Assembly: GCF_003032475.1 (NCBI RefSeq)
Contig: NZ_CP028369.1
Coordinates: 5,084,001 to 5,148,000, forward strand
DNA from: Streptomyces sp. P3
GTDB lineage: Bacteria; Actinomycetota; Actinomycetes; Streptomycetales; Streptomycetaceae
DNA length: 64,000 bases
Direction: 5' to 3'
Shown here: positions 1 through 64,000 of the stretch, in pieces
Layout: every line of letters begins with the position of its first letter
How positions within the stretch are numbered: position 1 is the stretch's first letter
Program-made: the position numbers and the translations under genes
Notes under the pieces: generated by a model
What the model was told of the DNA's origin: nothing
The model's database searches: none
What the model saw: the letters and a program-made list of their open reading frames with translations, nothing else

Positions 1-1027
1 GACAGTAGCGAGCCAGTTCGGCGCGCAGCGGCTCCAGCGCACCGTCCAGGCCGGCCGCCCAGCCGCCGACCACGACCAGCTCCGGGTCGAGCGCCAGCAC
101 CAGCGCGGCCACGTCGTGCACCAGCCGCTGGATGAAGCGGTCCACCGCCGCCCGGGCCCGCCGGTCGCCTCCCCGGGCTTGCGCGAACACCTTCGCGACG
201 GCCTGCTCGTCCAGCGGGTGCAGCGGCTCGTCCGTCGTGGACAGCAGCGTCTCCGGGGTCGCCTCACGGCCCAGCAGATGCAGTGCGCCGATCTCGCCGG
301 CCGCGCCGCCGTACCCGCGGTGCAGCCGCCCGCCGATCAGCGCGCCGGCCCCCGGGCTGAGCCCGGCCAGCACGAAGACGACGTCGTCGGACCCGGTGGC
401 CGAACCCTTCCAGTGCTCGGCGACGGCCGCCGCGTTGGCGTCGTTCTCCACCAGCACCGGGCACTTGAACGAACGGCTCAGCCGCTCGCCGAGGCGCAAC
501 CCCGTCCACTCGGGCAGCGCGGTACCCAGCCGCACCGTGCCGTCCGCCTCCACGATCCCGGGCGTGCCGACCCCGACCGCCCGCAGCGAACTGCGCGGGA
601 CGCTTGCCCGGCGCAGCAGTTCGGCGACGGCGTTGCGCAGCCGCTCCAGCCGTTCGTCCGGCGGGGCCGCCTCGTCGACGTCCCTGGCCTGGGAGCCCAG
701 CACGCGGCCGTCCAGATCGGACAGCAGCGCGGCCACTCGGTGGGACCCGATCTCCAGCCCCAGCAGATGCCCCGCCTCCGCCCGGAACCGGAACCGTCGT
801 GCGGGCCGCCCCTGCCGCCGGGCGACGCTCTCGTCCGCCGCCTTCTCGACGACGAGCCCCGCGGCGATCAGATCCTCGACGACTCCCTCCACCGTCGGCC
901 GGGACAGCCCGGTGACGCGGGTGATCTCCGTGAGCGTCGCGCAGTCCGCGGCACGCAGCGCGTGCAGCACCACCGCGGAATTGATCCTTCGCAGCAGCGA
1001 GGGGTCCCCGCCGGTCAGCCGCCCCAA
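1..1027 (-). CDS. ROK-family transcriptional regulator / sugar-kinase-like protein (3' end outside window)
   Basis: The gene enters from the left edge, so its C-terminus is missing. It starts at a TTG (1027) preceded by GGAAGGACG. The N-terminus is a winged helix-turn-helix (LLRRINSAVVLHAL, then LTEITRVTGLSRPTVEGVVE). The ROK domain follows, with GLEIGSHRVAALLSDLDG as the phosphate-binding segment, the sugar-site motif VENDANAAA and a glycine-rich stretch near GLSPGAGALIGG. HTH-containing ROK proteins usually repress sugar-uptake or catabolic genes. No transporter is visible here, so the inducer cannot be named. The Cys cluster of the ROK zinc site is not obvious in the visible part. Confidence 0.85.
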   Translation of the reverse strand, partial: MGRLTGGDPSLLRRINSAVVLHALRAADCATLTEITRVTGLSRPTVEGVVEDLIAAGLVVEKAADESVARRQGRPARRFRFRAEAGHLLGLEIGSHRVAALLSDLDGRVLGSQARDVDEAAPPDERLERLRNAVAELLRRASVPRSSLRAVGVGTPGIVEADGTVRLGTALPEWTGLRLGERLSRSFKCPVLVENDANAAAVAEHWKGSATGSDDVVFVLAGLSPGAGALIGGRLHRGYGGAAGEIGALHLLGREATPETLLSTTDEPLHPLDEQAVAKVFAQARGGDRRARAAVDRFIQRLVHDVAALVLALDPELVVVGGWAAGLDGALEPLRAELARYC

Positions 1028-1125
1028 CGTCCGTCCTTCCGGCTCGTGCGCGTGTTGGGCGGATCGTACTCGGCGCGGAGGATCCGGGCGAGGGTCCCCT
1101 CGGTACCGATGCGGCCACGCCCCGC

Positions 1126-1572
1126 TCAGCCCGGCGCCACGAATCCCGACTCGTACGCCGTGATCACCGCCTGCGTCCGGTCCCGCGCCCCCAGCTTCGC
1201 CAGCACCGCGCTCACATGCGACTTCACCGTCTCCGAGCCGACGAAGAGCCCGGCGGCGATCTCCGCGTTGGACAACCCGCGTGCCATCAGCCGCAACACC
1301 TCCGCCTCCCGGCCGGTCAGCCGGGCCCGCTCCAGCGTGTCCCGCGCCGCCCGGCTCGCGGCCCCGTCCCCGCCGGCGTACTCGGCGGCCAGCCGCCGCA
1401 CCGAGGCCGGGAACAACAGCGACTCGCCCTCGGCGACCAGGCGTACCGCGTGCACGATCTCGGCCGGCCGGGCCCGTTTCAACAGGAATCCGTCCGCGCC
1501 CGCGCGCAGCGCCTCGTAGACGTACTCGTCGTTCTCGAAGGTCGTCACGACGAGGATCTTCGCGGCAACGCC
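1126..1572 (-). pseudogene. Response regulator (NarL/LuxR type), 5' half missing
   Basis: The reverse strand encodes the second half of a NarL-type response regulator. Homology begins at AKILVVTTFENDEYVYEALR (receiver strand beta-4 onward), followed by ADGFLLKRA with the conserved Lys. A complete LuxR-type HTH (LTGREAEVLRLMARGLSNAE, ETVKSHVSAVLAKLG) runs to a TGA at 1126. The phosphoacceptor Asp and everything before it are absent. Upstream, the open frame runs into low-complexity sequence unlike a receiver domain. Homology stops at about 1560-1580, exactly where the opposite-strand permease fragment begins. If translated, it would give a receiver-less HTH. The cognate kinase is not present. 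Confidence 0.7.
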
Positions 1573-1725
1573 GCCGACCTTCTGCCGGACCGGGCCGGCC
1601 AGGTCATCCTGCACAGCAGGTGGGACGGCTTTCTGGGGCCGTGGACCGGGCTCGCGGTGACCGCCCTGTGGACGGCGGCGGCCGTCGCGGCAGGAGCGTG
1701 GCGGGTGCGGGCCCGGGACGCCTGA
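1572..1725 (+). pseudogene. ABC-2 type permease, only the C-terminal end left
   Basis: The plus-strand frame ending at TGA 1723-1725 reads ADLLPDRAGQVILHS, then GPWTGLAVTALW and a final hydrophobic segment ending in RVRARDA. This is the usual last transmembrane helix and charged tail of a Streptomyces ABC-2 permease. No start codon, other membrane helix or ATPase gene precedes it. Its 5' break coincides with the 5' break of the minus-strand response regulator, so one event probably truncated both. It is almost certainly non-functional. Confidence 0.55.
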
Positions 1726-2109
1726 GCGGGCCGGCGGGCCGACGGGCCGCCAATTGTCAGTGGGGGACGCTTTGCCGGATCTCGTGAACATCGCGCACGG
1801 TCCGGCCACAGTCGGCCTGCCGTGCCTCCGGGAGCTCCCCGCGGCGGGGTATCGCGTGGCGGAACTGCAGACCGCGCCGACTTCCACGGTGACGACGATC
1901 GCAGCGCGTGGGAGGAGGCGGAGGAGCAGTACGGGGCCGACCGGGGACGGGCTCACGGAGCGGCTGACCGGCCACTGGCCGCCGCCGTACCTCGTCAGTC
2001 TCGCGAGCACTCCGGAGCGCTCCACGGACGGCGAGGAGATGCCCGAGGGCCACCGGCTCCTCCTCGCCGAGGGGGGCGACCCGCCCCGACGGCCGTCAGG
2101 CCTCCGCCG
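1726..2109. other. Intergenic stretch with a possible decayed gene
   Basis: No intact gene is recognisable in these 384 bases. On the plus strand, about 1876-1935 reads DFHGDDDRSAWEEAEEQYG with coding-like codons. A one-base shift near 1936-1942 (an extra G in CGGGGACGG) continues as LTERLTGHWPPPYLVSLAST and PERSTDGEEMPEGHRLLLAE to about 2080, with nearly every third base G or C. This suggests a frameshifted remnant of a small hypothetical gene without a clear start or stop. The family is not recognised. Confidence 0.3.
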
Positions 2110-2598
2110 TCAGTTCTGCGCCGCCAGCCGCAGCCGCGCGAACTCCTGCGCCATCGTCGCGGCGGTCCAGTGCGCGTTGAGACCGCTGGGGTTGGGCAGC
2201 ACCCACACGCGGGTGTCGCCGATGCGCCGCTCCTGCGGGCCCACCACGGCCCTGCGGTCGTCGAACGCCGCCCGGTACGCGGTCACGCCCACCACGGCCA
2301 GCCACCGGGGTCCGCGCCGTGTCACCTTGTCCGCGAGCAGCCGCCCGCCGTCCCGGTACTCCTGCGCCGTGAGCTCGTCGGCCCGGGCGGTCGCCCGCGC
2401 CACCACGTTGGTGATGCCCAGCCCGTGGGCGAGCAGCTCCTCCTGCTCCGCCGGCTTCAGCAGCCGCGGAGTGAATCCGGACAGGTGGAGCACCGGCCAG
2501 AAGCGGTTGCCCGGGCGGGCGAAGTGGTGGCCGGTGGCCGCCGTCATCAGACCCGGGTTGATGCCGCAGAACAGCACGCGGAGACCGTCCGCGATCAC
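2110..2598 (-). CDS. mug: G/U mismatch-specific uracil-DNA glycosylase (Mug/TDG family)
   Basis: The protein removes uracil or thymine mispaired with guanine in base-excision repair. The catalytic motif GINPGL (the Asn activates water) lies near the N-terminus in LRVLFCGINPGL. The second signature, LPNPSGLNAHW, lies near the C-terminus. At 162 residues from the GTG at 2598 it matches the length of E. coli Mug (168). An in-frame CTG at 2655 overlaps the purB stop codon and would add 19 residues (TRFTQAELEAARDRLVPD). That extension is plausible because many actinobacterial homologues have it. The gene follows purB on the same strand and is probably co-transcribed. Confidence 0.93.
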   Translation of the reverse strand: MIADGLRVLFCGINPGLMTAATGHHFARPGNRFWPVLHLSGFTPRLLKPAEQEELLAHGLGITNVVARATARADELTAQEYRDGGRLLADKVTRRGPRWLAVVGVTAYRAAFDDRRAVVGPQERRIGDTRVWVLPNPSGLNAHWTAATMAQEFARLRLAAQN

Positions 2599-2651
2599 GT
2601 CCGGTACGAGACGGTCGCGGGCGGCCTCCAGCTCGGCCTGGGTGAAGCGCG

Positions 2652-4097
2652 TCAGAGGATCGCCCCGGGCGTGTAACCGGCTGCCTCCGGCCGCTGCTTC
2701 ACGATCTCCTCGATCCGGCCCACGACCGTGGCCACCTGGGCCGCCGCGGCGCCCGTGAACGACAGCTTGTCGGCCATGAGCGCGTCCAGCTGGGCGCGGT
2801 CCAGCGGCAGGCGCTCGTCGGCGGCCAGCTTGTCCAGCAGCTCGTTGCGCTCGGTGCCGCGCTCGCGCATCGCCAGCGCGGAGGCCACGGCGTTCTCCTT
2901 GATCGCCTCGTGCGCCACCTCACGGCCGACGCCCCCGCGCACCGCGCCCATCAGGACCTTCGTGGTGGCGAGGAACGGCAGGTAGCGGTCGAGCTCCCGT
3001 GCGACGACGGCCGGGAACGCGCCGAACTCGTCGAGCACCGTCAGGAAGGTCTCCAGCAGGCCGTCCAGCGCGAAGAACGCGTCCGGCAGCGCGATCCGGC
3101 GCACCACCGAGCAGGACACGTCGCCCTCGTTCCACTGGTCGCCCGCCAGCTCGCCGGTCATCGACGCGTAGCCGCGCAGGATGACCATCAGGCCGTTGAC
3201 GCGCTCGCAGGAGCGGGTGTTCATCTTGTGCGGCATGGCGGAGGAGCCGACCTGGCCCGGCTTGAAGCCCTCGGTCACCAGCTCGTGCCCGGCCATCAGC
3301 CGGATGGTCTTCGCCAGCGAGGAGGGGGCCGCCGCGAGCTGCACCAGCGCGGTCACGACCTCGTAGTCCAGCGAGCGCGGGTAGACCTGGCCGACGGAGG
3401 TGAAGGCCTGCGAGAAGCCCAGGTGGCCGGCGATCCGGTCCTCCAGCTCGGCCAGCTTCGCGGCGTCGCCGCCGAGCAGGTCCAGCATGTCCTGGGCGGT
3501 GCCGACCGGGCCCTTGATGCCCCGCAGCGGGTAGCGCTCGAGCAGTTCCTCGACCCGGCCGTACGCCACGAGCAGTTCGTCGGCGGCGGTCGCGAACCGC
3601 TTGCCGAGCGTGGTGGCCTGCGCGGCCACGTTGTGCGAGCGGCCGGCCACGACCAGCTCGCCGTACTCGGCGGCCAGCTTGCCCAGCCGGGCGAGGACGG
3701 CCACCGTGCGGTCGCGGACCAGCTCGAGCGACAGGCGGATCTGGAGCTGCTCGACGTTCTCCGTGAGGTCGCGGGACGTCATGCCCTTGTGGACCTGCTC
3801 GTGCCCGGCGAGGTCGTTGAACTCCTCGATGCGGGCCTTCACGTCGTGGCGCGTGACCTTCTCGCGCTCGGCGATCGAAGCCAGGTCGACGGTGTCGAGG
3901 ACACGCTCGTAGTCGGTGATCGCCGTGGCCGGCACCTCGATCCCGAGGTCCTTCTGGGCCTTCAGCACGGCGAGCCAGAGCTGACGCTCCAGCTTCACCT
4001 TGTGCTCGGGGGACCAGAGCGTGGCGAGCTCGGCGGAGGCGTAGCGTCCGGCGAGGACGTTGGGGATGCGGGGCTTGGCGGCGGCAGCGGAAGTCAC
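2652..4097 (-). CDS. purB: Adenylosuccinate lyase
   Basis: PurB cleaves SAICAR to AICAR plus fumarate, and adenylosuccinate to AMP plus fumarate, in purine synthesis. The 481-residue protein carries the fumarase/aspartase superfamily signature in the form SSAMPHKMNTRSCERVNGL, with the flexible catalytic-loop Ser in SSAMPHK. It also has GMTSRDLTEN in the substrate site and RSHNVAAQATTLGKRFA. Translation starts at a GTG (4097) followed by TSAAAAKPRIPNV. The length fits the longer actinobacterial PurB type. It stands alone except for mug immediately downstream. Confidence 0.96.
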   Translation of the reverse strand: MTSAAAAKPRIPNVLAGRYASAELATLWSPEHKVKLERQLWLAVLKAQKDLGIEVPATAITDYERVLDTVDLASIAEREKVTRHDVKARIEEFNDLAGHEQVHKGMTSRDLTENVEQLQIRLSLELVRDRTVAVLARLGKLAAEYGELVVAGRSHNVAAQATTLGKRFATAADELLVAYGRVEELLERYPLRGIKGPVGTAQDMLDLLGGDAAKLAELEDRIAGHLGFSQAFTSVGQVYPRSLDYEVVTALVQLAAAPSSLAKTIRLMAGHELVTEGFKPGQVGSSAMPHKMNTRSCERVNGLMVILRGYASMTGELAGDQWNEGDVSCSVVRRIALPDAFFALDGLLETFLTVLDEFGAFPAVVARELDRYLPFLATTKVLMGAVRGGVGREVAHEAIKENAVASALAMRERGTERNELLDKLAADERLPLDRAQLDALMADKLSFTGAAAAQVATVVGRIEEIVKQRPEAAGYTPGAIL

Positions 4098-4245
4098 GTG
4101 GAGGGATTCTACTGGCGCTTCGTGCAGGTCGGCGCAGCGGTCCGGTTCGGCGGAACCTACGAGACCGGCGTCACCCCGCGCGCGGACCGGTGCCTGCCGC
4201 CCGCGTGGACCGGCGTCACCCCTGGTGCGGGCAGGTGTCCTCCGG

Positions 4246-5031
4246 CTACGCCTGGCTCTCGTACGGAAGCAGGTCGGGGCGCTTGGGCGGCAGCCCGTCC
4301 CCGGAGGACCGGCCCGTCAGTCGGCGGCCTATCCACGGCAGCAGGTACTGCCGGGCGAACCGCGCGTCCGCGACACGCCGGGCGGCCCAGCCCGGGGGCA
4401 GGGTGGCCGGCATCGGCAGGTGCCAGTCGGCGTCCTCGGCCTCGTGCCCGAGGGTCTGCCAGACCGCCTCGGCGACCCTGCGGTGGCCCTCCGCCGTCAG
4501 GTGCAGCCGGTCGACGTCCCACATGCGCGGATCGCCGAGCGAGGGAGCGCCGTACAGGTCGGCGACGAGCGCGCCGTGCCGCTCCGCCAGCTCCTCGACG
4601 CACACGAACAGCTCCTCCATGCGCGGCCGGAACCGCTCCAGGACAGGTCCCTGGCGGCCCGGGCTGCGCATCAGCACGAGCTGCTTGCAGGACGGGGCCA
4701 GCCGCTCCACCGCCTCGGTCAGCAGGCCCTTGACCCGGCCCATGTCGCACTTGGGGCGCAGGGTGTCGTTGAGGCCGCCGACCAGGGTGATCACGTCGGC
4801 GCCCATCGCGGCGGCCACCGGCACCTGTTCCTCGACGATCTGCCCGATCAGCTTGCCGCGCACCGCGAGGTTGGCGTACCGGAAGCCGGGGGTTCGGGCC
4901 GCCATCCGCGCGGCGAGGAGGTCGGCCCAGCCTCGGTAGGAGCCGTCGGGCAGGAGATCCGACATGCCCTCGGTGAAGGAGTCGCCGACGGCGACCAGGC
5001 TGGAGTACGGGGGAATCGTGTTCGTCTGCAT
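4246..5031 (-). CDS. SGNH/GDSL-type hydrolase, cytoplasmic
   Basis: A 261-residue SGNH-fold esterase/lipase-like protein. Block I is VAVGDSFTEGMSD (nucleophile Ser in GDSFTEG), block II contains the Gly of NLAVRGKLIGQ, block III is GGLNDTL (oxyanion Asn), and block V is DRLHLTAEGHRRV (catalytic Asp and His). There is no signal peptide or membrane segment, so it probably acts in the cytoplasm. Substrate cannot be deduced; relatives hydrolyse acyl esters or acetylated sugars. It starts at an ATG (5031) and is separated from its neighbours. Confidence 0.88.
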   Translation of the reverse strand: MQTNTIPPYSSLVAVGDSFTEGMSDLLPDGSYRGWADLLAARMAARTPGFRYANLAVRGKLIGQIVEEQVPVAAAMGADVITLVGGLNDTLRPKCDMGRVKGLLTEAVERLAPSCKQLVLMRSPGRQGPVLERFRPRMEELFVCVEELAERHGALVADLYGAPSLGDPRMWDVDRLHLTAEGHRRVAEAVWQTLGHEAEDADWHLPMPATLPPGWAARRVADARFARQYLLPWIGRRLTGRSSGDGLPPKRPDLLPYESQA

Positions 5032-5335
5032 GGCGACACCGATGGTAGCCCGAGTCTCATACCCGTCGGTCGGTCGGAGGCCGGTCCCGGTGGCCGATCC
5101 CCGGACGTCGGCCGTCCGAGGCCGGTCTCCCGCGGTCAGGTCGCCGATCGGGGGCGGTCCGCCTCCGGCCCCGGCGGCACAGGCTTGCCCGGGACTTCGG
5201 CCCTCTGGGGAAGCCAGCCTTTGTGCCCCCGGGCGCCGGCCCCGTGGTCCTGGAGCGGCCGCCCGCCGTACGCCCAGGATCCGGTACCGGCCCGTCCGCC
5301 CGTCCGTCCCGGTGCCGCGATCACCCGACGGACGG
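5032..5335. other. Noncoding interval
   Basis: About 300 bases lie between two minus-strand genes. The sequence is GC-rich with loosely repeated GGCCGGTC/CGATC blocks around 5085-5160. I see no coding-like frame and no clear hairpin terminator. Confidence 0.4.
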
Positions 5336-6349
5336 TCACGTCCGCTGTCCGAACAGCTCCTGGAGCACGTCCTCCATGGTGACCAGACCGGCCAGCCTGC
5401 CGTCGGATCCGAGCACGGCCGCCAGATGGGTCCGGCTGCCCCGCATCGCGGTGAGGACGTCGTCCAGCGGCGTCGCCTCCCGTACCCGCGCGATGGGCCG
5501 CATGTCCCGCAGCCCGAACGCCCGGTCCCGCGGCGAGGCGTCCAGCGCGTCCTTCACATGCAGGTAGCCGACGATCCGGCGCCCCTCGTCGACCACGGGG
5601 AATCGGGAGAACCCGGATTCCGCCGCCAGCTGCTCCAGCCCCTCCGGAGTGACGCCCACGCGCGCGTAGACGACGCGTTCCAGAGGCAGGACGACGTCCC
5701 GCACCGGGCGGCGGCCCAGTTCCAGGGCGTCGTGCAGACGTTCCTGGGCGCGGTCGTCGATGAGGCCCGCCTCGCCCGCGTCCCGGACGATCTGTGCCAG
5801 CTCCGCGTCCGAGAAGGTCGCGGTGACCTCGTTCTTCGTCTCGATCCGCAGCAGCTTCAGCAGCCCGTTGGCGAAGGCGTTGATCGCGAAGATGACCGGC
5901 CGCAGCGCGCGGGCGAGCGTGACCAGCGGCGGCCCCAGCAGCAGGGCGCTGCGCACCGGCTCGGCGAGCGCGATGTTCTTCGGCACCATCTCGCCGAGCA
6001 GCATGTGCAGATAGGTGGCTGCGGCCAGCGCGATCACGAAGGAGACCGCGTGTCCGGCGCTCTCGGGCACGCCGACCGCGTGGAACACCGGCTCCAGCAG
6101 GTGCGCGATGGCCGGCTCGGCGACCACGCCGAGGACCAGCGTGCACAGCGTGATGCCGAGCTGCGCAGCGGCCATCAGCGCGGACACGTGCTCCAGACCC
6201 CACAGCACGCTGCGCCCGCGCCGGTCGCGCTGCTCGGCGTACGGCTCGATCTGGGAGCGGCGGACCGAGATCAGCGCGAACTCGGCGCCCACGAAGAACG
6301 CGTTGACGACGAGGGTCGCCAGCCCGATGAGCAACTGGACGGCGGTCAC
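5336..6349 (-). CDS. CNNM/CorC-HlyC family membrane protein (DUF21 plus CBS), second of the pair
   Basis: This is a 337-residue integral membrane protein of the CNNM/hemolysin-C group, linked elsewhere to Mg2+/Co2+ transport or homeostasis. The N-terminal DUF21 membrane domain begins VQLLIGLATLVVNAFFVGAE and has later helices around AQLGITLCTLVLGV and YLHMLLGEMVPKN. Two CBS motifs follow (RDVVLPLERVVYARV..., DVLTAMRGSRTHLAAVLGSD). It lacks the extra C-terminal CorC_HlyC domain of its partner. The GTG start at 6349 overlaps the partner's TGA by four bases (GTGA), so the two are translationally coupled and may form a heteromer. Confidence 0.9.
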   Translation of the reverse strand: MTAVQLLIGLATLVVNAFFVGAEFALISVRRSQIEPYAEQRDRRGRSVLWGLEHVSALMAAAQLGITLCTLVLGVVAEPAIAHLLEPVFHAVGVPESAGHAVSFVIALAAATYLHMLLGEMVPKNIALAEPVRSALLLGPPLVTLARALRPVIFAINAFANGLLKLLRIETKNEVTATFSDAELAQIVRDAGEAGLIDDRAQERLHDALELGRRPVRDVVLPLERVVYARVGVTPEGLEQLAAESGFSRFPVVDEGRRIVGYLHVKDALDASPRDRAFGLRDMRPIARVREATPLDDVLTAMRGSRTHLAAVLGSDGRLAGLVTMEDVLQELFGQRT

Positions 6350-7680
6350 TGTTCGGTCCCTTCCACGCGGGTGTCGGCGAGCGGGGCGTGCAGCAGCACG
6401 CGCGCGGCCCGGCGGCCGGAGGCGTCCACCACGTCCATCCGCCAGCCGGCGACCTCGACGGTGTCGCCGACGGCCGGTATCCGGCCCAGCTCGGTGGCGA
6501 CGAGCCCGGCCAGCGTCTCGTACGGTCCCTCGGGCACGTGCAGGCCGACGCGCGCGAGCTGGTCGGTGCGGGCGGCGCCGTCGGCCGAGTAGAGGGCGCG
6601 GCCGTCGTCGTCGGTGCCCGCGTGCGCCAGTTCCGGCGTCTCGTGCGGGTCGTGTTCGTCGCGGACCTCGCCGACGACCTCCTCCACGATGTCCTCCAGC
6701 GTCGCCACGCCCGCGGTGCCGCCGTACTCGTCGATGACCACGGCCATCGTCCGCTTGCCGGACAACCGGTCCAGCAGCCGGTCCACGGTGAGCGACTCGG
6801 GGACGAGGAGGGGGTCGCGCATGATCTCGGCGACGGGCACGCGCGCGCGTCGCCCGGCGGGCACCGCCAGCGCGTCCTTGATGTGCGCGGTCCCGACCAC
6901 GGAGTCGAGGTTCCCGCGGTACACGGGGAACCGGGACAGACCCGTCGCCCGGGTCGCGTTGGCCACGTCCTCGCAGGTCGCCGTCGCGTCGAGGGCGATG
7001 ACCTGCACGCGCGGCGTCATCACGTTCTCCGCCATGAGGTCGGCCAGGTTCAGCGTCCGCACGAACAGCTCCGCGGTGTCCGCCTCCAGGGCGCCCTCCC
7101 GCGCGGAGTGCCGGGCCAGGGCCGCGAGCTCCTGGGGACCGCGGGCGGCGGCGAGTTCCTCGGTAGGTTCCACGCCGAAGCGGCGCACGATCCGGTTCGC
7201 GGTGTCGTTGAGGTGGCTGATGAAGGGCCGGAAGGCGGCGCTGAACCAGCGCTGCGCGTTGCCCACGCTCTTGGCCACCGTCAGCGGGGAGGAGATCGCC
7301 CAGTTCTTCGGCACCAGCTCGCCGACGACCATGAGGAACACGGTCGACAGGGCCGTGCCCAGCACCAGCGCGACGGAGCTCGACGTGGAGCGGGACAGAC
7401 CGAGCGATTCCAGCGGCCCGGCGATCAGCCGGGCGATCGACGGCTCGGACAGCATGCCGACCACCAGGTTGGTGACGGTGATGCCGAGCTGGGCGCCGGA
7501 GAGCTGGAAGGTGAGGTTGCGCACCGCCTTCAGCGCCCCGGCGGCGCCGCGTTCGCCGCGCTCCACCGCCCGCTCCAGCTCGCTGCGCTCGACCGTGGTC
7601 AACGAGAACTCGGCGGCGACGAAGGCGCCGCACGCGAACGACAGCAGGATCGCCACCAGGAGCAGCAGCACTTCGGTCAT
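6346..7680 (-). CDS. CNNM/CorC-HlyC family membrane protein, first of the pair
   Basis: A 444-residue membrane protein with an N-terminal DUF21 domain: first helix VLLLLVAILLSFACGAFVAA, then EFSLTTVERSELERA and the conserved VVGELVPKNWAIS. The CBS pair follows (ENVMTPRVQVIALD..., EIMRDPLLVPESLTVDRLLD) with the GGTAGVATLEDIVEEVVGEV signature, and a C-terminal CorC_HlyC domain (residues ~360-430). The family is tied to divalent cation efflux or homeostasis; transport was not proven for most bacterial members. ATG at 7680 has a strong GGAGGAG upstream. It is coupled to the downstream paralogue by a four-base overlap. Confidence 0.92.
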   Translation of the reverse strand: MTEVLLLLVAILLSFACGAFVAAEFSLTTVERSELERAVERGERGAAGALKAVRNLTFQLSGAQLGITVTNLVVGMLSEPSIARLIAGPLESLGLSRSTSSSVALVLGTALSTVFLMVVGELVPKNWAISSPLTVAKSVGNAQRWFSAAFRPFISHLNDTANRIVRRFGVEPTEELAAARGPQELAALARHSAREGALEADTAELFVRTLNLADLMAENVMTPRVQVIALDATATCEDVANATRATGLSRFPVYRGNLDSVVGTAHIKDALAVPAGRRARVPVAEIMRDPLLVPESLTVDRLLDRLSGKRTMAVVIDEYGGTAGVATLEDIVEEVVGEVRDEHDPHETPELAHAGTDDDGRALYSADGAARTDQLARVGLHVPEGPYETLAGLVATELGRIPAVGDTVEVAGWRMDVVDASGRRAARVLLHAPLADTRVEGTEQ

Positions 7681-7916
7681 CGGGTCTCCTCCGTCCCAGG
7701 ATCGGGCAGGGCGGGACGGAACGCGCGAGGACGCAGCGCGCGACGGCGGGCGCGGGGACGCGTGCGGGTTCCGGAGCGTGCACGGGAACGTGTGCGGGGA
7801 GGCTCGCCCATGGGCGGACGCTCACACCTTTCATGAGGTCGTCGGGGGCCGCGCGGGTGATCCGCACGACCCCCCAAGAGTAAAGGATGGGCAAAGCGGT
7901 CTGGGTGGGCTCCGGG

Positions 7917-8378
7917 TCAGCCGGAGAGCGGCTTGACCCAGCGCCGCCACTTCTCCTCGGGCGCGTACCCCGCGGCGCGCCAGGCATGATGCGCCGTCTC
8001 GTTGCGGGTGAGCACCATCGCGTTCCCGCGCCGCCCGCCCAGCCGCACGAACCGCTCCTCCGCGGCCGCGAGCAGGGCCGCGCCGATGCCCCGACGCCGG
8101 CGCTCCGGGTGCACCGCCAGCCGGTACAGATGACACCGCCACCCGTCGAACCCGGCGATCACCGTGCCGACCAGTTCGACGCCCGGCGCACCGACTTGTT
8201 CGGCGCACTCCTCGACGTCCTGCTCGGCGAGGATCAGCGCCTCGGGATCGCGGGCGACGAGCCGTTCCACCCCGCTGCGGTCGTCGCTGATGCTCGTGCC
8301 CTCGGCGGCGGTCTTCCAGAAGGCCAGCACGGCATCGAGGTCCTCGGGCGTCGCCGCCCGTATACGCAGATCAGACAT
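7917..8378 (-). CDS. GNAT family N-acetyltransferase
   Basis: A 153-residue single-domain acetyltransferase. The acetyl-CoA binding motif A is clear in HLYRLAVHPERRRRGIGAAL (R/Q-x-x-G-x-G/A type loop RRRGIG). The fold begins with IRAATPEDLDAVLAFW, and the family-typical N-A...A-W-R-A-A-G-Y element is present near the end. The acceptor substrate is unknown. The gene is monocistronic, with gaps on both sides. Confidence 0.9.
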   Translation of the reverse strand: MSDLRIRAATPEDLDAVLAFWKTAAEGTSISDDRSGVERLVARDPEALILAEQDVEECAEQVGAPGVELVGTVIAGFDGWRCHLYRLAVHPERRRRGIGAALLAAAEERFVRLGGRRGNAMVLTRNETAHHAWRAAGYAPEEKWRRWVKPLSG

Positions 8379-8454
8379 ACGGCGATCCCATCACGGGCGA
8401 CGCGCCCGGACCCGGAATTCCAGGATCCGGACGCACCCCGGGCGGCCCGCCGCG

Positions 8455-11022
8455 TCACTCGTGCGCGATCGCCGCCAGCACGTTCATCCGGGACGCCCGC
8501 AGGGCCGGCAGCATCGCCGCCACGACGCCGACGACCGCCGAGCCGACGACCACCGCGACGATCGTGCCCCACGGAACGGCGAAGGCCGTCATCCCCTGCA
8601 ACTCCAGCACCTGCTGGATGCACACGCCCCAGACCAGGCCGAGCGCGAGCCCCAGCACCGCGCCGAACACCGCGATCACCACCGACTCCAGCCGGATCAT
8701 CCGGCGCAACTGCCGCCGCCCCAGTCCGATGGCGCGCAGCAGCCCGATCTCCCGGGTCCGCTCCACCACCGACAGCGCCAGCGTGTTGACCACGCCGAGC
8801 ACCGCGATGACGATGGCCAGCCCGAGCAGCGCGTATACCAGGTACAGCAGCACGGCGATCTGGTCGTGCACCAGTTTCTTGTAGTCGGCCTGGTCGCGCG
8901 CCTGGACCTGCGGATAGGCGTCCAGCGTCTTCTCCAGACGGGGGCGCAACTGCTCGGCGGTGGTGCCGGAGGCGGCGTTCACGTAGAGGGCGGAGTCCTG
9001 CCCGCCCGGCACGTACTTCTCGACGGCGGCGATGCCGAGGAACAGCCCGCCCTGCATGCCGAAGCCGTCACCGGTCTCCTGGTCGGTGAGCGCGCCGACC
9101 TTCAGCGACGTCGTCCGGCCGCCGGGGAACTCCACCGGCAGCACACTGCCGAGCCGCACGCCGTGCTCCTTCGCGAAGTCGACGTCCATGCCGAGGGCGC
9201 CGTCGGCCAGCGCGGCCGCCGTGTTCCCCTCGGCGTACGGGATGTGCGCGACGTCGTCCACCCGGTCGTCGTAGCCGGCGGCGGTCGTCTCGACGCGCTT
9301 GCCGTCGGGCAGCCGCACGGCGAGCGGGGCGAACCGCTGCCGCACCACGAGGCCGACGCCGCCCGTGTCGCGCACCGCGTCCGTGACCTCCTGGGAGAAC
9401 GGCGTGAAGTTGGCGTTCTGGACGACGAAGTCGGCGCCGAGCGTTTTGTCGATCTGCTGGTCGAACGACTTGGACATCGAGGCGCTCGCCACCGACATCC
9501 CGCCCACCAGCGCGAGGCCCACCATCAGCGCGGCGGCGGTGGCTCCGGTGCGGCGCGGGTTGCGCAGTGCGTTGCGCTGGCTCATCCGGCCGACGGAGCC
9601 GAACAGCGCGGGGAAGGCGCCGCCGAGGACCCGGATCACCGGACGGACCAGGAGCGGGCCCGCGATGACGGTGGCGACGAGGGTGAGGACGACGCCCAGG
9701 CCCAGCAGGGACGCCGCGGTCGACGTCGTCGACGAGGCGGCGCAGCCGGCGAGCGCCGCCACGCCCAGCGCGCCGACGACCGTGCCTACCACCGCGCGCG
9801 TCTTCAGGGGGCGGCCCACCCCCGCGATGTCCGCGTCCGCGAGGGCCGCCATCGGGGACACGCCGGCCGCACGGCGGGCCGGGAGGTACGCGGCGACGAA
9901 GGTGACGCCGACGCCCACGACGTACGCCGACACCGGAGTCGCCCAGCCGACGACCATCTCGGTGGCCTTGAGGTTCATGCCGAACGTGCCCATGAGCTTG
10001 ATCAGCCCGGCCGCGAGACCGATGCCGGCGGCCAGTCCGAGTGTGGAGCCGACGAGGCCGAGCAGGATCGCCTCGGTGAGCACCGAGCGCCGTACCTGGC
10101 GGCGGTCGGCACCCAGGGCGCGCAGCAGGCCCAGCTCACGGGTGCGCTGGGCGATCAGCATGGAGAACGTGTTGACGATGAGGAACACGCCGACCAGGAC
10201 GGCGATCCCGGCGAAGCCGAGCATCACGTACTTGATGACGTCGAGGAACCCGCCCAGCGACTCGGCCGACGACTTCGCCCGCTCCTCGGCGGTCTGCACG
10301 TCGTAACGCCCCTCGCCGAGCGCGGCGGAGACGCGCCGCTCGAGCACCGCGTCGCTCACCCCCGGGGCCGCGTCGACGGAGATACCGGTCGCCCTGTCCG
10401 CCGACCCGAGGAGCCGGGCGGCGGCGGTGCGCGGGTCGAGGTAGACCAGGGCCGCGCCGGGGTTGGTGGTGGTGAAGGTGGCGATCCCGACGACCTTCAC
10501 CTCGAACGAGCCCGGCTGGGCCATCACGGTCAGGGTGTCGCCGATCCGCACGTGCTTCTTGTCGGCGGTGTCGGCGTCGAGCATGGCCTCGGCGGCGCCG
10601 CCCGGGGCGTGGCCGGAGGTCAGCTTCACGGGGCTGCGGTCGGTGACGTACCAGTCGGTGGCGACGGTGGGCGCGCCGGTGGTCGGCCCGACCGACTTGT
10701 TGTCGCCGTCGACGACGGTGATGTTCTGAACGCTCACGTCCGCGTGGGCGGACGCGACGCCCTCGACCCGGGCCAGTCGCCCGGCGAGGGCGGCGGGGAC
10801 GGTCTGGACCGCGCCCGTCGGCACGGAGGAGCTCAGGTCGTCGGCGGGTTCCACGGTCACGTCCGCCGACGTGGAAGCGAAGAGCCGGTCGAAGGTGCGC
10901 GTCACCGTGTCGGAGAAGATCAGACTGCCGGCCACGAACGCCACCGACAGGACGACGGCGAGCGCGGACAGCAGCAGCCGTCCCTTGTGTGCCAGAAAAC
11001 TCCTGAGGGTCGCCTTCAGCAC
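8455..11022 (-). CDS. ABC transporter permease, FtsX/MacB-like, duplicated architecture
   Basis: An 855-residue permease. It has an N-terminal helix (LKATLRSFLAHKGRLLLSAL), a large extracytoplasmic domain, and a first FtsX-like unit of three helices (about residues 260-395, including LIAQRTRELGLLRALGADRR). A second core transmembrane/extracytoplasmic region follows, with a C-terminal FtsX unit containing VVERTREIGLLRAIGLGRR. Such permeases export lipids or peptides, or sense antibiotics, together with a MacB-type ATPase. The start is a GTG at 11022, four bases after the ATPase stop, so the two form one operon. Substrate is unknown. Confidence 0.92.
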   Translation of the reverse strand: MLKATLRSFLAHKGRLLLSALAVVLSVAFVAGSLIFSDTVTRTFDRLFASTSADVTVEPADDLSSSVPTGAVQTVPAALAGRLARVEGVASAHADVSVQNITVVDGDNKSVGPTTGAPTVATDWYVTDRSPVKLTSGHAPGGAAEAMLDADTADKKHVRIGDTLTVMAQPGSFEVKVVGIATFTTTNPGAALVYLDPRTAAARLLGSADRATGISVDAAPGVSDAVLERRVSAALGEGRYDVQTAEERAKSSAESLGGFLDVIKYVMLGFAGIAVLVGVFLIVNTFSMLIAQRTRELGLLRALGADRRQVRRSVLTEAILLGLVGSTLGLAAGIGLAAGLIKLMGTFGMNLKATEMVVGWATPVSAYVVGVGVTFVAAYLPARRAAGVSPMAALADADIAGVGRPLKTRAVVGTVVGALGVAALAGCAASSTTSTAASLLGLGVVLTLVATVIAGPLLVRPVIRVLGGAFPALFGSVGRMSQRNALRNPRRTGATAAALMVGLALVGGMSVASASMSKSFDQQIDKTLGADFVVQNANFTPFSQEVTDAVRDTGGVGLVVRQRFAPLAVRLPDGKRVETTAAGYDDRVDDVAHIPYAEGNTAAALADGALGMDVDFAKEHGVRLGSVLPVEFPGGRTTSLKVGALTDQETGDGFGMQGGLFLGIAAVEKYVPGGQDSALYVNAASGTTAEQLRPRLEKTLDAYPQVQARDQADYKKLVHDQIAVLLYLVYALLGLAIVIAVLGVVNTLALSVVERTREIGLLRAIGLGRRQLRRMIRLESVVIAVFGAVLGLALGLVWGVCIQQVLELQGMTAFAVPWGTIVAVVVGSAVVGVVAAMLPALRASRMNVLAAIAHE

Positions 11023-11026
11023 CGGG

Positions 11027-11896
11027 TCAGTCCTCCTCGGGAGCGTCGGCGAGCGGGCTTTCGGTCCTGCCCTCGGGCGCGTCGTCGGCCGTGTCGTCCA
11101 GGGGGCTGCCGGACCGTGGGGCGCGGCCCACGTCGAAGCGCTTCATGCGTTCCAGCACGGCCTCCGCCGAAGGCTGTTCCATCCGGTCCACCAACCGGCC
11201 GTCGGCGAGGAAGAGCACCAGATCGGAGTGGGCGGCGGCGCCCGGGTCGTGGGTGACCATGACGACCGTCTGGCCGAGGTCGTCGACGGCCTGCCGCAGG
11301 AACGCGAGGACCTCGAGCCCGGCCCGGGAGTCGAGGTTCCCCGTGGGCTCGTCCGCGAAGATCAGCTCGGGACGGGAGGCGAGCGCCCGGGCGCAGGCCA
11401 CCCGCTGCTGCTGTCCGCCGGAGAGCTGGGCGGGCCGGTGCCTGAGCCGGTCCCGCAGGCCGAGCGTGTCGATCACCTGGTCCAGCCACTCCTGGTCGGG
11501 CTTGTGGCCCGCGATGTCCATGGGCAGGGTGATGTTCTCCGCCGCGTTCAGTGTCGGGATCAGGTTGAACGACTGGAACATGAACCCGATCCGGTCCCGC
11601 CTGAGCCGGGTCAGCTCCCGTTCCTTCAGCCCGGTGATCTCGGTGCCGCCGAGCCACACCTGACCGGCCGAGACGGTGTCGAGGCCGGCCAGGCAGTGCA
11701 TCAGCGTGGACTTCCCGGAGCCGGACGGTCCCATGACGGCGGTGAAGCGCCCGCGCGCGATGTCCACGTCCACCGAGTCGAGGGCGATCACCGCCGTCTC
11801 GCCCGAGCCGTACGCCTTGGTCAGACCTCGGGAGCGCGCCGCGACCCCGTCGGCCGGGGCCGGGCCGGGGGTGTGCTGCGCAGCAGGTGTGGACAA
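11027..11896 (-). CDS. ABC transporter ATP-binding protein (LolD/MacB type)
   Basis: The ATPase partner of the downstream FtsX-like permease, 289 residues. Walker A is GPSGSGKST, the Q-loop is MFQSFNLIPTLN, the signature is LSGGQQQRV, Walker B is LIFADEPTGNLDS and the H-loop is VTHDPGAAA. The extended acidic C-terminus (PLDDTADDAPEG...) is unusual and probably disordered. The start is a TTG at 11896 with a GAGGAGA Shine-Dalgarno. It is divergent from the ribbon-helix-helix gene. Confidence 0.94.
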   Translation of the reverse strand: MSTPAAQHTPGPAPADGVAARSRGLTKAYGSGETAVIALDSVDVDIARGRFTAVMGPSGSGKSTLMHCLAGLDTVSAGQVWLGGTEITGLKERELTRLRRDRIGFMFQSFNLIPTLNAAENITLPMDIAGHKPDQEWLDQVIDTLGLRDRLRHRPAQLSGGQQQRVACARALASRPELIFADEPTGNLDSRAGLEVLAFLRQAVDDLGQTVVMVTHDPGAAAHSDLVLFLADGRLVDRMEQPSAEAVLERMKRFDVGRAPRSGSPLDDTADDAPEGRTESPLADAPEED

Positions 11897-12002
11897 GGCT
11901 GTCTCCTCGCTCGGTGATCGTGCGCGTCGTCGGTGAACCGTCCGGCCGAGCGTAGTGTGATGCGCCGCACAGCCGGTATCACTTTTCGATTCCGGCCCGC
12001 CC

Positions 12003-12038
12003 TTGCCGTTGCTAGCACATCGGCGCTAGCTTCGAGGT
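12003..12038 (+). promoter_or_regulatory. Promoter and operator of the RHH/Fic-like pair, apparently leaderless
   Basis: A -35-like TTGCCG (12003-12008) and a -10-like TAGCTT (12027-12032) are separated by 18 bases. The next six bases lead straight to the ATG at 12039, so transcription should begin at or next to the start codon. Two GCTAGC hexamers at 12011-12016 and 12025-12030 form an imperfect inverted repeat over the spacer and -10. That is the usual place for antitoxin autorepression. No separately spaced Shine-Dalgarno is present. Confidence 0.55.
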
Positions 12039-12281
12039 ATGGCGAAGACCCAGCTGAACGTGCGCGTCGACGAGGGCACTGCCCAGGTCGCCCGCGAGCG
12101 TGCCACCGCCCGCGGCATGAGCGTCAACCGCTACATAGAAGAGCTGGTCAGACAGGACGCCGGAGAGATCGGCCATACGTTCGTCGAGGCCGCCGGTGAC
12201 TTCATGAAGCAGTACGAGGCGCTCTTCGCCGAGGAGTTCGGCGCCGAGCGCGAGGGCGGCACGCGCGAAGGTCGCCGCTGA
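12039..12281 (+). CDS. Ribbon-helix-helix (Arc/CopG-like) antitoxin candidate
   Basis: An 80-residue protein. The N-terminal strand QLNVRVDEGTAQVARERATA and the following MSVNRYIEELVRQ make a ribbon-helix-helix DNA-binding dimer unit. The tail (HTFVEAAGDFMKQYEALFAE) is helical and acidic and would contact the partner. It is followed after four bases by a Fic/Doc-like gene, a common Streptomyces arrangement annotated as a toxin-antitoxin pair. It probably represses its own promoter through the GCTAGC repeat. Confidence 0.8.
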   Translation: MAKTQLNVRVDEGTAQVARERATARGMSVNRYIEELVRQDAGEIGHTFVEAAGDFMKQYEALFAEEFGAEREGGTREGRR

Positions 12282-12285
12282 ACCC

Positions 12286-12660
12286 TTGAGCGACCTCCGT
12301 ATCGACCTCGCCTGGCTCCTCATGCTCGCCGAACAGAAGACCCCGGGAGACCCGCAGGTCACCGACTGGGGCGCGCTGGTCGCGGCCGTGGCACGCCATC
12401 AGGCGGAGATATTCGACGTCCCCGTCTACGACGACCCGCCGGCCCGCGCCGCCGCACTGCTCCAGCTCCTCATCCACGTCCCGGCCCTGGAACGCTCCAA
12501 CGCGCTCTTCGCGTGCGCGGTCGCCTACGCCTACCTGGTGGCCAGCGGCCTGAAGGTCGTCACCTCCCCGGAACAGGTCCGTGACCTGGCCCGGCTGGTG
12601 AAGAACGGGGAGGCGTCCGTGGCCGACATCGCACGGGAGCTGCGGGAGTGGAGCGGGTGA
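12286..12660 (+). CDS. Fic/Doc-like protein with altered active-site motif (toxin component candidate)
   Basis: A 124-residue helical protein related to Doc-type Fic proteins, starting at TTG 12286. The position of the Fic motif HxFxx(D/G)NxR is occupied by HVPALERSN (His64 retained). The Phe, the acidic residue and the NK/GR anion-hole residues are replaced. Canonical Doc phosphorylates EF-Tu through this motif, so the usual chemistry is doubtful. The same divergence, as I recall it, is shared by the Streptomyces subfamily. It is co-transcribed with the upstream ribbon-helix-helix gene. Function as a toxin is inferred from context only. Confidence 0.75.
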   Translation: MSDLRIDLAWLLMLAEQKTPGDPQVTDWGALVAAVARHQAEIFDVPVYDDPPARAAALLQLLIHVPALERSNALFACAVAYAYLVASGLKVVTSPEQVRDLARLVKNGEASVADIARELREWSG

Positions 12661-12681
12661 CGCGGTCGGCGGCCCGTCGAA

Positions 12682-12770
12682 GGTGATCGAGCGAGGGAAT
12701 CGGCGCGTGACGCACCGGGTGATCGAGCGGGGGACGCGGCCCGTGACCGGGTGATCGAGCGGGCGGGGCT
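12682..12770. repeat. Tandem repeats (three partial copies, ~33-36 bp)
   Basis: GGTGATCGAGCG recurs at about 12682, 12718 and 12750. In the first two copies it is followed by RGGGA..CGGC.CGTGAC. The units lie between the convergent Fic-like and methyltransferase genes. They may act in transcript termination or be a slippage expansion. Confidence 0.7.
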
Positions 12771-13457
12771 TCAGCCGGGCGCTCCGGGCCGCCACGCGGT
12801 CCCCGTCACGCAGTAGGAGAACGGCAGCCGCGGTCCGTTCTCCGGCAGCAGCACCCGCCGGTAGGGGCCCAGCTCGAAGCCGGCCTCGCGCAGCGCGCCC
12901 ACCGTGTCCCGGGTGAGATGACAGCCGCCGGCCAGGTGCGGCCACACCGTGCGGTCCAGCGCGCGCTGTGTGAACCGCATGGCCGGGCCGCCGCCCGGTC
13001 CGTGCTCGAGGAAGCGCACCTCGCCGCCGGGCCGCAGCACCCGCCGCAGCTCGGCCAGGGCCCGCGGTACGTCCCGCACACTGCACAGCACCAGCGACAC
13101 CACCGCCGCGTCGAACGCCTCGCTCTTGACCGGCAGCGCCTCCGCGGCTCCGGGAACCACGTCGACGGGGATGCCGGCGCGCAGCGCCTCCTCCAGCGCC
13201 AGGGCCCGCATGCGGCGCTCCGGCTCGATCGCGACGACCTCCGCGACGGCGCGCGGGTAGTGGGCGAAGTTCAGCCCGTTGCCCGCGCCGATCTCGACGA
13301 CCCGGCCCGACAGCCCGGCCAGCAGCCGCTCGCGCACCGCCGCCAGACCGCCCCGGGTCTCCGCGGCCGAGCTGACCGCGGGATACCAGCGGGCGAAGAG
13401 CGGGTGGTGGACGAGATCACCGGACACCTTGCCGGAACTCGTGGACCGTATCGACAT
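12771..13457 (-). CDS. Class I SAM-dependent methyltransferase
   Basis: A 228-residue methyltransferase. Motif I, the SAM-binding glycine loop, is VVEIGAGNGLNF. The acidic end of strand 2 is VVAIEPERRM, motif II is AEALPVKSEAFDAAVVSLVL, and a post-motif is ELRRVLRPGGEVRFLEHGP. It resembles Methyltransf_11/UbiE-like and METTL7-like enzymes. The acceptor is unknown. The C-terminal FSYCVTGTAWRPG segment is typical of the actinobacterial group. ATG at 13457 is probable. Confidence 0.9.
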   Translation of the reverse strand: MSIRSTSSGKVSGDLVHHPLFARWYPAVSSAAETRGGLAAVRERLLAGLSGRVVEIGAGNGLNFAHYPRAVAEVVAIEPERRMRALALEEALRAGIPVDVVPGAAEALPVKSEAFDAAVVSLVLCSVRDVPRALAELRRVLRPGGEVRFLEHGPGGGPAMRFTQRALDRTVWPHLAGGCHLTRDTVGALREAGFELGPYRRVLLPENGPRLPFSYCVTGTAWRPGAPG

Positions 13458-13539
13458 GGCGACCTCCCAGGCAGGACGGGCCTGTCCGGATCCTTCCCCG
13501 AACCGGCCCGCCGCACCCCCGTCGTGCCGCCCGCGCCGG

Positions 13540-14226
13540 TCACTCGACGAAGGCGCGCACCTGTGCGTAGACGCCGTGGTCGTTGTTCATGTCGTCGTGC
13601 GAGATGCAGCCGACGCCCACGTTGGTCGCCCCGCTCAGCAGCGCGGAGGAGTCCGGGTCCACGGCCGCGTCGCAGTTCGACCAGTAGGTCGCGTAGTTCA
13701 CGCCGCCGGGCGTCTCGTCACCGGAGTTGAGGGCCGTCACGAACGAGCTGCCGGTGACCATCTCGGCGCAGGACCTGTACAGCCAGCTGCACAGCGAGGC
13801 GACCGACGTGCCGTGGTTGGTGCCGGCGACGGAGACGAAGTCGTCCACGAAGGCCGTCCCGCCGAGGTTCTTGAGGTAGTAGCGGGAGCTGAGCGCGCCC
13901 ATGGAGTGGACGACGACGTCGACCTTGCTCGCGCCGGTCCTCGCGCGCACGTTCTTGATCTCCGTGGCCAGCTGCGCGGCCGTGGTGGCGTTCGACTGGG
14001 ACCAGCTGTACGTCCACGCGTCGAGCTCGGCGGCCGTGTAGCCGTCGGCCTTGAAGTAGGCGACCCAGTCGTCCCAGCTGCTCGACGAGCTGCTGATGCC
14101 GTGCACGAAGACGATCGGATCATGGGCCGCCGCGTGGGCGGTGGGGGCGGAGACGGACAGTGACAGAAGGAGCGAAGTGGCCGCGGCCGAGAGGACCGCG
14201 GCGATGCGACGCTTGCGGCGCTGCAT
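13540..14226 (-). CDS. Secreted alpha/beta-hydrolase lipase (class 2/EstA-like)
   Basis: A 228-residue secreted lipase. A cationic start and hydrophobic segment ([20 protein letters not shown]) lead to a cleavage site near [10 protein letters not shown]. The oxyanion block is [16 protein letters not shown], the nucleophile elbow [10 protein letters not shown] (Ser in HSMG), the Asp is likely in the [12 protein letters not shown] to DPDSS region, and the catalytic His is in the C-terminal [10 protein letters not shown]. Cysteines in CSWLYRSC suggest disulfides. ATG 14226 has AGGAGG upstream. It is transcribed divergently from the LuxR gene. Confidence 0.9.
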
Positions 14227-14335
14227 GATGCCTCCTGAAACAGGTGGGGTTGCCAGGAGTGTCCGGTCGGGTCTACGCGCGCCGCATCGGTGATATCGCC
14301 GGTCTTTACGGTTCAAGTAACCCGCCAGTAACGTC

Positions 14336-16579
14336 ATGTGTGTGGTGACTCCGGTGAACCCCCCACCTCTGGACCGCACTTCGCCACCGAGGCCCCCGGA
14401 CGCTGGTCCGCGCCCGGTCGCCGCGCTGCCCGAAGGCGTCCGGGCGCGCGCCCTGCGCCTCGTGCACGGCGACCCGCGCGCCGCCGTCGAACTCGCGGCC
14501 CGGCTCACCGAACGCCAGGCGGCCGGCCTCGACCCGTTGCCCACCGACCCGGCGGAGCTGGCCCCCGACGTCCTGCGCGCACACCGCCGGGAGGTCCGCG
14601 CCCTGCCCGACGACACCCGGCTGCTGCTCCTGCTCGCCGCCGCCGACCAGTACCCCGTGGCCACCCACGCCTTCCTGCGCGCCGTCGCCGCCGCCCGGCT
14701 CGACACCCGGCCGCTGGAGGCCGCCGAGACGGCCGGACTGGCGTACGCCACGGCGGGCGGTGTCGGCTTCCGCGACGCCTGGACCCGGATCGCCGCCTAC
14801 GAGAGCGCCGCCCCGGCCGACCGGCGCGACGTCCACCGGCTGCTGGCCCGCGTCCTGCACGACGCAACCGAACTGCCCCGGCGCTCCTGGCACCGGGGCG
14901 CCGCCGCGCTGGGCCCCTCCGGACGGCTCGCCGCGGAGCTGGCCACCGCGGCCGACCGGGCCCGCGCCGCCGCCGACCCGGCCCTGGCCGCCGCCCTCGC
15001 GGAACGCGCCGCCGCCCTGTGCCCGGCCCCACCGGAACGCTCCCGCCTGCTCACCCGCGCGGCGGCCGACGCCTGGAACGCCGGCGAGGCCGACCGCTCC
15101 CGCGCCCTGGCCGCCCGCACCGACGCCGACGCCCTCACCGGCGTCCTCGCCCTGCGCACCGGCCACGCCGCCGAGGCCTTCGACGCGCTGGTCACGGGAG
15201 CCTCGGCCTGCGCCGACCCGGCGCCCCTGCTGGCCCGCGCCACCGAGGCCGCCGTCTACACCGGCGACCTGCGGCGCTGCCGGGAGGCGGTGGTGGCGGC
15301 ACGGCAACTGGGCGTCGCACCACCGGGGGTGCTGGGCGGCATCGCCGCCGCCGTCGACGGACGCTACGAGGACGCCCGTGACCTGCTGGAGGCGACGGCG
15401 GGCAGATGCGGCCCCGGCGGCGACCCCACCGACCTGCTGCACGCCGGAATCGCCGCCCTGATGCTCGGCGACCACCCCCGGGCCGCGACCGCCACGGTGC
15501 GGGCGGCGGCCGCCGCCCGCACACGCGGTCTCACCTCCCTCGTCTCGCAGGCGCTGGAGTTCCGCGCCCACGCCGACTTCTGGACCGGCCGGCCGCGCGC
15601 CGCCGAGGCCGCCGCGCTGGACGCGCTACGGCAGGCGCAGGCCACCGGCCAGGACAACGGCGCCTGTCATCTGCAGGCAGCCCTCGCCATGTTCGCCGCG
15701 CTCACCGGCGACGCAGACCTGTGCCGCGGGCGCGCCGCCGCGGCCCGGTCCCACGCCCTCGCCCACGGCCTGGGCCTGCCCGCCGCGCTCGCCCAGTGGG
15801 CGCTCGCCCTCCTCGACCTCGGCACCGGACGCTACGGCCCCGCCGCGGCCCGGCTGCGCGCCCTCGCCGCCTTCGGCCCGGGCCACGGCCACCGCGCCGT
15901 CCGCCACTCGGCCACCCCGCACTACGTCGAGGCCGCCGTGCGCACCGGTGACACGCGCGTCGCCCGGGCCGCGCACGCCGACTACGACCGCTGGGCCCGT
16001 GCCGTCCGCAGCGTCGACGAACTGGCCCTCAGCGCCCGATGCCGCGCCCTGCTCACCCCGGGCGCCGACGCCCTGGGGCACTACCGCACCGCGCTCGAAC
16101 TGCACGCCGAGGGTGCCCGCCCCTTCGAACACGCCCGCACGGAGCTGCTGTTCGGCAGTGCACTGCGCCGACTCCGCCACCGAGCGGAGGCCCGTGACCG
16201 GCTGCACAGCGCCCGGGAGGCGTTCGAATCCTTCGGCGCCCCGCACTGCGCCGAAGCGGCCCGTGCCGAACTCCGCGCCCTCGGCGCCCCCGCGACCCCG
16301 GCCCGTGGGGCGGACAGCCCTGCCGTCCTGCTGACGGCGCAGCAGTTCCTGATCGCCCGGATGGCCGCCGAGGGCGCGACGAACCGGGAGATCGCCGTCC
16401 GGCTCGCCCTCAGCCATCGCACCATCGACCACCACCTGCGCGGCGTCTTCAACCGGCTGGGCATCCGCTCCCGCATCGAGCTGGTCCGGCTGATCGTCCA
16501 GCCCGACGCCCAGCAGACGACGTCCGGGCCACCGGAGGGCCGAGGCGTCCCGGACGACGTCCGCCCGCCGGGTCCGTGA
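14336..16579 (+). CDS. Large LuxR-type transcriptional regulator without an ATPase domain
   Basis: A 747-residue protein. The C-terminal ~60 residues are a LuxR HTH ([40 protein letters not shown]). The rest is an alanine/arginine-rich array of helices (about residues 200-650) of TPR/MalT-like character. No Walker A or B motif can be found, although LAL regulators normally have an N-terminal AAA+ module. The protein therefore looks like an N-terminally reduced LAL. Starts at ATG 14336 or the in-frame GTG 14345 are both possible. Its position divergent to the lipase suggests, but does not prove, control of that gene. Confidence 0.85.
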
Positions 16580-16621
16580 AGCCCGTCGGCTCCAGACGCC
16601 CGGCCCGCCCGTCCTCGTGGT

Positions 16622-16662
16622 GCGCGGGCCCGCGGGTCCCCGGGCCACCCGCGAGCCCGCGC
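16622..16662. terminator. Bidirectional hairpin terminator between luxR and bioD
   Basis: A 16-bp stem with one mismatch and a nine-base loop (left arm 16622-16637, right arm 16647-16662) lies between the converging ends of the LuxR gene and bioD. No T-run follows, as is usual in Streptomyces. Confidence 0.65.
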
Positions 16663-16695
16663 CGCGGACGTCCCGCGAAGCCGCGCGGGCCCGGC

Positions 16696-17412
16696 TCAGC
16701 CCGCGGCGCGTGCCCGGAAGGCGTCGGCGTCCCACGTCCCGTCGAGCCGTGGCGCCAGCCAACCCGGGGCAGCCGCGCGGAAGCCGGCCGGGGCCAGCGC
16801 CCCCACACCGGCCGGCAGCGCCCCCAGCAGCGGGGCCCCGGCGACGTCCGGCAGGTCGGTGACGTTGCAACGCATCGCCAGATCGGGAGAGTTCGGCCAG
16901 TCGCCGATCACCACGCCCAGCAACTCAAGCCCGCGCGAACGCAGTTCGCGAGCCGTCAGCTCCGTCGTGTTCAGCGTGCCCAGCCCCGCCGAGGACACCA
17001 CCAGCAGCGGGGCGCGCAGCAGCCGGGCGGCGTCGGCCAGTGTTCCGCCCGCCTCGTCGAACCGCACGAGCAGCCCGCCCGCCCCCTCGACGAGCACCAG
17101 ATCGTGCTCCACGGCCAGTTTCCGCGCCGCGTCCGCCACGTCGCTCGGGCGCACGGGCGCGAGACCCGCCCGCCGCGCCGCCGTCGCGGGAGCCAACGGC
17201 TCGGGGAAACGGGCGACCTCGACCGCGGTGAGCGCGCCCGCCAGCCGCGCGACCTCCTCGGCGTCCCCCGGCTCGCCCTGCGCCACACCGGTCTGCGCCG
17301 CTTTCAGCACGGCCACCGACCGGCCCGCCGCCAGCGCCGTCGCGGCGACCGCCGCCGTCGTGACCGTCTTGCCGACCTCCGTGCCCGTCCCCGTGATCAC
17401 CAGGATCGGCAT
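16696..17412 (-). CDS. bioD: Dethiobiotin synthetase
   Basis: BioD carboxylates 7,8-diaminopelargonate and closes the ureido ring using CO2 and ATP. The 238-residue protein has the ATP loop GTGTEVGKTV and the substrate-Lys segment AVLKAAQTG (most relatives have KPAQTG). It also has VLVEGAGGLLVRF for Mg/ATP, and ELLGVVIGDWP. The ATG at 17412 lies two bases after the bioA stop, so bioB-bioA-bioD form one operon. Confidence 0.95.
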   Translation of the reverse strand: MPILVITGTGTEVGKTVTTAAVAATALAAGRSVAVLKAAQTGVAQGEPGDAEEVARLAGALTAVEVARFPEPLAPATAARRAGLAPVRPSDVADAARKLAVEHDLVLVEGAGGLLVRFDEAGGTLADAARLLRAPLLVVSSAGLGTLNTTELTARELRSRGLELLGVVIGDWPNSPDLAMRCNVTDLPDVAGAPLLGALPAGVGALAPAGFRAAAPGWLAPRLDGTWDADAFRARAAG

Positions 17413-17414
17413 GC

Positions 17415-18704
17415 TCACCCCTCCCGCGCCGCGGCGCACACCGCGCGCGCGATCCGTGCCACGTCCGCGTCACCGGTGACGTACGGCGGCATCGTGTAGA
17501 CGAGATCGCGGAACGGCCGCAGCCAGACGCCCTCGCGCACGGCCGCCGCGGTGGCCGCCCGCATGTCCACCTCGTGGTCGAGCTGGACGACCCCGATGGC
17601 GCCGAGAACCCGCACGTCCCGCACGCCCGGGAGCCGTGACGCCGGCGCGAGGCCGTCCCGCAGGCCCGACTCGATCCGCTTGACCTCCGAGAGCCAGTCC
17701 TGTCCCAGCAGCAGCTCGATCGAGGCGCAGGCGACGGCCGCGGCGAGGGGGTTGCCCATGAACGTCGGCCCGTGGGCCAGCACCGGCACATCGCCCCGCG
17801 AGATCCCCTCGGCCACCCGGGAGGTGCACAGCGTCGCCGCCATCGTCAGATAGCCGCCGGTCAGAGCCTTGCCGACGCACATCACGTCCGGCGTGACCGC
17901 GGCGTGCTCCGCCGCGAACAGCGCGCCCGTACGGCCGAAACCGGTCGCGATCTCGTCGAACACCAGCAGCACGTCGTGCGCGTCGCACACCTCGCGCAGC
18001 ACCCGCAGATACCCGGGGGAGTGGAACCGCATCCCGCCCGCGCCCTGCACCACCGGCTCCACGACCACCGCGGCCAGCTCGTCGGCGTGCCGCTCGACGG
18101 CCGCGCGCAGCTGATCGGCGTAGGCCTCGTCGTACTCCGCCGAAGGCGCGTCCACGAAGACCTGCCGGGGCAGCACCCCGGTCCACAGGTCGTGCATCCC
18201 GCCGTCGGGGTCGCACACCGACATGGGCTGCCAGGTGTCGCCGTGGTAGCCGCCGCGCCAGGTCAGCAGGCGCTGCTTCGCCGGACGGCCCAGCGAACGC
18301 CAGTACTGCAGGCACATCTTCACGGCGACCTCGACCGACACCGAGCCCGAGTCGGCGAGGAAGACATGCTCGAGACCGTCGGGCGACATGTCGACAAGGA
18401 GCTTCGCCAGCCTGACGGCGGGCTCGTGGGTGAGCCCGCCGAACATGACGTGGCTCATCCGTCCCAGCTGCTCGCGCACGGCGTCGTTGAGCACCGGGTG
18501 GTTGTACCCGTGGATCGCCGACCACCAGGACGACATGCCGTCGACCAGTTCGCCCGAGCCGTCCGCCATCCGCAGCCGGACCCCGCCGGCCGACTCCACG
18601 ACGAGCGGTTCGGCCCGGCCGGGCATCGGACCGTAGGGATGCCACACATGCCGCCGGTCCAGCTCCAGCAGCTCCGGCACGGCGAGCGGGGACGGCTCAG
18701 GCAT
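17415..18704 (-). CDS. bioA: Adenosylmethionine-8-amino-7-oxononanoate aminotransferase
   Basis: A PLP enzyme that transfers the amino group of SAM to KAPA, giving diaminopelargonate. It is 429 residues long. Key elements are [22 protein letters not shown] (substrate pocket), [21 protein letters not shown], the PLP-ring Asp in [15 protein letters not shown] and the Schiff-base Lys in [14 protein letters not shown]. Its ATG at 18704 overlaps the bioB stop by eight bases. An upstream extension into bioB sequence is not needed. Confidence 0.96.
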
Positions 18705-19935
18705 TGGGCGCGAGGTCGGTGCCTGCGCCGCGGCGGCGCACGGCGACCAGGTCGGTGCGGGCCTCGCCGGCGGACGCGGCGGCAGCGGGCGCGGCCGCCG
18801 CCGCGGGGACGGAGCCGCAGACGCCGCCCTCGTGCGAGCCGCACCCGGAGCCCTCGTGCGCACCGCACCCGGCGGACTCCTGAGAGCCGCAGCCGCCGCC
18901 CTCGTGGGACCCGCAGCCGCCGCCCGCCGTCGCCCGGTGCCCGGGCAGCGTGACCTGCTCCGCGCCCTCCACCTCGAACCCGGCGTCCGCGATCATCTCC
19001 AGGTCGGCCTTGCCCGCCTGGCCCTCGGTCGTGAGGTAGTCGCCGAGGAAGATCGAGTTGGCCAGGTGCAGCGCGAGCGGCTGCATCGTGCGCAGATGGA
19101 CCTCGCGCCCGCCCGCGATGCGGACCTCGACGTCGGGACAGACGAACCGGACCATGGCCAGGATCCGCAGACAGCGCTGCGGGGTGAGGTTCCACTCCTT
19201 GGCCAGCGGGGTGCCCTCGACCGGGATGAGGAAGTTGACCGGCACCGAGTCCGGGTCCAGCTCGCACAGCGAGTAGACGACGTCCACCAGGTCCTCGTCC
19301 GTCTCGCCCATGCCGGCGATCAGACCCGAGCAGGCCGACAGGCCCGCCGCGTGCGCCTTGGTGACGGTGTCCACCCGGTCGGCGTAGGTGTGCGTGGTCG
19401 TGATGTCCCCGTACGTCGACTCCGACGTGTTGAGGTTGTGGTTGTAGGCGTCGGCGCCCGCCTCGCGCAGCCGCTCGGCCTGTCCGTCGGAGAGCAGTCC
19501 CAGACAGGCGCACACCTCGACGCCCTCGTTCTGTTCCTTGATCGCCTTGATGGTGTCGGAGACCCGGTCGACGTCCCGGTCCGTCGGCCCGCGTCCGGAC
19601 GCCACCAGGCAGACCCGCTTGGCGCCGCCCGCGAGTCCGGCCGCGGCGGCCTGCGAGGCCTCGTCGGGCTTGAGCCAGGTGTACTTCAGGATGCCGGCCG
19701 TCGAGCCCAGCCGCTGGGAGCAGTAGGAGCAGTCCTCGGGGCACAGGCCCGACTTGAGGTTGACGAGGTAGTTGAGCTTCACCCGTCGCCCGAACCAGTG
19801 CCGGCGCACCTTCCCGGCCGCGGCCACCACGTCCATCACGTCGTCGTCGGAAGTGGCGAGGACGGCCAGAGCCTCCTCGCGGGTCGGCAGCTCGCGCCGA
19901 AGCCCCTTGTCCACCAGCGTGTTCAGCAGGTCCAT
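18697..19935 (-). CDS. bioB: Biotin synthase with a Cys/His-rich C-terminal repeat tail
   Basis: A radical-SAM enzyme inserting sulfur into dethiobiotin. The 412-residue protein has the cluster motif CPEDCSYC, the [10 protein letters not shown] substrate segment, and the residues around [11 protein letters not shown] that bind the auxiliary [2Fe-2S] cluster. The catalytic core ends near residue 335. It is followed by an unusual tail of five GCGSHE-like units (Cys and His spaced regularly) and an Ala-rich linker ending [17 protein letters not shown]. coli BioB (346 residues) lacks this tail. ATG at 19935 is chosen because upstream sequence lies in the divergent promoter region. First gene of bioBAD. 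Confidence 0.95.
18811..18924 (-). repeat. Coding tandem repeat in bioB (Cys-Gly-Ser-His units)
   Basis: Five imperfect units of about 24 bp encode [32 protein letters not shown] and GGVCGS. Each unit keeps one Cys. Three units pair it with a His three residues on. The periodicity is in frame and suggests selection for a metal- or cluster-binding tail, or slippage tolerated in a linker. Confidence 0.8.
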
Positions 19936-19973
19936 GAGAGCCGATCCTGTCTTACGCACCCGGTCCGGGCCAA

Positions 19974-20042
19974 GGTAGGGATCACACAACACACCCGGTT
20001 CGACGTGTGGGTATTGCCACACCGTGGGTGGGCGGCCCTACC
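19974..20042. promoter_or_regulatory. bioB/bioF divergent control region with inverted repeats
   Basis: The 148 bases between bioB and bioF contain GTGTGG-N6-CCACAC (20005-20022) nested within GGTAGGG (19974-19980) and CCCTACC (20036-20042). These are good candidates for binding by a biotin-responsive repressor controlling both directions. The motif does not match the BioQ site I remember from corynebacteria, so the regulator is not named. Confidence 0.5.
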
Positions 20043-20083
20043 GCTAGTGTCTGTCCGCTACCTACAAAAGCACCGGAGGACCC

Positions 20084-21211
20084 ATGGCGTTCGGCTGGAT
20101 CGACGAGCAGGCGGAGCTGCGCCGCCGGGCCGGACTCGTGCGGACGCTGCGGCCGCGTCCCGCCGACTCGCCGCTGCTCGACCTCGCCAGCAACGACTAC
20201 CTGGGTCTGGCCCGTCATCCCGAGGTCGTCGAGGGGGCCGCGGCCGCCGCCCGCACCTGGGGCGGCGGCGCCACCGGCTCGCGCCTCGTCACCGGCACCA
20301 CAGAGCTGCACGGCGACCTGGAGCGGGAACTGGCGGACTTCTGCGGCTTCGAGGCGGCGCTGGTCTTCTCCTCCGGCTACGCGGCCAACCTCGCCGCCGT
20401 CACCGCGCTGGCCCCGCACGGCTCGCTGATCGTCTCCGACGCCGGCAACCACGCCTCGCTCATCGACGGCTGCCGGCTGGCCCGCGGCGCCGTCCAGGTG
20501 GTCGGCCACGCCGACCCGGAGGCCGTGCGCAAGGCGCTCGGCGCCCACGAGGGCCCGGCCGTGGCCGTCTCCGACGCGGTCTTCTCGGTCGACGGCGACG
20601 CGGCCCCGCTGGCCGGCCTCGCCGCCGCCTGCCGGGAGCACGGCGCCGGCCTCGTCGTCGACGACGCCCATGGACTGGGCGTGCTCGGGGACGGCGGCCG
20701 GGGGACCGCGCAGGCCGCCGGTCTCGCGGGCGCCGCCGACGTCGTCGTGACGCTCACGCTGTCCAAGTCGCTCGGCAGCCAGGGGGGCGCCGTGCTGGGC
20801 CCCGCGCGGGTGATCGAGCATCTGGTGAACGCGGCCCGCACGTTCATCTTCGACACGGGGCTGGCCCCGGCGGCGGCGGGCGCCGCGCTGGCGGCGCTGC
20901 GGCTGCTGCGCCGGGAGCCGGGGCGCGCGGCACGCGCGCGTGCGGTGGCGGGTGAACTGCACGCGCGGCTGACGGCCGAGGGCCTGGAAGCGGTGCGTCC
21001 CGACGCCGCCGTCGTCTCGGTGCGGGCGCCGTCCCCGGAGGAGGCTCTGCAGTGGGCGGCGGACTGCCGGGCCGCAGGTCTGGCCGTGGGCTGCTTCCGT
21101 CCTCCTTCCGTGCCCGACGGCATCTCGCGCCTGAGGCTCACCGCCCGTGCAGACCTCTCCGGGGCCGAGCTGGAACGTGCTGTGCGGGTGATCGGCGAGG
21201 CACGGCCATGA
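20084..21211 (+). CDS. bioF: 8-amino-7-oxononanoate synthase
   Basis: BioF condenses pimeloyl-ACP/CoA with L-alanine to give KAPA, releasing CO2, the entry step to the biotin rings. The 375-residue PLP enzyme has LDLASNDYLGLARHP, WGGGATGSRLVTGTTELH, DDAHGLGVLGDGGRG and the PLP-Lys motif TLSKSLGSQGG. ATG 20084 has a GGAGG six bases upstream. It is divergent from bioBAD with a shared control region. Confidence 0.96.
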   Translation: MAFGWIDEQAELRRRAGLVRTLRPRPADSPLLDLASNDYLGLARHPEVVEGAAAAARTWGGGATGSRLVTGTTELHGDLERELADFCGFEAALVFSSGYAANLAAVTALAPHGSLIVSDAGNHASLIDGCRLARGAVQVVGHADPEAVRKALGAHEGPAVAVSDAVFSVDGDAAPLAGLAAACREHGAGLVVDDAHGLGVLGDGGRGTAQAAGLAGAADVVVTLTLSKSLGSQGGAVLGPARVIEHLVNAARTFIFDTGLAPAAAGAALAALRLLRREPGRAARARAVAGELHARLTAEGLEAVRPDAAVVSVRAPSPEEALQWAADCRAAGLAVGCFRPPSVPDGISRLRLTARADLSGAELERAVRVIGEARP

Positions 21212-21285
21212 GTCGGCGGGACACGGCCGCCACGGGTGGGCGAGACAGGGCCGTGGGTCGCGGGTGACGGGTGGGGGGCGCCCCG

Positions 21286-21534
21286 TCAGGTGCGGCGTGG
21301 TCCGCGGAGCGAGGCGGTGAAACCCGTCCAGCTCTCGGGGGAGAAGAGCAGGGCGGGACCGGCCGGGTCCTTGGAGTCGCGTACGGCGAGCAGACCGGCC
21401 CAGGGGCCACGGTCCGGCCGGGCGGTCTCGACGCAGTTGTTGGCTCCCGTGCTGTAGCTGCTGCGCAGCCACCGCACCTGCGGGAGACGGTCGGGATCGG
21501 TACGGGAAGGTACGTTCCGCGGTACTGCGGACAT
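21286..21534 (-). CDS. DUF397 domain protein
   Basis: An 82-residue DUF397 protein. The family hallmark W-x-x-S-x-S-T-G-A-N-N-C-V-E appears as WLRSSYSTGANNCVETA, followed by VRDSKDP and the end of the domain at W-T-G-F. These small proteins are partners of the XRE/DUF5753 regulators in actinomycetes and act like toxins or anti-regulators in some studied pairs. It follows the XRE gene at a 9-base gap. Confidence 0.92.
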   Translation of the reverse strand: MSAVPRNVPSRTDPDRLPQVRWLRSSYSTGANNCVETARPDRGPWAGLLAVRDSKDPAGPALLFSPESWTGFTASLRGPRRT

Positions 21535-21543
21535 GGTGCCTCC

Positions 21544-22416
21544 TTACGCGCCGTCGGCGATCGCGGCGATGTAATCCGATGATTCCCCGGGCGAAAGGGC
21601 GTGCGCCCGAAGGGCGTTGAAGGCCTGGGCGTAGGCCTGGAGGTCTTCTTTCCGTTCGAGATAGAGGCTACTCGTCAAGTGGTCGAGAACAACCACATCC
21701 AGATCAGAAGTGCGCGAAAATGAGAAGATAACGAAAGGGCCGGTTACCCCGATATGCGCACCCGCGGTGAACGGCAGCACCTGAAGGCTCACTTGCGGCA
21801 AACGGGAGGCCTCCGCCAGCCGTCGCAGTTGTCGCGCCATCACCTCGGGGCCGCCCACCTCGCGGCGCAGCACCGACTCGTCGAGCACCGCGCTCAGCTC
21901 CAGCGGCGGCTGTGCACGCAGCACGTCCTGGCGGGCCAGCCGCACCTCCACCAGGGTGTCCAGCTGGTCCTCGTCGAGGCCCTCGACGGCGGCGCCGGTC
22001 ACCGCGCGCGCGTACTCGGGCGTCTGCAGCAGGCCCGGCACCACGGTCGTCTCCAGGGTGCGCATCGCGCTGGCCTGGGACTCCAGGCTGATGAAGTCCC
22101 GGTAGGCCGGCGGCAGCACCCCACGGTAGGCGTGCCACCAGTGGTCCCGGCCGCCGCCACCGCCGGCGTCGGAATCGGCGCCCGCCAACGCCAGCATCAG
22201 CTCCCGCAGGTGCGGATCCGCCACACCATAGGCGTCCAGGAGTAACCGCACATCGGCCGATTTCGATCCACTGACGCCGGTCTCGATGCGGCTCACCTTG
22301 GACTGGTGCCACCCGACGAGCCGGGCCGCATCACCACTGGTGAGACCCGCCTGGGCGCGTAAAGCGCGCAGTTCGGCGCCCAGCTTGCGGCGGCGCACCG
22401 CCGGTCCGTGCTGCAC
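21544..22416 (-). CDS. XRE-family regulator with DUF5753 (WhiJ/Scr1-like)
   Basis: A 290-residue regulator. The N-terminal Cro/CI-type HTH (LGAELRALRAQAGLTSGDAA, HQSKVSRIETG) is followed by a DUF5753 sensing domain starting near FISLESQASAMRTLETTVVP. That domain contains GLLQTPEYARAV, VEVRLARQ and LQVLPFTAGAH. Such proteins work with a DUF397 protein and often an RsbW-like ATPase in development and metabolism. Both partners flank it here. The ATG is at 22416, with a promoter region shared with the ATPase gene. Confidence 0.93.
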   Translation of the reverse strand: MQHGPAVRRRKLGAELRALRAQAGLTSGDAARLVGWHQSKVSRIETGVSGSKSADVRLLLDAYGVADPHLRELMLALAGADSDAGGGGGRDHWWHAYRGVLPPAYRDFISLESQASAMRTLETTVVPGLLQTPEYARAVTGAAVEGLDEDQLDTLVEVRLARQDVLRAQPPLELSAVLDESVLRREVGGPEVMARQLRRLAEASRLPQVSLQVLPFTAGAHIGVTGPFVIFSFSRTSDLDVVVLDHLTSSLYLERKEDLQAYAQAFNALRAHALSPGESSDYIAAIADGA

Positions 22417-22629
22417 GGGCTCCTCCTTACTCCTGACAGGCCGGCCAAATACGCTCTGTCGTCGCAGAGTTCACCGCATCGGGCGACAGATATATGCACA
22501 TCCTGGTGGATCGCCACCCGTGACCGGCGTGGTGATGGCAGTCTGGCGAAGAAGCACCAGTCCGGGACCGTACTCGAACCATCCACACCGTGTCGGGCTC
22601 CGGTCCCGTGGGAAAGGGACGACGTCGCC

Positions 22630-23112
22630 ATGGCAGACCACCTGGAAGCAACCCTCACTCTGCCGAGCGATCCCGCCTCGGTCTCCACGGCCCGGGCCTT
22701 CGTGGCCGGCGCCCTCGGCGAGTGGGGCCTGCCCGCGGACGCCGAGGCGGCCGACACCGTCCGTCTGATCGTCTCGGAACTCGCCACCAACGCCGTACAG
22801 CACACCTTCGGTCAGTCACCCACCTTCACGGTGGACCTGGTCCTCGACCGCGAAGAACGGCTGAGCATCGGCGTCACCGACAGTCATCCGCGCTTCCCGC
22901 AACGACTGCCGGCCGCCGTCCAGCAGGACAACGGCCGAGGCATGGTGATCATTCGCTGGCTGACCGCGGAGGCCGGCGGCAGACTCAGCGTGCGGCCCAC
23001 CCGGGAGGGCGGCAAGACGGTCGTCGTCGAGCTCCCGTGGACCGTCCCGGTGGCGGAGCCGGCTGCCGGGGTCCTGGCGGTCCCGGCGGAGGGTGAGCTC
23101 CCGGGGCGGTGA
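22630..23112 (+). CDS. Anti-sigma-factor-like ATP-binding protein (HATPase/RsbW type)
   Basis: A 160-residue HATPase_c protein. The N box is RLIVSELATNAVQHT, the G1-like box is IGVTDSHPRFP and the G2 box is NGRGMVIIRWLT. It has no kinase or receiver domain. Family members bind ATP and phosphorylate or sequester anti-anti-sigma factors. It is divergent from the XRE/DUF397 pair; the three make a set found in many copies in streptomycetes. ATG at 22630 is preferred because coding similarity begins at ADHLEATLTLPSDP. Confidence 0.9.
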   Translation: MADHLEATLTLPSDPASVSTARAFVAGALGEWGLPADAEAADTVRLIVSELATNAVQHTFGQSPTFTVDLVLDREERLSIGVTDSHPRFPQRLPAAVQQDNGRGMVIIRWLTAEAGGRLSVRPTREGGKTVVVELPWTVPVAEPAAGVLAVPAEGELPGR

Positions 23113-23185
23113 AGGCGTGTCAGGACGCCCCGCACGGCCCCGGGAGGTCCGGTGGGCCCCAGTGGGCCCGACGGACCCGGCGAGA

Positions 23186-23277
23186 CCGCCAGATCGGCGC
23201 TCAGGTCCCGGCGGACCCGGCCGTACCCGGCGGACCCGCCAGATCAGCGTCTGGGCCCTAGCGGACCCGGCCGTACC
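23186..23277. repeat. Imperfect direct repeat reaching into the end of the NlpC/P60 gene
   Basis: About 42 bases at 23186-23227 recur at 23236-23277 (period 50), both beginning CCGCCAGATC and ending GGACCCGGCCGTACC. The second copy covers the last codons and stop of the NlpC/P60 gene, so a piece of its 3' end was duplicated downstream. Confidence 0.7.
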
Positions 23278-23731
23278 AGACGCTCTTGGTCCAGATCTTC
23301 TGCAGCTTCACCACGTCCCCGGTCTTCGGCGAGTGCCAGATCTTGCCCTTACCCGCGTAGATCCCGACGTGGTATACGTTCGACCCCGAGTGGAAGAACA
23401 CCAGGTCGCCCGCCCTGCGGCTGGACGCCGAAATGTGCTTCGTCTTGTTGTACTGCTGGGCCGCCGTCCGCGGCAGACTCTTGCCCGCCTTCTTGAACGA
23501 GTACAGCGTGAGCCCCGAGCAGTCGAACCTCTTCGGCCCGGTGGCCCCGTACTTGTACGGTGCACCCTTCTTGGAGGCCGCGACCTGCAGCGCCTTCGTC
23601 GCCGGTGTGGCGGCCGCGGCGTCCGGAGCGAGCCCCGGGACCACGACCGTGCCGCCCACGGCGGCGATGGCGAACGCCGAGGCCGTACCGGCCCGGGCCA
23701 TGAGCGACGGGACACGATTGAGCGCAGTCAT
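23258..23731 (-). CDS. Secreted NlpC/P60 peptidoglycan endopeptidase
   Basis: A 157-residue exported cell-wall hydrolase. A signal sequence (RAGTASAFAIAAVGGTVVV, cleavage near DAAAA) is followed by a compact NlpC/P60 domain. The catalytic Cys is in RFDCSGLTLYSF, the His in VYHVGIYAGKG and the third polar residue in IWHSPKTG. The family cuts gamma-D-Glu-diamino acid bonds in stem peptides. There is no LysM or SH3 anchor. The ATG at 23731 follows a GAAGGG. A c-di-AMP-type riboswitch lies directly upstream, as for Streptomyces cell-wall hydrolases involved in germination and growth. Confidence 0.93.
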   Translation of the reverse strand: MTALNRVPSLMARAGTASAFAIAAVGGTVVVPGLAPDAAAATPATKALQVAASKKGAPYKYGATGPKRFDCSGLTLYSFKKAGKSLPRTAAQQYNKTKHISASSRRAGDLVFFHSGSNVYHVGIYAGKGKIWHSPKTGDVVKLQKIWTKSVWYGRVR

Positions 23732-23747
23732 GCGCAACCCTTCGTCA

Positions 23748-23925
23748 GCCGCCTGTGAAGGATGACCTGTCGGATTCGGGCTGGCGAAGTTGCCCGGCCG
23801 CGTCAGCGGCTTCACCCCAAGGGCTGCTCGGCCCGGTCATGGCGTGACCGTTCCGGCGACCCGTCGTGCCTGGGTCCTCCACTCCTGCCGATGCACTCCT
23901 GTCGACCGGTCATCCGGGAGGCGGC
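23748..23925 (-). promoter_or_regulatory. ydaO/yuaA-type c-di-AMP riboswitch
   Basis: On the minus strand just upstream of the NlpC/P60 start, conserved blocks of the ydaO class occur in order. They are GACAGGAG and GGCAGGAG, GGTCGCCGGAACGG, TTGGGGTGAAGCCGC, and near the 3' end GAATCCGACAGG...CACAGGC. A seven-base helix closes the element (GCCGCCT at 23925-23919 with AGGCGGC at 23754-23748), matching P1. The class turns genes off when c-di-AMP is bound. In Streptomyces it is known upstream of rpf and NlpC/P60 genes. I assign it from memory of the motif, not from a covariance-model search. Confidence 0.75.
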
Positions 23926-23945
23926 AGGACTCGGCGTCCACCCGG

Positions 23946-24283
23946 ACCGCCCCGCCGCTTGTGGCGGGGGCTTGTCGTCAGACAGGGATCTTGGCCCACT
24001 GATGTCCGAAAATCCCAATGGAACCGGGGATTTGTGGGGTTACTCACCACTGGGCCGTTCAGGTGAACACTCTGACGGATGATCAGTTATCGAGCCCTCT
24101 CGAAGCCTCCCACCAGCGACGATGCCTTCCGGTCCGCCCGAGGAGCGCCCTTCTGCGCAACTTCTGGACGTCCGGGGGAACAGGCGAGGTTCTGCCGAAC
24201 GGGGGTACGCCTTCCGGGTCGTTTCGACGCCGGCCCGGACGTCACGTCGGGGCCGGAGTCGTGCGGACCGGTGCCGCCCCGGA
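23946..24283. other. Noncoding interval upstream of the riboswitch
   Basis: This stretch probably contains the promoter of the NlpC/P60 transcript. A short GC hairpin (CCCCGCC/GGCGGGG on the minus strand, about 23947-23967) sits at its left edge. From 24080 to 24283 I see no coding-like frame and no recognisable element. Confidence 0.4.
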
Positions 24284-24589
24284 TCAACTCCCGGCGAGCG
24301 GCGGCAGTGTGACGCGCGCCGTGCGGCGCTCCCCGTCCAGGACGCGCAGCGCCCGCGCGAGCGTCGGCGCGTGCAGCTCGCTCTCGCCCCGCTGGTGCAT
24401 CAGTGTCAGCGCGTCGCGCAGCGCGGTCGCCTTGCTCACCAGTGCCTGGGCGGCGCGCAGTCCGCGGTAGGTGTCCCCGTGGTGGGCGGGGTTGATGCGG
24501 CCGAGCATGTCGACCACGTCGAGGTATCCGTCGATCAGCTCGGCCTCCGCGCGGGTCAGCGCGGGCAGCGGCGGCAGTTCGGGCACCAT
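24284..24589 (-). CDS. Hypothetical protein downstream of the ClpP-like gene
   Basis: A 101-residue soluble, mainly helical protein of unknown family. It begins MVPELPPLPALTRAEAELID and includes LGRINPAHHGDTYRGLRAAQ and an Arg-rich LARALRVLDGERRTARV. Its Shine-Dalgarno overlaps the stop codon of the ClpP-like gene (7-base gap), so they are co-expressed. It may be a partner or adaptor of that protein. No catalytic motif is visible. Confidence 0.8.
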   Translation of the reverse strand: MVPELPPLPALTRAEAELIDGYLDVVDMLGRINPAHHGDTYRGLRAAQALVSKATALRDALTLMHQRGESELHAPTLARALRVLDGERRTARVTLPPLAGS

Positions 24590-24596
24590 CGCGGGC

Positions 24597-25232
24597 TCAC
24601 CTCCCGCCCTGCGCCCCGGCGGACGCCTTGCGGCTCGGGACGATCCCGTCCACCAGGCCGTACGCCACCGCTTCCGGGGCGGTGAGGAACGTGCCCCGCT
24701 CGATGTCCGAGGTCACCTGCTCCGGCGTCCGCCCGGTGTGCCGCACGAGCATCCCCTCCAGGGCCGCACGGGTGCGGGCCAGCTCCTCGGCCCGGAGGGC
24801 CAGGTCACTGGCCTGGCCCTCGACGGGTTCGGGCAGCGACGGCTGGCGGACCGTCATCCGCGCCCCCGGCAGGGCGAACCGCTTGCCCGGCGTGCCCGCG
24901 GCCAGCAGGACCGCGGCCGACGTGCCCGCCTGCCCCAGACACGTCGTCGACACGGCGCAGGTGACGAACCGGATCGTGTCGTACAGGGCCGTCATGGCAC
25001 TGAACGAGCCGCCGGGGGAGTTGATGTACAGCGCGATGTCCCGGTCCGGGTCCCTGTGCTCGAGGTACATGAACTGGGCCGTCACGTCGTTCGCCGAGAC
25101 GTCGTCGACCGGGGCGCCCAGGAAGACGATCCGCTCCTCCAGCAGCTTCGCGTACGGATCCATCGTGCGGTGCCCCGAACTCGTCCGTTCGGTGAACTCG
25201 GGCAGGACATGGCGGGCGGACGGTCGCTGCAT
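24597..25232 (-). CDS. ClpP-fold protein lacking the catalytic triad (ClpP5-like)
   Basis: A 211-residue ClpP homologue. The fold is well preserved: [61 protein letters not shown] and [16 protein letters not shown] all align with E. coli ClpP. Every catalytic residue is replaced: Ser (GQAAS) is Thr104, His (MIHQP) is Arg129, and Asp (ERDRF) is Gly180. A neighbouring Ser105 is shifted by one. The protein should not be a peptidase. It may form heteromeric rings, like cyanobacterial ClpR, or act as a structural decoy. From memory, its synteny matches the solitary fifth ClpP of S. coelicolor/S. lividans. It is co-transcribed with the 101-residue protein. Confidence 0.9.
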
Positions 25233-25269
25233 GGGTGCCCCCTCCTTCTACGTCTGGCACGTCTGTAAT

Positions 25270-25305
25270 AAATGTACAGGACGTACGTGACGTTAGAATG
25301 GGGTC
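25270..25305 (+). promoter_or_regulatory. Leaderless promoter with palindrome in front of the Phd-like gene
   Basis: A -10-like TAGAAT (25294-25299) is followed by six bases and then the ATG at 25306. Just upstream, TGTACA (25273-25278) and the palindrome ACGTACGT (25281-25288) could form the autoregulatory site. They lie in the 73-bp gap shared with the ClpP-like gene. No convincing -35 was found. Confidence 0.45.
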
Positions 25306-25584
25306 ATGGCCTACGAGATTCCGGTGACGCAAGCCAGGGCTGAACTCGCCGACCTGATCAACCGCGTGGTGTACGGCGGTGAGCGCGTCGTCGTGACCCG
25401 GCACGGCAAACCCCTCGTCGCCCTCGTCTCCGCCGCCGACCTCGAACGACTGGACGAACTGGACCGTCCGGCCGAGGAGCAGGTGATCCGCTCGGTCTCC
25501 GCCGTGCGTGAGGTCGCCTCCGCTCCCCGCGAACAGCAGCGGTTCGGGATCGCCGCGGAACATCGGGGGGTCGGCCCGTCGTAG
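25306..25584 (+). CDS. Phd/YefM-family antitoxin, no toxin alongside
   Basis: A 92-residue Phd/YefM protein. The N-terminal dimer/DNA-binding region reads EIPVTQARAELADLINRVVY, followed by the hallmark ERVVVTRHGKPLVALVSAAD. The C-terminal tail, which normally wraps a Doc or RelE/YoeB toxin, is VREVASAPREQQRFGIAAE. No toxin gene follows; a hairpin terminator lies 20 bases downstream. It may be an orphan autorepressor, a regulator of the divergent ClpP-like gene, or an antitoxin to a distant toxin. Confidence 0.88.
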   Translation: MAYEIPVTQARAELADLINRVVYGGERVVVTRHGKPLVALVSAADLERLDELDRPAEEQVIRSVSAVREVASAPREQQRFGIAAEHRGVGPS

Positions 25585-25603
25585 GCGCGAAGGGGCGCGC
25601 GAA

Positions 25604-25631
25604 AGGCCGTGCGCTCTGAGACGCACGGCCT
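25604..25631 (+). terminator. Hairpin terminator after the Phd-like gene
   Basis: A perfect 10-bp stem (AGGCCGTGCG with CGCACGGCCT) and an 8-base loop sit 20 bases after the stop codon. No T-run is present. Confidence 0.75.
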
Positions 25632-25740
25632 CGAAGTGCCGCTCGGGTGGTCGACGACGCGCGGCCCGACGACGAACACGGCCGCGCGCGTGGGCCCGGG
25701 GCGCCGGTGCGGAAGGTCGTGCGCCGCGCCCGGGCTCCGT

Positions 25741-26080
25741 TCAGGCGGCGATCGCCGGCTCGCGTTCCCGCGCGGCGGCCGCGTCCGCCGGTGCGGGCCC
25801 TGACCGCAGGCGGGCGCCCAGCAGGACGGCCCCGAGGCCCAGGGCCGCCCAGCAGGACAGAGTGAGCGCCGGACCGGTCGCCGCGGCGCCGTCGAAGAAC
25901 GCCACCGAGCGCAGCAGGGTCGTGCCGGCGCCCGGCGGCAGCCACTGCCCGATCACGCCGACCGGCTCGGGCAGCATCTCGGGGGCCGAGGCGGCCCCCG
26001 AGAACGGGTTGCCCAGGAACATCACCACGAACGACCCGGCGCCGATGCCCGGGGGGCCGAGCAGCGCGGCGCAACCCGCC
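25741..26080 (-). pseudogene. Integral membrane protein, C-terminal fragment only
   Basis: The minus-strand frame ending at TGA 25741 carries the last part of a multi-pass membrane protein. It reads AALLGPPGIGAGSFVVMFLG, NPFSGAASAPEMLPEPVG, WLPPGAGTTLLRSVAFF, then a final helix and a polar tail. Proteins of this kind in streptomycetes have several hundred residues, with helices before this point that are absent here. An ATG exists at 26097, but the upstream sequence belongs to another gene fragment. Homology ends at about 26071-26085. The gene was probably regulated by the TetR protein that is also broken here. Confidence 0.6.
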
Positions 26081-26350
26081 GCGGAGACGCTGCGCAACGA
26101 GGAGCTGTCGGGGATCCTGCGCGAGGGCTACGGCGGTGTGCGCGAGGCCCGGGCGCGGATCGTCGTCGCCTACCAGGACGCGGGGACGATGCGATCCGAC
26201 GTTTCCCCGGACCATGTGGCCCGGACAATGATCGCCACCGTCCTGGGTTTCATCCCCCAGCAGTCGCTGTTCGGCGCCGCGCCCGTCGAGGTGCTCGGTG
26301 ACGGGCTGCGCGCGTTGATGAGCGTGTCGCCCCCGCTGCCGCCGGCCTGA
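26080..26350 (+). pseudogene. TetR-family regulator, C-terminal fragment only
   Basis: The plus-strand frame ending at TGA 26348-26350 reads AETLRNEELSGILREGYGGV, REARARIVVAYQDAGTMR, then SPDHVARTMIATVLGFIPQQ and GDGLRALMSVSP. This is typical TetR C-terminal ligand-binding sequence. The DNA-binding N-terminal half (~100 residues) is missing. The frame upstream is the reverse complement of the membrane-protein fragment. The 5' break coincides with that of the divergent membrane gene. Any product would not bind DNA. Confidence 0.65.
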
Positions 26351-26482
26351 GTGATCGCAGCTTGCTTAACTTGCTCGAAATGCGGCCCAACTAGCCTGCC
26401 GATCCATGCCACCAGGGGCGTTCCCCCGTGGCCGCGGCCAACCGGGCCCCGCACGGTCCGGAGCGAGGATGTGAGGTGGGAC

Positions 26483-26785
<303 letters not shown>

Positions 26786-26799
26786 CGGGGGAGGCCGCC

Positions 26800-27103
26800 A
26801 TGATTCCCGGAGAGATCCTCTTCGCCGAGGAGCCGGTCGTGTACAACGAGGGCCGTGCCGTCACCCGGCTCACCGTGCTCAACGCCGCCGACCGGCCCGT
26901 CCAGGTCGGCTCCCACTACCACTTCGCCGAGGCGAACCCGGGCCTGGAGTTCGACCGGGCCGCCGCGCACGGCAGGCGGCTGAACGTCGCCGCCGGCACC
27001 GCCGTGCGCTTCGAGCCCGGGATCCCCGTCGAGGTCGAACTCGTCCCCCTGGCGGGCGACCGGATCGTGCCCGGACTGCGCGGGGAGACCGGAGGTGCCC
27101 TCG

Positions 27104-27111
<8 letters not shown>
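26800..27111 (+). CDS. ureB: Urease subunit beta
   Basis: A 103-residue structural subunit of urease. It starts [19 protein letters not shown] and has the conserved [20 protein letters not shown] and ETGGALDA end. It is separate from the gamma subunit (some bacteria fuse them). Its TGA overlaps the ureC start by eight bases. Confidence 0.97.
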
Positions 27112-28825
<1,714 letters not shown>

Positions 28826-28842
28826 GGACTGAGGACGTCACC

Positions 28843-29517
28843 GTGACCAGAGCGGCACTGCTCGTCCTCGCCGACGGCCGTTTCCCCGCCGGAGGGCATG
28901 CGCACTCCGGCGGGGCGGAGGAGGCCGTCAAGGCGGGACGGATCACCGGCGCGGCGAGCCTCGAGGCGTTCTGCCGCGGCAGGCTGCACACGGCCGGACT
29001 CGTGGCGGCGGCGCTGGCGGCGGCGGCCGCCGCCGGGGCGGACCCGGCGCAGCTGGACGCCGCGGCGGACGCCCGCACCCCCTCCCCGGCACTGCGGCTG
29101 GTCCAGCGCAGACTCGGCCGGCAGCTGATGCGGGCCGCCCGGGCGGCCTGGCCGAGCGCCGAACTGGACGCGCTGGCCGCGGAGTTCCCCAAGGGCACGC
29201 ATCAGCCGGTGGTGTGGGGGCTGACGGCGCGGGCGGCCGGGCTGGGGGCGGCCGACGCGGCGTACTGCGCGGTCTACGAGAGCGTGAGCGGACCGGCCAC
29301 CGCCGTCGTGCGGTTGCTGAGCCTCGACCCCTTCCAGGCGACGGCGGTGCTGGCCCGGCTGGCGCCGGAGCTGGACCTGGTGGTCGACCGGGCCGTGGCC
29401 CGCGGGACGGCGGTGCCGGCGGAGGGCGTCGACGTGCTGCCCTCCGCGTCCGCTCCGCTGCTGGAGATCGGGGCGGAGGTGCACGCGGCCTGGCCCATGC
29501 GGCTGTTCGCCTCCTGA
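28843..29517 (+). CDS. ureF: Urease accessory protein UreF
   Basis: UreF joins the UreD-apo-urease complex and gates UreG GTPase-driven nickel insertion. It is 224 residues. The N-terminus has [19 protein letters not shown] and [20 protein letters not shown]. The C-terminal [20 protein letters not shown] matches the family end. GTG 28843 is the likely start, 17 bases after ureC. A repeat-like spacer of 155 bases separates it from ureG. Confidence 0.94.
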
Positions 29518-29672
29518 GGTGTCTCGCCCCCGCCGCCCCTTCCCGTCCCGATCTCGGGGGGTGCCGCCCCCGTTCCCCCGCTTCGGCCCTGAACGGGCCT
29601 CGTCCTCGAACTCCCCCAGAGGGGGGACCCCCAACGGGCTCAACCTGCCCGGCCTGGCCGATTGGAGCCGCT
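29518..29672 (+). repeat. Dispersed Streptomyces intergenic repeat between ureF and ureG
   Basis: The spacer inside the urease operon contains GC hairpins. One is CCCCCAGAGGGGGG near 29615-29630 beside GACCCCC; another block reads CCCTGAACGGGCCTCGTCCT near 29587. It resembles, from memory, a short intergenic repeat present in many copies in Streptomyces genomes. It might attenuate the downstream ureGD part. Confidence 0.5.
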
Positions 29673-30350
29673 ATGCATCTCGACCACATCCACCAGGGTC
29701 CCGCCGCCGTCGGCGCCGACGCCCGGCGGCCCGACGGCTCGCGGCGTGCGCTGCGCATCGGGCTCGGCGGGCCCGTCGGGTCCGGCAAGACCGCCACCGT
29801 CGCGGCGCTGTGCCGGGCCCTGCGGGACGAACTGTCCCTGGCCGTCGTCACCAACGACATCTACACCCGTGAGGACGCCGAGTTCCTGCTGCGGGAGGCC
29901 GTGCTGCCGCCCGAGCGGATCACCGCCGTCGAGACGGGCGCCTGCCCGCACACCGCGATCCGGGACGACATCTCCGCCAACCTCGAAGCGGTGGAGGACC
30001 TGGAGGACGCGGTGGGGCCGCTGGATCTCATCCTGGTCGAGTCGGGCGGGGACAATCTCACCGCCACCTTCTCCAGGGGGCTGGTGGACGCCCAGATCTT
30101 CGTCATCGACGTGGCGGGCGGGGACGACATCCCGCGCAAGGGCGGCCCGGGCGTCACCACCGCCGATCTGCTCGTCGTCAACAAGACCGACCTCGCGCCG
30201 TACGTGGGTTCCGACCTCGCCCGCATGGCGGCCGACGCCAAGGAGCAGCGGGCCGAACTGCCCGTCGTCCTGCAGTCCCTGCGCGGCGGGAGCGGCGTGG
30301 CGGCCGTCGCCGCATGGGTGCGTTCGCGGCTCGCCGCCTGGAGGGCGTGA
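29673..30350 (+). CDS. ureG: Urease accessory GTPase UreG
   Basis: UreG is the SIMIBI GTPase that delivers nickel to urease. The 225-residue protein has the P-loop [11 protein letters not shown], the metal-site CPH motif in [44 protein letters not shown] and the guanine-specificity motif VVNKTDLA. A His-poor N-terminus ([10 protein letters not shown]) means it does not carry a long nickel-storage tail. ATG 29673 follows TTGGAG. Confidence 0.97.
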
Positions 30351-30351
30351 C

Positions 30352-31110
30352 ATGGGCGGGGTGTGCGCCACCGCACGGATCAGGGCGAAGGCCGACGGGC
30401 GCGGAGGCACCTCCCTGCCCGTGCTGGAAAGTGACGGACCGCTCGCCCTGCGGCGCACCAGGGCTGTCGGCGACGAGGCGCGCGTCCTGCTCGTCGGGGC
30501 GATGAGCGGGCCCCTCGGCGGTGACCGGTTCGCCGTGGAGGCGGAGGTCGGCGGTGGCGCCCGGCTGCGGGTCGGCTCGGCCGCCGCCACCATCGCCCTG
30601 CCCGGCCAGACGAAGGACGAGGCCCGCTACGACGTTCGCCTCGGCGTCGCCGACGGCGGCGAACTGCACTGGCTGCCCGAGCAGTTGATCTCGGCGGGCG
30701 GCAGCGACCTGTCCGTCGCCACGCGCGTCGACCTCGGCGCCGGCGCCCGCCTGGTGCTGCGCGAGGAGCAGGTGCTCGGGCGGGTGGGGGAGGAGCCGGG
30801 CCGGCTGACCAGCCGACTGGTCGTGAAGGTCGCCGGACGCACCGTCCTCGATCAGGAACTGGCCTGCGGACCGGGTGCGCCCGGCGGCTGGGACGGCCCC
30901 GCCGTGCTCGCCGGCCACCGTGCCGTCGGACAACTCGTCGTCGTCCGACCGGAGTTCGCGGACCGGCCGGTCACGGCCCGCACGGTCGGCGCACAGGCCT
31001 GCGTCATGCCGTTGGCCGGCCCCGCCGCGCTCGTCACGGCCCTGGCGTCCGACGGACTGCGGTTGCGCCGCGTACTGGACGAAGCCCTCGCCGACCTGGG
31101 CATCCGGTGA
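30352..31110 (+). CDS. ureD: Urease accessory protein UreD
   Basis: UreD (UreH) binds apo-urease and forms the nickel channel with UreF. It is 252 residues. Typical segments are LLVGAMSGPLGGDRF, GARLRVGSAAATIALPGQ, LHWLPEQLISAGGSDL and VLREEQVLGRVGEEPG. It begins at the ATG directly after the ureG stop (1-base gap). No ureE and no nickel transporter genes follow; the urease set ends here. Confidence 0.94.
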   Translation: MGGVCATARIRAKADGRGGTSLPVLESDGPLALRRTRAVGDEARVLLVGAMSGPLGGDRFAVEAEVGGGARLRVGSAAATIALPGQTKDEARYDVRLGVADGGELHWLPEQLISAGGSDLSVATRVDLGAGARLVLREEQVLGRVGEEPGRLTSRLVVKVAGRTVLDQELACGPGAPGGWDGPAVLAGHRAVGQLVVVRPEFADRPVTARTVGAQACVMPLAGPAALVTALASDGLRLRRVLDEALADLGIR

Positions 31111-31229
31111 ACGGTATCTTCCTCTCCGGTTATCGGATTGGCAAAGAAGGTCAACGACACCTTTTCCCCGACGCCTCACAGCGGCGAGGATCCACCCTGC
31201 CGCCATAACAAGGTAGGGGGAGTTCCCAC

Positions 31230-32831
31230 TTGAAGGACATACGACCGAACAAGCGCATCGCAGCGCTGGGCTCGGCGGGCATACTCGTCACCGCGACTCT
31301 GCTCGCCGGCGCCGTCACAGCGCCCACGGCGAGCGCGACCAGCAGTCGTCCGGGACAGGACCGTGAGGCGCGGGGCGCGGCGATCGCCGCCGAGCGCGCC
31401 GCGAAGGCAGGCATCGACTGGCAGGACTGCCCGGCCGACTGGGGCCTGGAGAAGCCGATCAAGTGCGGCTGGGTCACCGTTCCGGTCGACTACGCCAGGC
31501 CGAACGGCAAGCAGATCAAGCTCGCCGTCGACCGCATCGGCAACACGGGCACGGCTCAGGAGCGCCAGGGGGCGCTCGTCTACAACCCCGGCGGTCCCGG
31601 CGGCTCCGGCCTGCGCTTCCCGCGCCGCGTCACCACCAAGGCGCCCGTATGGGCCGGCGTGGCCAAGGCCTACGACTTCGTCGGCTTCGACCCGCGTGGC
31701 GTGGGCCACTCCGCGCCCATCTCCTGCATGGACCCGCAGGAGTTCGTCAAGGCGCCCAAGGCCGACCCGGTCCCGGACACCACGGCCGACAAGTACGCCC
31801 AGCGCAAGCTCGCCCGTGAGTACGCGCAGGGCTGCGCCGAGCGCACCGGCAAGGCCATGCTCCAGCAGATGACCACGCCGAACACCGTGCGCGACCTGGA
31901 CGTCATCCGCGCCGCCCTCGGCGAGCGCAAGCTCAACTTCCTCGGTGTCTCCTACGGCACCTACCTCGGCGCCGTGTACGGCACGATGTTCCCGGGCCAC
32001 CTGCGCCGCATGGTCGTCGACAGCGTGGTCAACCCCTCCCGCGAGAAGGTCTGGTACGAGGCCAACCTCGACCAGGACGTCGCCTTCGAGGGCCGCTGGA
32101 AGGACTGGCAGGACTGGGTCGCCGCCAACGACGCGACCTTCCACCTCGGCACGACCCGCGCCGCCGTCCAGGCCAAGTGGCTCCAGCTGCGCGCCACCGC
32201 GAAGAAGAACCCGATCGGCGGCGTCGTCGGCCCCGCCGAGCTCATCTCCTTCTTCCAGAGCGCTCCGTACTACGACTCCTCGTGGGTGCCGGTCGCCACC
32301 GTCTTCAGCGCGTACTTCGCCGGGGACACCAAGGCCCTCGTCGACGCGGCCTCTCCCGACCTGACGGACACCGCCGGCAACATCTCCTCGGAGAACGGCA
32401 ACGCCGTCTACACGGCCGTCGAGTGCACCGACGCCAAGTGGCCCACCAGTTGGAAGAAGTGGGACCGGGACAACACGGCGCTCCACAAGAACCACCCGTT
32501 CATGACGTGGGCCAACGCCTGGATGAACCTGCCCTGCGCCACCTGGCCGGTCAAGCAGCAGACTCCGGTGCACGTCACCACGCACAAGGGTCTGCCCCAG
32601 GTGCTCATCGTGCAGTCCACGAACGACGCGGCCACCCCGTACGAGGGCGCCGTCGAGCTGCACAAGCGCTTCCAGGGCTCCCGCCTGATCACCGAGAAGG
32701 GCGCGGGCTCCCACGGTGTCACCAGCCTGGTGAACACCTGCATCAACAGCCGGGTCGACGCCTACCTCCTCACCGGCAAGCTGGACCGGTCGGACGTGAC
32801 CTGCGCGCCGCACGCCACGCCCAAGCCGTAG
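31230..32831 (+). CDS. tap: Secreted tripeptidyl aminopeptidase (S33 alpha/beta hydrolase)
   Basis: A 533-residue secreted peptidase that removes tripeptides from N-termini in the mycelial environment. A signal peptide (ALGSAGILVTATLLAGAVTA, cleavage near PTASA) starts at TTG 31230 after GTAGGGGGA. The oxyanion region is VYNPGGPGGSGLRF, the nucleophile is Ser ~239 in GVSYGTYLG, the Asp is ~464 in STNDAATPYEG and the His ~491 in GAGSHGVTS. CGWVTVPVDYARP is typical of the SlpD/E-Tap group. Monocistronic; a perfect hairpin follows. Confidence 0.94.
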   Translation: MKDIRPNKRIAALGSAGILVTATLLAGAVTAPTASATSSRPGQDREARGAAIAAERAAKAGIDWQDCPADWGLEKPIKCGWVTVPVDYARPNGKQIKLAVDRIGNTGTAQERQGALVYNPGGPGGSGLRFPRRVTTKAPVWAGVAKAYDFVGFDPRGVGHSAPISCMDPQEFVKAPKADPVPDTTADKYAQRKLAREYAQGCAERTGKAMLQQMTTPNTVRDLDVIRAALGERKLNFLGVSYGTYLGAVYGTMFPGHLRRMVVDSVVNPSREKVWYEANLDQDVAFEGRWKDWQDWVAANDATFHLGTTRAAVQAKWLQLRATAKKNPIGGVVGPAELISFFQSAPYYDSSWVPVATVFSAYFAGDTKALVDAASPDLTDTAGNISSENGNAVYTAVECTDAKWPTSWKKWDRDNTALHKNHPFMTWANAWMNLPCATWPVKQQTPVHVTTHKGLPQVLIVQSTNDAATPYEGAVELHKRFQGSRLITEKGAGSHGVTSLVNTCINSRVDAYLLTGKLDRSDVTCAPHATPKP

Positions 32832-32871
32832 CGCTCGAGCGGTAGGGCTCGAGCGGCAGCGCTCGAGTGGT
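32830..32871 (+). repeat. Three 14-bp tandem repeats after tap
   Basis: AGCGCTCGAGCGGT, AGGGCTCGAGCGGC and AGCGCTCGAGTGGT follow each other without gaps, each with a CTCGAG core. The first copy overlaps the last base pairs of the tap stop codon. Confidence 0.85.
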
Positions 32872-32893
32872 AAGGCACCGCCCGTAGGGCGAC

Positions 32894-32925
32894 GAGGGGC
32901 GGCCGGATCGATCCGGCCGCCCCTC
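32894..32925. terminator. Perfect 16-bp palindrome, bidirectional terminator
   Basis: GAGGGGCGGCCGGATC is followed immediately by its exact reverse complement. It lies between the converging tap and acyltransferase genes and could terminate both. Confidence 0.85.
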
Positions 32926-32955
32926 ACCCGTGTCCTGCTCCGACCCGGCGTTCCG

Positions 32956-33696
32956 TCACCTCGACGGCAGCCGGGGGAACTTGCGTCCCTTCCCCGACTT
33001 CTCCGCCTCCGCCTTGGCAGCGGTCTCCTCCGCCTTGGCGACGGCCGCGTACTGGTCGACGTACTCCTGCTCGGAGAGCGAGAGGATGGCGTACATGATC
33101 TCGTCGGTGATCGCGCGCAGTACGGCCTTCTCGTGCTCCATGCCGAGGTAGCGGGAGAAGTCGAGGGGCTTGCCGAAGCGGATCACGACCGGGTGCAGGG
33201 TCGGGAGGATCTTGCCCGGCGGCTGCGCCTCGAAGGTGCCGATCATCGCGCAGGGGATCACCGGCGCCTGCGCCCGCAGGGCCATCACGGCGACGCCCAC
33301 CTTGCCCTTGTAGAGCCGCCCGTCGTGGGAGCGGGTGCCCTCCGGGTAGATGCCGAGCAACTCGTCCTTGTTCAGCACCCCCAGCCCCTCGCGGATCGCG
33401 GCCTGGCCGGCCTCCTTGCCGGAACGGTCCACCGGGATCTGGCCCGCGCTGCGGAAGAAGGCCGCGGTCAGCCGGCCCTTGAGGCCGGGACCCGTGAAGT
33501 ACTCGGCCTTCGCGAGGAACGTGATGCGCCGTTTGAGGATCGCGGGCATCAGGAAGTGGTCCGAGAACGACAGGTGATTGCCCGCGATGATGGCGGCTCC
33601 CGAGTCCGGCACATGTTCCAGACCCTCTATTCGGGGGCGGAAGAGCAGTCGCAGCAGCGGCCCCAACACCACGTACTTCAGGAGGTAGTAGAACAA
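32956..33696 (-). CDS. 1-acyl-sn-glycerol-3-phosphate acyltransferase (PlsC family)
   Basis: A 246-residue membrane-associated acyltransferase for phospholipid synthesis. The catalytic HxxxxD motif is GNHLSFSDHFL, with the glycerophosphate site at GIYPEGTRSHDG and a further block VIPCAMIGTFE. An N-terminal hydrophobic helix is in YYLLKYVVLGPLLRLLF. The best start is TTG 33696 after GAGGAG, which gives MFYYLLK, the usual start in related proteins. The C-terminus is Lys/Ala/Glu-rich and helical (VAKAEETAAKAEAEKSGKG). Confidence 0.92.
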   Translation of the reverse strand: MFYYLLKYVVLGPLLRLLFRPRIEGLEHVPDSGAAIIAGNHLSFSDHFLMPAILKRRITFLAKAEYFTGPGLKGRLTAAFFRSAGQIPVDRSGKEAGQAAIREGLGVLNKDELLGIYPEGTRSHDGRLYKGKVGVAVMALRAQAPVIPCAMIGTFEAQPPGKILPTLHPVVIRFGKPLDFSRYLGMEHEKAVLRAITDEIMYAILSLSEQEYVDQYAAVAKAEETAAKAEAEKSGKGRKFPRLPSR

Positions 33697-33834
33697 AGGG
33701 TGTCGCTCCTCGTGTCCGGCGGATCGGCTCGTGGCCGTGTTCCAGCAGGTCAACCGGCATGGTGTGGGGTGTCAGTGTAGGGGCAGGCGGCAACCGCCGG
33801 AACCGTGCCGTTTCGGTCCCGTCCCTCTCGCCCG

Positions 33835-35088
33835 TCACAGCCGTACGACGACCAGGGCCGTGTCGTCGGTGGCGCCGCCCGGAGGCAGGAGCTCCCACAG
33901 CACCGCGTCGGCGAGGCTCTCGGGGTCGGCGTCCCGATGCCGGGCCAGCGCGTCCGCGAGGCGGTTCAGCCCTGTGTAGATGTCCTCCCGTCGCCGCTCG
34001 ATCAGACCGTCCGTGTACAGGGCCAGGGTGGCGCCGTCGCCGTACGTGGTGCGCGCCTCGGTCCGCGGGGCGGGGTCGGGCCGGGCGTCCAGCGGGGGGT
34101 CGGTCGCCCGGTCGAGGAACTCCACCCGCCCGTCGGCGTGCACGAGGACGGGCGGCGGGTGTCCGGCGCTGCTGTAGGTGATGGTGTGATGGTCGAAGTC
34201 GATGAACGTGGTGACCGCGGTGGCCGACTCGGCGCCGTCCACGACGTGCGCGTACCGCCCGAGGACGTTCAGCGCCTCGCCGGGCCCCCGGGCCACCCGG
34301 GAGGTCGCGCTGAGCGCGCTGCGCAGCTGGCCCATCACCCCGGCGGCCTCCAGACCGTGTCCGACGACGTCGCCGACCGACACCGCGATGCGGTTGCCGC
34401 CGACCAGGTCGACCAGGTCGTACCAGTCCCCGCACACGTTGAGCGCGCCGACCGCCGGCCGGTAGCGCACCGCGGCCCGGCGGTGCCCGACCTGCAGGCG
34501 GGCGGGCAGCATCGCCTCCTGGAGGGCGAGCGCCACCTCGCGCTCGCGGGCGTGGGCCAGCCGCAGCCGTTCGTTGAGCTCCTGCAGCTCACGGGCGCGC
34601 GTGTACAGCTCTGCCTCCAGCACCCGGCTCCGGCTGCCGACCCGCCCGACCTCCGCGGCCGACCCGCGCCTGCCGCGGGCCCGGATCAGCTCGGTGACCT
34701 CCTCGACGCGGTGCACCAGCAGCAACACCGATCCGTCCGGGCCGTACACCGGGGCGTTGACCGGGCTCCAGTAGCGCTCCTCCCACTCGCCGGGCCGTTC
34801 GGCCGACTCGACGTCGTAGCGCTGCAGCGCCATGGTGTCCCGCTCGCCGGTGGCCAGCACCCGGAGCAGCGACGCCTCCAGATTGCGCATGCCGTTCGCG
34901 CCGGGGTCCTCGGGGTTGTCGGGGAAGACGTCGAAGAGGTGCCGACCGACCACCTGCTCGCGCTTGCGGCCGGCCACCCGCAGGAACTCCTCGTTGGCGT
35001 CCGCGTACACCAGCCCGGGCGTGAGCAGCGCCACCATTCCCGGCAGGGCCTGGAACACCGCCGCGTAGTCGATCGCCGTGTCGTTCAT
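33835..35088 (-). CDS. PAS-linked PP2C/SpoIIE phosphatase
   Basis: A 417-residue regulatory phosphatase. The N-terminal PAS domain (residues ~8-140) is followed by a coiled segment (ELYTRARELQELNERLRLAH). The SpoIIE-type PP2C domain (~195-415) has metal-binding Asp residues in CGDWYDLV, SVGDVVGHGLEAA and GATDDTALVVV. It probably dephosphorylates anti-anti-sigma factors. It forms a minus-strand pair with the larger phosphatase upstream. Cytosolic, no membrane segment. Confidence 0.92.
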   Translation of the reverse strand: MNDTAIDYAAVFQALPGMVALLTPGLVYADANEEFLRVAGRKREQVVGRHLFDVFPDNPEDPGANGMRNLEASLLRVLATGERDTMALQRYDVESAERPGEWEERYWSPVNAPVYGPDGSVLLLVHRVEEVTELIRARGRRGSAAEVGRVGSRSRVLEAELYTRARELQELNERLRLAHAREREVALALQEAMLPARLQVGHRRAAVRYRPAVGALNVCGDWYDLVDLVGGNRIAVSVGDVVGHGLEAAGVMGQLRSALSATSRVARGPGEALNVLGRYAHVVDGAESATAVTTFIDFDHHTITYSSAGHPPPVLVHADGRVEFLDRATDPPLDARPDPAPRTEARTTYGDGATLALYTDGLIERRREDIYTGLNRLADALARHRDADPESLADAVLWELLPPGGATDDTALVVVRL

Positions 35089-35154
35089 GGCTCGCGCCCC
35101 ATCTGCCGGTATTGCGCAATTTTCTCATGTGATGCGACGAATGTGTCCCGTCGA

Positions 35155-37761
35155 TCACACGCTCGGGTCCGTGAGCGACTGCTCCGCCCAGATGACCTTT
35201 CCCTCGGGGAGGAAGCGGGTGCCCCACCGCTGGGTGACCTGGGAGACCAGCAGCAGCCCCCGGCCGCCCTCGTCGGTGGCCCTCGGATGGCGCAGATGCG
35301 GTGCGGTGGCACCGCCGTCGAAGACCCCGCAGAACAGGGTCCGTCCGCGGATCAGCCGGAGCCGGATCGGCCCCGTGGCGTACCGGATGGCGTTCGTGAC
35401 CAGCTCGCTGACGACCAGCTCGGTGGTGAACGACAGCTCCGGGAGCCCCCAATCAGCCAGCCGGCGGCTCGCGGTCTTGCGGGCCTCGGCGACGGCCGCC
35501 GGGTCCGCGGGCAGCTCCCAGTCGGCCACCTGGCCGGCCGGCAGGCGGCGCGTGCGGGCCATCAGCAGGGCCACGTCGTCGTACGGACGGGCCGGGACGA
35601 GGGCGTCGATCACCGTCCGGCAGCGCAGGCCGAGGGCGTCGGCCGGCCGTTCCAGGGCCTGCCGCAGCCGCTCCCGGTCGGTGTCCGGCGTCCACTGCTC
35701 GCCGTCGGCCAGCAGGCCGTCCGTGTGCAGCGCGAGCGTGCTGCCCTCCGGCAGGACCAACTCGGCCGACTCGAACGGCGGCCCGCCCACACCGAGCGCG
35801 GGCCCCTGGGGCAGATCGACGAAGTCGACGCTCCCGTCGGGCAGCACGACGGCGGGCGCGGGATGCCCGGCGGCGGCCATCACGCACCGCCCGTCGACCG
35901 GGTCGTACACGATGTACACGCACGCCGACCCCGCCACCTGCCTGCCGTCGGTCCCGGGCCGGGCGTCCGTCGGGACGCTCTCGTCCTCGGCGGCGTCGTC
36001 CTCCTCCTCGTCCATACGGGTGACCAGGTCGTCCAGGTGCGCGAGGATCTCCGCGGGCGGCAGGTCCAGCGCGGCCAGGGTGCGCACCGCGGTCCGCACC
36101 CGTCCCATGGCCGCCGCGGCGTCGATGCCGTGCCCGGGGACCTCGCCGACGACGAGTGCCACCCGGGCCCCGGACAGCGGGATCAGGTCGTACCAGTCCC
36201 CGCCGAGGCCGGTCAGCTCGTCGGCCGGCCGGTAGCAGGCGGCCACCTCGACGGCGTCCTGCTCGGGCAGCCGGCGGGGGAGCAGGTTGCGCTGGAGGAC
36301 CAGGGCGGCGTCGCGTTCGCGGGTGTAGCGCCGGGCGTTGTCCACGCAGACGGCGGCCCGGGAGACCAGATCCTCGGCGAGGGCCAGGTCGTCCTCGTCG
36401 AAGGGCTCGCGTCGGTCGCGCCTCAGGAACGTGGTGACGCCCAGCACGGTGCCCCGTGCCCGCACCGGCACGATCAGGGCGCTGGGCGGCCCGGACCCCG
36501 CGGGCAGCACCGCGGCCCACGTCCCGGCGTACGCGTCGTGCGAGCCGTCCCGATCCCGAGGGCCGCCGGGGTCCTGCGGGTCGCCCGGCTCCCGAGGACC
36601 GCCCGGGGCCTGCGGGCCGCCCGGGTCGTCAGGGCCCGGCGCTCCCCGGGGACTGTCCGGCTCGAGCCGGTCCACCCGCCAGGGGCGTCCGTCGATCAGA
36701 CACCGCGCCGGCGGCGAACCCGCCGGGTAGACGACCGTGGCGGTCCCGGCCGGCCCGCCCGAAGCGTCCGCGGTCGGGCCGACGTCCCCGGCTTGGCGCC
36801 GCCCCGCCCTGCGCAAGGTCACGGAGTCGTCGGGGCCGCCCGTCGACCTGGCCGAGACGGGCTCCGCGCCCCGCAGCACCGGTTCGAGCAGATCCACGGT
36901 GACGACGTCGGCGAAGTCAGGCACCGCCACGTCCGCCAGCTCCTGCGCCGTCCGGGTGATGTCGAGGCTGCGGCCGATGCACCGGCCGGCCCGGTCGAGC
37001 AGGGCGAGCCGCTGCCGGGCGCGGTGTCGCTCGGTCATGTCCACGACCGTGTAGTAGACGCCCATCGGGCCGCCCCGCTCGTCCTCCAGCCGGGTGAAGG
37101 ACAGCATGTGCGCCGTCTCCCGGTGCGGAGCCGCCTGCACCCTGCCCAGCAGCTCGTAGCCGATGACGGGCTCCCCGGACTCCAGCACCCGGCGCATCTG
37201 CGCTTCGATCGACACGGAGTCCAGGCCCGGCTGCACGTCCGCGAGCCGCAGCCCCAGCCGGCGCTCGGGCGGCCCGCCGCCGAATCGCGCCAGGGCCGCG
37301 TTCGACCACACGAAGCGCAGATCGGTGTTGACGATCGCTATGCCGATCGGGGAGTCGCCGACCATCTGCTCCAGCACCGAACGGCTCATGTTCCAGCCCG
37401 GGGCGTCGGACATCTCGTTGAGCAGCGCCAGCCAGCGCGCGGGACCGCCGGGCTCCTGGGCGGAGGTCACGCGCGCCATGACGGGCATCGGCCGCCCGTC
37501 CCGGCGGCGGGCGGACAGCAGCCCCGCCCAGCCGCCGTCCTCGCGGCACCGCGCGAGGACGTCCGCCACCCGTCCGGCGTCCGCGCGGGTGAGCAGGGCG
37601 GCCAGGTCCCTGCCCACGGCCTCGGCGGCCGGATACCCCAGCAGCCGCTCGGCGTCCCCGGTCCAGCTCGTGACCACGCCCCGCCCGTCGAGCAGCAGGG
37701 GCGCGGTGTCCGCCACGTCGAACCGCCGGCGGGCAATGTCGTCCTCGTCCTCAGTGCCCAC
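35155..37761 (-). CDS. Multidomain PAS-PAS-GAF-SpoIIE phosphatase with C-terminal HATPase
   Basis: An 868-residue signalling protein. Two PAS domains (about residues 15-110 and 125-245) and a GAF domain (~265-460) precede a SpoIIE-PP2C domain (~480-700; GGDWYDLI, VVGEVPGHGIDAA, PYDDVALLMAR). An RsbW-like HATPase follows (~735-860; FTTELVVSELVTNAIRYA, DEGGRGLLLVSQV). Phosphatase and kinase-like activities in one chain suggest control of a partner-switching sigma pathway. The GAF domain is interrupted by a Gly/Pro-rich segment. GTG 37761 with GAGAGG is preferred; a GTG at 37815 would add 18 residues. Confidence 0.9.
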   Translation of the reverse strand: MGTEDEDDIARRRFDVADTAPLLLDGRGVVTSWTGDAERLLGYPAAEAVGRDLAALLTRADAGRVADVLARCREDGGWAGLLSARRRDGRPMPVMARVTSAQEPGGPARWLALLNEMSDAPGWNMSRSVLEQMVGDSPIGIAIVNTDLRFVWSNAALARFGGGPPERRLGLRLADVQPGLDSVSIEAQMRRVLESGEPVIGYELLGRVQAAPHRETAHMLSFTRLEDERGGPMGVYYTVVDMTERHRARQRLALLDRAGRCIGRSLDITRTAQELADVAVPDFADVVTVDLLEPVLRGAEPVSARSTGGPDDSVTLRRAGRRQAGDVGPTADASGGPAGTATVVYPAGSPPARCLIDGRPWRVDRLEPDSPRGAPGPDDPGGPQAPGGPREPGDPQDPGGPRDRDGSHDAYAGTWAAVLPAGSGPPSALIVPVRARGTVLGVTTFLRRDRREPFDEDDLALAEDLVSRAAVCVDNARRYTRERDAALVLQRNLLPRRLPEQDAVEVAACYRPADELTGLGGDWYDLIPLSGARVALVVGEVPGHGIDAAAAMGRVRTAVRTLAALDLPPAEILAHLDDLVTRMDEEEDDAAEDESVPTDARPGTDGRQVAGSACVYIVYDPVDGRCVMAAAGHPAPAVVLPDGSVDFVDLPQGPALGVGGPPFESAELVLPEGSTLALHTDGLLADGEQWTPDTDRERLRQALERPADALGLRCRTVIDALVPARPYDDVALLMARTRRLPAGQVADWELPADPAAVAEARKTASRRLADWGLPELSFTTELVVSELVTNAIRYATGPIRLRLIRGRTLFCGVFDGGATAPHLRHPRATDEGGRGLLLVSQVTQRWGTRFLPEGKVIWAEQSLTDPSV

Positions 37762-37896
37762 GGCCGGCCTCTCTGTCGCTGAGAGTGGTCTACCACCTCC
37801 CGACCCTTTCTTCACCCTGCCTGCACGAATGCGGCCGAGCCACCCGGGGCGACGCGGGGCGCGCCCGCGCCGGCCCCGCTGCGAGGGCCGGCCCCG

Positions 37897-39126
37897 TCAG
37901 ACGTCCTGCGTCAGGGCCCGCTCCAACGCGCCCAGCGCCGAGGCCAGTTCCTCGCCGGTGATGGTCAGCGGCGGCGCCAGCCGGATGGTCGAGCCATGCG
38001 TGTCCTTGACCAGGACCCCCTCCCGCATGAGGCGCTCGCTCACCTCGCGGCCCGTGCCGAGGGCCGGGTCCACGTCGACGCCCGCCCACAGCCCCCGCGA
38101 GCGGAAGCCGACGACACCCCTGCCGACCAGAGCGGTCAGCCCCTCGCGCAGCACGACGCCCAGCTCGGCCGCCCGGCGCTGGAACTCACCCGTCTCCAGC
38201 AGCCCCACCACCGCGGTGCCCACCGCTGCGGCCAGCGGGTTGCCGCCGAACGTCGACCCGTGCTCGCCGGGCCGCAGCACCGACAGCACCTCCCGCCGGG
38301 CCACCACCGCCGACACCGGCACGATCCCGCCGCCCAGCGCCTTGCCGAGCAGCAGCACGTCGGGCACGACCCCCTCGTGCTCCACGGCCAGCGTCCGACC
38401 GGTCCGCCCGAGTCCGGACTGGATCTCGTCCGCGACGAACAGGCAGTTCGTCCGGCGGGTCAGCTCCCGTACCCCGGTCAGATAGCCGTCGTCGGGGACG
38501 ACGACGCCGGCCTCGCCCTGGATCGGCTCGATCAGCACCGCCGCCGTCGTCTCGTCGACCGCCGCCTCCAGCGCGGCCAGGTCGTTGTACGGGACGATCC
38601 GGAAACCCGGAGTGAACGGGCCGAAGCCCGCCCGGGCCGTCTCGTCCGTCGAGAAGCTCACGATCGTCGTCGTGCGGCCGTGGAAATTGCCGGCGGCGAC
38701 CACGACGGTCGCCCGGTCGGCGGGGACGCCCTTCACCTCGTACGCCCACTTGCGGGCCACCTTGACGCCGCTCTCGACCGCCTCCGCGCCCGTGTTCATC
38801 GGCAGGACCATGTCCAGACCGGTCAGCTCCGCGAGCCGCTCGGCGAACTCGGCCAGCCGGTCGTTGTGGAAGGCGCGGGAGGTGAGAGTGAGACGGTCCA
38901 GCTGGCGGTGGGCCGCCTCGACCAGGGCGGGGTGCCGGTGGCCGAAGTTGAGGGCCGAGTACCCGGCCAGCATGTCGAGGTAGCGGCGGCCCTCGACGTC
39001 CTGCACCCACGCGCCCTCGGCGCTCGCGACGACCACGGGCAGCGGGTGGTAGTTGTGCGCGAGGACCGGCTCCTCGGCGCGGATCAGATCGGCGGAGGAG
39101 CGGGTCGGGACGACGGGTGCGGTCAT
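37897..39126 (-). CDS. rocD: Ornithine aminotransferase
   Basis: A PLP aminotransferase that moves the delta-amino group of ornithine to 2-oxoglutarate, giving glutamate semialdehyde. It is 409 residues. Features are YLDMLAGYSALNFGHRHP, NTGAEAVESGVKVARKW, GNFHGRTTTIVSFSTD, the PLP Asp in LFVADEIQSGLGRTG and the Schiff-base Lys in LLLGKALGGGIVPVSA. ATG 39126 overlaps the ddaH stop (ATGA) and has AGGAGA upstream. It acts after ddaH/arginase-type steps in arginine catabolism. Confidence 0.94.
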   Translation of the reverse strand: MTAPVVPTRSSADLIRAEEPVLAHNYHPLPVVVASAEGAWVQDVEGRRYLDMLAGYSALNFGHRHPALVEAAHRQLDRLTLTSRAFHNDRLAEFAERLAELTGLDMVLPMNTGAEAVESGVKVARKWAYEVKGVPADRATVVVAAGNFHGRTTTIVSFSTDETARAGFGPFTPGFRIVPYNDLAALEAAVDETTAAVLIEPIQGEAGVVVPDDGYLTGVRELTRRTNCLFVADEIQSGLGRTGRTLAVEHEGVVPDVLLLGKALGGGIVPVSAVVARREVLSVLRPGEHGSTFGGNPLAAAVGTAVVGLLETGEFQRRAAELGVVLREGLTALVGRGVVGFRSRGLWAGVDVDPALGTGREVSERLMREGVLVKDTHGSTIRLAPPLTITGEELASALGALERALTQDV

Positions 39127-39944
39127 GAACGGATCTCCTGAGTGCAGCACTTGATGCCGCCGCCGGCCTTCTGGAACTCCGAGAGGTCGACGGGGACGGG
39201 GACATAGCCGCGCTCGCCGAGCCGGGCGGCGAGAGCCTCGGCCCGGGGCGCGATGAACACGTGACGGCCGTCGGACACGGAGTTCAGGCCGAACGCCATG
39301 GCGTCGTCGCGGGTGGCGAGCACCGCGTCCGGGTACAGCCGGGCGAGCACCTCGCGGCTGCCCTGCGAGAACGCCTCCGGGTAGTAGGCGATGTTTCCGT
39401 CATGCCCGCCGTCCAGGACGAACAGAGCCGTGTCCAGGTGGTAGAAGTGCGGGTCCACCAGGGTCAGGCTGATCACCGGGTGGCCGAAGAACTCCTGCAC
39501 CTCCCGGTGCGCCTCACGGGTCGTGCGGAACCCCGTGCCGGCCAGCACGTACCGGCCCGTCCACACCAGGTCGCCCTCGCCCTCGCAGACGGACTCAGGC
39601 CGGTGGACGTCGTAGCCGGCCGCCTTGAACCAGGTTTCGTAGTGGACGGACTCGGGGCGCCGCTCGGGCGCGTGGAACAGGGAGCCGAAGACGCGGCCGG
39701 CGACGACGACCGCCGAGTTCGCGGCGAAGACCATGTCCGGGAGGCCGGGGGCCGGCTCCACGGTGTCCACGGTGTGACCGTGGCTGCGGTAGGCGTGGAT
39801 CAGCCTCTGCCACTGCTCCTGGGCGAGGTCGACGTCCACGGGGGTGTCGGGACGCATCCAGGGATTGATCGCGTACTGCACCGCGAAGTGTCTGGGTTCG
39901 CAGACGAGGAAGCGCCGGGGGCGCCGCACACGGCTTTCGGACAC
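39123..39944 (-). CDS. ddaH: Dimethylarginine dimethylaminohydrolase / arginine deiminase-type hydrolase
   Basis: A 273-residue guanidino-modifying enzyme that hydrolyses (dimethyl)arginine to citrulline. The catalytic Cys is in the C-terminal GGGIKCCTQEIRS and the His in DPHFYHLDTALFVLDGG. Substrate residues appear in FAANSAVVVAGRV and EGEGDLVWTGRYVLAG. GTG 39944 after GGAGG is the likely start. It is translationally coupled to rocD. A strong promoter and operator-like palindromes lie upstream. Confidence 0.88.
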   Translation of the reverse strand: MSESRVRRPRRFLVCEPRHFAVQYAINPWMRPDTPVDVDLAQEQWQRLIHAYRSHGHTVDTVEPAPGLPDMVFAANSAVVVAGRVFGSLFHAPERRPESVHYETWFKAAGYDVHRPESVCEGEGDLVWTGRYVLAGTGFRTTREAHREVQEFFGHPVISLTLVDPHFYHLDTALFVLDGGHDGNIAYYPEAFSQGSREVLARLYPDAVLATRDDAMAFGLNSVSDGRHVFIAPRAEALAARLGERGYVPVPVDLSEFQKAGGGIKCCTQEIRS

Positions 39945-40008
39945 AGAGGGGTTCCTCCGTTTTCCTGCGGTGTCGACCCTCCTGCGGAGTCGACTGAGGG
40001 TTGACACC

Positions 40009-40107
40009 ACGGTAGGAACTGACCGGTAGGGCCGACAAGCAACGAGCATTGCGTGTTCGCGCACGAACGCTGCGTGATTCGCCCGGTTGACGCAGGTTCG
40101 CTGCGTC
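40009..40107 (-). promoter_or_regulatory. ddaH-rocD promoter with two upstream palindromes (probable Lrp sites)
   Basis: On the minus strand, TTGTCG (40038-40033) and TACCGT (40014-40009), spaced 18 bp, form a good -35/-10 pair. Upstream of the -35 are GTTCG-N4-CGAAC (40055-40068) and the perfect palindrome GACGCAG-GTTCG-CTGCGTC (40089-40107). The location suits activation by the Lrp-type regulator encoded next door. Confidence 0.6.
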
Positions 40108-40128
40108 GCGGCAGGCCCGTTCGCAGGT

Positions 40129-40614
40129 TTATTCGGGAGCGGGCTGTGTCGCGCCCGCCTCCGGGCTCTCCGGCAGCAGATGCGACAACACCATCACGCT
40201 GATCGTCTTCCGGATGAACGGCTCGACCCGGATCCGCTCCAGCACCTCCTCGAAGTGCTCCACGTCCCGCGCCCGCACGTGCAGCAGCGCGTCCGCACCG
40301 CCCGTCACCGTCATCGCCGCGGTGATCTCCGGATGGTTGCGCACCACCTCCGCCAGCCGCCGGGGCGGCGCGGCGCCCTCGCAGTACACCTCGACGTAGG
40401 CCTCCGTGCTCCAGCCCAGCGCCGCCGGCTGCACGGTGGCCGTGAACCCCGTGATCACCCCGGTCTCCCGCAACCGGTCCACCCGGCGCTTGACGGCCGT
40501 CGAGGACAGTCCGACGGCCGTGCCGATCTCGGCGAAGCTCGTCCTGGCGTTCGCCATCAACGCGGTGATGATCTTCCGGTCGAGACCGTCGAAAAGGGCG
40601 CCGCCGTCGTTCAT
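40129..40614 (-). CDS. Lrp/AsnC-family transcriptional regulator
   Basis: A 161-residue Lrp-type regulator. The HTH reads LDRKIITALMANARTSFAEI, then SSTAVKRRVDRLRETGVI. The RAM effector domain follows (EAYVEVYCEGAAPP..., TVTGGADALLHVRARDVEHF). It lies upstream of ddaH-rocD in the same direction. It probably activates that operon in response to an amino acid such as arginine or ornithine; the ligand is inferred from context. Confidence 0.93.
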   Translation of the reverse strand: MNDGGALFDGLDRKIITALMANARTSFAEIGTAVGLSSTAVKRRVDRLRETGVITGFTATVQPAALGWSTEAYVEVYCEGAAPPRRLAEVVRNHPEITAAMTVTGGADALLHVRARDVEHFEEVLERIRVEPFIRKTISVMVLSHLLPESPEAGATQPAPE

Positions 40615-40691
40615 GCCCGCACTGTATCCAGCAGGAACGTCCAGGCCCCGTACATGTCCCGCCGCGCCGATCGCCCCTACACTCCACCTTC

Positions 40692-41441
40692 ATGCTGCGC
40701 GCCCTCGCCGTCGACGACGAACGCCCCTCGCTGGAGGAGCTGCTCTACCTGCTCTCCGCGGACCCCCGCATCGGCAGCGTGGAGGGCGCCGGCGACGCGA
40801 CCGAGGCACTGCGCCGCATCAACCGCGCCCTGGAGTCGGGCCCCGACGGCCCCGAGGCCGTCGACGTCGTCTTCCTCGACATCCAGATGCCCGGCCTCGA
40901 CGGCCTCGACCTGGCCCGCCTGCTCACCGGCTTCGCCCGGCCCCCGCTGGTCGTCTTCGTCACCGCCCACGAGGACTTCGCCGTCCAGGCCTTCGACCTC
41001 AAGGCCGTCGACTACGTCCTCAAACCGGTGCGCAAGGAGCGCCTCGCGGAAGCCGTCCGCCGCGCCGCCGAACTGCGCGGCACCGCACCCCGCATCCCGG
41101 TCCACGAACCCGACCCCGACCACATACCCGTCGAACTCGGCGGCGTGACCCGCTTCGTCGCCGTCGACGACATCACCCACGTCGAGGCGCAGGGCGACTA
41201 CGCCCGGCTGCACACCGATCGCGGCAGCCACCTCGTCCGCATCCCGCTGTCCACCCTGGAGGACCGCTGGAGCGCCCGCGGCTTCGTGCGCATCCACCGC
41301 CGCCATCTCGTCGCCCTGCGCCACATAGGCGAACTCCGGCTCGACGCGGGCACGGTGAGCGTCCTCGTCGGCGGCGAGGAACTCCAGGTCAGCCGTCGGC
41401 ACGCCCGCGAACTGCGGGACCTGCTGCTGAGGAGGCCCTGA
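40692..41441 (+). CDS. LytTR-type response regulator
   Basis: A 249-residue response regulator. The receiver domain has the acidic pair DDE at the N-terminus, phosphoacceptor Asp63 in VVFLDIQMPG, Thr in VTAHEDFA and Lys in VDYVLKPV. The C-terminal LytTR DNA-binding domain includes ITHVEAQGDYARLHTDRG and FVRIHRRHLVAL. The cognate kinase is the last gene of the same operon. A TACACT -10-like hexamer ends eight bases before the ATG, so the transcript may be almost leaderless. Confidence 0.94.
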   Translation: MLRALAVDDERPSLEELLYLLSADPRIGSVEGAGDATEALRRINRALESGPDGPEAVDVVFLDIQMPGLDGLDLARLLTGFARPPLVVFVTAHEDFAVQAFDLKAVDYVLKPVRKERLAEAVRRAAELRGTAPRIPVHEPDPDHIPVELGGVTRFVAVDDITHVEAQGDYARLHTDRGSHLVRIPLSTLEDRWSARGFVRIHRRHLVALRHIGELRLDAGTVSVLVGGEELQVSRRHARELRDLLLRRP

Positions 41442-41443
41442 CC

Positions 41444-41842
41444 GTGCCCCATCAGGACCCCGTGGAACGACGTGTCGTCGTCACCCGCCCCGGCCGCCGT
41501 GCCCTGCCCCATGCCCGGCTCCGCTCGCGCGGACGGTACCCGCACTCCTCCGGCTACTACCGCCCGCGCACCGAGATCGACGAGCAGACCACCCTGGGCG
41601 ACACCTACGTCCGCTCCCTGATGCGGTCCCAACTGCGCGCAGCCCTCACGGTGTTCGCCGTCCTGGCACTCCTCGTCGGCCCGCTGCCGCTGCTCTTCGC
41701 GGCGATGCCCGACGCCCACCGCCTCGAATGGGCGGTCCTCGGTTTCTGCCTGTACGCCCCGCTCGTCCTGCTCGCCCGCTGGTACGTGCGCCGCGCCGAA
41801 CGCAACGAACGGGACTTCGTCCGGCTGGTCGAGGACCGGTGA
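41444..41842 (+). CDS. Small two-helix membrane protein of the symporter operon
   Basis: A 132-residue protein with a basic N-terminus and two hydrophobic helices (LTVFAVLALLVGPLPLLFA and WAVLGFCLYAPLVLLARW). It sits between the response regulator (2-base gap) and the symporter, the place taken by YjcH/DUF485 proteins in acetate-symporter operons. It is probably a subunit or stabiliser of the symporter. GTG 41444 is preceded by GAGGAGG. Confidence 0.85.
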   Translation: MPHQDPVERRVVVTRPGRRALPHARLRSRGRYPHSSGYYRPRTEIDEQTTLGDTYVRSLMRSQLRAALTVFAVLALLVGPLPLLFAAMPDAHRLEWAVLGFCLYAPLVLLARWYVRRAERNERDFVRLVEDR

Positions 41843-41855
41843 GGGCGGCGCGACG

Positions 41856-43580
41856 ATGAACTCGACCTTCGCCGTCCCCGCCGTCGCCCTGGTGGTCGTC
41901 GCGACCGTGCTCGTCGGCGCCTTCGGCCTGCGCATCTCCCGCACCACCTCCGACTTCTACGTGGCCTCCCGAACCGTCGGCCCCCGCCTCAACGCGGCCG
42001 CCATCAGCGGCGAGTACCTCTCCGCCGCCTCCTTCCTCGGCATCGCCGGCCTCGTCCTCGTCCAGGGCCCGGACATGCTCTGGTACCCCGTCGGCTACAC
42101 CGCCGGTTACCTGGTCCTGCTGCTCTTCGTCGCCGCCCCGCTGCGCCGCTCCGGCGCCTACACCCTCCCCGACTTCGCCGAGGCGAGGCTCGCCTCGCAG
42201 GCCGTGAGACGGCTCGCGGGCGCGTTCGTCGTCGGCGTGGGCTGGCTCTATCTGCTGCCCCAACTCCAGGGCGCCGGGCTGACGTTGACGGTCCTCACCG
42301 GTGCTCCCGACTCCCTCGGCGGGCTGATCGTCGCGGTGGTCGTCACGGCCACAGTCGCCGCGGGCGGCATGCGCAGCATCACCTTCGTGCAGGCCTTCCA
42401 GTACTGGCTCAAGCTCACCGCCCTCCTCGTCCCCGTCCTCTTCCTGGTCCTCGCCTGGCAGAGCGACGGCGCGCCCCGTGACGTCTTCGAGGAGCCGGCG
42501 GCCTTCCGCGACCAGCGGGTGGTCCGGGTCGGCGACACCCTGGACCTGAAACTGGACCGCCCCCTGACCGTGACCGTGGACGGCACGGTCGACGGCCGTC
42601 CGCACGAGGACGCGGTGCTCCGGCTGCCGGCCGGCACCCACCGCATCGAGAGGGGAGCCCGCCTCACCTTCGCCGAGGGCGCCGCGGTCCCCGCCGCCGA
42701 GCGCGGAACCAGCGGCGGCATGTCCACCTCGCTCGCCGCGAGCCGTGAGGAGCGGCCCCTGTACGCCACCTACGGGCTGATCCTCGCCACGTTCCTCGGC
42801 ACCATGGGCCTGCCGCACGTCGTCGTGCGCTTCTACACCAGCCCGCACGGTGTCGCCGCCCGCCGCACCACGGTCGCCGTCCTCGCCCTGATCGGCGCGT
42901 TCTACCTCCTGCCGCCCGTCTACGGCGCCCTCGGCCGCCTCTACACGCCCGAGCTGGCCCTCAGCGGCGACGCGGACGCGGCCGTCCTGCTGCTGCCCGA
43001 CCGGATGATCGGCGGCCTCGGCGGCGAGCTGCTGGGCGCGCTGGTCGCCGGCGGCGCCTTCGCCGCGTTCCTGTCCACCGCGTCCGGACTGACGATGGCC
43101 GTGGCGGGGGTGCTCGCGCAGGACGTCCTGCCGACCCGCGGCGTCCGGCACTTCCGGCTCGGCACCGGACTCGCCATGGCCGTCCCGCTGGCCGCCAGCC
43201 TGCTGGTGGGCGGACTGCCGGTGGCCGACGCCGTGGGGCTGGCCTTCGCGGTGTCGGCGTCCTCGTTCTGCCCGCTGCTGGTGCTCGGCATCTGGTGGCG
43301 CCGGCTGACGCCGCCCGGCGCGGCCGCCGGGATGCTGGTCGGCGGCGGGTCGGCGTTCGTCGCGGTCGCCGCCACCATGGCCGGCCTCCCGGGCGCGGGC
43401 CCGGCGCACGCCCTGCTCGCCTGGCCCGCCCTGTGGTCCGTGCCGCTCGGCTTCCTCACCATGATCCTGGTGTCCCTGGCCACCCCGAACCGCGTTCCGT
43501 CCGGCACCTCGGCGATCCTGGCCCGCTTCCATCTGCCGGAGGAACTCCGCACCGCGCAGACGGCGGAGGCGAAGCCGTGA
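41856..43580 (+). CDS. Sodium:solute symporter (ActP/carboxylate type)
   Basis: A 574-residue SSS-family transporter with about 13 helices. Family features include FYVASRTVGPRLNAAAISGE, YLSAASFLGIAGLVL, the Na+-site region GGMRSITFVQAFQYWLK and SSFCPLLVLGIWW. Between helices 6 and 7 lies an extracytoplasmic insertion (about residues 205-300) rich in Arg/Asp/Val, also seen in actinobacterial acetate/carboxylate symporters. The substrate is probably a short carboxylate. It overlaps the kinase start by four bases. Confidence 0.92.
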   Translation: MNSTFAVPAVALVVVATVLVGAFGLRISRTTSDFYVASRTVGPRLNAAAISGEYLSAASFLGIAGLVLVQGPDMLWYPVGYTAGYLVLLLFVAAPLRRSGAYTLPDFAEARLASQAVRRLAGAFVVGVGWLYLLPQLQGAGLTLTVLTGAPDSLGGLIVAVVVTATVAAGGMRSITFVQAFQYWLKLTALLVPVLFLVLAWQSDGAPRDVFEEPAAFRDQRVVRVGDTLDLKLDRPLTVTVDGTVDGRPHEDAVLRLPAGTHRIERGARLTFAEGAAVPAAERGTSGGMSTSLAASREERPLYATYGLILATFLGTMGLPHVVVRFYTSPHGVAARRTTVAVLALIGAFYLLPPVYGALGRLYTPELALSGDADAAVLLLPDRMIGGLGGELLGALVAGGAFAAFLSTASGLTMAVAGVLAQDVLPTRGVRHFRLGTGLAMAVPLAASLLVGGLPVADAVGLAFAVSASSFCPLLVLGIWWRRLTPPGAAAGMLVGGGSAFVAVAATMAGLPGAGPAHALLAWPALWSVPLGFLTMILVSLATPNRVPSGTSAILARFHLPEELRTAQTAEAKP

Positions 43581-44782
43581 GCGGCTTCCTCGCGGGCGTC
43601 TGCATCGCGATCCTGCCCTTCCTCGCCGTCGGCTTCTGGCTCGGGCGGCGGACCGGGCGCCCGGAACGCCTCGGAGGCCTCGGCACCCCCGTCGAGCACG
43701 CCACCTTCCAGACCCTGCACACCGCGTCCCTCGCCGCACCCCCGCTGCGGGCCGGACTCACCGAGGAGACCGCCCGCAGGTCGGCCCGCAGGCTGCGCAC
43801 CCTGCTCGGCACCGACGCCCTGTGTCTGACCGACGAGGAGCAGGTGCTGGTCTGGGACGGCGTGGGCTCCCATCACCGGGCCGAGATCATGGAACGGCTG
43901 GCCGGCCCGCTGGAGAGCGGCCGCGGAGAGGCCTTCCGCCTGGCCTGCGAGCACGCCGACTGCCCCGTCCGCTGGGCCGTGGTCGCCCCGCTCACCGTCG
44001 ACGACCGGGTGCACGGCGCGCTCGTCGCCTGCGCGCCCCGTGAGTCCGCCGTGCTGGTCCGGGCGGCCGGCGAGGTGGCCCGCTGGGTGAGCGTCCAGCT
44101 GGAGCTGGCCGACCTCGACCAGTCGCGCACCCGGCTGATCGAGGCGGAGATCAAGGCCCTGCGGGCCCAGATCTCCCCGCACTTCATCTTCAACTCCCTC
44201 GCCGTGATCGCCTCGTTCGTCCGCACCGACCCCGAGCGCGCCCGCGAACTGCTGCTGGAGTTCGCCGACTTCACCCGCTACTCGTTCCGCAGGCACGGCG
44301 ACTTCACCACCCTCGCCGACGAGCTGCACGCCATCGACCACTATCTGGCGCTGGTGCGGGCCCGCTTCGGCGACCGCCTCGCCGTCACCCTGCAGATCGC
44401 CCCCGAGGTGCTCCCGGTGGCGCTGCCCTTCCTCTGCCTCCAGCCGCTGGTGGAGAACGCCGTCAAGCACGGTCTGGAGGGCAAGGCCGACACCTGTCAC
44501 ATCCAGATCACCGCGCAGGACGCCGGCGCCGAGGCCCTCGTCGTGATCGAGGACGACGGCGCCGGCATGGACCCGATGGCGCTGCGCCGCATCCTGGCCG
44601 GCGAGGTCGGCCCCTCCGGCGGCATCGGCCTGTCCAACGTGGACGACCGGCTGCGCCAGGTCTACGGCGAGGACCACGGCCTGGTCATCGAGACGGCCGT
44701 CGGAGCGGGCATGAAGATCACCGCCCGGCTGCCGAAGTACCAGCCGGGCGTGCACTCGGCGGCCCGGATCGGTCCCGGATGA
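43577..44782 (+). CDS. LytS-type sensor histidine kinase
   Basis: A 401-residue kinase. A single N-terminal helix (GFLAGVCIAILPFLAVGFWL) precedes a GAF-like region (~60-180). The His_kinase domain has phosphoacceptor His202 in QISPHFIFNSLAV. The HATPase has the N box PLVENAVKHGLEG and VIEDDGAGMD. It lacks the 5TM-Lyt sensor. The adjacent symporter may itself be the signal relay, comparable in logic to symporter-coupled BtsSR/YpdAB systems. GTG 43577 overlaps the symporter stop. Confidence 0.93.
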   Translation: MSGFLAGVCIAILPFLAVGFWLGRRTGRPERLGGLGTPVEHATFQTLHTASLAAPPLRAGLTEETARRSARRLRTLLGTDALCLTDEEQVLVWDGVGSHHRAEIMERLAGPLESGRGEAFRLACEHADCPVRWAVVAPLTVDDRVHGALVACAPRESAVLVRAAGEVARWVSVQLELADLDQSRTRLIEAEIKALRAQISPHFIFNSLAVIASFVRTDPERARELLLEFADFTRYSFRRHGDFTTLADELHAIDHYLALVRARFGDRLAVTLQIAPEVLPVALPFLCLQPLVENAVKHGLEGKADTCHIQITAQDAGAEALVVIEDDGAGMDPMALRRILAGEVGPSGGIGLSNVDDRLRQVYGEDHGLVIETAVGAGMKITARLPKYQPGVHSAARIGPG

Positions 44783-44953
44783 TCACGTGGTCCGCATCAC
44801 GACCAGGGCGAGGGTGATCAGTCCGAGCACCACCCAGCCGAACCACAGCCAGCCGTTGCTGCCGAGCGCCACCGTGTAGGCGGTCACCGCGACGAGTCCG
44901 CCGACGGTGAGCACCCCCATGGTCTTCGTGGAACCGTCCGTGGTACCGGCCAT
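44783..44953 (-). CDS. Small membrane protein
   Basis: A 56-residue protein with two hydrophobic segments (VLTVGGLVAVTAYTVALG and WFGWVVLGLITLALVVM). ATG 44953 follows GAGGAGGG. It is a conserved-looking Streptomyces small protein of unknown role, downstream of the CtaG-like gene and converging with the kinase gene. Confidence 0.75.
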   Translation of the reverse strand: MAGTTDGSTKTMGVLTVGGLVAVTAYTVALGSNGWLWFGWVVLGLITLALVVMRTT

Positions 44954-45014
44954 CGCGACACCCTCCTCAGGGCCGCCCTCCGCCGGGCGGGTCCCCCTCC
45001 ATGGTGCCCCGGGA

Positions 45015-45965
45015 TCAGCGCCCGCGTGCGTCGAGTGACGCAAGATAGGCGTTGTAGGCCTCCAGCTCCTGGTCCCCGTCGCGGTCGGCGGCCCGGTCCT
45101 TGCGCCTGGCCTGACGCTGCTCGGAGCCGTACCACTGGAACAGCAGCGCGATCAGCACCAGCACGGACGGGATCTCGCTGAACGCCCAGGCGATGCCGCC
45201 GGCCGCGTTCTGGTCGGCGAGCGCGTCGATGCCGAGGGAGGCCGGAGGGTTCTCGAAGGTCTCCACCATCGGCTGCGAGGCCATCATCAGCGCGATGCCG
45301 AAGAACGCGTGGAACGGCATGCCCGCGAACAGCTCCAGCATCCGCATCAGATAGCCCGGCCGGTTCGGACCCGGATCCACGCCGATGATCGGCCAGAAGA
45401 ACACCACGCCGACGGCGAGGAAGTGCACCATCATCGCGAGGTGCCCGGTCTTCGAGCCCATCAGGAAGTCGAACAGCGGGGTGAAGTAGAGGGCGTAGAG
45501 GCTCGCGATGAACAGCGGGATCGTGAACGCGGGATGGGTGATGACGCGCATGTAGTGGCTGTGCAGGAGCATCAGCAGCAGCTCACGCGGCCCCTTGCGC
45601 CCCCGGCCGGCGGCCGGCAGCGCGCGCAGTGCGAGCGTCATGGGAGCGCCGAGCAGCAGCAGGATCGGCGACAGCATGCTGATCACCATGTGCTGCACCA
45701 TGTGCACGCTGAACATGACCATGCCGTAGTCGTTCAGTCCGGTGCACATCACCAGCATGACGGTCAGGACGCCGACGACGAACGACACCGTCCGCCCGAC
45801 CGGCCAGGCGTCACCGCGCCGGCGCAGCCGCAGCACGCCCCACCCGTACAGTGCGAGCCCCAGGAGGCAGGCGACGAGGAAGAACGGGTCCGCCGACCAC
45901 TGAAGGCCCCGTCCCAGCGTGAACGGCGGCAGATCCATCGTCATGCCGTGCCCGCCGTGGTCCAT
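45015..45965 (-). CDS. Cytochrome c oxidase assembly protein (caa3_CtaG family)
   Basis: A 316-residue membrane protein with about seven helices. It carries CtaG-family motifs: the His-rich start MDHGGHGMTMD, MVMFSVHMVQHMVISMLSP, PLFIASLYALYFTPLFDF and FFWPIIGVDPGPNRPGY. CtaG proteins help deliver copper to cytochrome oxidase; here the N-terminal His/Met cluster could bind Cu. Downstream of pfkA with a terminator between them. Confidence 0.88.
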   Translation of the reverse strand: MDHGGHGMTMDLPPFTLGRGLQWSADPFFLVACLLGLALYGWGVLRLRRRGDAWPVGRTVSFVVGVLTVMLVMCTGLNDYGMVMFSVHMVQHMVISMLSPILLLLGAPMTLALRALPAAGRGRKGPRELLLMLLHSHYMRVITHPAFTIPLFIASLYALYFTPLFDFLMGSKTGHLAMMVHFLAVGVVFFWPIIGVDPGPNRPGYLMRMLELFAGMPFHAFFGIALMMASQPMVETFENPPASLGIDALADQNAAGGIAWAFSEIPSVLVLIALLFQWYGSEQRQARRKDRAADRDGDQELEAYNAYLASLDARGR

Positions 45966-46021
45966 TGCGCCGGCTCCTGATTCGTGGGGGGTTGTACGTT
46001 TCCTGCCGCCCCAAGAGTAGA

Positions 46022-46053
46022 ACCGCCCCCGGCGATCTTCGTCACCGGGGGCG
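46022..46053 (-). terminator. pfkA terminator hairpin
   Basis: A perfect 10-bp stem (CCGCCCCCGG/CCGGGGGCGG) with a 12-base loop lies 19 bases beyond the pfkA stop. Confidence 0.75.
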
Positions 46054-46071
46054 GCTGGAGTCGTGGCCCTC

Positions 46072-47097
46072 CTACAGGACGGTCTCCGCCTCGGCGTACC
46101 GCTCCTCGGGGACCGTCTTCAGCGTCTCCACGGCCTCCGCCAGCGGCACCATCACGATGTCCGTGCCGCGCAGGGCCGTCATGTGGCCGAACTCGCCGCG
46201 GTGCACGGCCTCCACCGCGTGCCAGCCGAACCGCGTGGCCAGCACCCGGTCGTAGGCGGTCGGCGTGCCGCCGCGCTGCACATGCCCCAGGATGACCGGC
46301 CGGGCCTCCTTGCCGAGCCGTGACTCCAGCTCGATGGAGAGCTGCCGGGCGATGCCGGCGAACCGCTCGTGCCCGTAGACGTCCTTGGCGCCCTCGTCGA
46401 AGGCCATGCCGCCGGGGGCCGGCTTGGCGCCCTCCGCCGCGACCACGATCGCGAACCGCTTGCCCGCCTCGAACCGCTCGCCGACCCGGCGGGCCAGCTC
46501 CTCGATGTCGAAGGGCCGTTCCGGCACGACGATGGCGTGCGCGCCGGCCGCCATGCCGGAGTGCAGCGCTATCCAGCCGGTGTGCCGCCCCATGACCTCG
46601 ACCACCAGCACCCGCTGGTGCGACTCGGCGGTGGTCTTCAGCCGGTCCAGCGCGTCGGTCGCGACGCCGACGGCCGTGTCGAAGCCGAAGGTGACGTCGG
46701 TGACGGCGATGTCGTTGTCGATGGTCTTCGGCACGCCGACGACGGGCAGCCCGCTGTCCGACATCAGCCGGGCCGCCTTGAGGGTGCCCTCACCGCCGAT
46801 GGGGATGATCGCGTCCAGACCGAGATCCCGGACGTGGCCCTTGGCCCGCTCCACGCCGTCCCGCAGATGCGAGGGCTGGACCCGCGAGGAACCGAGGATG
46901 GTGCCGCCGCGGGCGAGGATGCCGCCCACCGCGTCGAGGTCGAGCTTGAGGTAGTCGCACTCCAGGAGGCCCTTCCAGCCGTCCCGGAAGCCGATGACCT
47001 CGTCGCCGTGGTCCACGACGGCGCGGTGCACGACGGACCGGATGACGGCGTTCAGGCCGGGGCAGTCGCCGCCGGACGTGAGGACACCAATGCGCAT
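46072..47097 (-). CDS. pfkA: 6-phosphofructokinase
   Basis: PfkA phosphorylates fructose 6-phosphate in glycolysis. The 341-residue protein has the phosphate loop LTSGGDCPGLNAVIR, the GGEGTLKAAR motif, the catalytic PKTIDNDI block, and MGRHTGWIALHSG. GGEGT with PKTIDNDI marks the group III PFKs. The actinomycete members I know use ATP, but the residues do not prove it. ATG 47097 starts MRIGVLTSGGD. Confidence 0.95.
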   Translation of the reverse strand: MRIGVLTSGGDCPGLNAVIRSVVHRAVVDHGDEVIGFRDGWKGLLECDYLKLDLDAVGGILARGGTILGSSRVQPSHLRDGVERAKGHVRDLGLDAIIPIGGEGTLKAARLMSDSGLPVVGVPKTIDNDIAVTDVTFGFDTAVGVATDALDRLKTTAESHQRVLVVEVMGRHTGWIALHSGMAAGAHAIVVPERPFDIEELARRVGERFEAGKRFAIVVAAEGAKPAPGGMAFDEGAKDVYGHERFAGIARQLSIELESRLGKEARPVILGHVQRGGTPTAYDRVLATRFGWHAVEAVHRGEFGHMTALRGTDIVMVPLAEAVETLKTVPEERYAEAETVL

Positions 47098-47321
47098 AGC
47101 CCGAAACAACCTTCTCCATGTGGGCCTGGTCCGGACCACACTGTCCGGCTCGAATCCCCGCCACCCTAGCGCCAGGAGGGGGCGGGGCCGAAGCATGCGT
47201 CCGCCTGCTGGACGCATCTGCTCACCTGTGCGGACGCGCCGTCAGACGGGCTGCTGACGGCGCCCTGAAGATCAGGTGAACACACAGGTCACGCGGCTGC
47301 CGGGTGCCGCGGGCCGTCAGG

Positions 47322-48050
47322 TCACGCGGGTTGCTGGGCGGCGGCGATGCGCTCGCTGCGCAGCGCCTCGTACCAGCGGTCGTCGATCGGCGGCAGCGCG
47401 TTCACGTCGAGCGCCAGTTTCAGCAGCAGGTCCGCGATCAGCGGGTTGCGCGCGAGCACCGGGCCGTGCATGTACGTGCCGAACACGGTGTCGTTGTACG
47501 CGCCCTCGGTGCCGTCGCCGGTGCCGTTGCCCTTGCCGAGCTGGACGCGGGCCAGCGGACGGGCGGTCGGGCCGAGGTGGGTGACGCCCTGGTGGTTCTC
47601 GAAGCCGGTCAGCTGGGGCAGGCCGAGCCGCGGGTCGATGTCGCCGAGGACGTCGCCGACACACCGCTCGCCCTCGCCGCGCGTGGTCGTCACGTCCAGC
47701 AGGCCGAGGCCCGGCTCGCGCTGGCCGAGGTCGTTGACGAACTCGTGGCCGAGGATCTGGTAGCCGGCGCAGACCGCGAACACGATCGCGCCGTTGTTCA
47801 CCGCCTGGTACAGGTGCGCGTCCCGGCGCAGCCGCTCCGCCGCGAGGCGCTGCGGCCGGTCCTCGCCGCCGCCGATGAGGTAGATGTCGCCGGAGGTCGG
47901 GATCGGCTGGTCGCTGCGCACGTCGAGCCGGGCCACGTCGAGACCGCGCTGGCGCGCGCGGCGCTCGACGACGAGGGCGTTGCCCTGGTCCCCGTAGGTG
48001 CTCAGCAGGTCCGGATAGATCCACACCAGCCGCAGTTGGTTGTCGCTCAT
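47322..48050 (-). CDS. gatD: Lipid II isoglutaminyl synthase, glutaminase subunit GatD
   Basis: GatD supplies ammonia from glutamine to MurT, which amidates D-Glu of lipid II. The 242-residue class I amidotransferase has its nucleophile Cys in IVFAVCAGYQILG and the His in FGTYMHGPVLARNP. It starts MSDNQLRLVWIYPDLLSTYG, a typical GatD opening. It lies 17 bases after murT. The last codons (TCACGCGG on the plus strand) are duplicated about 35 bases beyond. Confidence 0.94.
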   Translation of the reverse strand: MSDNQLRLVWIYPDLLSTYGDQGNALVVERRARQRGLDVARLDVRSDQPIPTSGDIYLIGGGEDRPQRLAAERLRRDAHLYQAVNNGAIVFAVCAGYQILGHEFVNDLGQREPGLGLLDVTTTRGEGERCVGDVLGDIDPRLGLPQLTGFENHQGVTHLGPTARPLARVQLGKGNGTGDGTEGAYNDTVFGTYMHGPVLARNPLIADLLLKLALDVNALPPIDDRWYEALRSERIAAAQQPA

Positions 48051-48067
48051 GGAAACGTCCTTCGAAG

Positions 48068-49306
48068 TCAGTTGCCGACGCGGCGGCGCAGGTCCTGGAA
48101 CGCGGTGTAGTTCGCGATGACCTCGATCCGGCCGGGCGGCGCCTGCTGCACGGCCTGGTCGAGGTTCTCGCAGACCTGGAAGTGCTGGTTCGCGACCTCG
48201 AGACGTACGGCGAGGTCCAGCTTCCGGTCGCCGACGACGAAGATCGGGTGACCGGTCAGCCGCGTGTAGTCGACGTCCCACAGCCAGGAGGTGTCGGTGC
48301 CGTCGGCGCCGCGCGCGTTCACCGAGAGGATGACCGGGGTCGGCGGCGGGTCGATCAGGCTGAACGTCTCCAGCCAGCCGGCCGGGTTCTTCGCCAGCAG
48401 CAGCCGAAGGTCGCGTCCCTGGAACTGCACGACGTCATAGCGCCCGGCGACGGCCTGCACCGCGTACATCCGCTCCAGCGCCACCTGGGGCGGCACGCCG
48501 AAGACGGCTGCCACGGCGGCCGAGGAGGCGGCGTTGGCCTTGTTGGCGCGGCCCGGCAGCTGGAGGTGGATCGGCCAGGCCGACCCGTGCGGGTCGATGA
48601 CGTGGTCGCCGGAGAGCGCCCAGCTCGGCGTCGGACGGCGGAAGCCGCACTCTCCGCAGAACCAGTCGTCACCGGGCCGCTGCATGACGCCGCCGCAGGA
48701 CGGGCACGACCAGGCGTCGTCCTTCCACATCTGACCGGCGGCGACCCAGACGACGTTGGGGGAGGAGGAGGCCGCCCAGACCACCAGCGGGTCGTCGGCG
48801 TTGGCGACCACGACGGCCTTGGAGCCGGCGAGCCCCTCACGCCAGTTCTCCGCGAGCATCCGGGTCTCGGCGGCGCGGTCCAGCTGGTCGCGGGAGAGGT
48901 TGAGCAGCGCGATGCACTTGGGCGCGGTGTCCCGGGCGACGCCCGCGAGGTACTTCTCGTCGACCTCGATGACGCCGTAGCGGGCCTCGGAGCCGCCCGC
49001 GAGGGCCGAGGTGATGCCGGCCGGCATGTTGGCGCCGAGCGCGTTGGACACGACCGGGCCGGCGGCGCGCAGCGCCTCGGCGATCAGCCGGGTGGTGGTG
49101 GTCTTGCCGTTGGTCGCCGAGACGAGGACCACGTCCAGGTTCTGGGCGAGCCGGGCGAGGAGGTCGGGGTCGAGTTTGAGCGCCACCCGGCCGCCGATCA
49201 CCGAACCGCTGCCGCGCCCCGCGGCGCGCGACGCCGCCGCGACCGCCTTGCCCGCGGTCACGGCGATCTTGGCCCGCGGCGTGAGCGGGTCCGAGTTGCC
49301 TGCCAT
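48068..49306 (-). CDS. murT: Lipid II isoglutaminyl synthase, ligase subunit MurT
   Basis: MurT is the Mur-ligase-like ATPase half of the lipid II amidotransferase. It is 412 residues. It has the P-loop [14 protein letters not shown], a four-Cys zinc ribbon inserted in the central domain (CPSCGG and CGECGF), and a C-terminal DUF1727 part (NYTAFQDLR). Both are hallmarks of MurT rather than MurC-F. It is the first gene of murT-gatD. Confidence 0.95.
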
Positions 49307-49461
49307 CAGTTCTCGATCCTCCTTGCGTACGCGCCGCGCCTCTGCCGTACGGCAACGTGGTAGGCGCTCAGCCTATCGAGATCCATTCGCACTCCCGAAT
49401 CCCGGCACCGCTTCACGTCGCGCGGCATGCGCGTGTCAGAAAGGACCGTACCCTTGCCGCC

Positions 49462-50007
49462 ATGCGACACGGCTCCATCCCGGGCGCCCGCGGGCGCGTC
49501 CGGCCCCTCACCCTGCTCGGCGACCCCGTCCTGCACGCCCGTTGCGAGGACGTCACCGACTTCGGCCCCCAACTCGCCCGTCTCGTCGAGGACATGTTCG
49601 CGACGATGTACGCGGCCCAGGGCGTCGGCCTGGCGGCGAACCAGGTCGGCGAGGCGCTGCGGGTGTTCGTCTACGACTGCCCCGACGACGAGGACGTCCG
49701 TCATGTGGGCCATGTGGTGAACCCGCGCCTGGTCGAGGCCGACGGACTGGTCCTGCGTGGTCCCGAGGGGTGTCTGTCCCTTCCGGGCCTGGAGGCGGGG
49801 ACGGAGCGCCACGACCACGCCGTGGTCGAGGGCCGCACGATGACGGGGGAGCGGCTGCGGGTCCACGGCACGGGATTCTTCGCCAGATGCCTGCAGCACG
49901 AGTGCGACCACCTGGAGGGCTTGGTGTACGCGGACCGGGTCTCGGGCTGGCGGGGCCGACGGCTGTCCCGCCAGGTGCGCCGGGCCGCCTGGCACAACAC
50001 GGTCTAG
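49462..50007 (+). CDS. def: Peptide deformylase
   Basis: Removes the N-formyl group of nascent proteins. The three family motifs are [16 protein letters not shown] (metal Cys) and QHECDHLEG (HExxH). It is 181 residues. ATG 49462 ([14 protein letters not shown]) is preferred. Streptomyces has several def genes; this one is monocistronic and divergent from murT. Confidence 0.95.
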
Positions 50008-50093
50008 GAGCGCGGGCGGTACCGGTCCGCGGTGGCGGCCGCCGTGCGGGGGTGACGGGCCGCACGGGCCGGCGCCCACCCGAAGGCCGGGCG

Positions 50094-50738
50094 TCAGAAG
50101 CCGGGGCCGCCGACCTTGTCGCCGGCCGCCGCGAGGCGACCCCACAGCAGGTCGGCCAGACTCCGCACCAGTTCGGCGCGGGAGCACGGCCGCTCGCCCA
50201 GCCACCAGTCGCCCGCCGCGTGCATCATCCCGACGATCCCGTGCCCCCACACCCGGGCGAGCTGCTGGCTGCCGGGACCGAGATCCAGCCGCTCCTCGAT
50301 CACCTGGGCCAGCTCCTCGCCCATCCGGCGCAGCAGGGGCGCGCTGTGCTTGCCGACGTCGAAGCCCTGGTCCGGGCCCGCGCCGGTGTCGGCAGGGTGC
50401 ATCAGGAACCGGTACACCTGCGGCCGGGCCTCGATCGCGGCGAGGTAGGTGTCCAGGGTCGCCTCGACCCGTTCCCGCCGTTCGGCGGGCGCGTCGAGCG
50501 CGGCGCGCAGCGAGTCCAGCAGGGCGTCCGTGTGCCGGGTGGCGAGAGCGGCGTAGAGTCCGCCCTTGTCGCCGAAGTGGCGGTAGAGGATCGGTTTGGT
50601 GATGCCGGCCTCCGCCGCGATGGCGTTCATGGACGCCTGCGGGCCGTCGCGCAGCACCACCCGGTCGGCGGCCTCCAGCAACTCGCGCCGTCGTCGGTCG
50701 GCGGACCGCTGCTGCTCGGTCCGCTGCGTGGTGTCCAT
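50094..50738 (-). CDS. TetR-family regulator
   Basis: A 214-residue TetR regulator. The HTH reads LLEAADRVVLRDGPQASMNA and AEAGITKPILYRHFGDKGGL. The C-terminal ligand domain contains WGHGIVGMMHAAGDWWL. It is divergent from the acyl-CoA dehydrogenase gene with an inverted repeat between them, so it probably represses that gene and itself in response to an acyl-CoA. Confidence 0.92.
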   Translation of the reverse strand: MDTTQRTEQQRSADRRRRELLEAADRVVLRDGPQASMNAIAAEAGITKPILYRHFGDKGGLYAALATRHTDALLDSLRAALDAPAERRERVEATLDTYLAAIEARPQVYRFLMHPADTGAGPDQGFDVGKHSAPLLRRMGEELAQVIEERLDLGPGSQQLARVWGHGIVGMMHAAGDWWLGERPCSRAELVRSLADLLWGRLAAAGDKVGGPGF

Positions 50739-50860
50739 GTGCTCTCCCCACCCGTGCTGTTTCGCTGACGCCTGCGCAAACTAACACCTGACAGCAGCCT
50801 GACATCGAACGGGTGGAAGGGCTCCCGCGCGGTCGTCAGGAGTTGACTTTTCCTACCGAC

Positions 50861-50890
50861 CGGTAACAGACTCGAGTTACCGCTAGTAAC
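50861..50890. promoter_or_regulatory. Likely TetR operator between tetR and the acyl-CoA dehydrogenase
   Basis: CGGTAAC-N8-GTTACCG (50861-50882) overlaps a second palindrome GTTAC-N5-GTAAC (50876-50890). A -35-like TTGACT lies just upstream at 50833-50838. Confidence 0.65.
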
Positions 50891-50912
50891 ACGTACCGCC
50901 GCTGGAGGGGAC

Positions 50913-52139
50913 ATGGCCGAGTTCACCATGGAGCTCAACGACGAACAGAAGGAGGTCCGGGACTGGCTGCACGGCTTCGCCGCCGACGTCATCCGCCCCG
51001 CGGCAGCCGAATGGGACGAGCGTGAGGAGACTCCCTGGCCGGTCATCCAGGAGGCGGCGAAGGTCGGCATCTACTCCCTCGACTTCTACGCGCAGCAGTA
51101 CTTCGACCCCACCGGCCTCGGCATCCCGATGGCCATGGAGGAGCTGTTCTGGGGCGACGCGGGCATCGCGCTGTCCATCGTGGGCACCGGGCTGGCCGCC
51201 GTGGGCGTCCTCGCCAACGGGACCGAGGAGCAGATCGGCACCTGGATCCCGCAGATGTACGGCGACGCGAACGACGTCAAGGTGGCCGCCTTCTGCTCCT
51301 CCGAGCCCGACGCCGGCTCCGACGTGGCGTCCCTGCGCACGCGGGCCGTGTACGACGAGGCCAAGGACGAGTGGGTGCTCAACGGCACCAAGACCTGGGC
51401 GACCAACGGCGGCATCGCCAACGTCCACGTGGTCGTGGCGGCCGTGGACCCCGAGCTCGGCTCCAAGGGACACGCCTCCTTCATCGTCCCGCCGGGCACC
51501 CCGGGGCTCGCCCAGGGCCAGAAGTTCAAGAAGCACGGCATCCGCGCCTCGCACACCGCCGAGGTCGTCCTCGACAACGTGCGGGTCCCCGGCTCCTGCC
51601 TGCTCGGCGGCAAGGAGAAGCTGGACGAGCGGCTGGCGCGGGCCCGCGAGCGGGCGAAGACGGGCGGCGAGCGGGTGAAGAACGCGGCGATGGCCACGTT
51701 CGAGGCCTCGCGCCCCGCCGTCGGCGCGATGGCCGTCGGTACGGCCCGCGCCGCCTACGAGGTCGCCCTCGACTACGCCAAGACGCGTGAGCAGTTCGGC
51801 CGCCCGATCATCGACAACCAGGGCGTCGCCTTCCAGCTCGCGGACATGCGCACCCAGATCGACGCCGCGCGGCTGCTGGTCTGGCGCGCCTCCTGGATGG
51901 CGGTCAACGGGAAGCCGTTCACCGCCGCCGAGGGCTCGATGTCGAAGCTGTACGCCAGCGAGACGGCGAAGAAGGTCACCGCGCAGGCCGTCCAGATCCT
52001 CGGCGGCAACGGCTACACCCGCGAGTACCCGGTGGAGCGCATGCACCGCGACGCGGCCATCTACACCATTTTCGAGGGCACGAGCGAGATCCAGCGGCTG
52101 GTGATCGCCCGCACGCTGTCGGGAATGCCGATCCGCTGA
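50913..52139 (+). CDS. Acyl-CoA dehydrogenase
   Basis: A 408-residue FAD flavoenzyme that introduces the alpha-beta double bond in acyl-CoA. FAD/substrate segments are [19 protein letters not shown] and [14 protein letters not shown]. The catalytic Glu lies in [15 protein letters not shown], as in short/medium-chain enzymes. A polar insertion with [20 protein letters not shown] is not in standard MCAD. ATG 50913 has GGAGGGG upstream. Regulated by the divergent TetR protein. Confidence 0.95.
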
Positions 52140-52161
52140 CACGCGGGACGACGACGCGATC

Positions 52162-52191
52162 CGGCCTCCGGGGAAGAATCCCCGGGGGCCG
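52162..52191 (+). terminator. Terminator hairpin after the acyl-CoA dehydrogenase
   Basis: A 12-bp stem (CGGCCTCCGGGG with CCCCGGGGGCCG, one G-U pair) and a six-base loop lie 22 bases after the stop codon. Confidence 0.8.
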
Positions 52192-52212
52192 CTCGCGTTC
52201 CGGACGGGCCGC

Positions 52213-52260
52213 CGGTCCGGCTGCCTGTCGGTCCGTCCGACGGTCCGGCTGCCTGTCGGT
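52213..52260. repeat. Perfect 20-bp direct repeat
   Basis: CGGTCCGGCTGCCTGTCGGT occurs at 52213-52232 and again at 52241-52260, between converging genes. Confidence 0.9.
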
Positions 52261-52299
52261 GTCTTCGACGCAGCGGGCGCGACCGTGCGCCGGGCCTGG

Positions 52300-52536
52300 C
52301 TACGGCGCGCCTCCGCTGCTGTGCGCGATGCAGGCCACGTCGATCCGGTCGGCGAGCTTGGCGAGTTCGATCGTCAACGCGGCGACGGTGTTCTCGTCGA
52401 GATCCTCCGCCCCGGCCTCGACGAGATGCAGCCACCGGCCCCCCAGCGTGCGGAGCAGCTTGCTCACGTCCGCCGCGGTCACCTGCAGGGTCCCGCGGTC
52501 GTCGACGATCAGGGGCAGGGTCACTTCGCGGTTCAC
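52300..52536 (-). CDS. Small conserved hypothetical protein
   Basis: A 78-residue soluble protein starting at GTG 52536 (NREVTLPLIVDDRGTLQVTA) and including LLRTLGGRWLHLVEAGAEDL and ELAKLADRIDVACIAHSSGG. No known function. It is followed by a convergent acyl-CoA dehydrogenase and preceded by the succinate-semialdehyde dehydrogenase gene (25-base gap), so it may be co-transcribed with that gene. Confidence 0.75.
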   Translation of the reverse strand: MNREVTLPLIVDDRGTLQVTAADVSKLLRTLGGRWLHLVEAGAEDLDENTVAALTIELAKLADRIDVACIAHSSGGAP

Positions 52537-52561
52537 ACCCGGGATCGTAGCCGCGCGGCGG

Positions 52562-53947
52562 TCACGCACCGTGCCAAACCGTGGTGATGTTGCAGAACTC
52601 CCGGATTCCGTGCCCGGACAGCTCCCGGCCGTATCCGGACCGCTTCACCCCGCCGAACGGGAACCCCGGATGGGACGCGGTCATCCCGTTGACGAACACC
52701 CCGCCGGCCTCCAGATCCCGGACGAACCGGTCCACCTCGGCCTCGTCGCGCGTCCAGACGTTGGAACTCAGCCCGAACGGCGAGTCGTTGGCGATGAGCA
52801 CCGCCGCGTCCAGGTCGGTCGCCCGGTACACGGTCGCCACCGGCCCGAACGCCTCCTCGCGGTGAATGCGCATCTCCCGCGTGACGCCGGCCAGGACGGT
52901 GGGCGGGTAGTACCAGCCGGGGCCGTCGGGCCGTTCGCCCCCGCACAGCACCTCGGCCCCGGAGCGTCGCGCGTCGTCCACCAGTTCCTCCAGGTCGGCC
53001 CGCCCCTGTTCGCTCGCCAGCGGGCCGACCTCCGTCTCCTCCTCCAGCGGATCCCCGACCCGCAGGGCCGCCATGCCCGCGACGAACCGCTCGGTGAAGG
53101 CGTCGTAGACGTCCGCGTGGACGATGAACCGTTTGGCGGCGATGCACGACTGCCCGTTGTTCTGCACGCGCGCGGTCACCGCGACCTCGGCCGCCCGGTC
53201 GACGTCCGCGGACGGCATCACCACGTAGGGGTCGCTGCCGCCCAGCTCCAGCACCGTCTTCTTGATCATCTCGCCGGCGGTGGCGGCGACGGCCCGTCCG
53301 GCCGGCTCGCTGCCGGTCAGGGTCGCCGCCTTGACCCGTTCGTCGCGCAGGATCTCGTCCACCGCGCCCGAACCGACGAGCAGGGTCTGGAAGCAGCCCT
53401 CGGGGAAGCCGGCCCGGTGGAACAGCTCCTCCAGGTACAGCGCGGTCCTCGGGACGTTCGAGGCGTGCTTGAGCAGGCCCACGTTGCCCGCCATCAGCGC
53501 CGGCGCGGCGAACCGCACGACCTGCCACAGCGGGAAGTTCCACGGCATCACCGCGAGCACCGGACCCAGCGGCCGGTACCGGACCACGGCGCGCGAGCCG
53601 CCGGAGTCCTTCACGTCGGCGGCGGCCGGCTCCTCGTCGGCGAGCAGCTCCTGCGCGTGCTCGGCGTACCAGCGCATCGCCCTGGCGCACTTCGCGGCCT
53701 CGGCCCGCGCCTGCCTGACCGGTTTGCCCATCTCGACGGTCATGGTCCGGCCGATCTCCGGCTGGTCCTCGTCTAGCAGGTCGGCGGCCCGGTTCAGCAG
53801 CCGTGCGCGTTCGGGACACGTCGTCGTCCGGTACGTGCGGAAGGTGGCCTCGGCGAGCTGGAGCCGGCGTTCCAGCTCCTCCTCGCCCATGGCCTCGTAC
53901 GTCTCGAGCGTCTCGCCGTTCGCCGGGTTCACCGTCGCGATGGGCAT
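52562..53947 (-). CDS. gabD: Succinate-semialdehyde dehydrogenase [NADP+]
   Basis: An aldehyde dehydrogenase of 461 residues closest to the GabD/SSADH group. The catalytic Glu is in TVLELGGSDPYVV and the nucleophile Cys in NNGQSCIAAKRF. The cofactor region is MPWNFPLWQVVRFAAPAL and TLTGSEPAGRA. The C-terminal SHPGFPFGGVKRSGYGRELS is typical of SSADH. No GABA aminotransferase is adjacent, so the physiological substrate is not certain. Confidence 0.9.
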   Translation of the reverse strand: MPIATVNPANGETLETYEAMGEEELERRLQLAEATFRTYRTTTCPERARLLNRAADLLDEDQPEIGRTMTVEMGKPVRQARAEAAKCARAMRWYAEHAQELLADEEPAAADVKDSGGSRAVVRYRPLGPVLAVMPWNFPLWQVVRFAAPALMAGNVGLLKHASNVPRTALYLEELFHRAGFPEGCFQTLLVGSGAVDEILRDERVKAATLTGSEPAGRAVAATAGEMIKKTVLELGGSDPYVVMPSADVDRAAEVAVTARVQNNGQSCIAAKRFIVHADVYDAFTERFVAGMAALRVGDPLEEETEVGPLASEQGRADLEELVDDARRSGAEVLCGGERPDGPGWYYPPTVLAGVTREMRIHREEAFGPVATVYRATDLDAAVLIANDSPFGLSSNVWTRDEAEVDRFVRDLEAGGVFVNGMTASHPGFPFGGVKRSGYGRELSGHGIREFCNITTVWHGA

Positions 53948-54023
53948 GACCGACCTCCTGGGGAGCTGGCTGTGTTCCGACCTTCGCGCGCCGCACCGGA
54001 CACCGCAACGCGTACGCGTCCGC

Positions 54024-54497
54024 TCAGGCGCTCGGTGACGAGTGCTCCGCCAGCCGGTCCAGAAACGCGGCCTGCGCCGTGACGATCAGCTCACGCGCGC
54101 GTTCCATGCCGTACCAGGCCACCCGGTCGAGTTCGGGGAACTCCCGGGTGCGCCCCGAGCGGGGCGGCCATTCCATGGTGAACGTGCCCGGCTCGACGGC
54201 GGCCGGGTCGAGATCCGCCTCGACGGCCCACACCGTGACGATCTTGCCGCCGGTCTGCCGCACCTCGCCGAGCGCGATCGGTTCGCCGTCGGGCGGGTCC
54301 AGCCCCAGCTCCTCGCGGAACTCGCGCCGGGCCGCCTCCCAGGCGGGCTCGTCGGACGCGTACTCGCCCTTGGGGACGGTCCACGCACCGGCGTCCTTCT
54401 TCGCGAAGTAGGGGCCGCCCATGTGCCCCAGCAACACCTCGGGGCCCGCCCCGGTCCGCCGGAACAACAGCAGGCCGGCACTTCGGCGCGCGGTCAC
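54024..54497 (-). CDS. Nudix hydrolase coupled to the DNA ligase gene
   Basis: A 157-residue Nudix protein. The Nudix box is GEYASDEPAWEAARREFREE followed by LGL, matching GX5EX7REUXEEXGU. GTG 54497 overlaps the ligase stop by four bases (GTGA). It probably hydrolyses a nucleoside diphosphate derivative, perhaps cleaning up oxidised or adenylylated nucleotides; the coupling to a ligase supports a nucleic-acid-linked role. Confidence 0.9.
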   Translation of the reverse strand: MTARRSAGLLLFRRTGAGPEVLLGHMGGPYFAKKDAGAWTVPKGEYASDEPAWEAARREFREELGLDPPDGEPIALGEVRQTGGKIVTVWAVEADLDPAAVEPGTFTMEWPPRSGRTREFPELDRVAWYGMERARELIVTAQAAFLDRLAEHSSPSA

Positions 54498-56032
54498 GGA
54501 CGCACCTGCGGGTGGGCGGCGAGCAGGGTCTCCACCGTGTCCGCCTCCTCGGGCCGCTTGTCCTCGCGGTAGCGCAGCACGCGGGCGAAGCGCAGGGTGA
54601 CCCCGGCCGGGTAGCGGGAGGAGCGCTGCAGGCCGTCGTAGGCGATCTCGACGACGAGCTCGGGGCGGACGGTCACCACGTACCCGTTCTCCTCGACGGC
54701 CAGCTCCCGCAGGCGCTCCGTCTGCCAGGCCAGCATCGCGTCGGTCATGCCCTTGAAGGTCTTGCCGAGCATCACGAAGCCGCCGTCCCGCGCGCGGGCG
54801 CCCAGGTGGAGGTTGGAGAGCTTGCCGGTGCGCCGCCCGTGGCCCCATTCGGCGGCCAGGACCACCAGGTCGAGCGTGTGCACCGGCTTGACCTTCAGCC
54901 AGGACGCCCCGCGCCGGCCCGCGCTGTAGGGCGCGTCCAGCGCCTTGACCACGACGCCCTCGTGGCCGCGCAGCAGCGTCCGGCGGGAGAACTCCTCCGC
55001 CGCCCCGGCGTCCTCGGGGCCGGACACGAGCGTGCGGCGCACCCGCATCGGCTCGGGCGCCAGCCGGGCCAGTTCCGCCTGACGCTCGGCGAGGGGCAGG
55101 TCGAGCAGGTCCCGTCCGTCCACGGACAGCACGTCGAAGAAGACGGGGGAGACCGGCACCGCCTCCGCGGCCGTCGCCACGTCCACCCGGGAGCCGACCC
55201 GGCCGGCGGTCTCCTGGAAGGAACGCGGGCGGCCCGTCCCGTCGAGGGCGATGACCTCGCCGTCCAGGATGAAACGCGACCCCGCCAGCCCCCTCGCCGC
55301 ACGGGTCACCTCGGGCAGGCGGTCGGTGATGTCGTCGAGGGTGCGGGTGTACAGGCGCACGTCGTCGCCGTCGCGGTGCACCTGGACGCGGATGCCGTCC
55401 AGCTTCTCCTCGACCGCGCAGGCGCCGAGTCTGCCGACCGCCTCGGTGACGGAGGACGCGGTGTGCGCCAGCATCGGCTGCACCGGGCGGCCCACGGTGA
55501 GCCGGAACGACTCCAGTGCCGCGGGCCCGTCCGCGAGCAGCGCCCGCGCCACCGACTGCAGCGAGCCCGCCAGCATCACCGCCCGCCGCACGTCTCCCGG
55601 GGGCGCGCCGGTCGCCTGTGCCAGGCCCTCCACGGCGACGGCGTCCAGCGCGCCCTGGCGGACCTCGCCGGTGATGAGGCCGAGCAGGAACCGCTGTTCG
55701 TCCGCGGTGGCCGCGCTCATCAACTCGCCCACCAGACGCGTCCGTTCGGCCTGCGATCCGGGGCCCGACACCGTGCCGAGCTCGGTGAGCCGGGCATCCG
55801 TCTCCCGCACGGAGAGGGTGGGCCCGTCGGCCGGGGCGACCGGACGGCTCAGCACCTTCCACCCGACGCCCAGGCGGCCCTGGGGGAGCCGTCCGGCCAG
55901 GTAGGGGATGACGATGGGGACGTCCTGCGCGTCCGCCTCCCGGAAGAGTTCGGCGAGCAGGGCGATCTTGCGGGAGCGCGCCGGAACGGCGGCGACCTCC
56001 CGGGACACGTCGGCGAGCCGGGTCAGCAGCAT
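54494..56032 (-). CDS. ATP-dependent DNA ligase (LigB type)
   Basis: A 512-residue DNA ligase of the mycobacterial LigB group, with an N-terminal DNA-binding domain, a nucleotidyltransferase domain and an OB fold. The adenylated Lys is in VEEKLDGIRVQVHRDG (KxDG). Other nucleotidyltransferase motifs are SRFILDGEVIALDG, FFDVLSVDGRDLL, EGVVVKALDAPY and WLKVKPVHTLDLVVL. ATG 56032 (MLLTRLADVSREV) is preferred over the ATG five codons upstream. It is accessory to the NAD-dependent LigA and likely acts in repair. Confidence 0.94.
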   Translation of the reverse strand: MLLTRLADVSREVAAVPARSRKIALLAELFREADAQDVPIVIPYLAGRLPQGRLGVGWKVLSRPVAPADGPTLSVRETDARLTELGTVSGPGSQAERTRLVGELMSAATADEQRFLLGLITGEVRQGALDAVAVEGLAQATGAPPGDVRRAVMLAGSLQSVARALLADGPAALESFRLTVGRPVQPMLAHTASSVTEAVGRLGACAVEEKLDGIRVQVHRDGDDVRLYTRTLDDITDRLPEVTRAARGLAGSRFILDGEVIALDGTGRPRSFQETAGRVGSRVDVATAAEAVPVSPVFFDVLSVDGRDLLDLPLAERQAELARLAPEPMRVRRTLVSGPEDAGAAEEFSRRTLLRGHEGVVVKALDAPYSAGRRGASWLKVKPVHTLDLVVLAAEWGHGRRTGKLSNLHLGARARDGGFVMLGKTFKGMTDAMLAWQTERLRELAVEENGYVVTVRPELVVEIAYDGLQRSSRYPAGVTLRFARVLRYREDKRPEEADTVETLLAAHPQVRP

Positions 56033-56111
56033 GCAGCCATGGTGCACCGGGGAGTCGGTGACTACACCCCGGCCGTCCCGGCAGCCGCGGCGGCCGCGTC
56101 GAGATCCGCAG

Positions 56112-56238
56112 TCAGCAGATCCCGTTGAACGTGGCGCAGGCCCGGCAGCCGCGGCCGGCGGCGTTCACCACCTGCTCGGCGAAGCCCGACCTCGAATTCC
56201 TCGGTCCCCGTGGCCACCTCCGTCGCCACCGTCGCCAC
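56112..56238 (-). pseudogene. Possible Cys-rich small peptide gene with a one-base frameshift
   Basis: On the minus strand, a frame starting near GTG 56238 reads VATVATEVATGTEEFEVG. One extra G in GTCGGGCTTC (about 56125-56130 upstream of the last 22 codons, near 56182-56186) breaks it. In the next frame the sequence continues FAEQVVNAAGRGCRAC and ATFNGIC, then TGA at 56112-56114. Both halves have G or C at almost every third base (22 of 22 after the break). Repaired, it gives a ~41-residue acidic peptide with a C-terminal core holding three Cys, resembling a RiPP precursor in layout. The family is not recognised. Confidence 0.35.
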
Positions 56239-56250
56239 ACCGACACCGGA

Positions 56251-56287
56251 TTGACAAACGTTGTTGCCGATTCGGCAAGATGGGGAG
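56251..56287 (+). promoter_or_regulatory. Leaderless promoter with operator for the XRE-cupin gene
   Basis: TTGACA (56251-56256) is followed 19 bases later by CAAGAT (56276-56281), then six bases to the ATG at 56288. The 15-bp palindrome TTGCCGA-T-TCGGCAA (56264-56278) overlaps the -10, so the XRE protein probably represses itself and perhaps the divergent micro-ORF. Confidence 0.6.
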
Positions 56288-56860
56288 ATGGCTACCGATG
56301 ACGTACTCGCGGAGGTCGGGCCCAGGCTGCGTCGCATCCGCAAGGAGCGGGAGGTGACGCTCGCCGCGCTGTCCGGCGCGACCGGCATCTCCGTCAGCAC
56401 CCTGTCGCGGCTGGAGTCCGGGCTGCGCAAGCCCAGCCTGGAACTGCTGCTGCCGATCGCACAGGCCCACCGGGTGCCGCTGGACGAACTGGTCGGGGCG
56501 CCCCCGGTCAGCGATCCCCGGGTGCGTGCCGAGCCCCTGGTGCGGCACGGGCGCACCTTCTGGCCGCTGTCCCGGCAGCCCGGCGGACTGCAGGCGTTCA
56601 AGGTGCTGGTGCCGCAGCGCGAGGAGGAGCCGGAACCGCGCACCCACGAGGGCTACGAATGGCTCTATGTGATGTCGGGACGGCTGCGGGTGGTGCTCGC
56701 GGAGCACGACGTGGTGATGACGGCCGGGGAGGCGGCCGAGTTCGACACGCGCGTGCCGCACTGGTTCGGATCGACGGGAGAAGGGCCCGCCGAGTTCCTC
56801 AGCCTCTTCGGGCCGCAGGGCGAACGGATGCATGTGCGGGCGCGGCCGTCGCAGAGGTGA
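56288..56860 (+). CDS. XRE-family regulator with C-terminal cupin domain
   Basis: A 190-residue regulator. The HTH reads VGPRLRRIRKEREVTLAALS, then ATGISVSTLSRLESGLRKPS. The cupin domain (about 100-190) contains the H-x-G-Y-E-W-L-Y motif THEGYEWLYVMSGRLRVVL and DTRVPHWFGSTGEGP. Such regulators sense a small metabolite bound in the cupin. No catabolic operon touches it directly. ATG 56288 agrees with a leaderless promoter. Confidence 0.93.
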   Translation: MATDDVLAEVGPRLRRIRKEREVTLAALSGATGISVSTLSRLESGLRKPSLELLLPIAQAHRVPLDELVGAPPVSDPRVRAEPLVRHGRTFWPLSRQPGGLQAFKVLVPQREEEPEPRTHEGYEWLYVMSGRLRVVLAEHDVVMTAGEAAEFDTRVPHWFGSTGEGPAEFLSLFGPQGERMHVRARPSQR

Positions 56861-56946
56861 CGCACCCAACGGTTCCCTCAGTCACAAGCGACCGCTTAGT
56901 ATGCGATGGACCAGGGTACGACGACGCAGTCCCGTGGAGGCTCCGC

Positions 56947-57918
56947 ATGCAGGCATGGCAGGTGCACGAGAACGGCGAGCCGAGCGAGGTGATGCGGCTC
57001 ACGGACGTGGAGCGGCCCACGCCCGGCGACGGCCAGGTCCTGCTCAGGGTGCGCGCCGCGAACATCAACTTCCCGGACGTGCTGATGTGCCGGGGCCACT
57101 ACCAGGTGCGGCCGCCGCTGCCGTTCACCCCGGGCGTGGAGATCTGCGGTGAGACCGAGGACGGCCGCCGTGTGATCGCCAACCCGGCCCTGCCGCACGG
57201 CGGCTTCGCCGAGTACGCCCTCGCGGACGCCGCCGCTCTGCTGCCCGCCCCCGAGTCGTTGGACGACGCCGAGGCCGCCGCCCTGCACATCGGCTACCAG
57301 ACCGGCTGGTTCGGACTGCACCGCAGGGCGCGCCTCGAAGCGGGCGAGACGCTCCTCGTCCACGCCGCCGCCGGAGGCGTGGGCAGCGCGGCCGTACAGC
57401 TCGGGAAGGCGGCGGGCGCGAGGGTCATCGGCGTCGTGGGCGGCGCCGGGAAGGCGGCCGTCGCCCGGGAACTGGGCTGCGACACGGTGATCGACCGGCA
57501 CGCCGAGGACGTCGTCGCCGCCGTGAAGGAGGCCACCGGCGGCCGGGGCGCCGACGTGATCTACGACCCCGTCGGCGGCGAGGCCTACACGCAGTCCGCG
57601 AAGACCGTCGCCTTCGAGGGCCGGATCGTGGTCGTCGGCTTCGCGAGCGGGACCATCCCGAGCCCCGCGCTGAACCACGCGCTGGTGAAGAACTACGCGA
57701 TCCTGGGCCTGCACTGGGGTCTGTACAACACGAAGAACCCCAAGCTGGTCCAGCACTGCCACGAGCAGCTCACCGACCTGGCCGCCCGGGGTGCGATCAA
57801 GCCGCTGATCAGCGAGCGCACACCGCTCGACGGGGCCGCGGCCGCCGTGCAGCGGGTCGCCGACGGCGTCACCACCGGCCGGGTCGCCGTCGTACCGCAG
57901 AACGGAGCCGCCGTATGA
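56947..57918 (+). CDS. NADPH:quinone oxidoreductase-type zinc-free MDR enzyme
   Basis: A 323-residue medium-chain reductase. The substrate domain has NINFPDVLMCRGHYQVRPPL. The nucleotide site LLVHAAAGGVGSAAVQLGKA contains the AxxGxxG loop. No catalytic or structural zinc Cys set is present, as in the QOR/enoyl reductase branch. Its stop overlaps the next acyl-CoA dehydrogenase start (ATGA), so the three genes 56947-60172 form one operon for acyl or aromatic substrate metabolism. Confidence 0.92.
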   Translation: MQAWQVHENGEPSEVMRLTDVERPTPGDGQVLLRVRAANINFPDVLMCRGHYQVRPPLPFTPGVEICGETEDGRRVIANPALPHGGFAEYALADAAALLPAPESLDDAEAAALHIGYQTGWFGLHRRARLEAGETLLVHAAAGGVGSAAVQLGKAAGARVIGVVGGAGKAAVARELGCDTVIDRHAEDVVAAVKEATGGRGADVIYDPVGGEAYTQSAKTVAFEGRIVVVGFASGTIPSPALNHALVKNYAILGLHWGLYNTKNPKLVQHCHEQLTDLAARGAIKPLISERTPLDGAAAAVQRVADGVTTGRVAVVPQNGAAV

Positions 57919-59099
57919 CCGACGCAGCCGAACTCCAGCGCCGCACAGCCCAGTTGCTGGCAGACCACCCGCCCGCCACGACCGGCCGGACGGACTTCCT
58001 CGAGGCCCGCTTCGACGCGGGCCTCGCCTGGGTGCACTACCCGGAGGGCCTCGGCGGCCTCGGCGCCCCCCGCTCCCTCCAGGCCGTCGTCGACGCCGAG
58101 CTGGAGGCCGCGGGCGCCCCCGACAACGACCCCCGGCGCATCGGTATCGGCCTAGGCATGGCCGCGCCGACGATCCTCAAGTACGGCACCGACGAACAGA
58201 AGCAGCGGTTCCTGCGGCCGCTGTGGACGGGCGAGGAGGTCTGGTGCCAGCTGTTCAGCGAGCCGGGCGCCGGCTCCGACCTGGCCGCACTGGGCACGCG
58301 TGCCGTCCGTGAGGCCGGCGGTGACTGGGTCGTCAACGGGCAGAAGGTGTGGACCTCCAGCGCCCACGTCGCCCGCTGGGCCATCCTCATCGCCCGCACC
58401 GACCCGGACGTGCCCAAGCACGCGGGCATCACCTACTTCCTCTGCGACATGACGGACCCGGGCGTCGAGGTCCGGCCGCTGCGCCAGATCACCGGCGAAG
58501 CCGAGTTCAACGAGGTCTTCCTCACCGGCGTGCGCATCCCCGACGCCCGCCGCCTCGGCGAGGTCGGCGAGGGCTGGCGGGTCGCGCAGACCACGCTGAA
58601 CAACGAACGCGTCGCCATCGGCGGCATGCGGCTGCCCCGCGAGGGCGGCATGATCGGCCCGATCGCCAGGACGTGGCGCGAACGGCCCGAACTGCGCACC
58701 CACGACCTGCACCAGCGGCTGCTGAAGCTGTGGGTGGAGGCCGAGGTGGCCCGCCTCACCGGCGAACGCCTGCGCCAGCAGCTCGCGTCCGGCCAGCCCG
58801 GCCCCGAGGGCGCCGGCATGAAGCTCGCCTTCGCCCGCCTCAACCAGGAGATCAGCGGCCTGGAGGTGGAACTGCGCGGCGAGGAGGGCCTGTTGTACGA
58901 CGACTGGACGATGCGCCGCCCGGAGCTCGTGGACTTCACCGGCCGTGACGCGGGGTACCGCTACCTGCGCTCCAAGGGCAACAGCATTGAGGGCGGGACC
59001 AGCGAGGTCCTGCTGAACATCGTCGCCGAGCGCGTCCTGGGCCTGCCGTCCGAGCCGCGCACCGACAAGGACGTCGCCTGGAAGGACCTCGCCCGATGA
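57915..59099 (+). CDS. Acyl-CoA dehydrogenase, first of a coupled pair
   Basis: A 394-residue FadE-like protein. FAD-binding segments are QLFSEPGAGSDLAALGTRAV and WVVNGQKVWTSSAHVARWAI. The C-terminus has SIEGGTSEVLLNIVAERVLG. It overlaps both neighbours by four bases. Adjacent unequal ACADs like these form alpha2-beta2 heterotetramers in mycobacterial sterol side-chain oxidation, so a heteromer with the next protein is likely. Confidence 0.94.
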   Translation: MTDAAELQRRTAQLLADHPPATTGRTDFLEARFDAGLAWVHYPEGLGGLGAPRSLQAVVDAELEAAGAPDNDPRRIGIGLGMAAPTILKYGTDEQKQRFLRPLWTGEEVWCQLFSEPGAGSDLAALGTRAVREAGGDWVVNGQKVWTSSAHVARWAILIARTDPDVPKHAGITYFLCDMTDPGVEVRPLRQITGEAEFNEVFLTGVRIPDARRLGEVGEGWRVAQTTLNNERVAIGGMRLPREGGMIGPIARTWRERPELRTHDLHQRLLKLWVEAEVARLTGERLRQQLASGQPGPEGAGMKLAFARLNQEISGLEVELRGEEGLLYDDWTMRRPELVDFTGRDAGYRYLRSKGNSIEGGTSEVLLNIVAERVLGLPSEPRTDKDVAWKDLAR

Positions 59100-60172
59100 C
59101 CGATCTTCTCTACTCCGAAGAGGAGGAGGCGCTGCGGTCGGCGGTCCGGGACCTGCTGACCGACCGCCTGGACCCGGCCGGCGTCATCGCGCGGACCGAG
59201 TCGGACGCCCCGCACGACGTCTCCCTGTGGAAGACCCTCACCGGCGACATGGGCCTCGCCGGCCTGCTGATCCCGGAGGAGCTGGACGGACAGGGCGCCA
59301 CCCACCGGGAGGCGGCCGTCGTCCTCGAGGAACTGGGGCGGACGGTCGCGCCCGTGCCCTACCTGACGAGCGCGGTGGTGGCCACCGAGGCGCTGCTCGC
59401 GTGCGGCGCCGACGACCTGCTCGTGCGGCTGGCGTCGGCGACCACGGTCGCAGCGCTCGCCGTGGGTCTGCACACCGCGCCCGGCGCCGCCTTCCCGGCC
59501 GTACGACTCGAGAACGGGCTGTTGTCCGGCGAGTTGACCGGCATCGCCGACGCCGTGGCCGCCGACCTGCTGCTGGTGCCCGCGGACGACGGAGGCCTGT
59601 ACGCGGTCCAGGCCTCGTCCGTCACGGTCACCTCGCAGGTGTCGTTCGACCTCACCCGGCCCCTGGCGACCGTCACCCTCGCCGGGACGCCCGCCGGCGC
59701 CCGGCTCGGCGACGCCGGACCCGCCGTGCGGCGCGCTCTGCGCGCCGGTGCCGGACTGCTCGCCTCCGAGCAACTCGGTCTGGCCGAATGGGCGTTGACC
59801 GAGACCGTGCGCTACCTGAAGGAGCGCAAGCAGTTCAACCGGTCCGTCGGCGGCTTCCAGGCCCTCAAGCACCGACTGGCACAGCTGTGGCTGGAGGTCG
59901 TCAACCTCCGGGCCGGCGCCCGCGCCGCGGCCGACGCGCTGGCGAACGGCGAGGACGCCGACCTCGCGACGGCCGTCGCGCAGGCCTACGCGGCGCCAGT
60001 CGCCGTGCGCGCCGCCGAGGAGGCGCTGCAACTGCACGCCGGCATCGGTATGACCTGGGAGCACCCCGTCCACCTGTGCCTCAAGCGGGCCAAGGCCGAC
60101 TCGATCGCCTACGGCACCGCGGGCGCGCACCGCACCGCCGTGGCCGAACTCGTCGACCTGCGGGCCCCCTGA
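59096..60172 (+). CDS. Acyl-CoA dehydrogenase, second of a coupled pair
   Basis: A 358-residue FadE-like protein with a shortened FAD-binding middle (no clear SEPxAGSD motif) and a C-terminal LQLHAGIGMTWEHPVHLCLK. That end is typical of the second subunit of heteromeric ACADs. It starts MTDLLYSEEEEALRSAVRDL. A T-tailed terminator follows. Loss of the usual FAD motif suggests it cannot work alone. Confidence 0.93.
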   Translation: MTDLLYSEEEEALRSAVRDLLTDRLDPAGVIARTESDAPHDVSLWKTLTGDMGLAGLLIPEELDGQGATHREAAVVLEELGRTVAPVPYLTSAVVATEALLACGADDLLVRLASATTVAALAVGLHTAPGAAFPAVRLENGLLSGELTGIADAVAADLLLVPADDGGLYAVQASSVTVTSQVSFDLTRPLATVTLAGTPAGARLGDAGPAVRRALRAGAGLLASEQLGLAEWALTETVRYLKERKQFNRSVGGFQALKHRLAQLWLEVVNLRAGARAAADALANGEDADLATAVAQAYAAPVAVRAAEEALQLHAGIGMTWEHPVHLCLKRAKADSIAYGTAGAHRTAVAELVDLRAP

Positions 60173-60193
60173 CCCCGGCCGTCACCCGGTGAG

Positions 60194-60228
60194 GCCCGCC
60201 CCCGGGCGCATTCCAGGGGCGGGCTTTT
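60194..60228 (+). terminator. Rho-independent-type terminator of the acyl-CoA dehydrogenase operon
   Basis: GCCCGCCCC (60194-60202) pairs with GGGGCGGGC (60216-60224), followed by TTTT. It ends 22 bases after the stop of the last operon gene. Confidence 0.85.
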
Positions 60229-60334
60229 CCGTGACACCACTCCTTCGGCGGACGGCTCAGCCACCCGGACGAAACCTTCGCTACGCCACACTTACGGCCG
60301 AACCCCGTGAAAACGGACGTGGAGGAGGTTGACG

Positions 60335-60529
60335 GTGGCCGTTTCGATTTCCCTGGTGCTGTTGCTGCTGGTTCTGGCGGTGATCTTCATGCGCAACGGC
60401 GGACTGAAGGTCTCGCACGCCGTGGTCTGCCTGTTGCTCGGATTCCTCCTGGCCGGCACCAGCATGGCTCCCACCATCGCCGGCGGACTCACGGCGACGG
60501 CCGACATCGTCGGCGGCCTACGGCCGTGA
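60335..60529 (+). CDS. Small two-helix membrane protein
   Basis: A 64-residue protein with helices SISLVLLLLVLAVIFM and VVCLLLGFLLAGTSM joined by RNGGLKVSHA. GTG 60335 has an excellent GGAGGAGG at the right distance. The TTG six bases earlier would touch the ribosome site. Widespread in Streptomyces as an uncharacterised small protein. Monocistronic. Confidence 0.8.
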   Translation: MAVSISLVLLLLVLAVIFMRNGGLKVSHAVVCLLLGFLLAGTSMAPTIAGGLTATADIVGGLRP

Positions 60530-60574
60530 GGCTCCGCGCCACCGGCGCCACCGGTACCAGAGGCACCACCGGGT

Positions 60575-61858
60575 TCACCGGGACCGCCGACGGTGTCCGG
60601 TGGCCCCGGGCCGGCTGACGAAGACCCCGATGCCGTTCGCCACCGGACGCTCCGCCCCGTCGGACGGATGGTTGCGCACCGTGACCCCGGCGGCCGCGCC
60701 CGGGGGACGGGCCACCAGGGTCGAGGACCCGCCGCCGTCCAGACTGAAGCCCTCCGTCGCGCCGAGGCCCCTGAGGGCGACGGCGACCTCGGCGATCGTC
60801 AGCCCCCTGCGGTACGGGGCGGCGCCGTCCAGCGCGAACAGGAACACCCGTCGTCCGCCGTCGCCGATACCGACGGCCGTGCGCACCGCGGAGACCGACG
60901 CGTCGAGACCGGCGAGCGGCCGGCCGCCCGACAGCACCGGAAAGCCGCCGACGGCGAAACGGTAGACCGACCTCGACGCGGACCTCAGCGCGTAGCGCAC
61001 CGCCACCCGTTGCCCCGCGCCGAGCCTCTTCAGACGCTCGGCGCCCGCCTCCCGTCCGACGAGGACCGTGCTTCCGGCGGCGATAGCGCCGCTGCCGGGC
61101 GTGACCGAGGCCGACACGACCCGGCCCCTCTTCAGGGTCACCTCGTAGGTGCTGGTGCTGCAGGGCGCGGCACGCGCGCCGTCCGAGCCGCAGGTGGCCC
61201 GCCGGCGCGAGACGCCGCCCCACTCCGCGGTGAACGCGCCGACCGAGTTCTCCGGCAGCGCGTACTGGTTGACGCCGCCCAGCGGCATGCGCCGGCCCTC
61301 GACGGTGTACGAACCGCGGAGAGTCAGACTGTCCAGCCGCGCCCTGCCGTCGGTGCCGACGCCGACCACGGCCCTGGTGTCCGTGCCCGGCGGCGGCGCG
61401 GGGCCGAACCGCTGCGCCTGCGGGACCGCGCCCTTCAGCGCCCTTGCGCCGGCGACGGCCGGACCGACGCTCGCCCCGGTCGCCGCGACCCCCGGATGCT
61501 GCGTCTCGGTGATGTCGAAGAAGTCGCCGTTGACGCCGGCGACCGCCCGCTGCCGGCCGGCCAGCGAGGAGACGGTCGCGCGGGCCGCCATCGCCCCCGG
61601 GTACAACAGGCCGAGGCGTACCCGGGAGTCGGCGAGGTCGACTCCGAGCACGTGCGCGTGCGCCGTCCCGGCGGCCGCGGGCAGATCGTACTGACGGTAC
61701 GTCACGCCGGGCGCCACGCGGGTCCAGGTCGCGGCGTCGGCCGGGGCCGCTCCGGCGAGCGTCGCACCGGCCACGAGGGCGAGGGCGACGAACAGCGCCG
61801 GAACCCTCCGGCGCGGAGGCGTTGCGGCTGCCCTGGAACGTTTCTGTCGACGCGTCAC
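60575..61858 (-). CDS. Secreted phosphodiester glycosidase family protein (NAGPA/DUF2233)
   Basis: A 427-residue exported protein. The signal peptide contains VPALFVALALVAGATLAGAA, with cleavage near APADA-ATW. The NAGPA domain shows AVAGVNGDFFDITETQHPGV, GGVNQYALPENSVGAFTAEW and the conserved GFSLDGGGSSTLVARPPG; the DGGGSS segment is the likely active site. Family members cleave GlcNAc-1-phosphodiesters. One possible substrate is a cell-wall teichoic or capsular polymer. GTG 61858 has a strong AGGGGGG. Confidence 0.9.
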   Translation of the reverse strand: MTRRQKRSRAAATPPRRRVPALFVALALVAGATLAGAAPADAATWTRVAPGVTYRQYDLPAAAGTAHAHVLGVDLADSRVRLGLLYPGAMAARATVSSLAGRQRAVAGVNGDFFDITETQHPGVAATGASVGPAVAGARALKGAVPQAQRFGPAPPPGTDTRAVVGVGTDGRARLDSLTLRGSYTVEGRRMPLGGVNQYALPENSVGAFTAEWGGVSRRRATCGSDGARAAPCSTSTYEVTLKRGRVVSASVTPGSGAIAAGSTVLVGREAGAERLKRLGAGQRVAVRYALRSASRSVYRFAVGGFPVLSGGRPLAGLDASVSAVRTAVGIGDGGRRVFLFALDGAAPYRRGLTIAEVAVALRGLGATEGFSLDGGGSSTLVARPPGAAAGVTVRNHPSDGAERPVANGIGVFVSRPGATGHRRRSR

Positions 61859-62100
61859 AGGCCCCCCTGTCCGAATTCCGGCCGTCACTCTCCCACGACC
61901 TGCGGGAACGACTCGCGGGAGGTGGGCGGGGAGTCCACGGGAACGGGTGAGGAAAAGCACGATTGCGGGTGGCTCGCGCCGCAGTTCGCCCGCGCCGTGG
62001 CCGCCTTTGTGCTACAGCCCGCACTCGTCCGACCCGTCAGACCCGTCCGGCCTGCTGGTACGGCGCCGGGCCCGGGCGGCTTGCGGGTGCCGCCGTCCGG

Positions 62101-63180
62101 TCAAGTGCCGTAGGGCGTGAAGTGGGCCGGGGCGTGGTCGATCGGCAGGTCCGGCCGCCATGCGGTGAGGGACTGGGCGCTGCACTCGAACAGGGACGGC
62201 GGCAGGCGGTCGAGGGAGTGCCAGCGCCAGTCGCCGACGCTCTCGCCCGGCTGGTCGGCCGGCTCACCCTCCCAGCGGGTCACCACGGCACCGACCGTCA
62301 TCCGCGGGAGGCCGCCGATCTCGTCGAGGAGCGTGCCCAGCAGCCGGACGTCCGACGGGGCGGCCCGTAGCCCGGTCTCCTCGCGCAACTCCCGCACGAC
62401 CGTGTCCCGCAGGGACTCGCCGGGTTCCACCGTGCCGCCCGGCAGCTCCCACGTGCCCCTGCGGTGGCGGCCCAGGAGCAGTCCGCGGGGGCCGTGGACG
62501 ATGGCGCCGACGCCGAGCGCGGCGTGCGCCGCGGGCGGCCGGCCGCCGCGGGGGCGGGCGCGCACGCGCAGGGGACGCCGGGCCCGCACGAGGCGGTATC
62601 CGGGCGGGTCCGCGGGGCCGGACGCGCGCACCGTGACCGTCTCCTCCACGCGCAGCCCGTGGTCGGCGAGCAGCGTCTCCCACGCGTCGGGGGCGGGCGT
62701 CTTCGGCTGAACCGCCGGGGGGACCGTGGGCCCGACCGGCGTCGGGTCACCGTCCGGCACGGCGAGGCAGAGGGTCCCCCCGGGGACGAGCGCGGTCGCC
62801 AGCGAGGGCAGCAGCCGGCGCAGATCGCCGGACGGGACGCCGCCCGCCGAGTAGATCGTGTCGTAGGGCTCGGCGGTCCGCAGATGGGCGTCGAGGTCGG
62901 AATGGAAGAGCCGCAGCCCGGGCAGGGGCCCGTGTCCGGCGCGGGCGGGCCCGATCACGTCCGCCGCCGGGTCGACGGCGTCGACGACGGCGCCGTGCGT
63001 CCGCACGAGCCGGGCGGCGCGACGGGCCGTGCCGCAGCCGAGATCCAGCACGCGCCGCCCCGTCAGCTCGCCCAGGAACGCCTCGTCGGGTCCCGAGCCG
63101 GGCAACCCCCAGTCGAACGGCGTCCCTTCCGGCTGCGGGTCCACGAACTCCCGTGCGCCGCGGGCGTCGGAGTGGGGCAT
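62101..63180 (-). CDS. SAM-dependent methyltransferase fused to a Nudix hydrolase
   Basis: A 359-residue two-domain protein. The N-terminal methyltransferase (about 1-190) has motif [18 protein letters not shown] and [12 protein letters not shown]. The C-terminal Nudix domain (~210-345) has the box [20 protein letters not shown] followed by ETG. No stop or frameshift lies between them. Such fusions are annotated in other streptomycetes, but the substrate linking methylation and pyrophosphohydrolysis is unknown. ATG 63180 is likely. Confidence 0.92.
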
Positions 63181-63268
63181 GGACGGGACCTCCAGAGGCG
63201 GACGACGGTCGGCGGACCCCCCGATTCTTACCGGACGCGCCGACGGCCAACCCCCGCCCCGCGTCGGC

Positions 63269-63718
63269 TCAGTGCACGGGATGCTTGCTGAGGATGGACA
63301 CACGGTTGAAGGCGTTGATGGTGACCGCCACCCAGATCACCGCCGATATCTGGTCGTCGGTGAGCTCCGCGCGGGCGTCGGCGTAGGCGGCCTCCTGTGC
63401 GGCGGCGTCGGCCGGCAGGGTGGTCGCCTCCGCAAGCGCCAGGGCCGCCCGTTCCAGGGGGGTGAAGAGGCCGGTGTCCCGCCAGGCCGCGAGGACGCCA
63501 AGCCGCCGGGTGTCCTCACCCGCGCGCAGCGCCGCCCTGGTGTGCACGTCGAGGCAGAACGCGCAGCCGTTGAGCTGGGACACGCGCAGGTTGACGAGTT
63601 CCACGACGGTGCGCTCCAGGCCGGCCTCGGCGGCGGTCGCCCGCACCGCCTCGGACGTCTGGACCAGCGCGTGGTAGGCCTTGGGGCTCTGCTTGTCGAT
63701 GAAGATCCGTGCGGTCAT
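63269..63718 (-). CDS. Carboxymuconolactone decarboxylase/AhpD-like peroxidase
   Basis: A 149-residue AhpD-like protein. The redox motif is [14 protein letters not shown] (CxxC with the following His). It begins [20 protein letters not shown]. The family detoxifies peroxides using a lipoyl or thiol partner. It is divergent from a strong promoter that may belong to a regulator or partner gene beyond the window. Confidence 0.92.
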
Positions 63719-63798
63719 GGTCGACCATCTTTCCCGCACCGCGGCCGTCGTGTGGCGCCGCCCCCCGGATGTCGGCACGACCGGTCCATACCAAACCC

Positions 63799-63837
63799 TT
63801 GACACCCGCATTGCTCACTTCTTAAATCACGTAGTGA
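63799..63837 (+). promoter_or_regulatory. Near-consensus sigma-70 promoter with a palindrome at the start site
   Basis: TTGACA (63799-63804), 17 bases, TTAAAT (63822-63827). The palindrome TCAC-GTA-GTGA (63827-63837) overlaps the -10 end and the expected start, and TCACT-N13-AGTGA (63815-63837) encloses it. A repressor site over a strong rightward promoter is the simplest reading. Confidence 0.7.
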
Positions 63838-63980
63838 ACTAAGCCTCCCTCGGGACTGGTTCACCCATCGCCCCCCCACCCGGTCGGGACGGCATCTCGG
63901 TGACCCGCTGCGCGGTCACGGCTCATGATCTGTCATGGACATGCCCTATCTGGCCCTTCGTGCCCCATGAAGGGAGAGTC

Positions 63981-64000
63981 ATGAACTCTCCGCGCCCGCC
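63981..64000 (+). CDS. Start of a gene running off the right edge (tentative)
   Basis: ATG at 63981 follows AAGGGAGAG and lies downstream of the strong promoter. Only six codons are visible, so the product cannot be named and the start may be elsewhere. Confidence 0.35.

Follow-up and report, generated by a model that had tools for sequence, protein, structure and literature searches.

Graded erosion of the catalytic triad in ClpP5, a putative ClpP2-type subunit encoded beside a conserved small gene in Streptomyces

The clpP5 locus and the identity of its product

The window (the whole stretch of DNA that was analysed, 64,000 nucleotides in length) carries on its minus strand clpP5 (24597..25232), which encodes a ClpP-fold protein of 211 amino acids recognised by its ORF, by Pfam and by phmmer against PDB sequences. 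AAGGAGG stands 5' of its ATG. A second minus-strand ORF (24284..24589) lies 7 bp past the clpP5 stop and encodes a protein of 101 amino acids, referred to here as the partner, the Shine-Dalgarno-like GGGAGGTGA of which overlaps the clpP5 stop. Divergently from clpP5, on the plus strand (25306..25584), lies a gene for a 92-amino-acid protein of the Phd/YefM-type antitoxin family, the proposed regulator, which belongs to this family by its matches to PF02604 (E 4.1e-14) and TIGR01552. The intergenic region contains a putative operator-like stretch with no strand assigned, CTGTAATAAATGTACAGGACGTACGTGA (25263..25290), recognised by the conservation of the divergent intergenic region and holding TGTAAT, TGTACA and CGTACG with centres 9 bp apart. 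Farther along the plus strand, an ORF between the Phd-type gene and urease (25508-26347) has weak TetR C-terminal matches below the cut-off and is perhaps the remnant of a regulator; the urease gamma subunit gene (26351-26785, plus strand) adjoins the module and was seen by eye also near two further loci (L178 and L188). On the other side, a HATPase_c_2 protein is encoded at 22579-23109 (plus strand), divergently from an HTH/DUF5753 regulator (21547-22416, minus strand; both by Pfam), a pairing that is common in Streptomyces.

The ClpP fold of ClpP5 is evident from its match to Pfam CLP_protease (PF00574, E 4.5e-61), and among the ten NCBIfam models listed for it PRK12553 alone passes the cut-off (249.4 vs. 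228 bits). The best PDB sequence match is ClpP2 of Mycobacterium tuberculosis (E 1.2e-67, phmmer), with the chains of which residues 3-205 of ClpP5 pair gap-free. Codon reading combined with this alignment puts Thr104 (24921..24923), Arg129 (24846..24848) and Gly180 (24693..24695, all on the minus strand) at the positions of the catalytic Ser, His and Asp, respectively; the Ser-His-Asp triad is absent. The residues that we take to be catalytic in ClpP2 agree with the quoted E. coli numbering. The first-pass annotation had placed the same three replacements in a ClpP fold, as the gap-free alignment bears out; the strand, absent from that claim, is minus. In the AlphaFold2 model of ClpP5 the mean pLDDT is 74.4, with residues 1-31 below 50. 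Foldseek ranks chains of the mycobacterial ClpP1P2 complex first (top match 5dzk, TM 0.80), and identity to chains of the Clp complexes from M. tuberculosis and S. hawaiiensis is 52-56%.

The genome of the window (G000, 9.85 Mb in one contig) yields five ClpP matches, namely two pairs and the single window gene, which the tree described next assigns to ClpP5, making it this genome's fifth ClpP and a member of neither pair. In a paralogue tree of 60 rows (20 of them ClpP5; rows hand-picked or random, S. lividans ClpP5 not among them) ClpP5 forms one group (support 99/96), and ClpP1 and ClpP3 are separated from ClpP2, ClpP4 and ClpP5 (100/100). ClpP2 and ClpP5 group together with a support of 95/79, a ClpP4 plus ClpP5 clade not being rejected as the alternative (p-AU 0.14), and the tree program flagged long branches (ClpP4 against ClpP1/ClpP3). 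ClpP5 is classified, on this phylogenetic footing, as a ClpP2-type subunit.

Erosion of the triad and selection across the genus

The distribution of the altered positions was followed in 199 Streptomyces genomes evenly drawn across the genus. Taking best matches down to about E 4e-76 as the ClpP5 set, 147 intact copies were extracted, one of which (L095, G131) has no clear start; the other 52 genomes may hide divergent copies. The first-pass annotation had raised the question of whether the triad loss is fixed in Streptomyces, and the answer is negative: erosion is graded and repeated. The full triad is present in 57 of the 147 copies, one position is changed in 51, two in 35 and all three in only 4 (the window copy and those of G013, G092 and G150). 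Ser is kept in 114 copies and lost in 33, His is kept in 67 and lost in 80, Asp is kept in 127 and lost in 20. Among 80 named loci, which are the best 80 of 536 relatives and hence biased towards the query, the triad is intact in 40 and completely lost in none; the ClpP5 of 14 of these loci recurs with identical sequence in the genus sample. Triple loss is exceptional and not a property of the family.

The replacements of the His are diverse (Gln, Arg, Glu, Ser, Asp, Thr, Lys and Gly). On the best ClpP5 tree, computed without the three triad columns and with 53 of its 148 inner branches weak, at least 18 changes between canonical and non-canonical residues are needed for Ser, at least 9 for His and at least 12 for Asp, gains being indistinguishable from losses in this count. 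When the 211 positions are ordered for conservation by entropy, the Ser, His and Asp columns take ranks 127, 179 and 117, respectively, and near-invariant residues stand in their neighbourhood (G100 in 147, R125 in 145, Q130 in 145 and R179 in 146 of the 147 copies); positions 103 and 105, which flank the Ser, also vary (ranks 167 and 187 of 211). His loss went in the same direction as Ser or Asp loss on the ClpP5 tree, the association not being significant.

As controls, the paralogues were read at the same positions. The Ser-His-Asp triad is found in 24/24 rows of ClpP1, 24/24 of ClpP2 (both from 24 hand-picked genomes) and 31/31 of ClpP3. In ClpP4, Gly replaces the catalytic His in 31/31 rows, one of which also has Glu for Asp; the ClpP3 and ClpP4 rows are best matches from 30 genomes, with the window's own genome represented twice. 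The ClpP4 of the window genome (C1:9422542-9423084; L003/L004/L267) has the His to Gly change, as in 29 other genomes.

The search for ClpP4 at an E value of 1e-90 gives no match in 78 of the 147 genomes with ClpP5, 62 of which have lost the His of ClpP5. This residue is kept in 51 of the 69 genomes with ClpP4 vs. 16 of the 78 without it (Fisher p 5e-11); on the tree, only five well-supported independent pairs are available, in which the sign test is not significant. That a retained His in ClpP5 goes with ClpP4, taken to indicate ClpP3P4, is a lead only. The number of ClpP matches per genome had been tried as a proxy for ClpP4 (51/72 vs. 13/68, 7 left out) and was dropped, as there are five-match genomes, such as G004, without ClpP4.

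ClpP5 might still be a protease that cuts by means of other residues, for instance a displaced His or Ser105, which adjoins the lost nucleophile and which, if aligned in the active-site geometry along with another His/Asp, would overturn the claim of the first-pass annotation. We consider this highly improbable. The Ser position is flanked on both sides by conserved stretches, which do not permit the register to slip so as to bring Ser105 to the nucleophile, and such a shift is rejected; nor are Ser and Thr enriched at 105 where Ser104 is lost (14/33 copies without vs. 48/114 with Ser104). A His occurs at position 196 in 46 of the 80 copies that have lost the catalytic His and in none of the 67 that keep it, which would suit a displaced His; the window protein, however, has Gly196, and the pattern may merely mark a clade.

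Selection was assessed by omega (Nei-Gojobori) in 226 sequences, with 2396 pairs of dS 0.1-1.2 out of 2419 pairs at 80-98.5% identity, pairs that are not independent of each other. The median omega of clpP5 is 0.256 where the triad is intact in both members, 0.262 in mixed pairs and 0.270 where it is changed in both; in the same pairs the median is 0.152 for the partner gene and 0.198 for the Phd-type gene (2083 pairs). Changed-triad copies are under nearly the same purifying selection as intact ones. That the frame is conserved under purifying selection without catalysis, as first suggested from the window alone, is supported by the 147 orthologues and by the omega of the changed-triad pairs. 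The view of the family as plain pseudogenes was dismissed for most copies, given an omega of about 0.27 where the triads of a pair are changed.

The partner gene, the Phd-type regulator and loci without clpP5

The partner gene is present in all 147 ClpP5 genomes. In 146 of the 147 loci a script finds it as the next, co-directional gene, and in the last (L095) it is also adjacent by a separate reading. The gap between clpP5 and the partner gene is 7 bp in 96 of the 146 loci and 3-14 bp in most (range 3-246), and a Shine-Dalgarno-like motif touches the clpP5 stop in 83 of 146. Of the 199 genomes, 13 hold the partner but no intact ClpP5, and 39 lack both. The partner is found in 74/150 genomes of the family (9/17 genera), in 109/147 genomes of the order, all within the genus of the window (1/5 genera), and in 10/148 genomes of the class (2/81 genera; one of the ten being a partial match). 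G487, from another actinomycete family, has the partner without a ClpP5 or Phd match within 7 kb; its homologue (L336, 3236-3568) shows 55% identity.

No Pfam or NCBIfam model matches the partner of the window, and 42 members of its family have no Pfam family common to more than two of them, even at E 1. Its predicted fold consists of three helices (mean pLDDT 61.7), with no structure match at E <=0.001 and no PDB sequence match. PADLOC gives no match for ClpP5, the partner or the Phd-type protein.

A divergent Phd/YefM-family gene stands upstream in 132 of the 147 ClpP5 loci, within the locus DNA examined. TGTACA occurs in 153 of 153 divergent intergenic regions (2.1 expected and 7 at most in 200 letter shuffles); since these regions share ancestry, the result is one of conservation and not of independent events. 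The 153 are the loci with 31-249 bp between the genes, out of 172 with a divergent Phd-type gene, and comprise 133 distinct sequences (68 regions from the genus sample, 72 from the named loci, the remainder from other genomes of the family). In 130 of the 147 genus loci a 10-base operator core lies no more than 1500 bp upstream; in the other 17 it was not found there. The 17-base form occurs without mismatch in 116 of the 199 genomes, once in each, vs. 0 for the reversed control; the operator of the window, with a single mismatch to this form, falls outside the 116. AATGTACAGGACGTA has one exact copy in the genome of the window, and a genome-wide search for further copies gave four sites with two mismatches, vs. 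5 for the reversed control.

Detailed reading covered ten of the 13 partner loci without an intact clpP5, G106, G147 and G159 lying outside it. In seven inspected loci clpP5 is broken or absent. In G107 (L178) clpP5 survives as an N-terminal match and what looks by eye like a C-terminal remnant, with the Phd-type gene, the operator and the partner present; G087 (L188) has these three and no clpP5. The partner is kept beside clpP5 fragments or none in G169, G171 and G186, and clpP5 matches fall in two frames in G196 and G144 (a draft error being possible for G144). In these seven partner-keeping genomes clpP5 is therefore dispensable. As for the other loci, G061 has the partner without a clpP5 or Phd match in 6.5 kb, the partner locus of G191 is near a contig end, and in G016 a ClpP2-type gene occupies the clpP5 slot beside the partner. 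G292 carries a further copy of the partner, in a cassette with a Phd-type gene, an operator and a ClpP2-type gene (Ser-His-Asp); in this cassette and in that of G016 the Phd-type gene lies about 1 kb from the ClpP gene. The cassette ClpP of L337 (G016) and L339 (G292) is ClpP2-type with an intact triad, and not ClpP5. The linkage of clpP5 to the 101-residue gene, claimed in the first-pass annotation, thus holds in every ClpP5 genome and at all 147 loci; its further suggestion of a partner specific to ClpP5 stands as to linkage and fails as to exclusivity, the gene persisting without clpP5 and adjoining a ClpP2-type gene in two genomes.

These losses bear on the window copy itself, which may be en route to loss: selection for catalysis would have gone first, with a His to Arg change in its clade, and the whole protein would now be relaxed. 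Changes do pile up in its lineage, the window having Thr-Arg-Gly and its sister (L007) Pro-Arg-Gly at the triad positions, while the ten near relatives listed all have Ser-Arg-Asp or Ser-Arg-Glu. The window and sister clpP5 genes show an omega of 0.61 (dN 0.022, dS 0.036; few changes, and outside the dS range used above), the corresponding values being 0.14 (partner) and 0.06 (Phd-type gene); G107, whose partner shows 97% identity, retains a clpP5 remnant only, and the gene is broken or absent in other lineages. On the other hand, the mean identity of the window ClpP5 to six outgroup rows (77.9%) lies within that of the ten relatives (72.0-82.2%) and reveals no overall speed-up, its frame is intact with a GC3 of 0.948 vs. 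a family median of 0.936, and it departs at no position that is >=90% conserved in the sample. On balance we regard impending loss of the window copy as a real prospect, though a rather unlikely one.

A proposed docking ring and its relation to known Clp systems

The Clp machinery of Streptomyces is described as among the most complex in bacteria in PMC12607617, which in the parts covered gives ClpP5 no role. In the Streptomyces ClpP1P2 protease, ClpP1 is reported to cut and the ClpP2 Ser to be dispensable in assays; ClpX, ClpC1 and ClpC2 dock on ClpP2, and the first pocket Tyr of ClpP1 is tied to the action of acyldepsipeptides (ADEP) (PMC9765437, main text). The corresponding pocket of the window ClpP5 is ClpP2-like (Ala67, Tyr69 and Phe89). 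Tyr69 is found in 147/147 ClpP5 copies, Ser67 in 109/147 and Phe or Tyr at 89 in 128/147; Ala, Tyr, Phe is the commonest pattern of ClpP4 (14/31 rows). The ClpP1 of the window genome (L001) has Asn at pocket position 67 and not the ADEP-linked Tyr.

We propose, with somewhat less than even confidence and from sequence comparison, that ClpP5 may supply an alternative docking ring without catalytic function, probably one that serves ClpP1, together with the partner and under the control of the Phd-type protein. A ring-partner role, one of those offered by the first-pass annotation, is plausible. As a P2-type subunit largely released from catalysis, it would most likely form a ring, alone or mixed with ClpP2; this ring would pair with a catalytic ClpP1 ring and offer an alternative surface to the Clp-ATPases. 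In the 78 genomes without a ClpP4 match, ClpP1 and ClpP2 are left as its likely partners. The protein encoded directly behind clpP5 possibly modifies the ring, and the Phd/YefM-type protein probably controls expression at the putative TGTACA operator. Since a P2-type ring can do without catalysis of its own, the Ser, His and Asp codons would be free to drift, with the fold, the N-terminal segment and the pocket residue Tyr69 retained. Several observations weigh against the docking ring. The gene is dispensable in the seven partner-keeping genomes in which it is broken or absent. The copies with a full triad imply that some ClpP5s may still cut; ClpP2 retains its triad in all rows though its Ser is dispensable in assays, and docking alone therefore does not explain the drift; of the three pocket positions only Tyr69 is invariant, the window having Ala67; and the omega of the window and its sister is high, albeit from few changes.

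Two other roles were weighed. An extra ClpP, ClpP-ADEP, is reported to block ClpP1 tetradecamers and to form a new core with ClpP2 (PMC12607617, main text), and ClpP5 might similarly act as a modulator, binding to ClpP1 or ClpP2 and thereby restricting or diverting the assembly of tetradecamers; ClpP-ADEP, however, is placed there closest to ClpP1 and reported to act with ClpP2, whereas ClpP5 is P2-type, and we hold this role to be improbable. The other stems from the first-pass annotation. ClpP is an antibiotic target, and a protein that retains the ClpP fold could act as a decoy for the Clp-ATPases or as a sink for ClpP-binding antibiotics. The sink found no positive evidence and is weakly excluded by the ClpP2-like pocket, which has Ala67 in place of the ADEP-linked Tyr of ClpP1 (PMC9765437, main text), a weak argument in that this Tyr is also missing in 9 of 24 ClpP1 rows, including that of the window genome; decoy and sink alike seem to us very unlikely.

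A broader extension of the docking ring, which we put forward as speculative and unlikely, is that Streptomycetaceae exchange the ATPase-docking ring of Clp through a switch under Phd control, its cassette encoding a P2-type ClpP without catalysis and a ClpT-like partner; the ClpP slot would have been occupied on at least two occasions, by ClpP5 as well as by a ClpP2-type protein. The Phd/YefM-type protein, perhaps itself a Clp substrate, would repress the cassette of ClpP5 and partner, and upon a change in Clp capacity a differently docked ClpP1 core would be built.

ClpP5 itself is a known paralogue, and inactive ClpP proteins are known in the form of ClpR. As far as the open-access literature was searched, neither titles nor abstracts reported that ClpP5 or ClpP4 of Streptomyces lose triad residues, and this may already be in print; what was consulted of PMC12607617, PMC9765437, PMC9775585 and PMC4989188 does not mention it. 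To the same extent, the genus-wide erosion, the His to Gly change of ClpP4 and the cassette of Phd-type gene, operator, ClpP5 and partner are unreported in that literature. The data suggest a division of labour in which ClpP1 and ClpP3 cut and ClpP2, ClpP4 and ClpP5 dock; they catch the erosion of a ClpP active site at many stages across one genus, and bring an unstudied partner and regulator into view.

The window ClpP5 resembles S. lividans ClpP5 in being the fifth ClpP outside two pairs, an equivalence by gene arrangement and not by sequence. The clpP5 of S. lividans is called monocistronic in the main text of PMC9765437, whereas that of the window has the partner gene directly 3'. The ClpP5 of S. 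violaceoruber NRRL S-981 (L122), a strain that we take to be close to S. lividans, keeps the triad that the window ClpP5 has lost. ClpP2, of Streptomyces and of M. tuberculosis, is in the same clade and provides the best PDB match, and differs in the retention of Ser-His-Asp in every row. ClpP4 is, like ClpP5, of the P2-type clade with its active site lost; it has one shared loss and stands beside clpP3, while ClpP5 has many different losses and a partner gene of its own.

The Phd/YefM domain and the TGTACA core are both also features of YefM/Phd autoregulation in the parts of PMC7730913 and PMC3303803 covered. The operator palindromes of yefM-yoeB are, according to the former, 12 bp apart from centre to centre, as against 9 bp here. 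YefM/Phd toxin-antitoxin loci have an adjacent toxin gene; here Pfam recognises no toxin family in the five ORFs between the Phd-type gene and urease gamma, and the 101-amino-acid protein might conceivably be a toxin of an unrecognised type. Plastid ClpT, in the part of PMC7966870 consulted, is a small protein thought to act with the ClpP core, and a likeness in role to the partner would be a guess by analogy. ClpR of cyanobacteria and plastids, presented there as a triad-less ClpP homologue, is the counterpart of the likewise triad-less window ClpP5; ClpR is a core subunit defined by the loss of the triad, whereas the ClpP5 family is only partly eroded.
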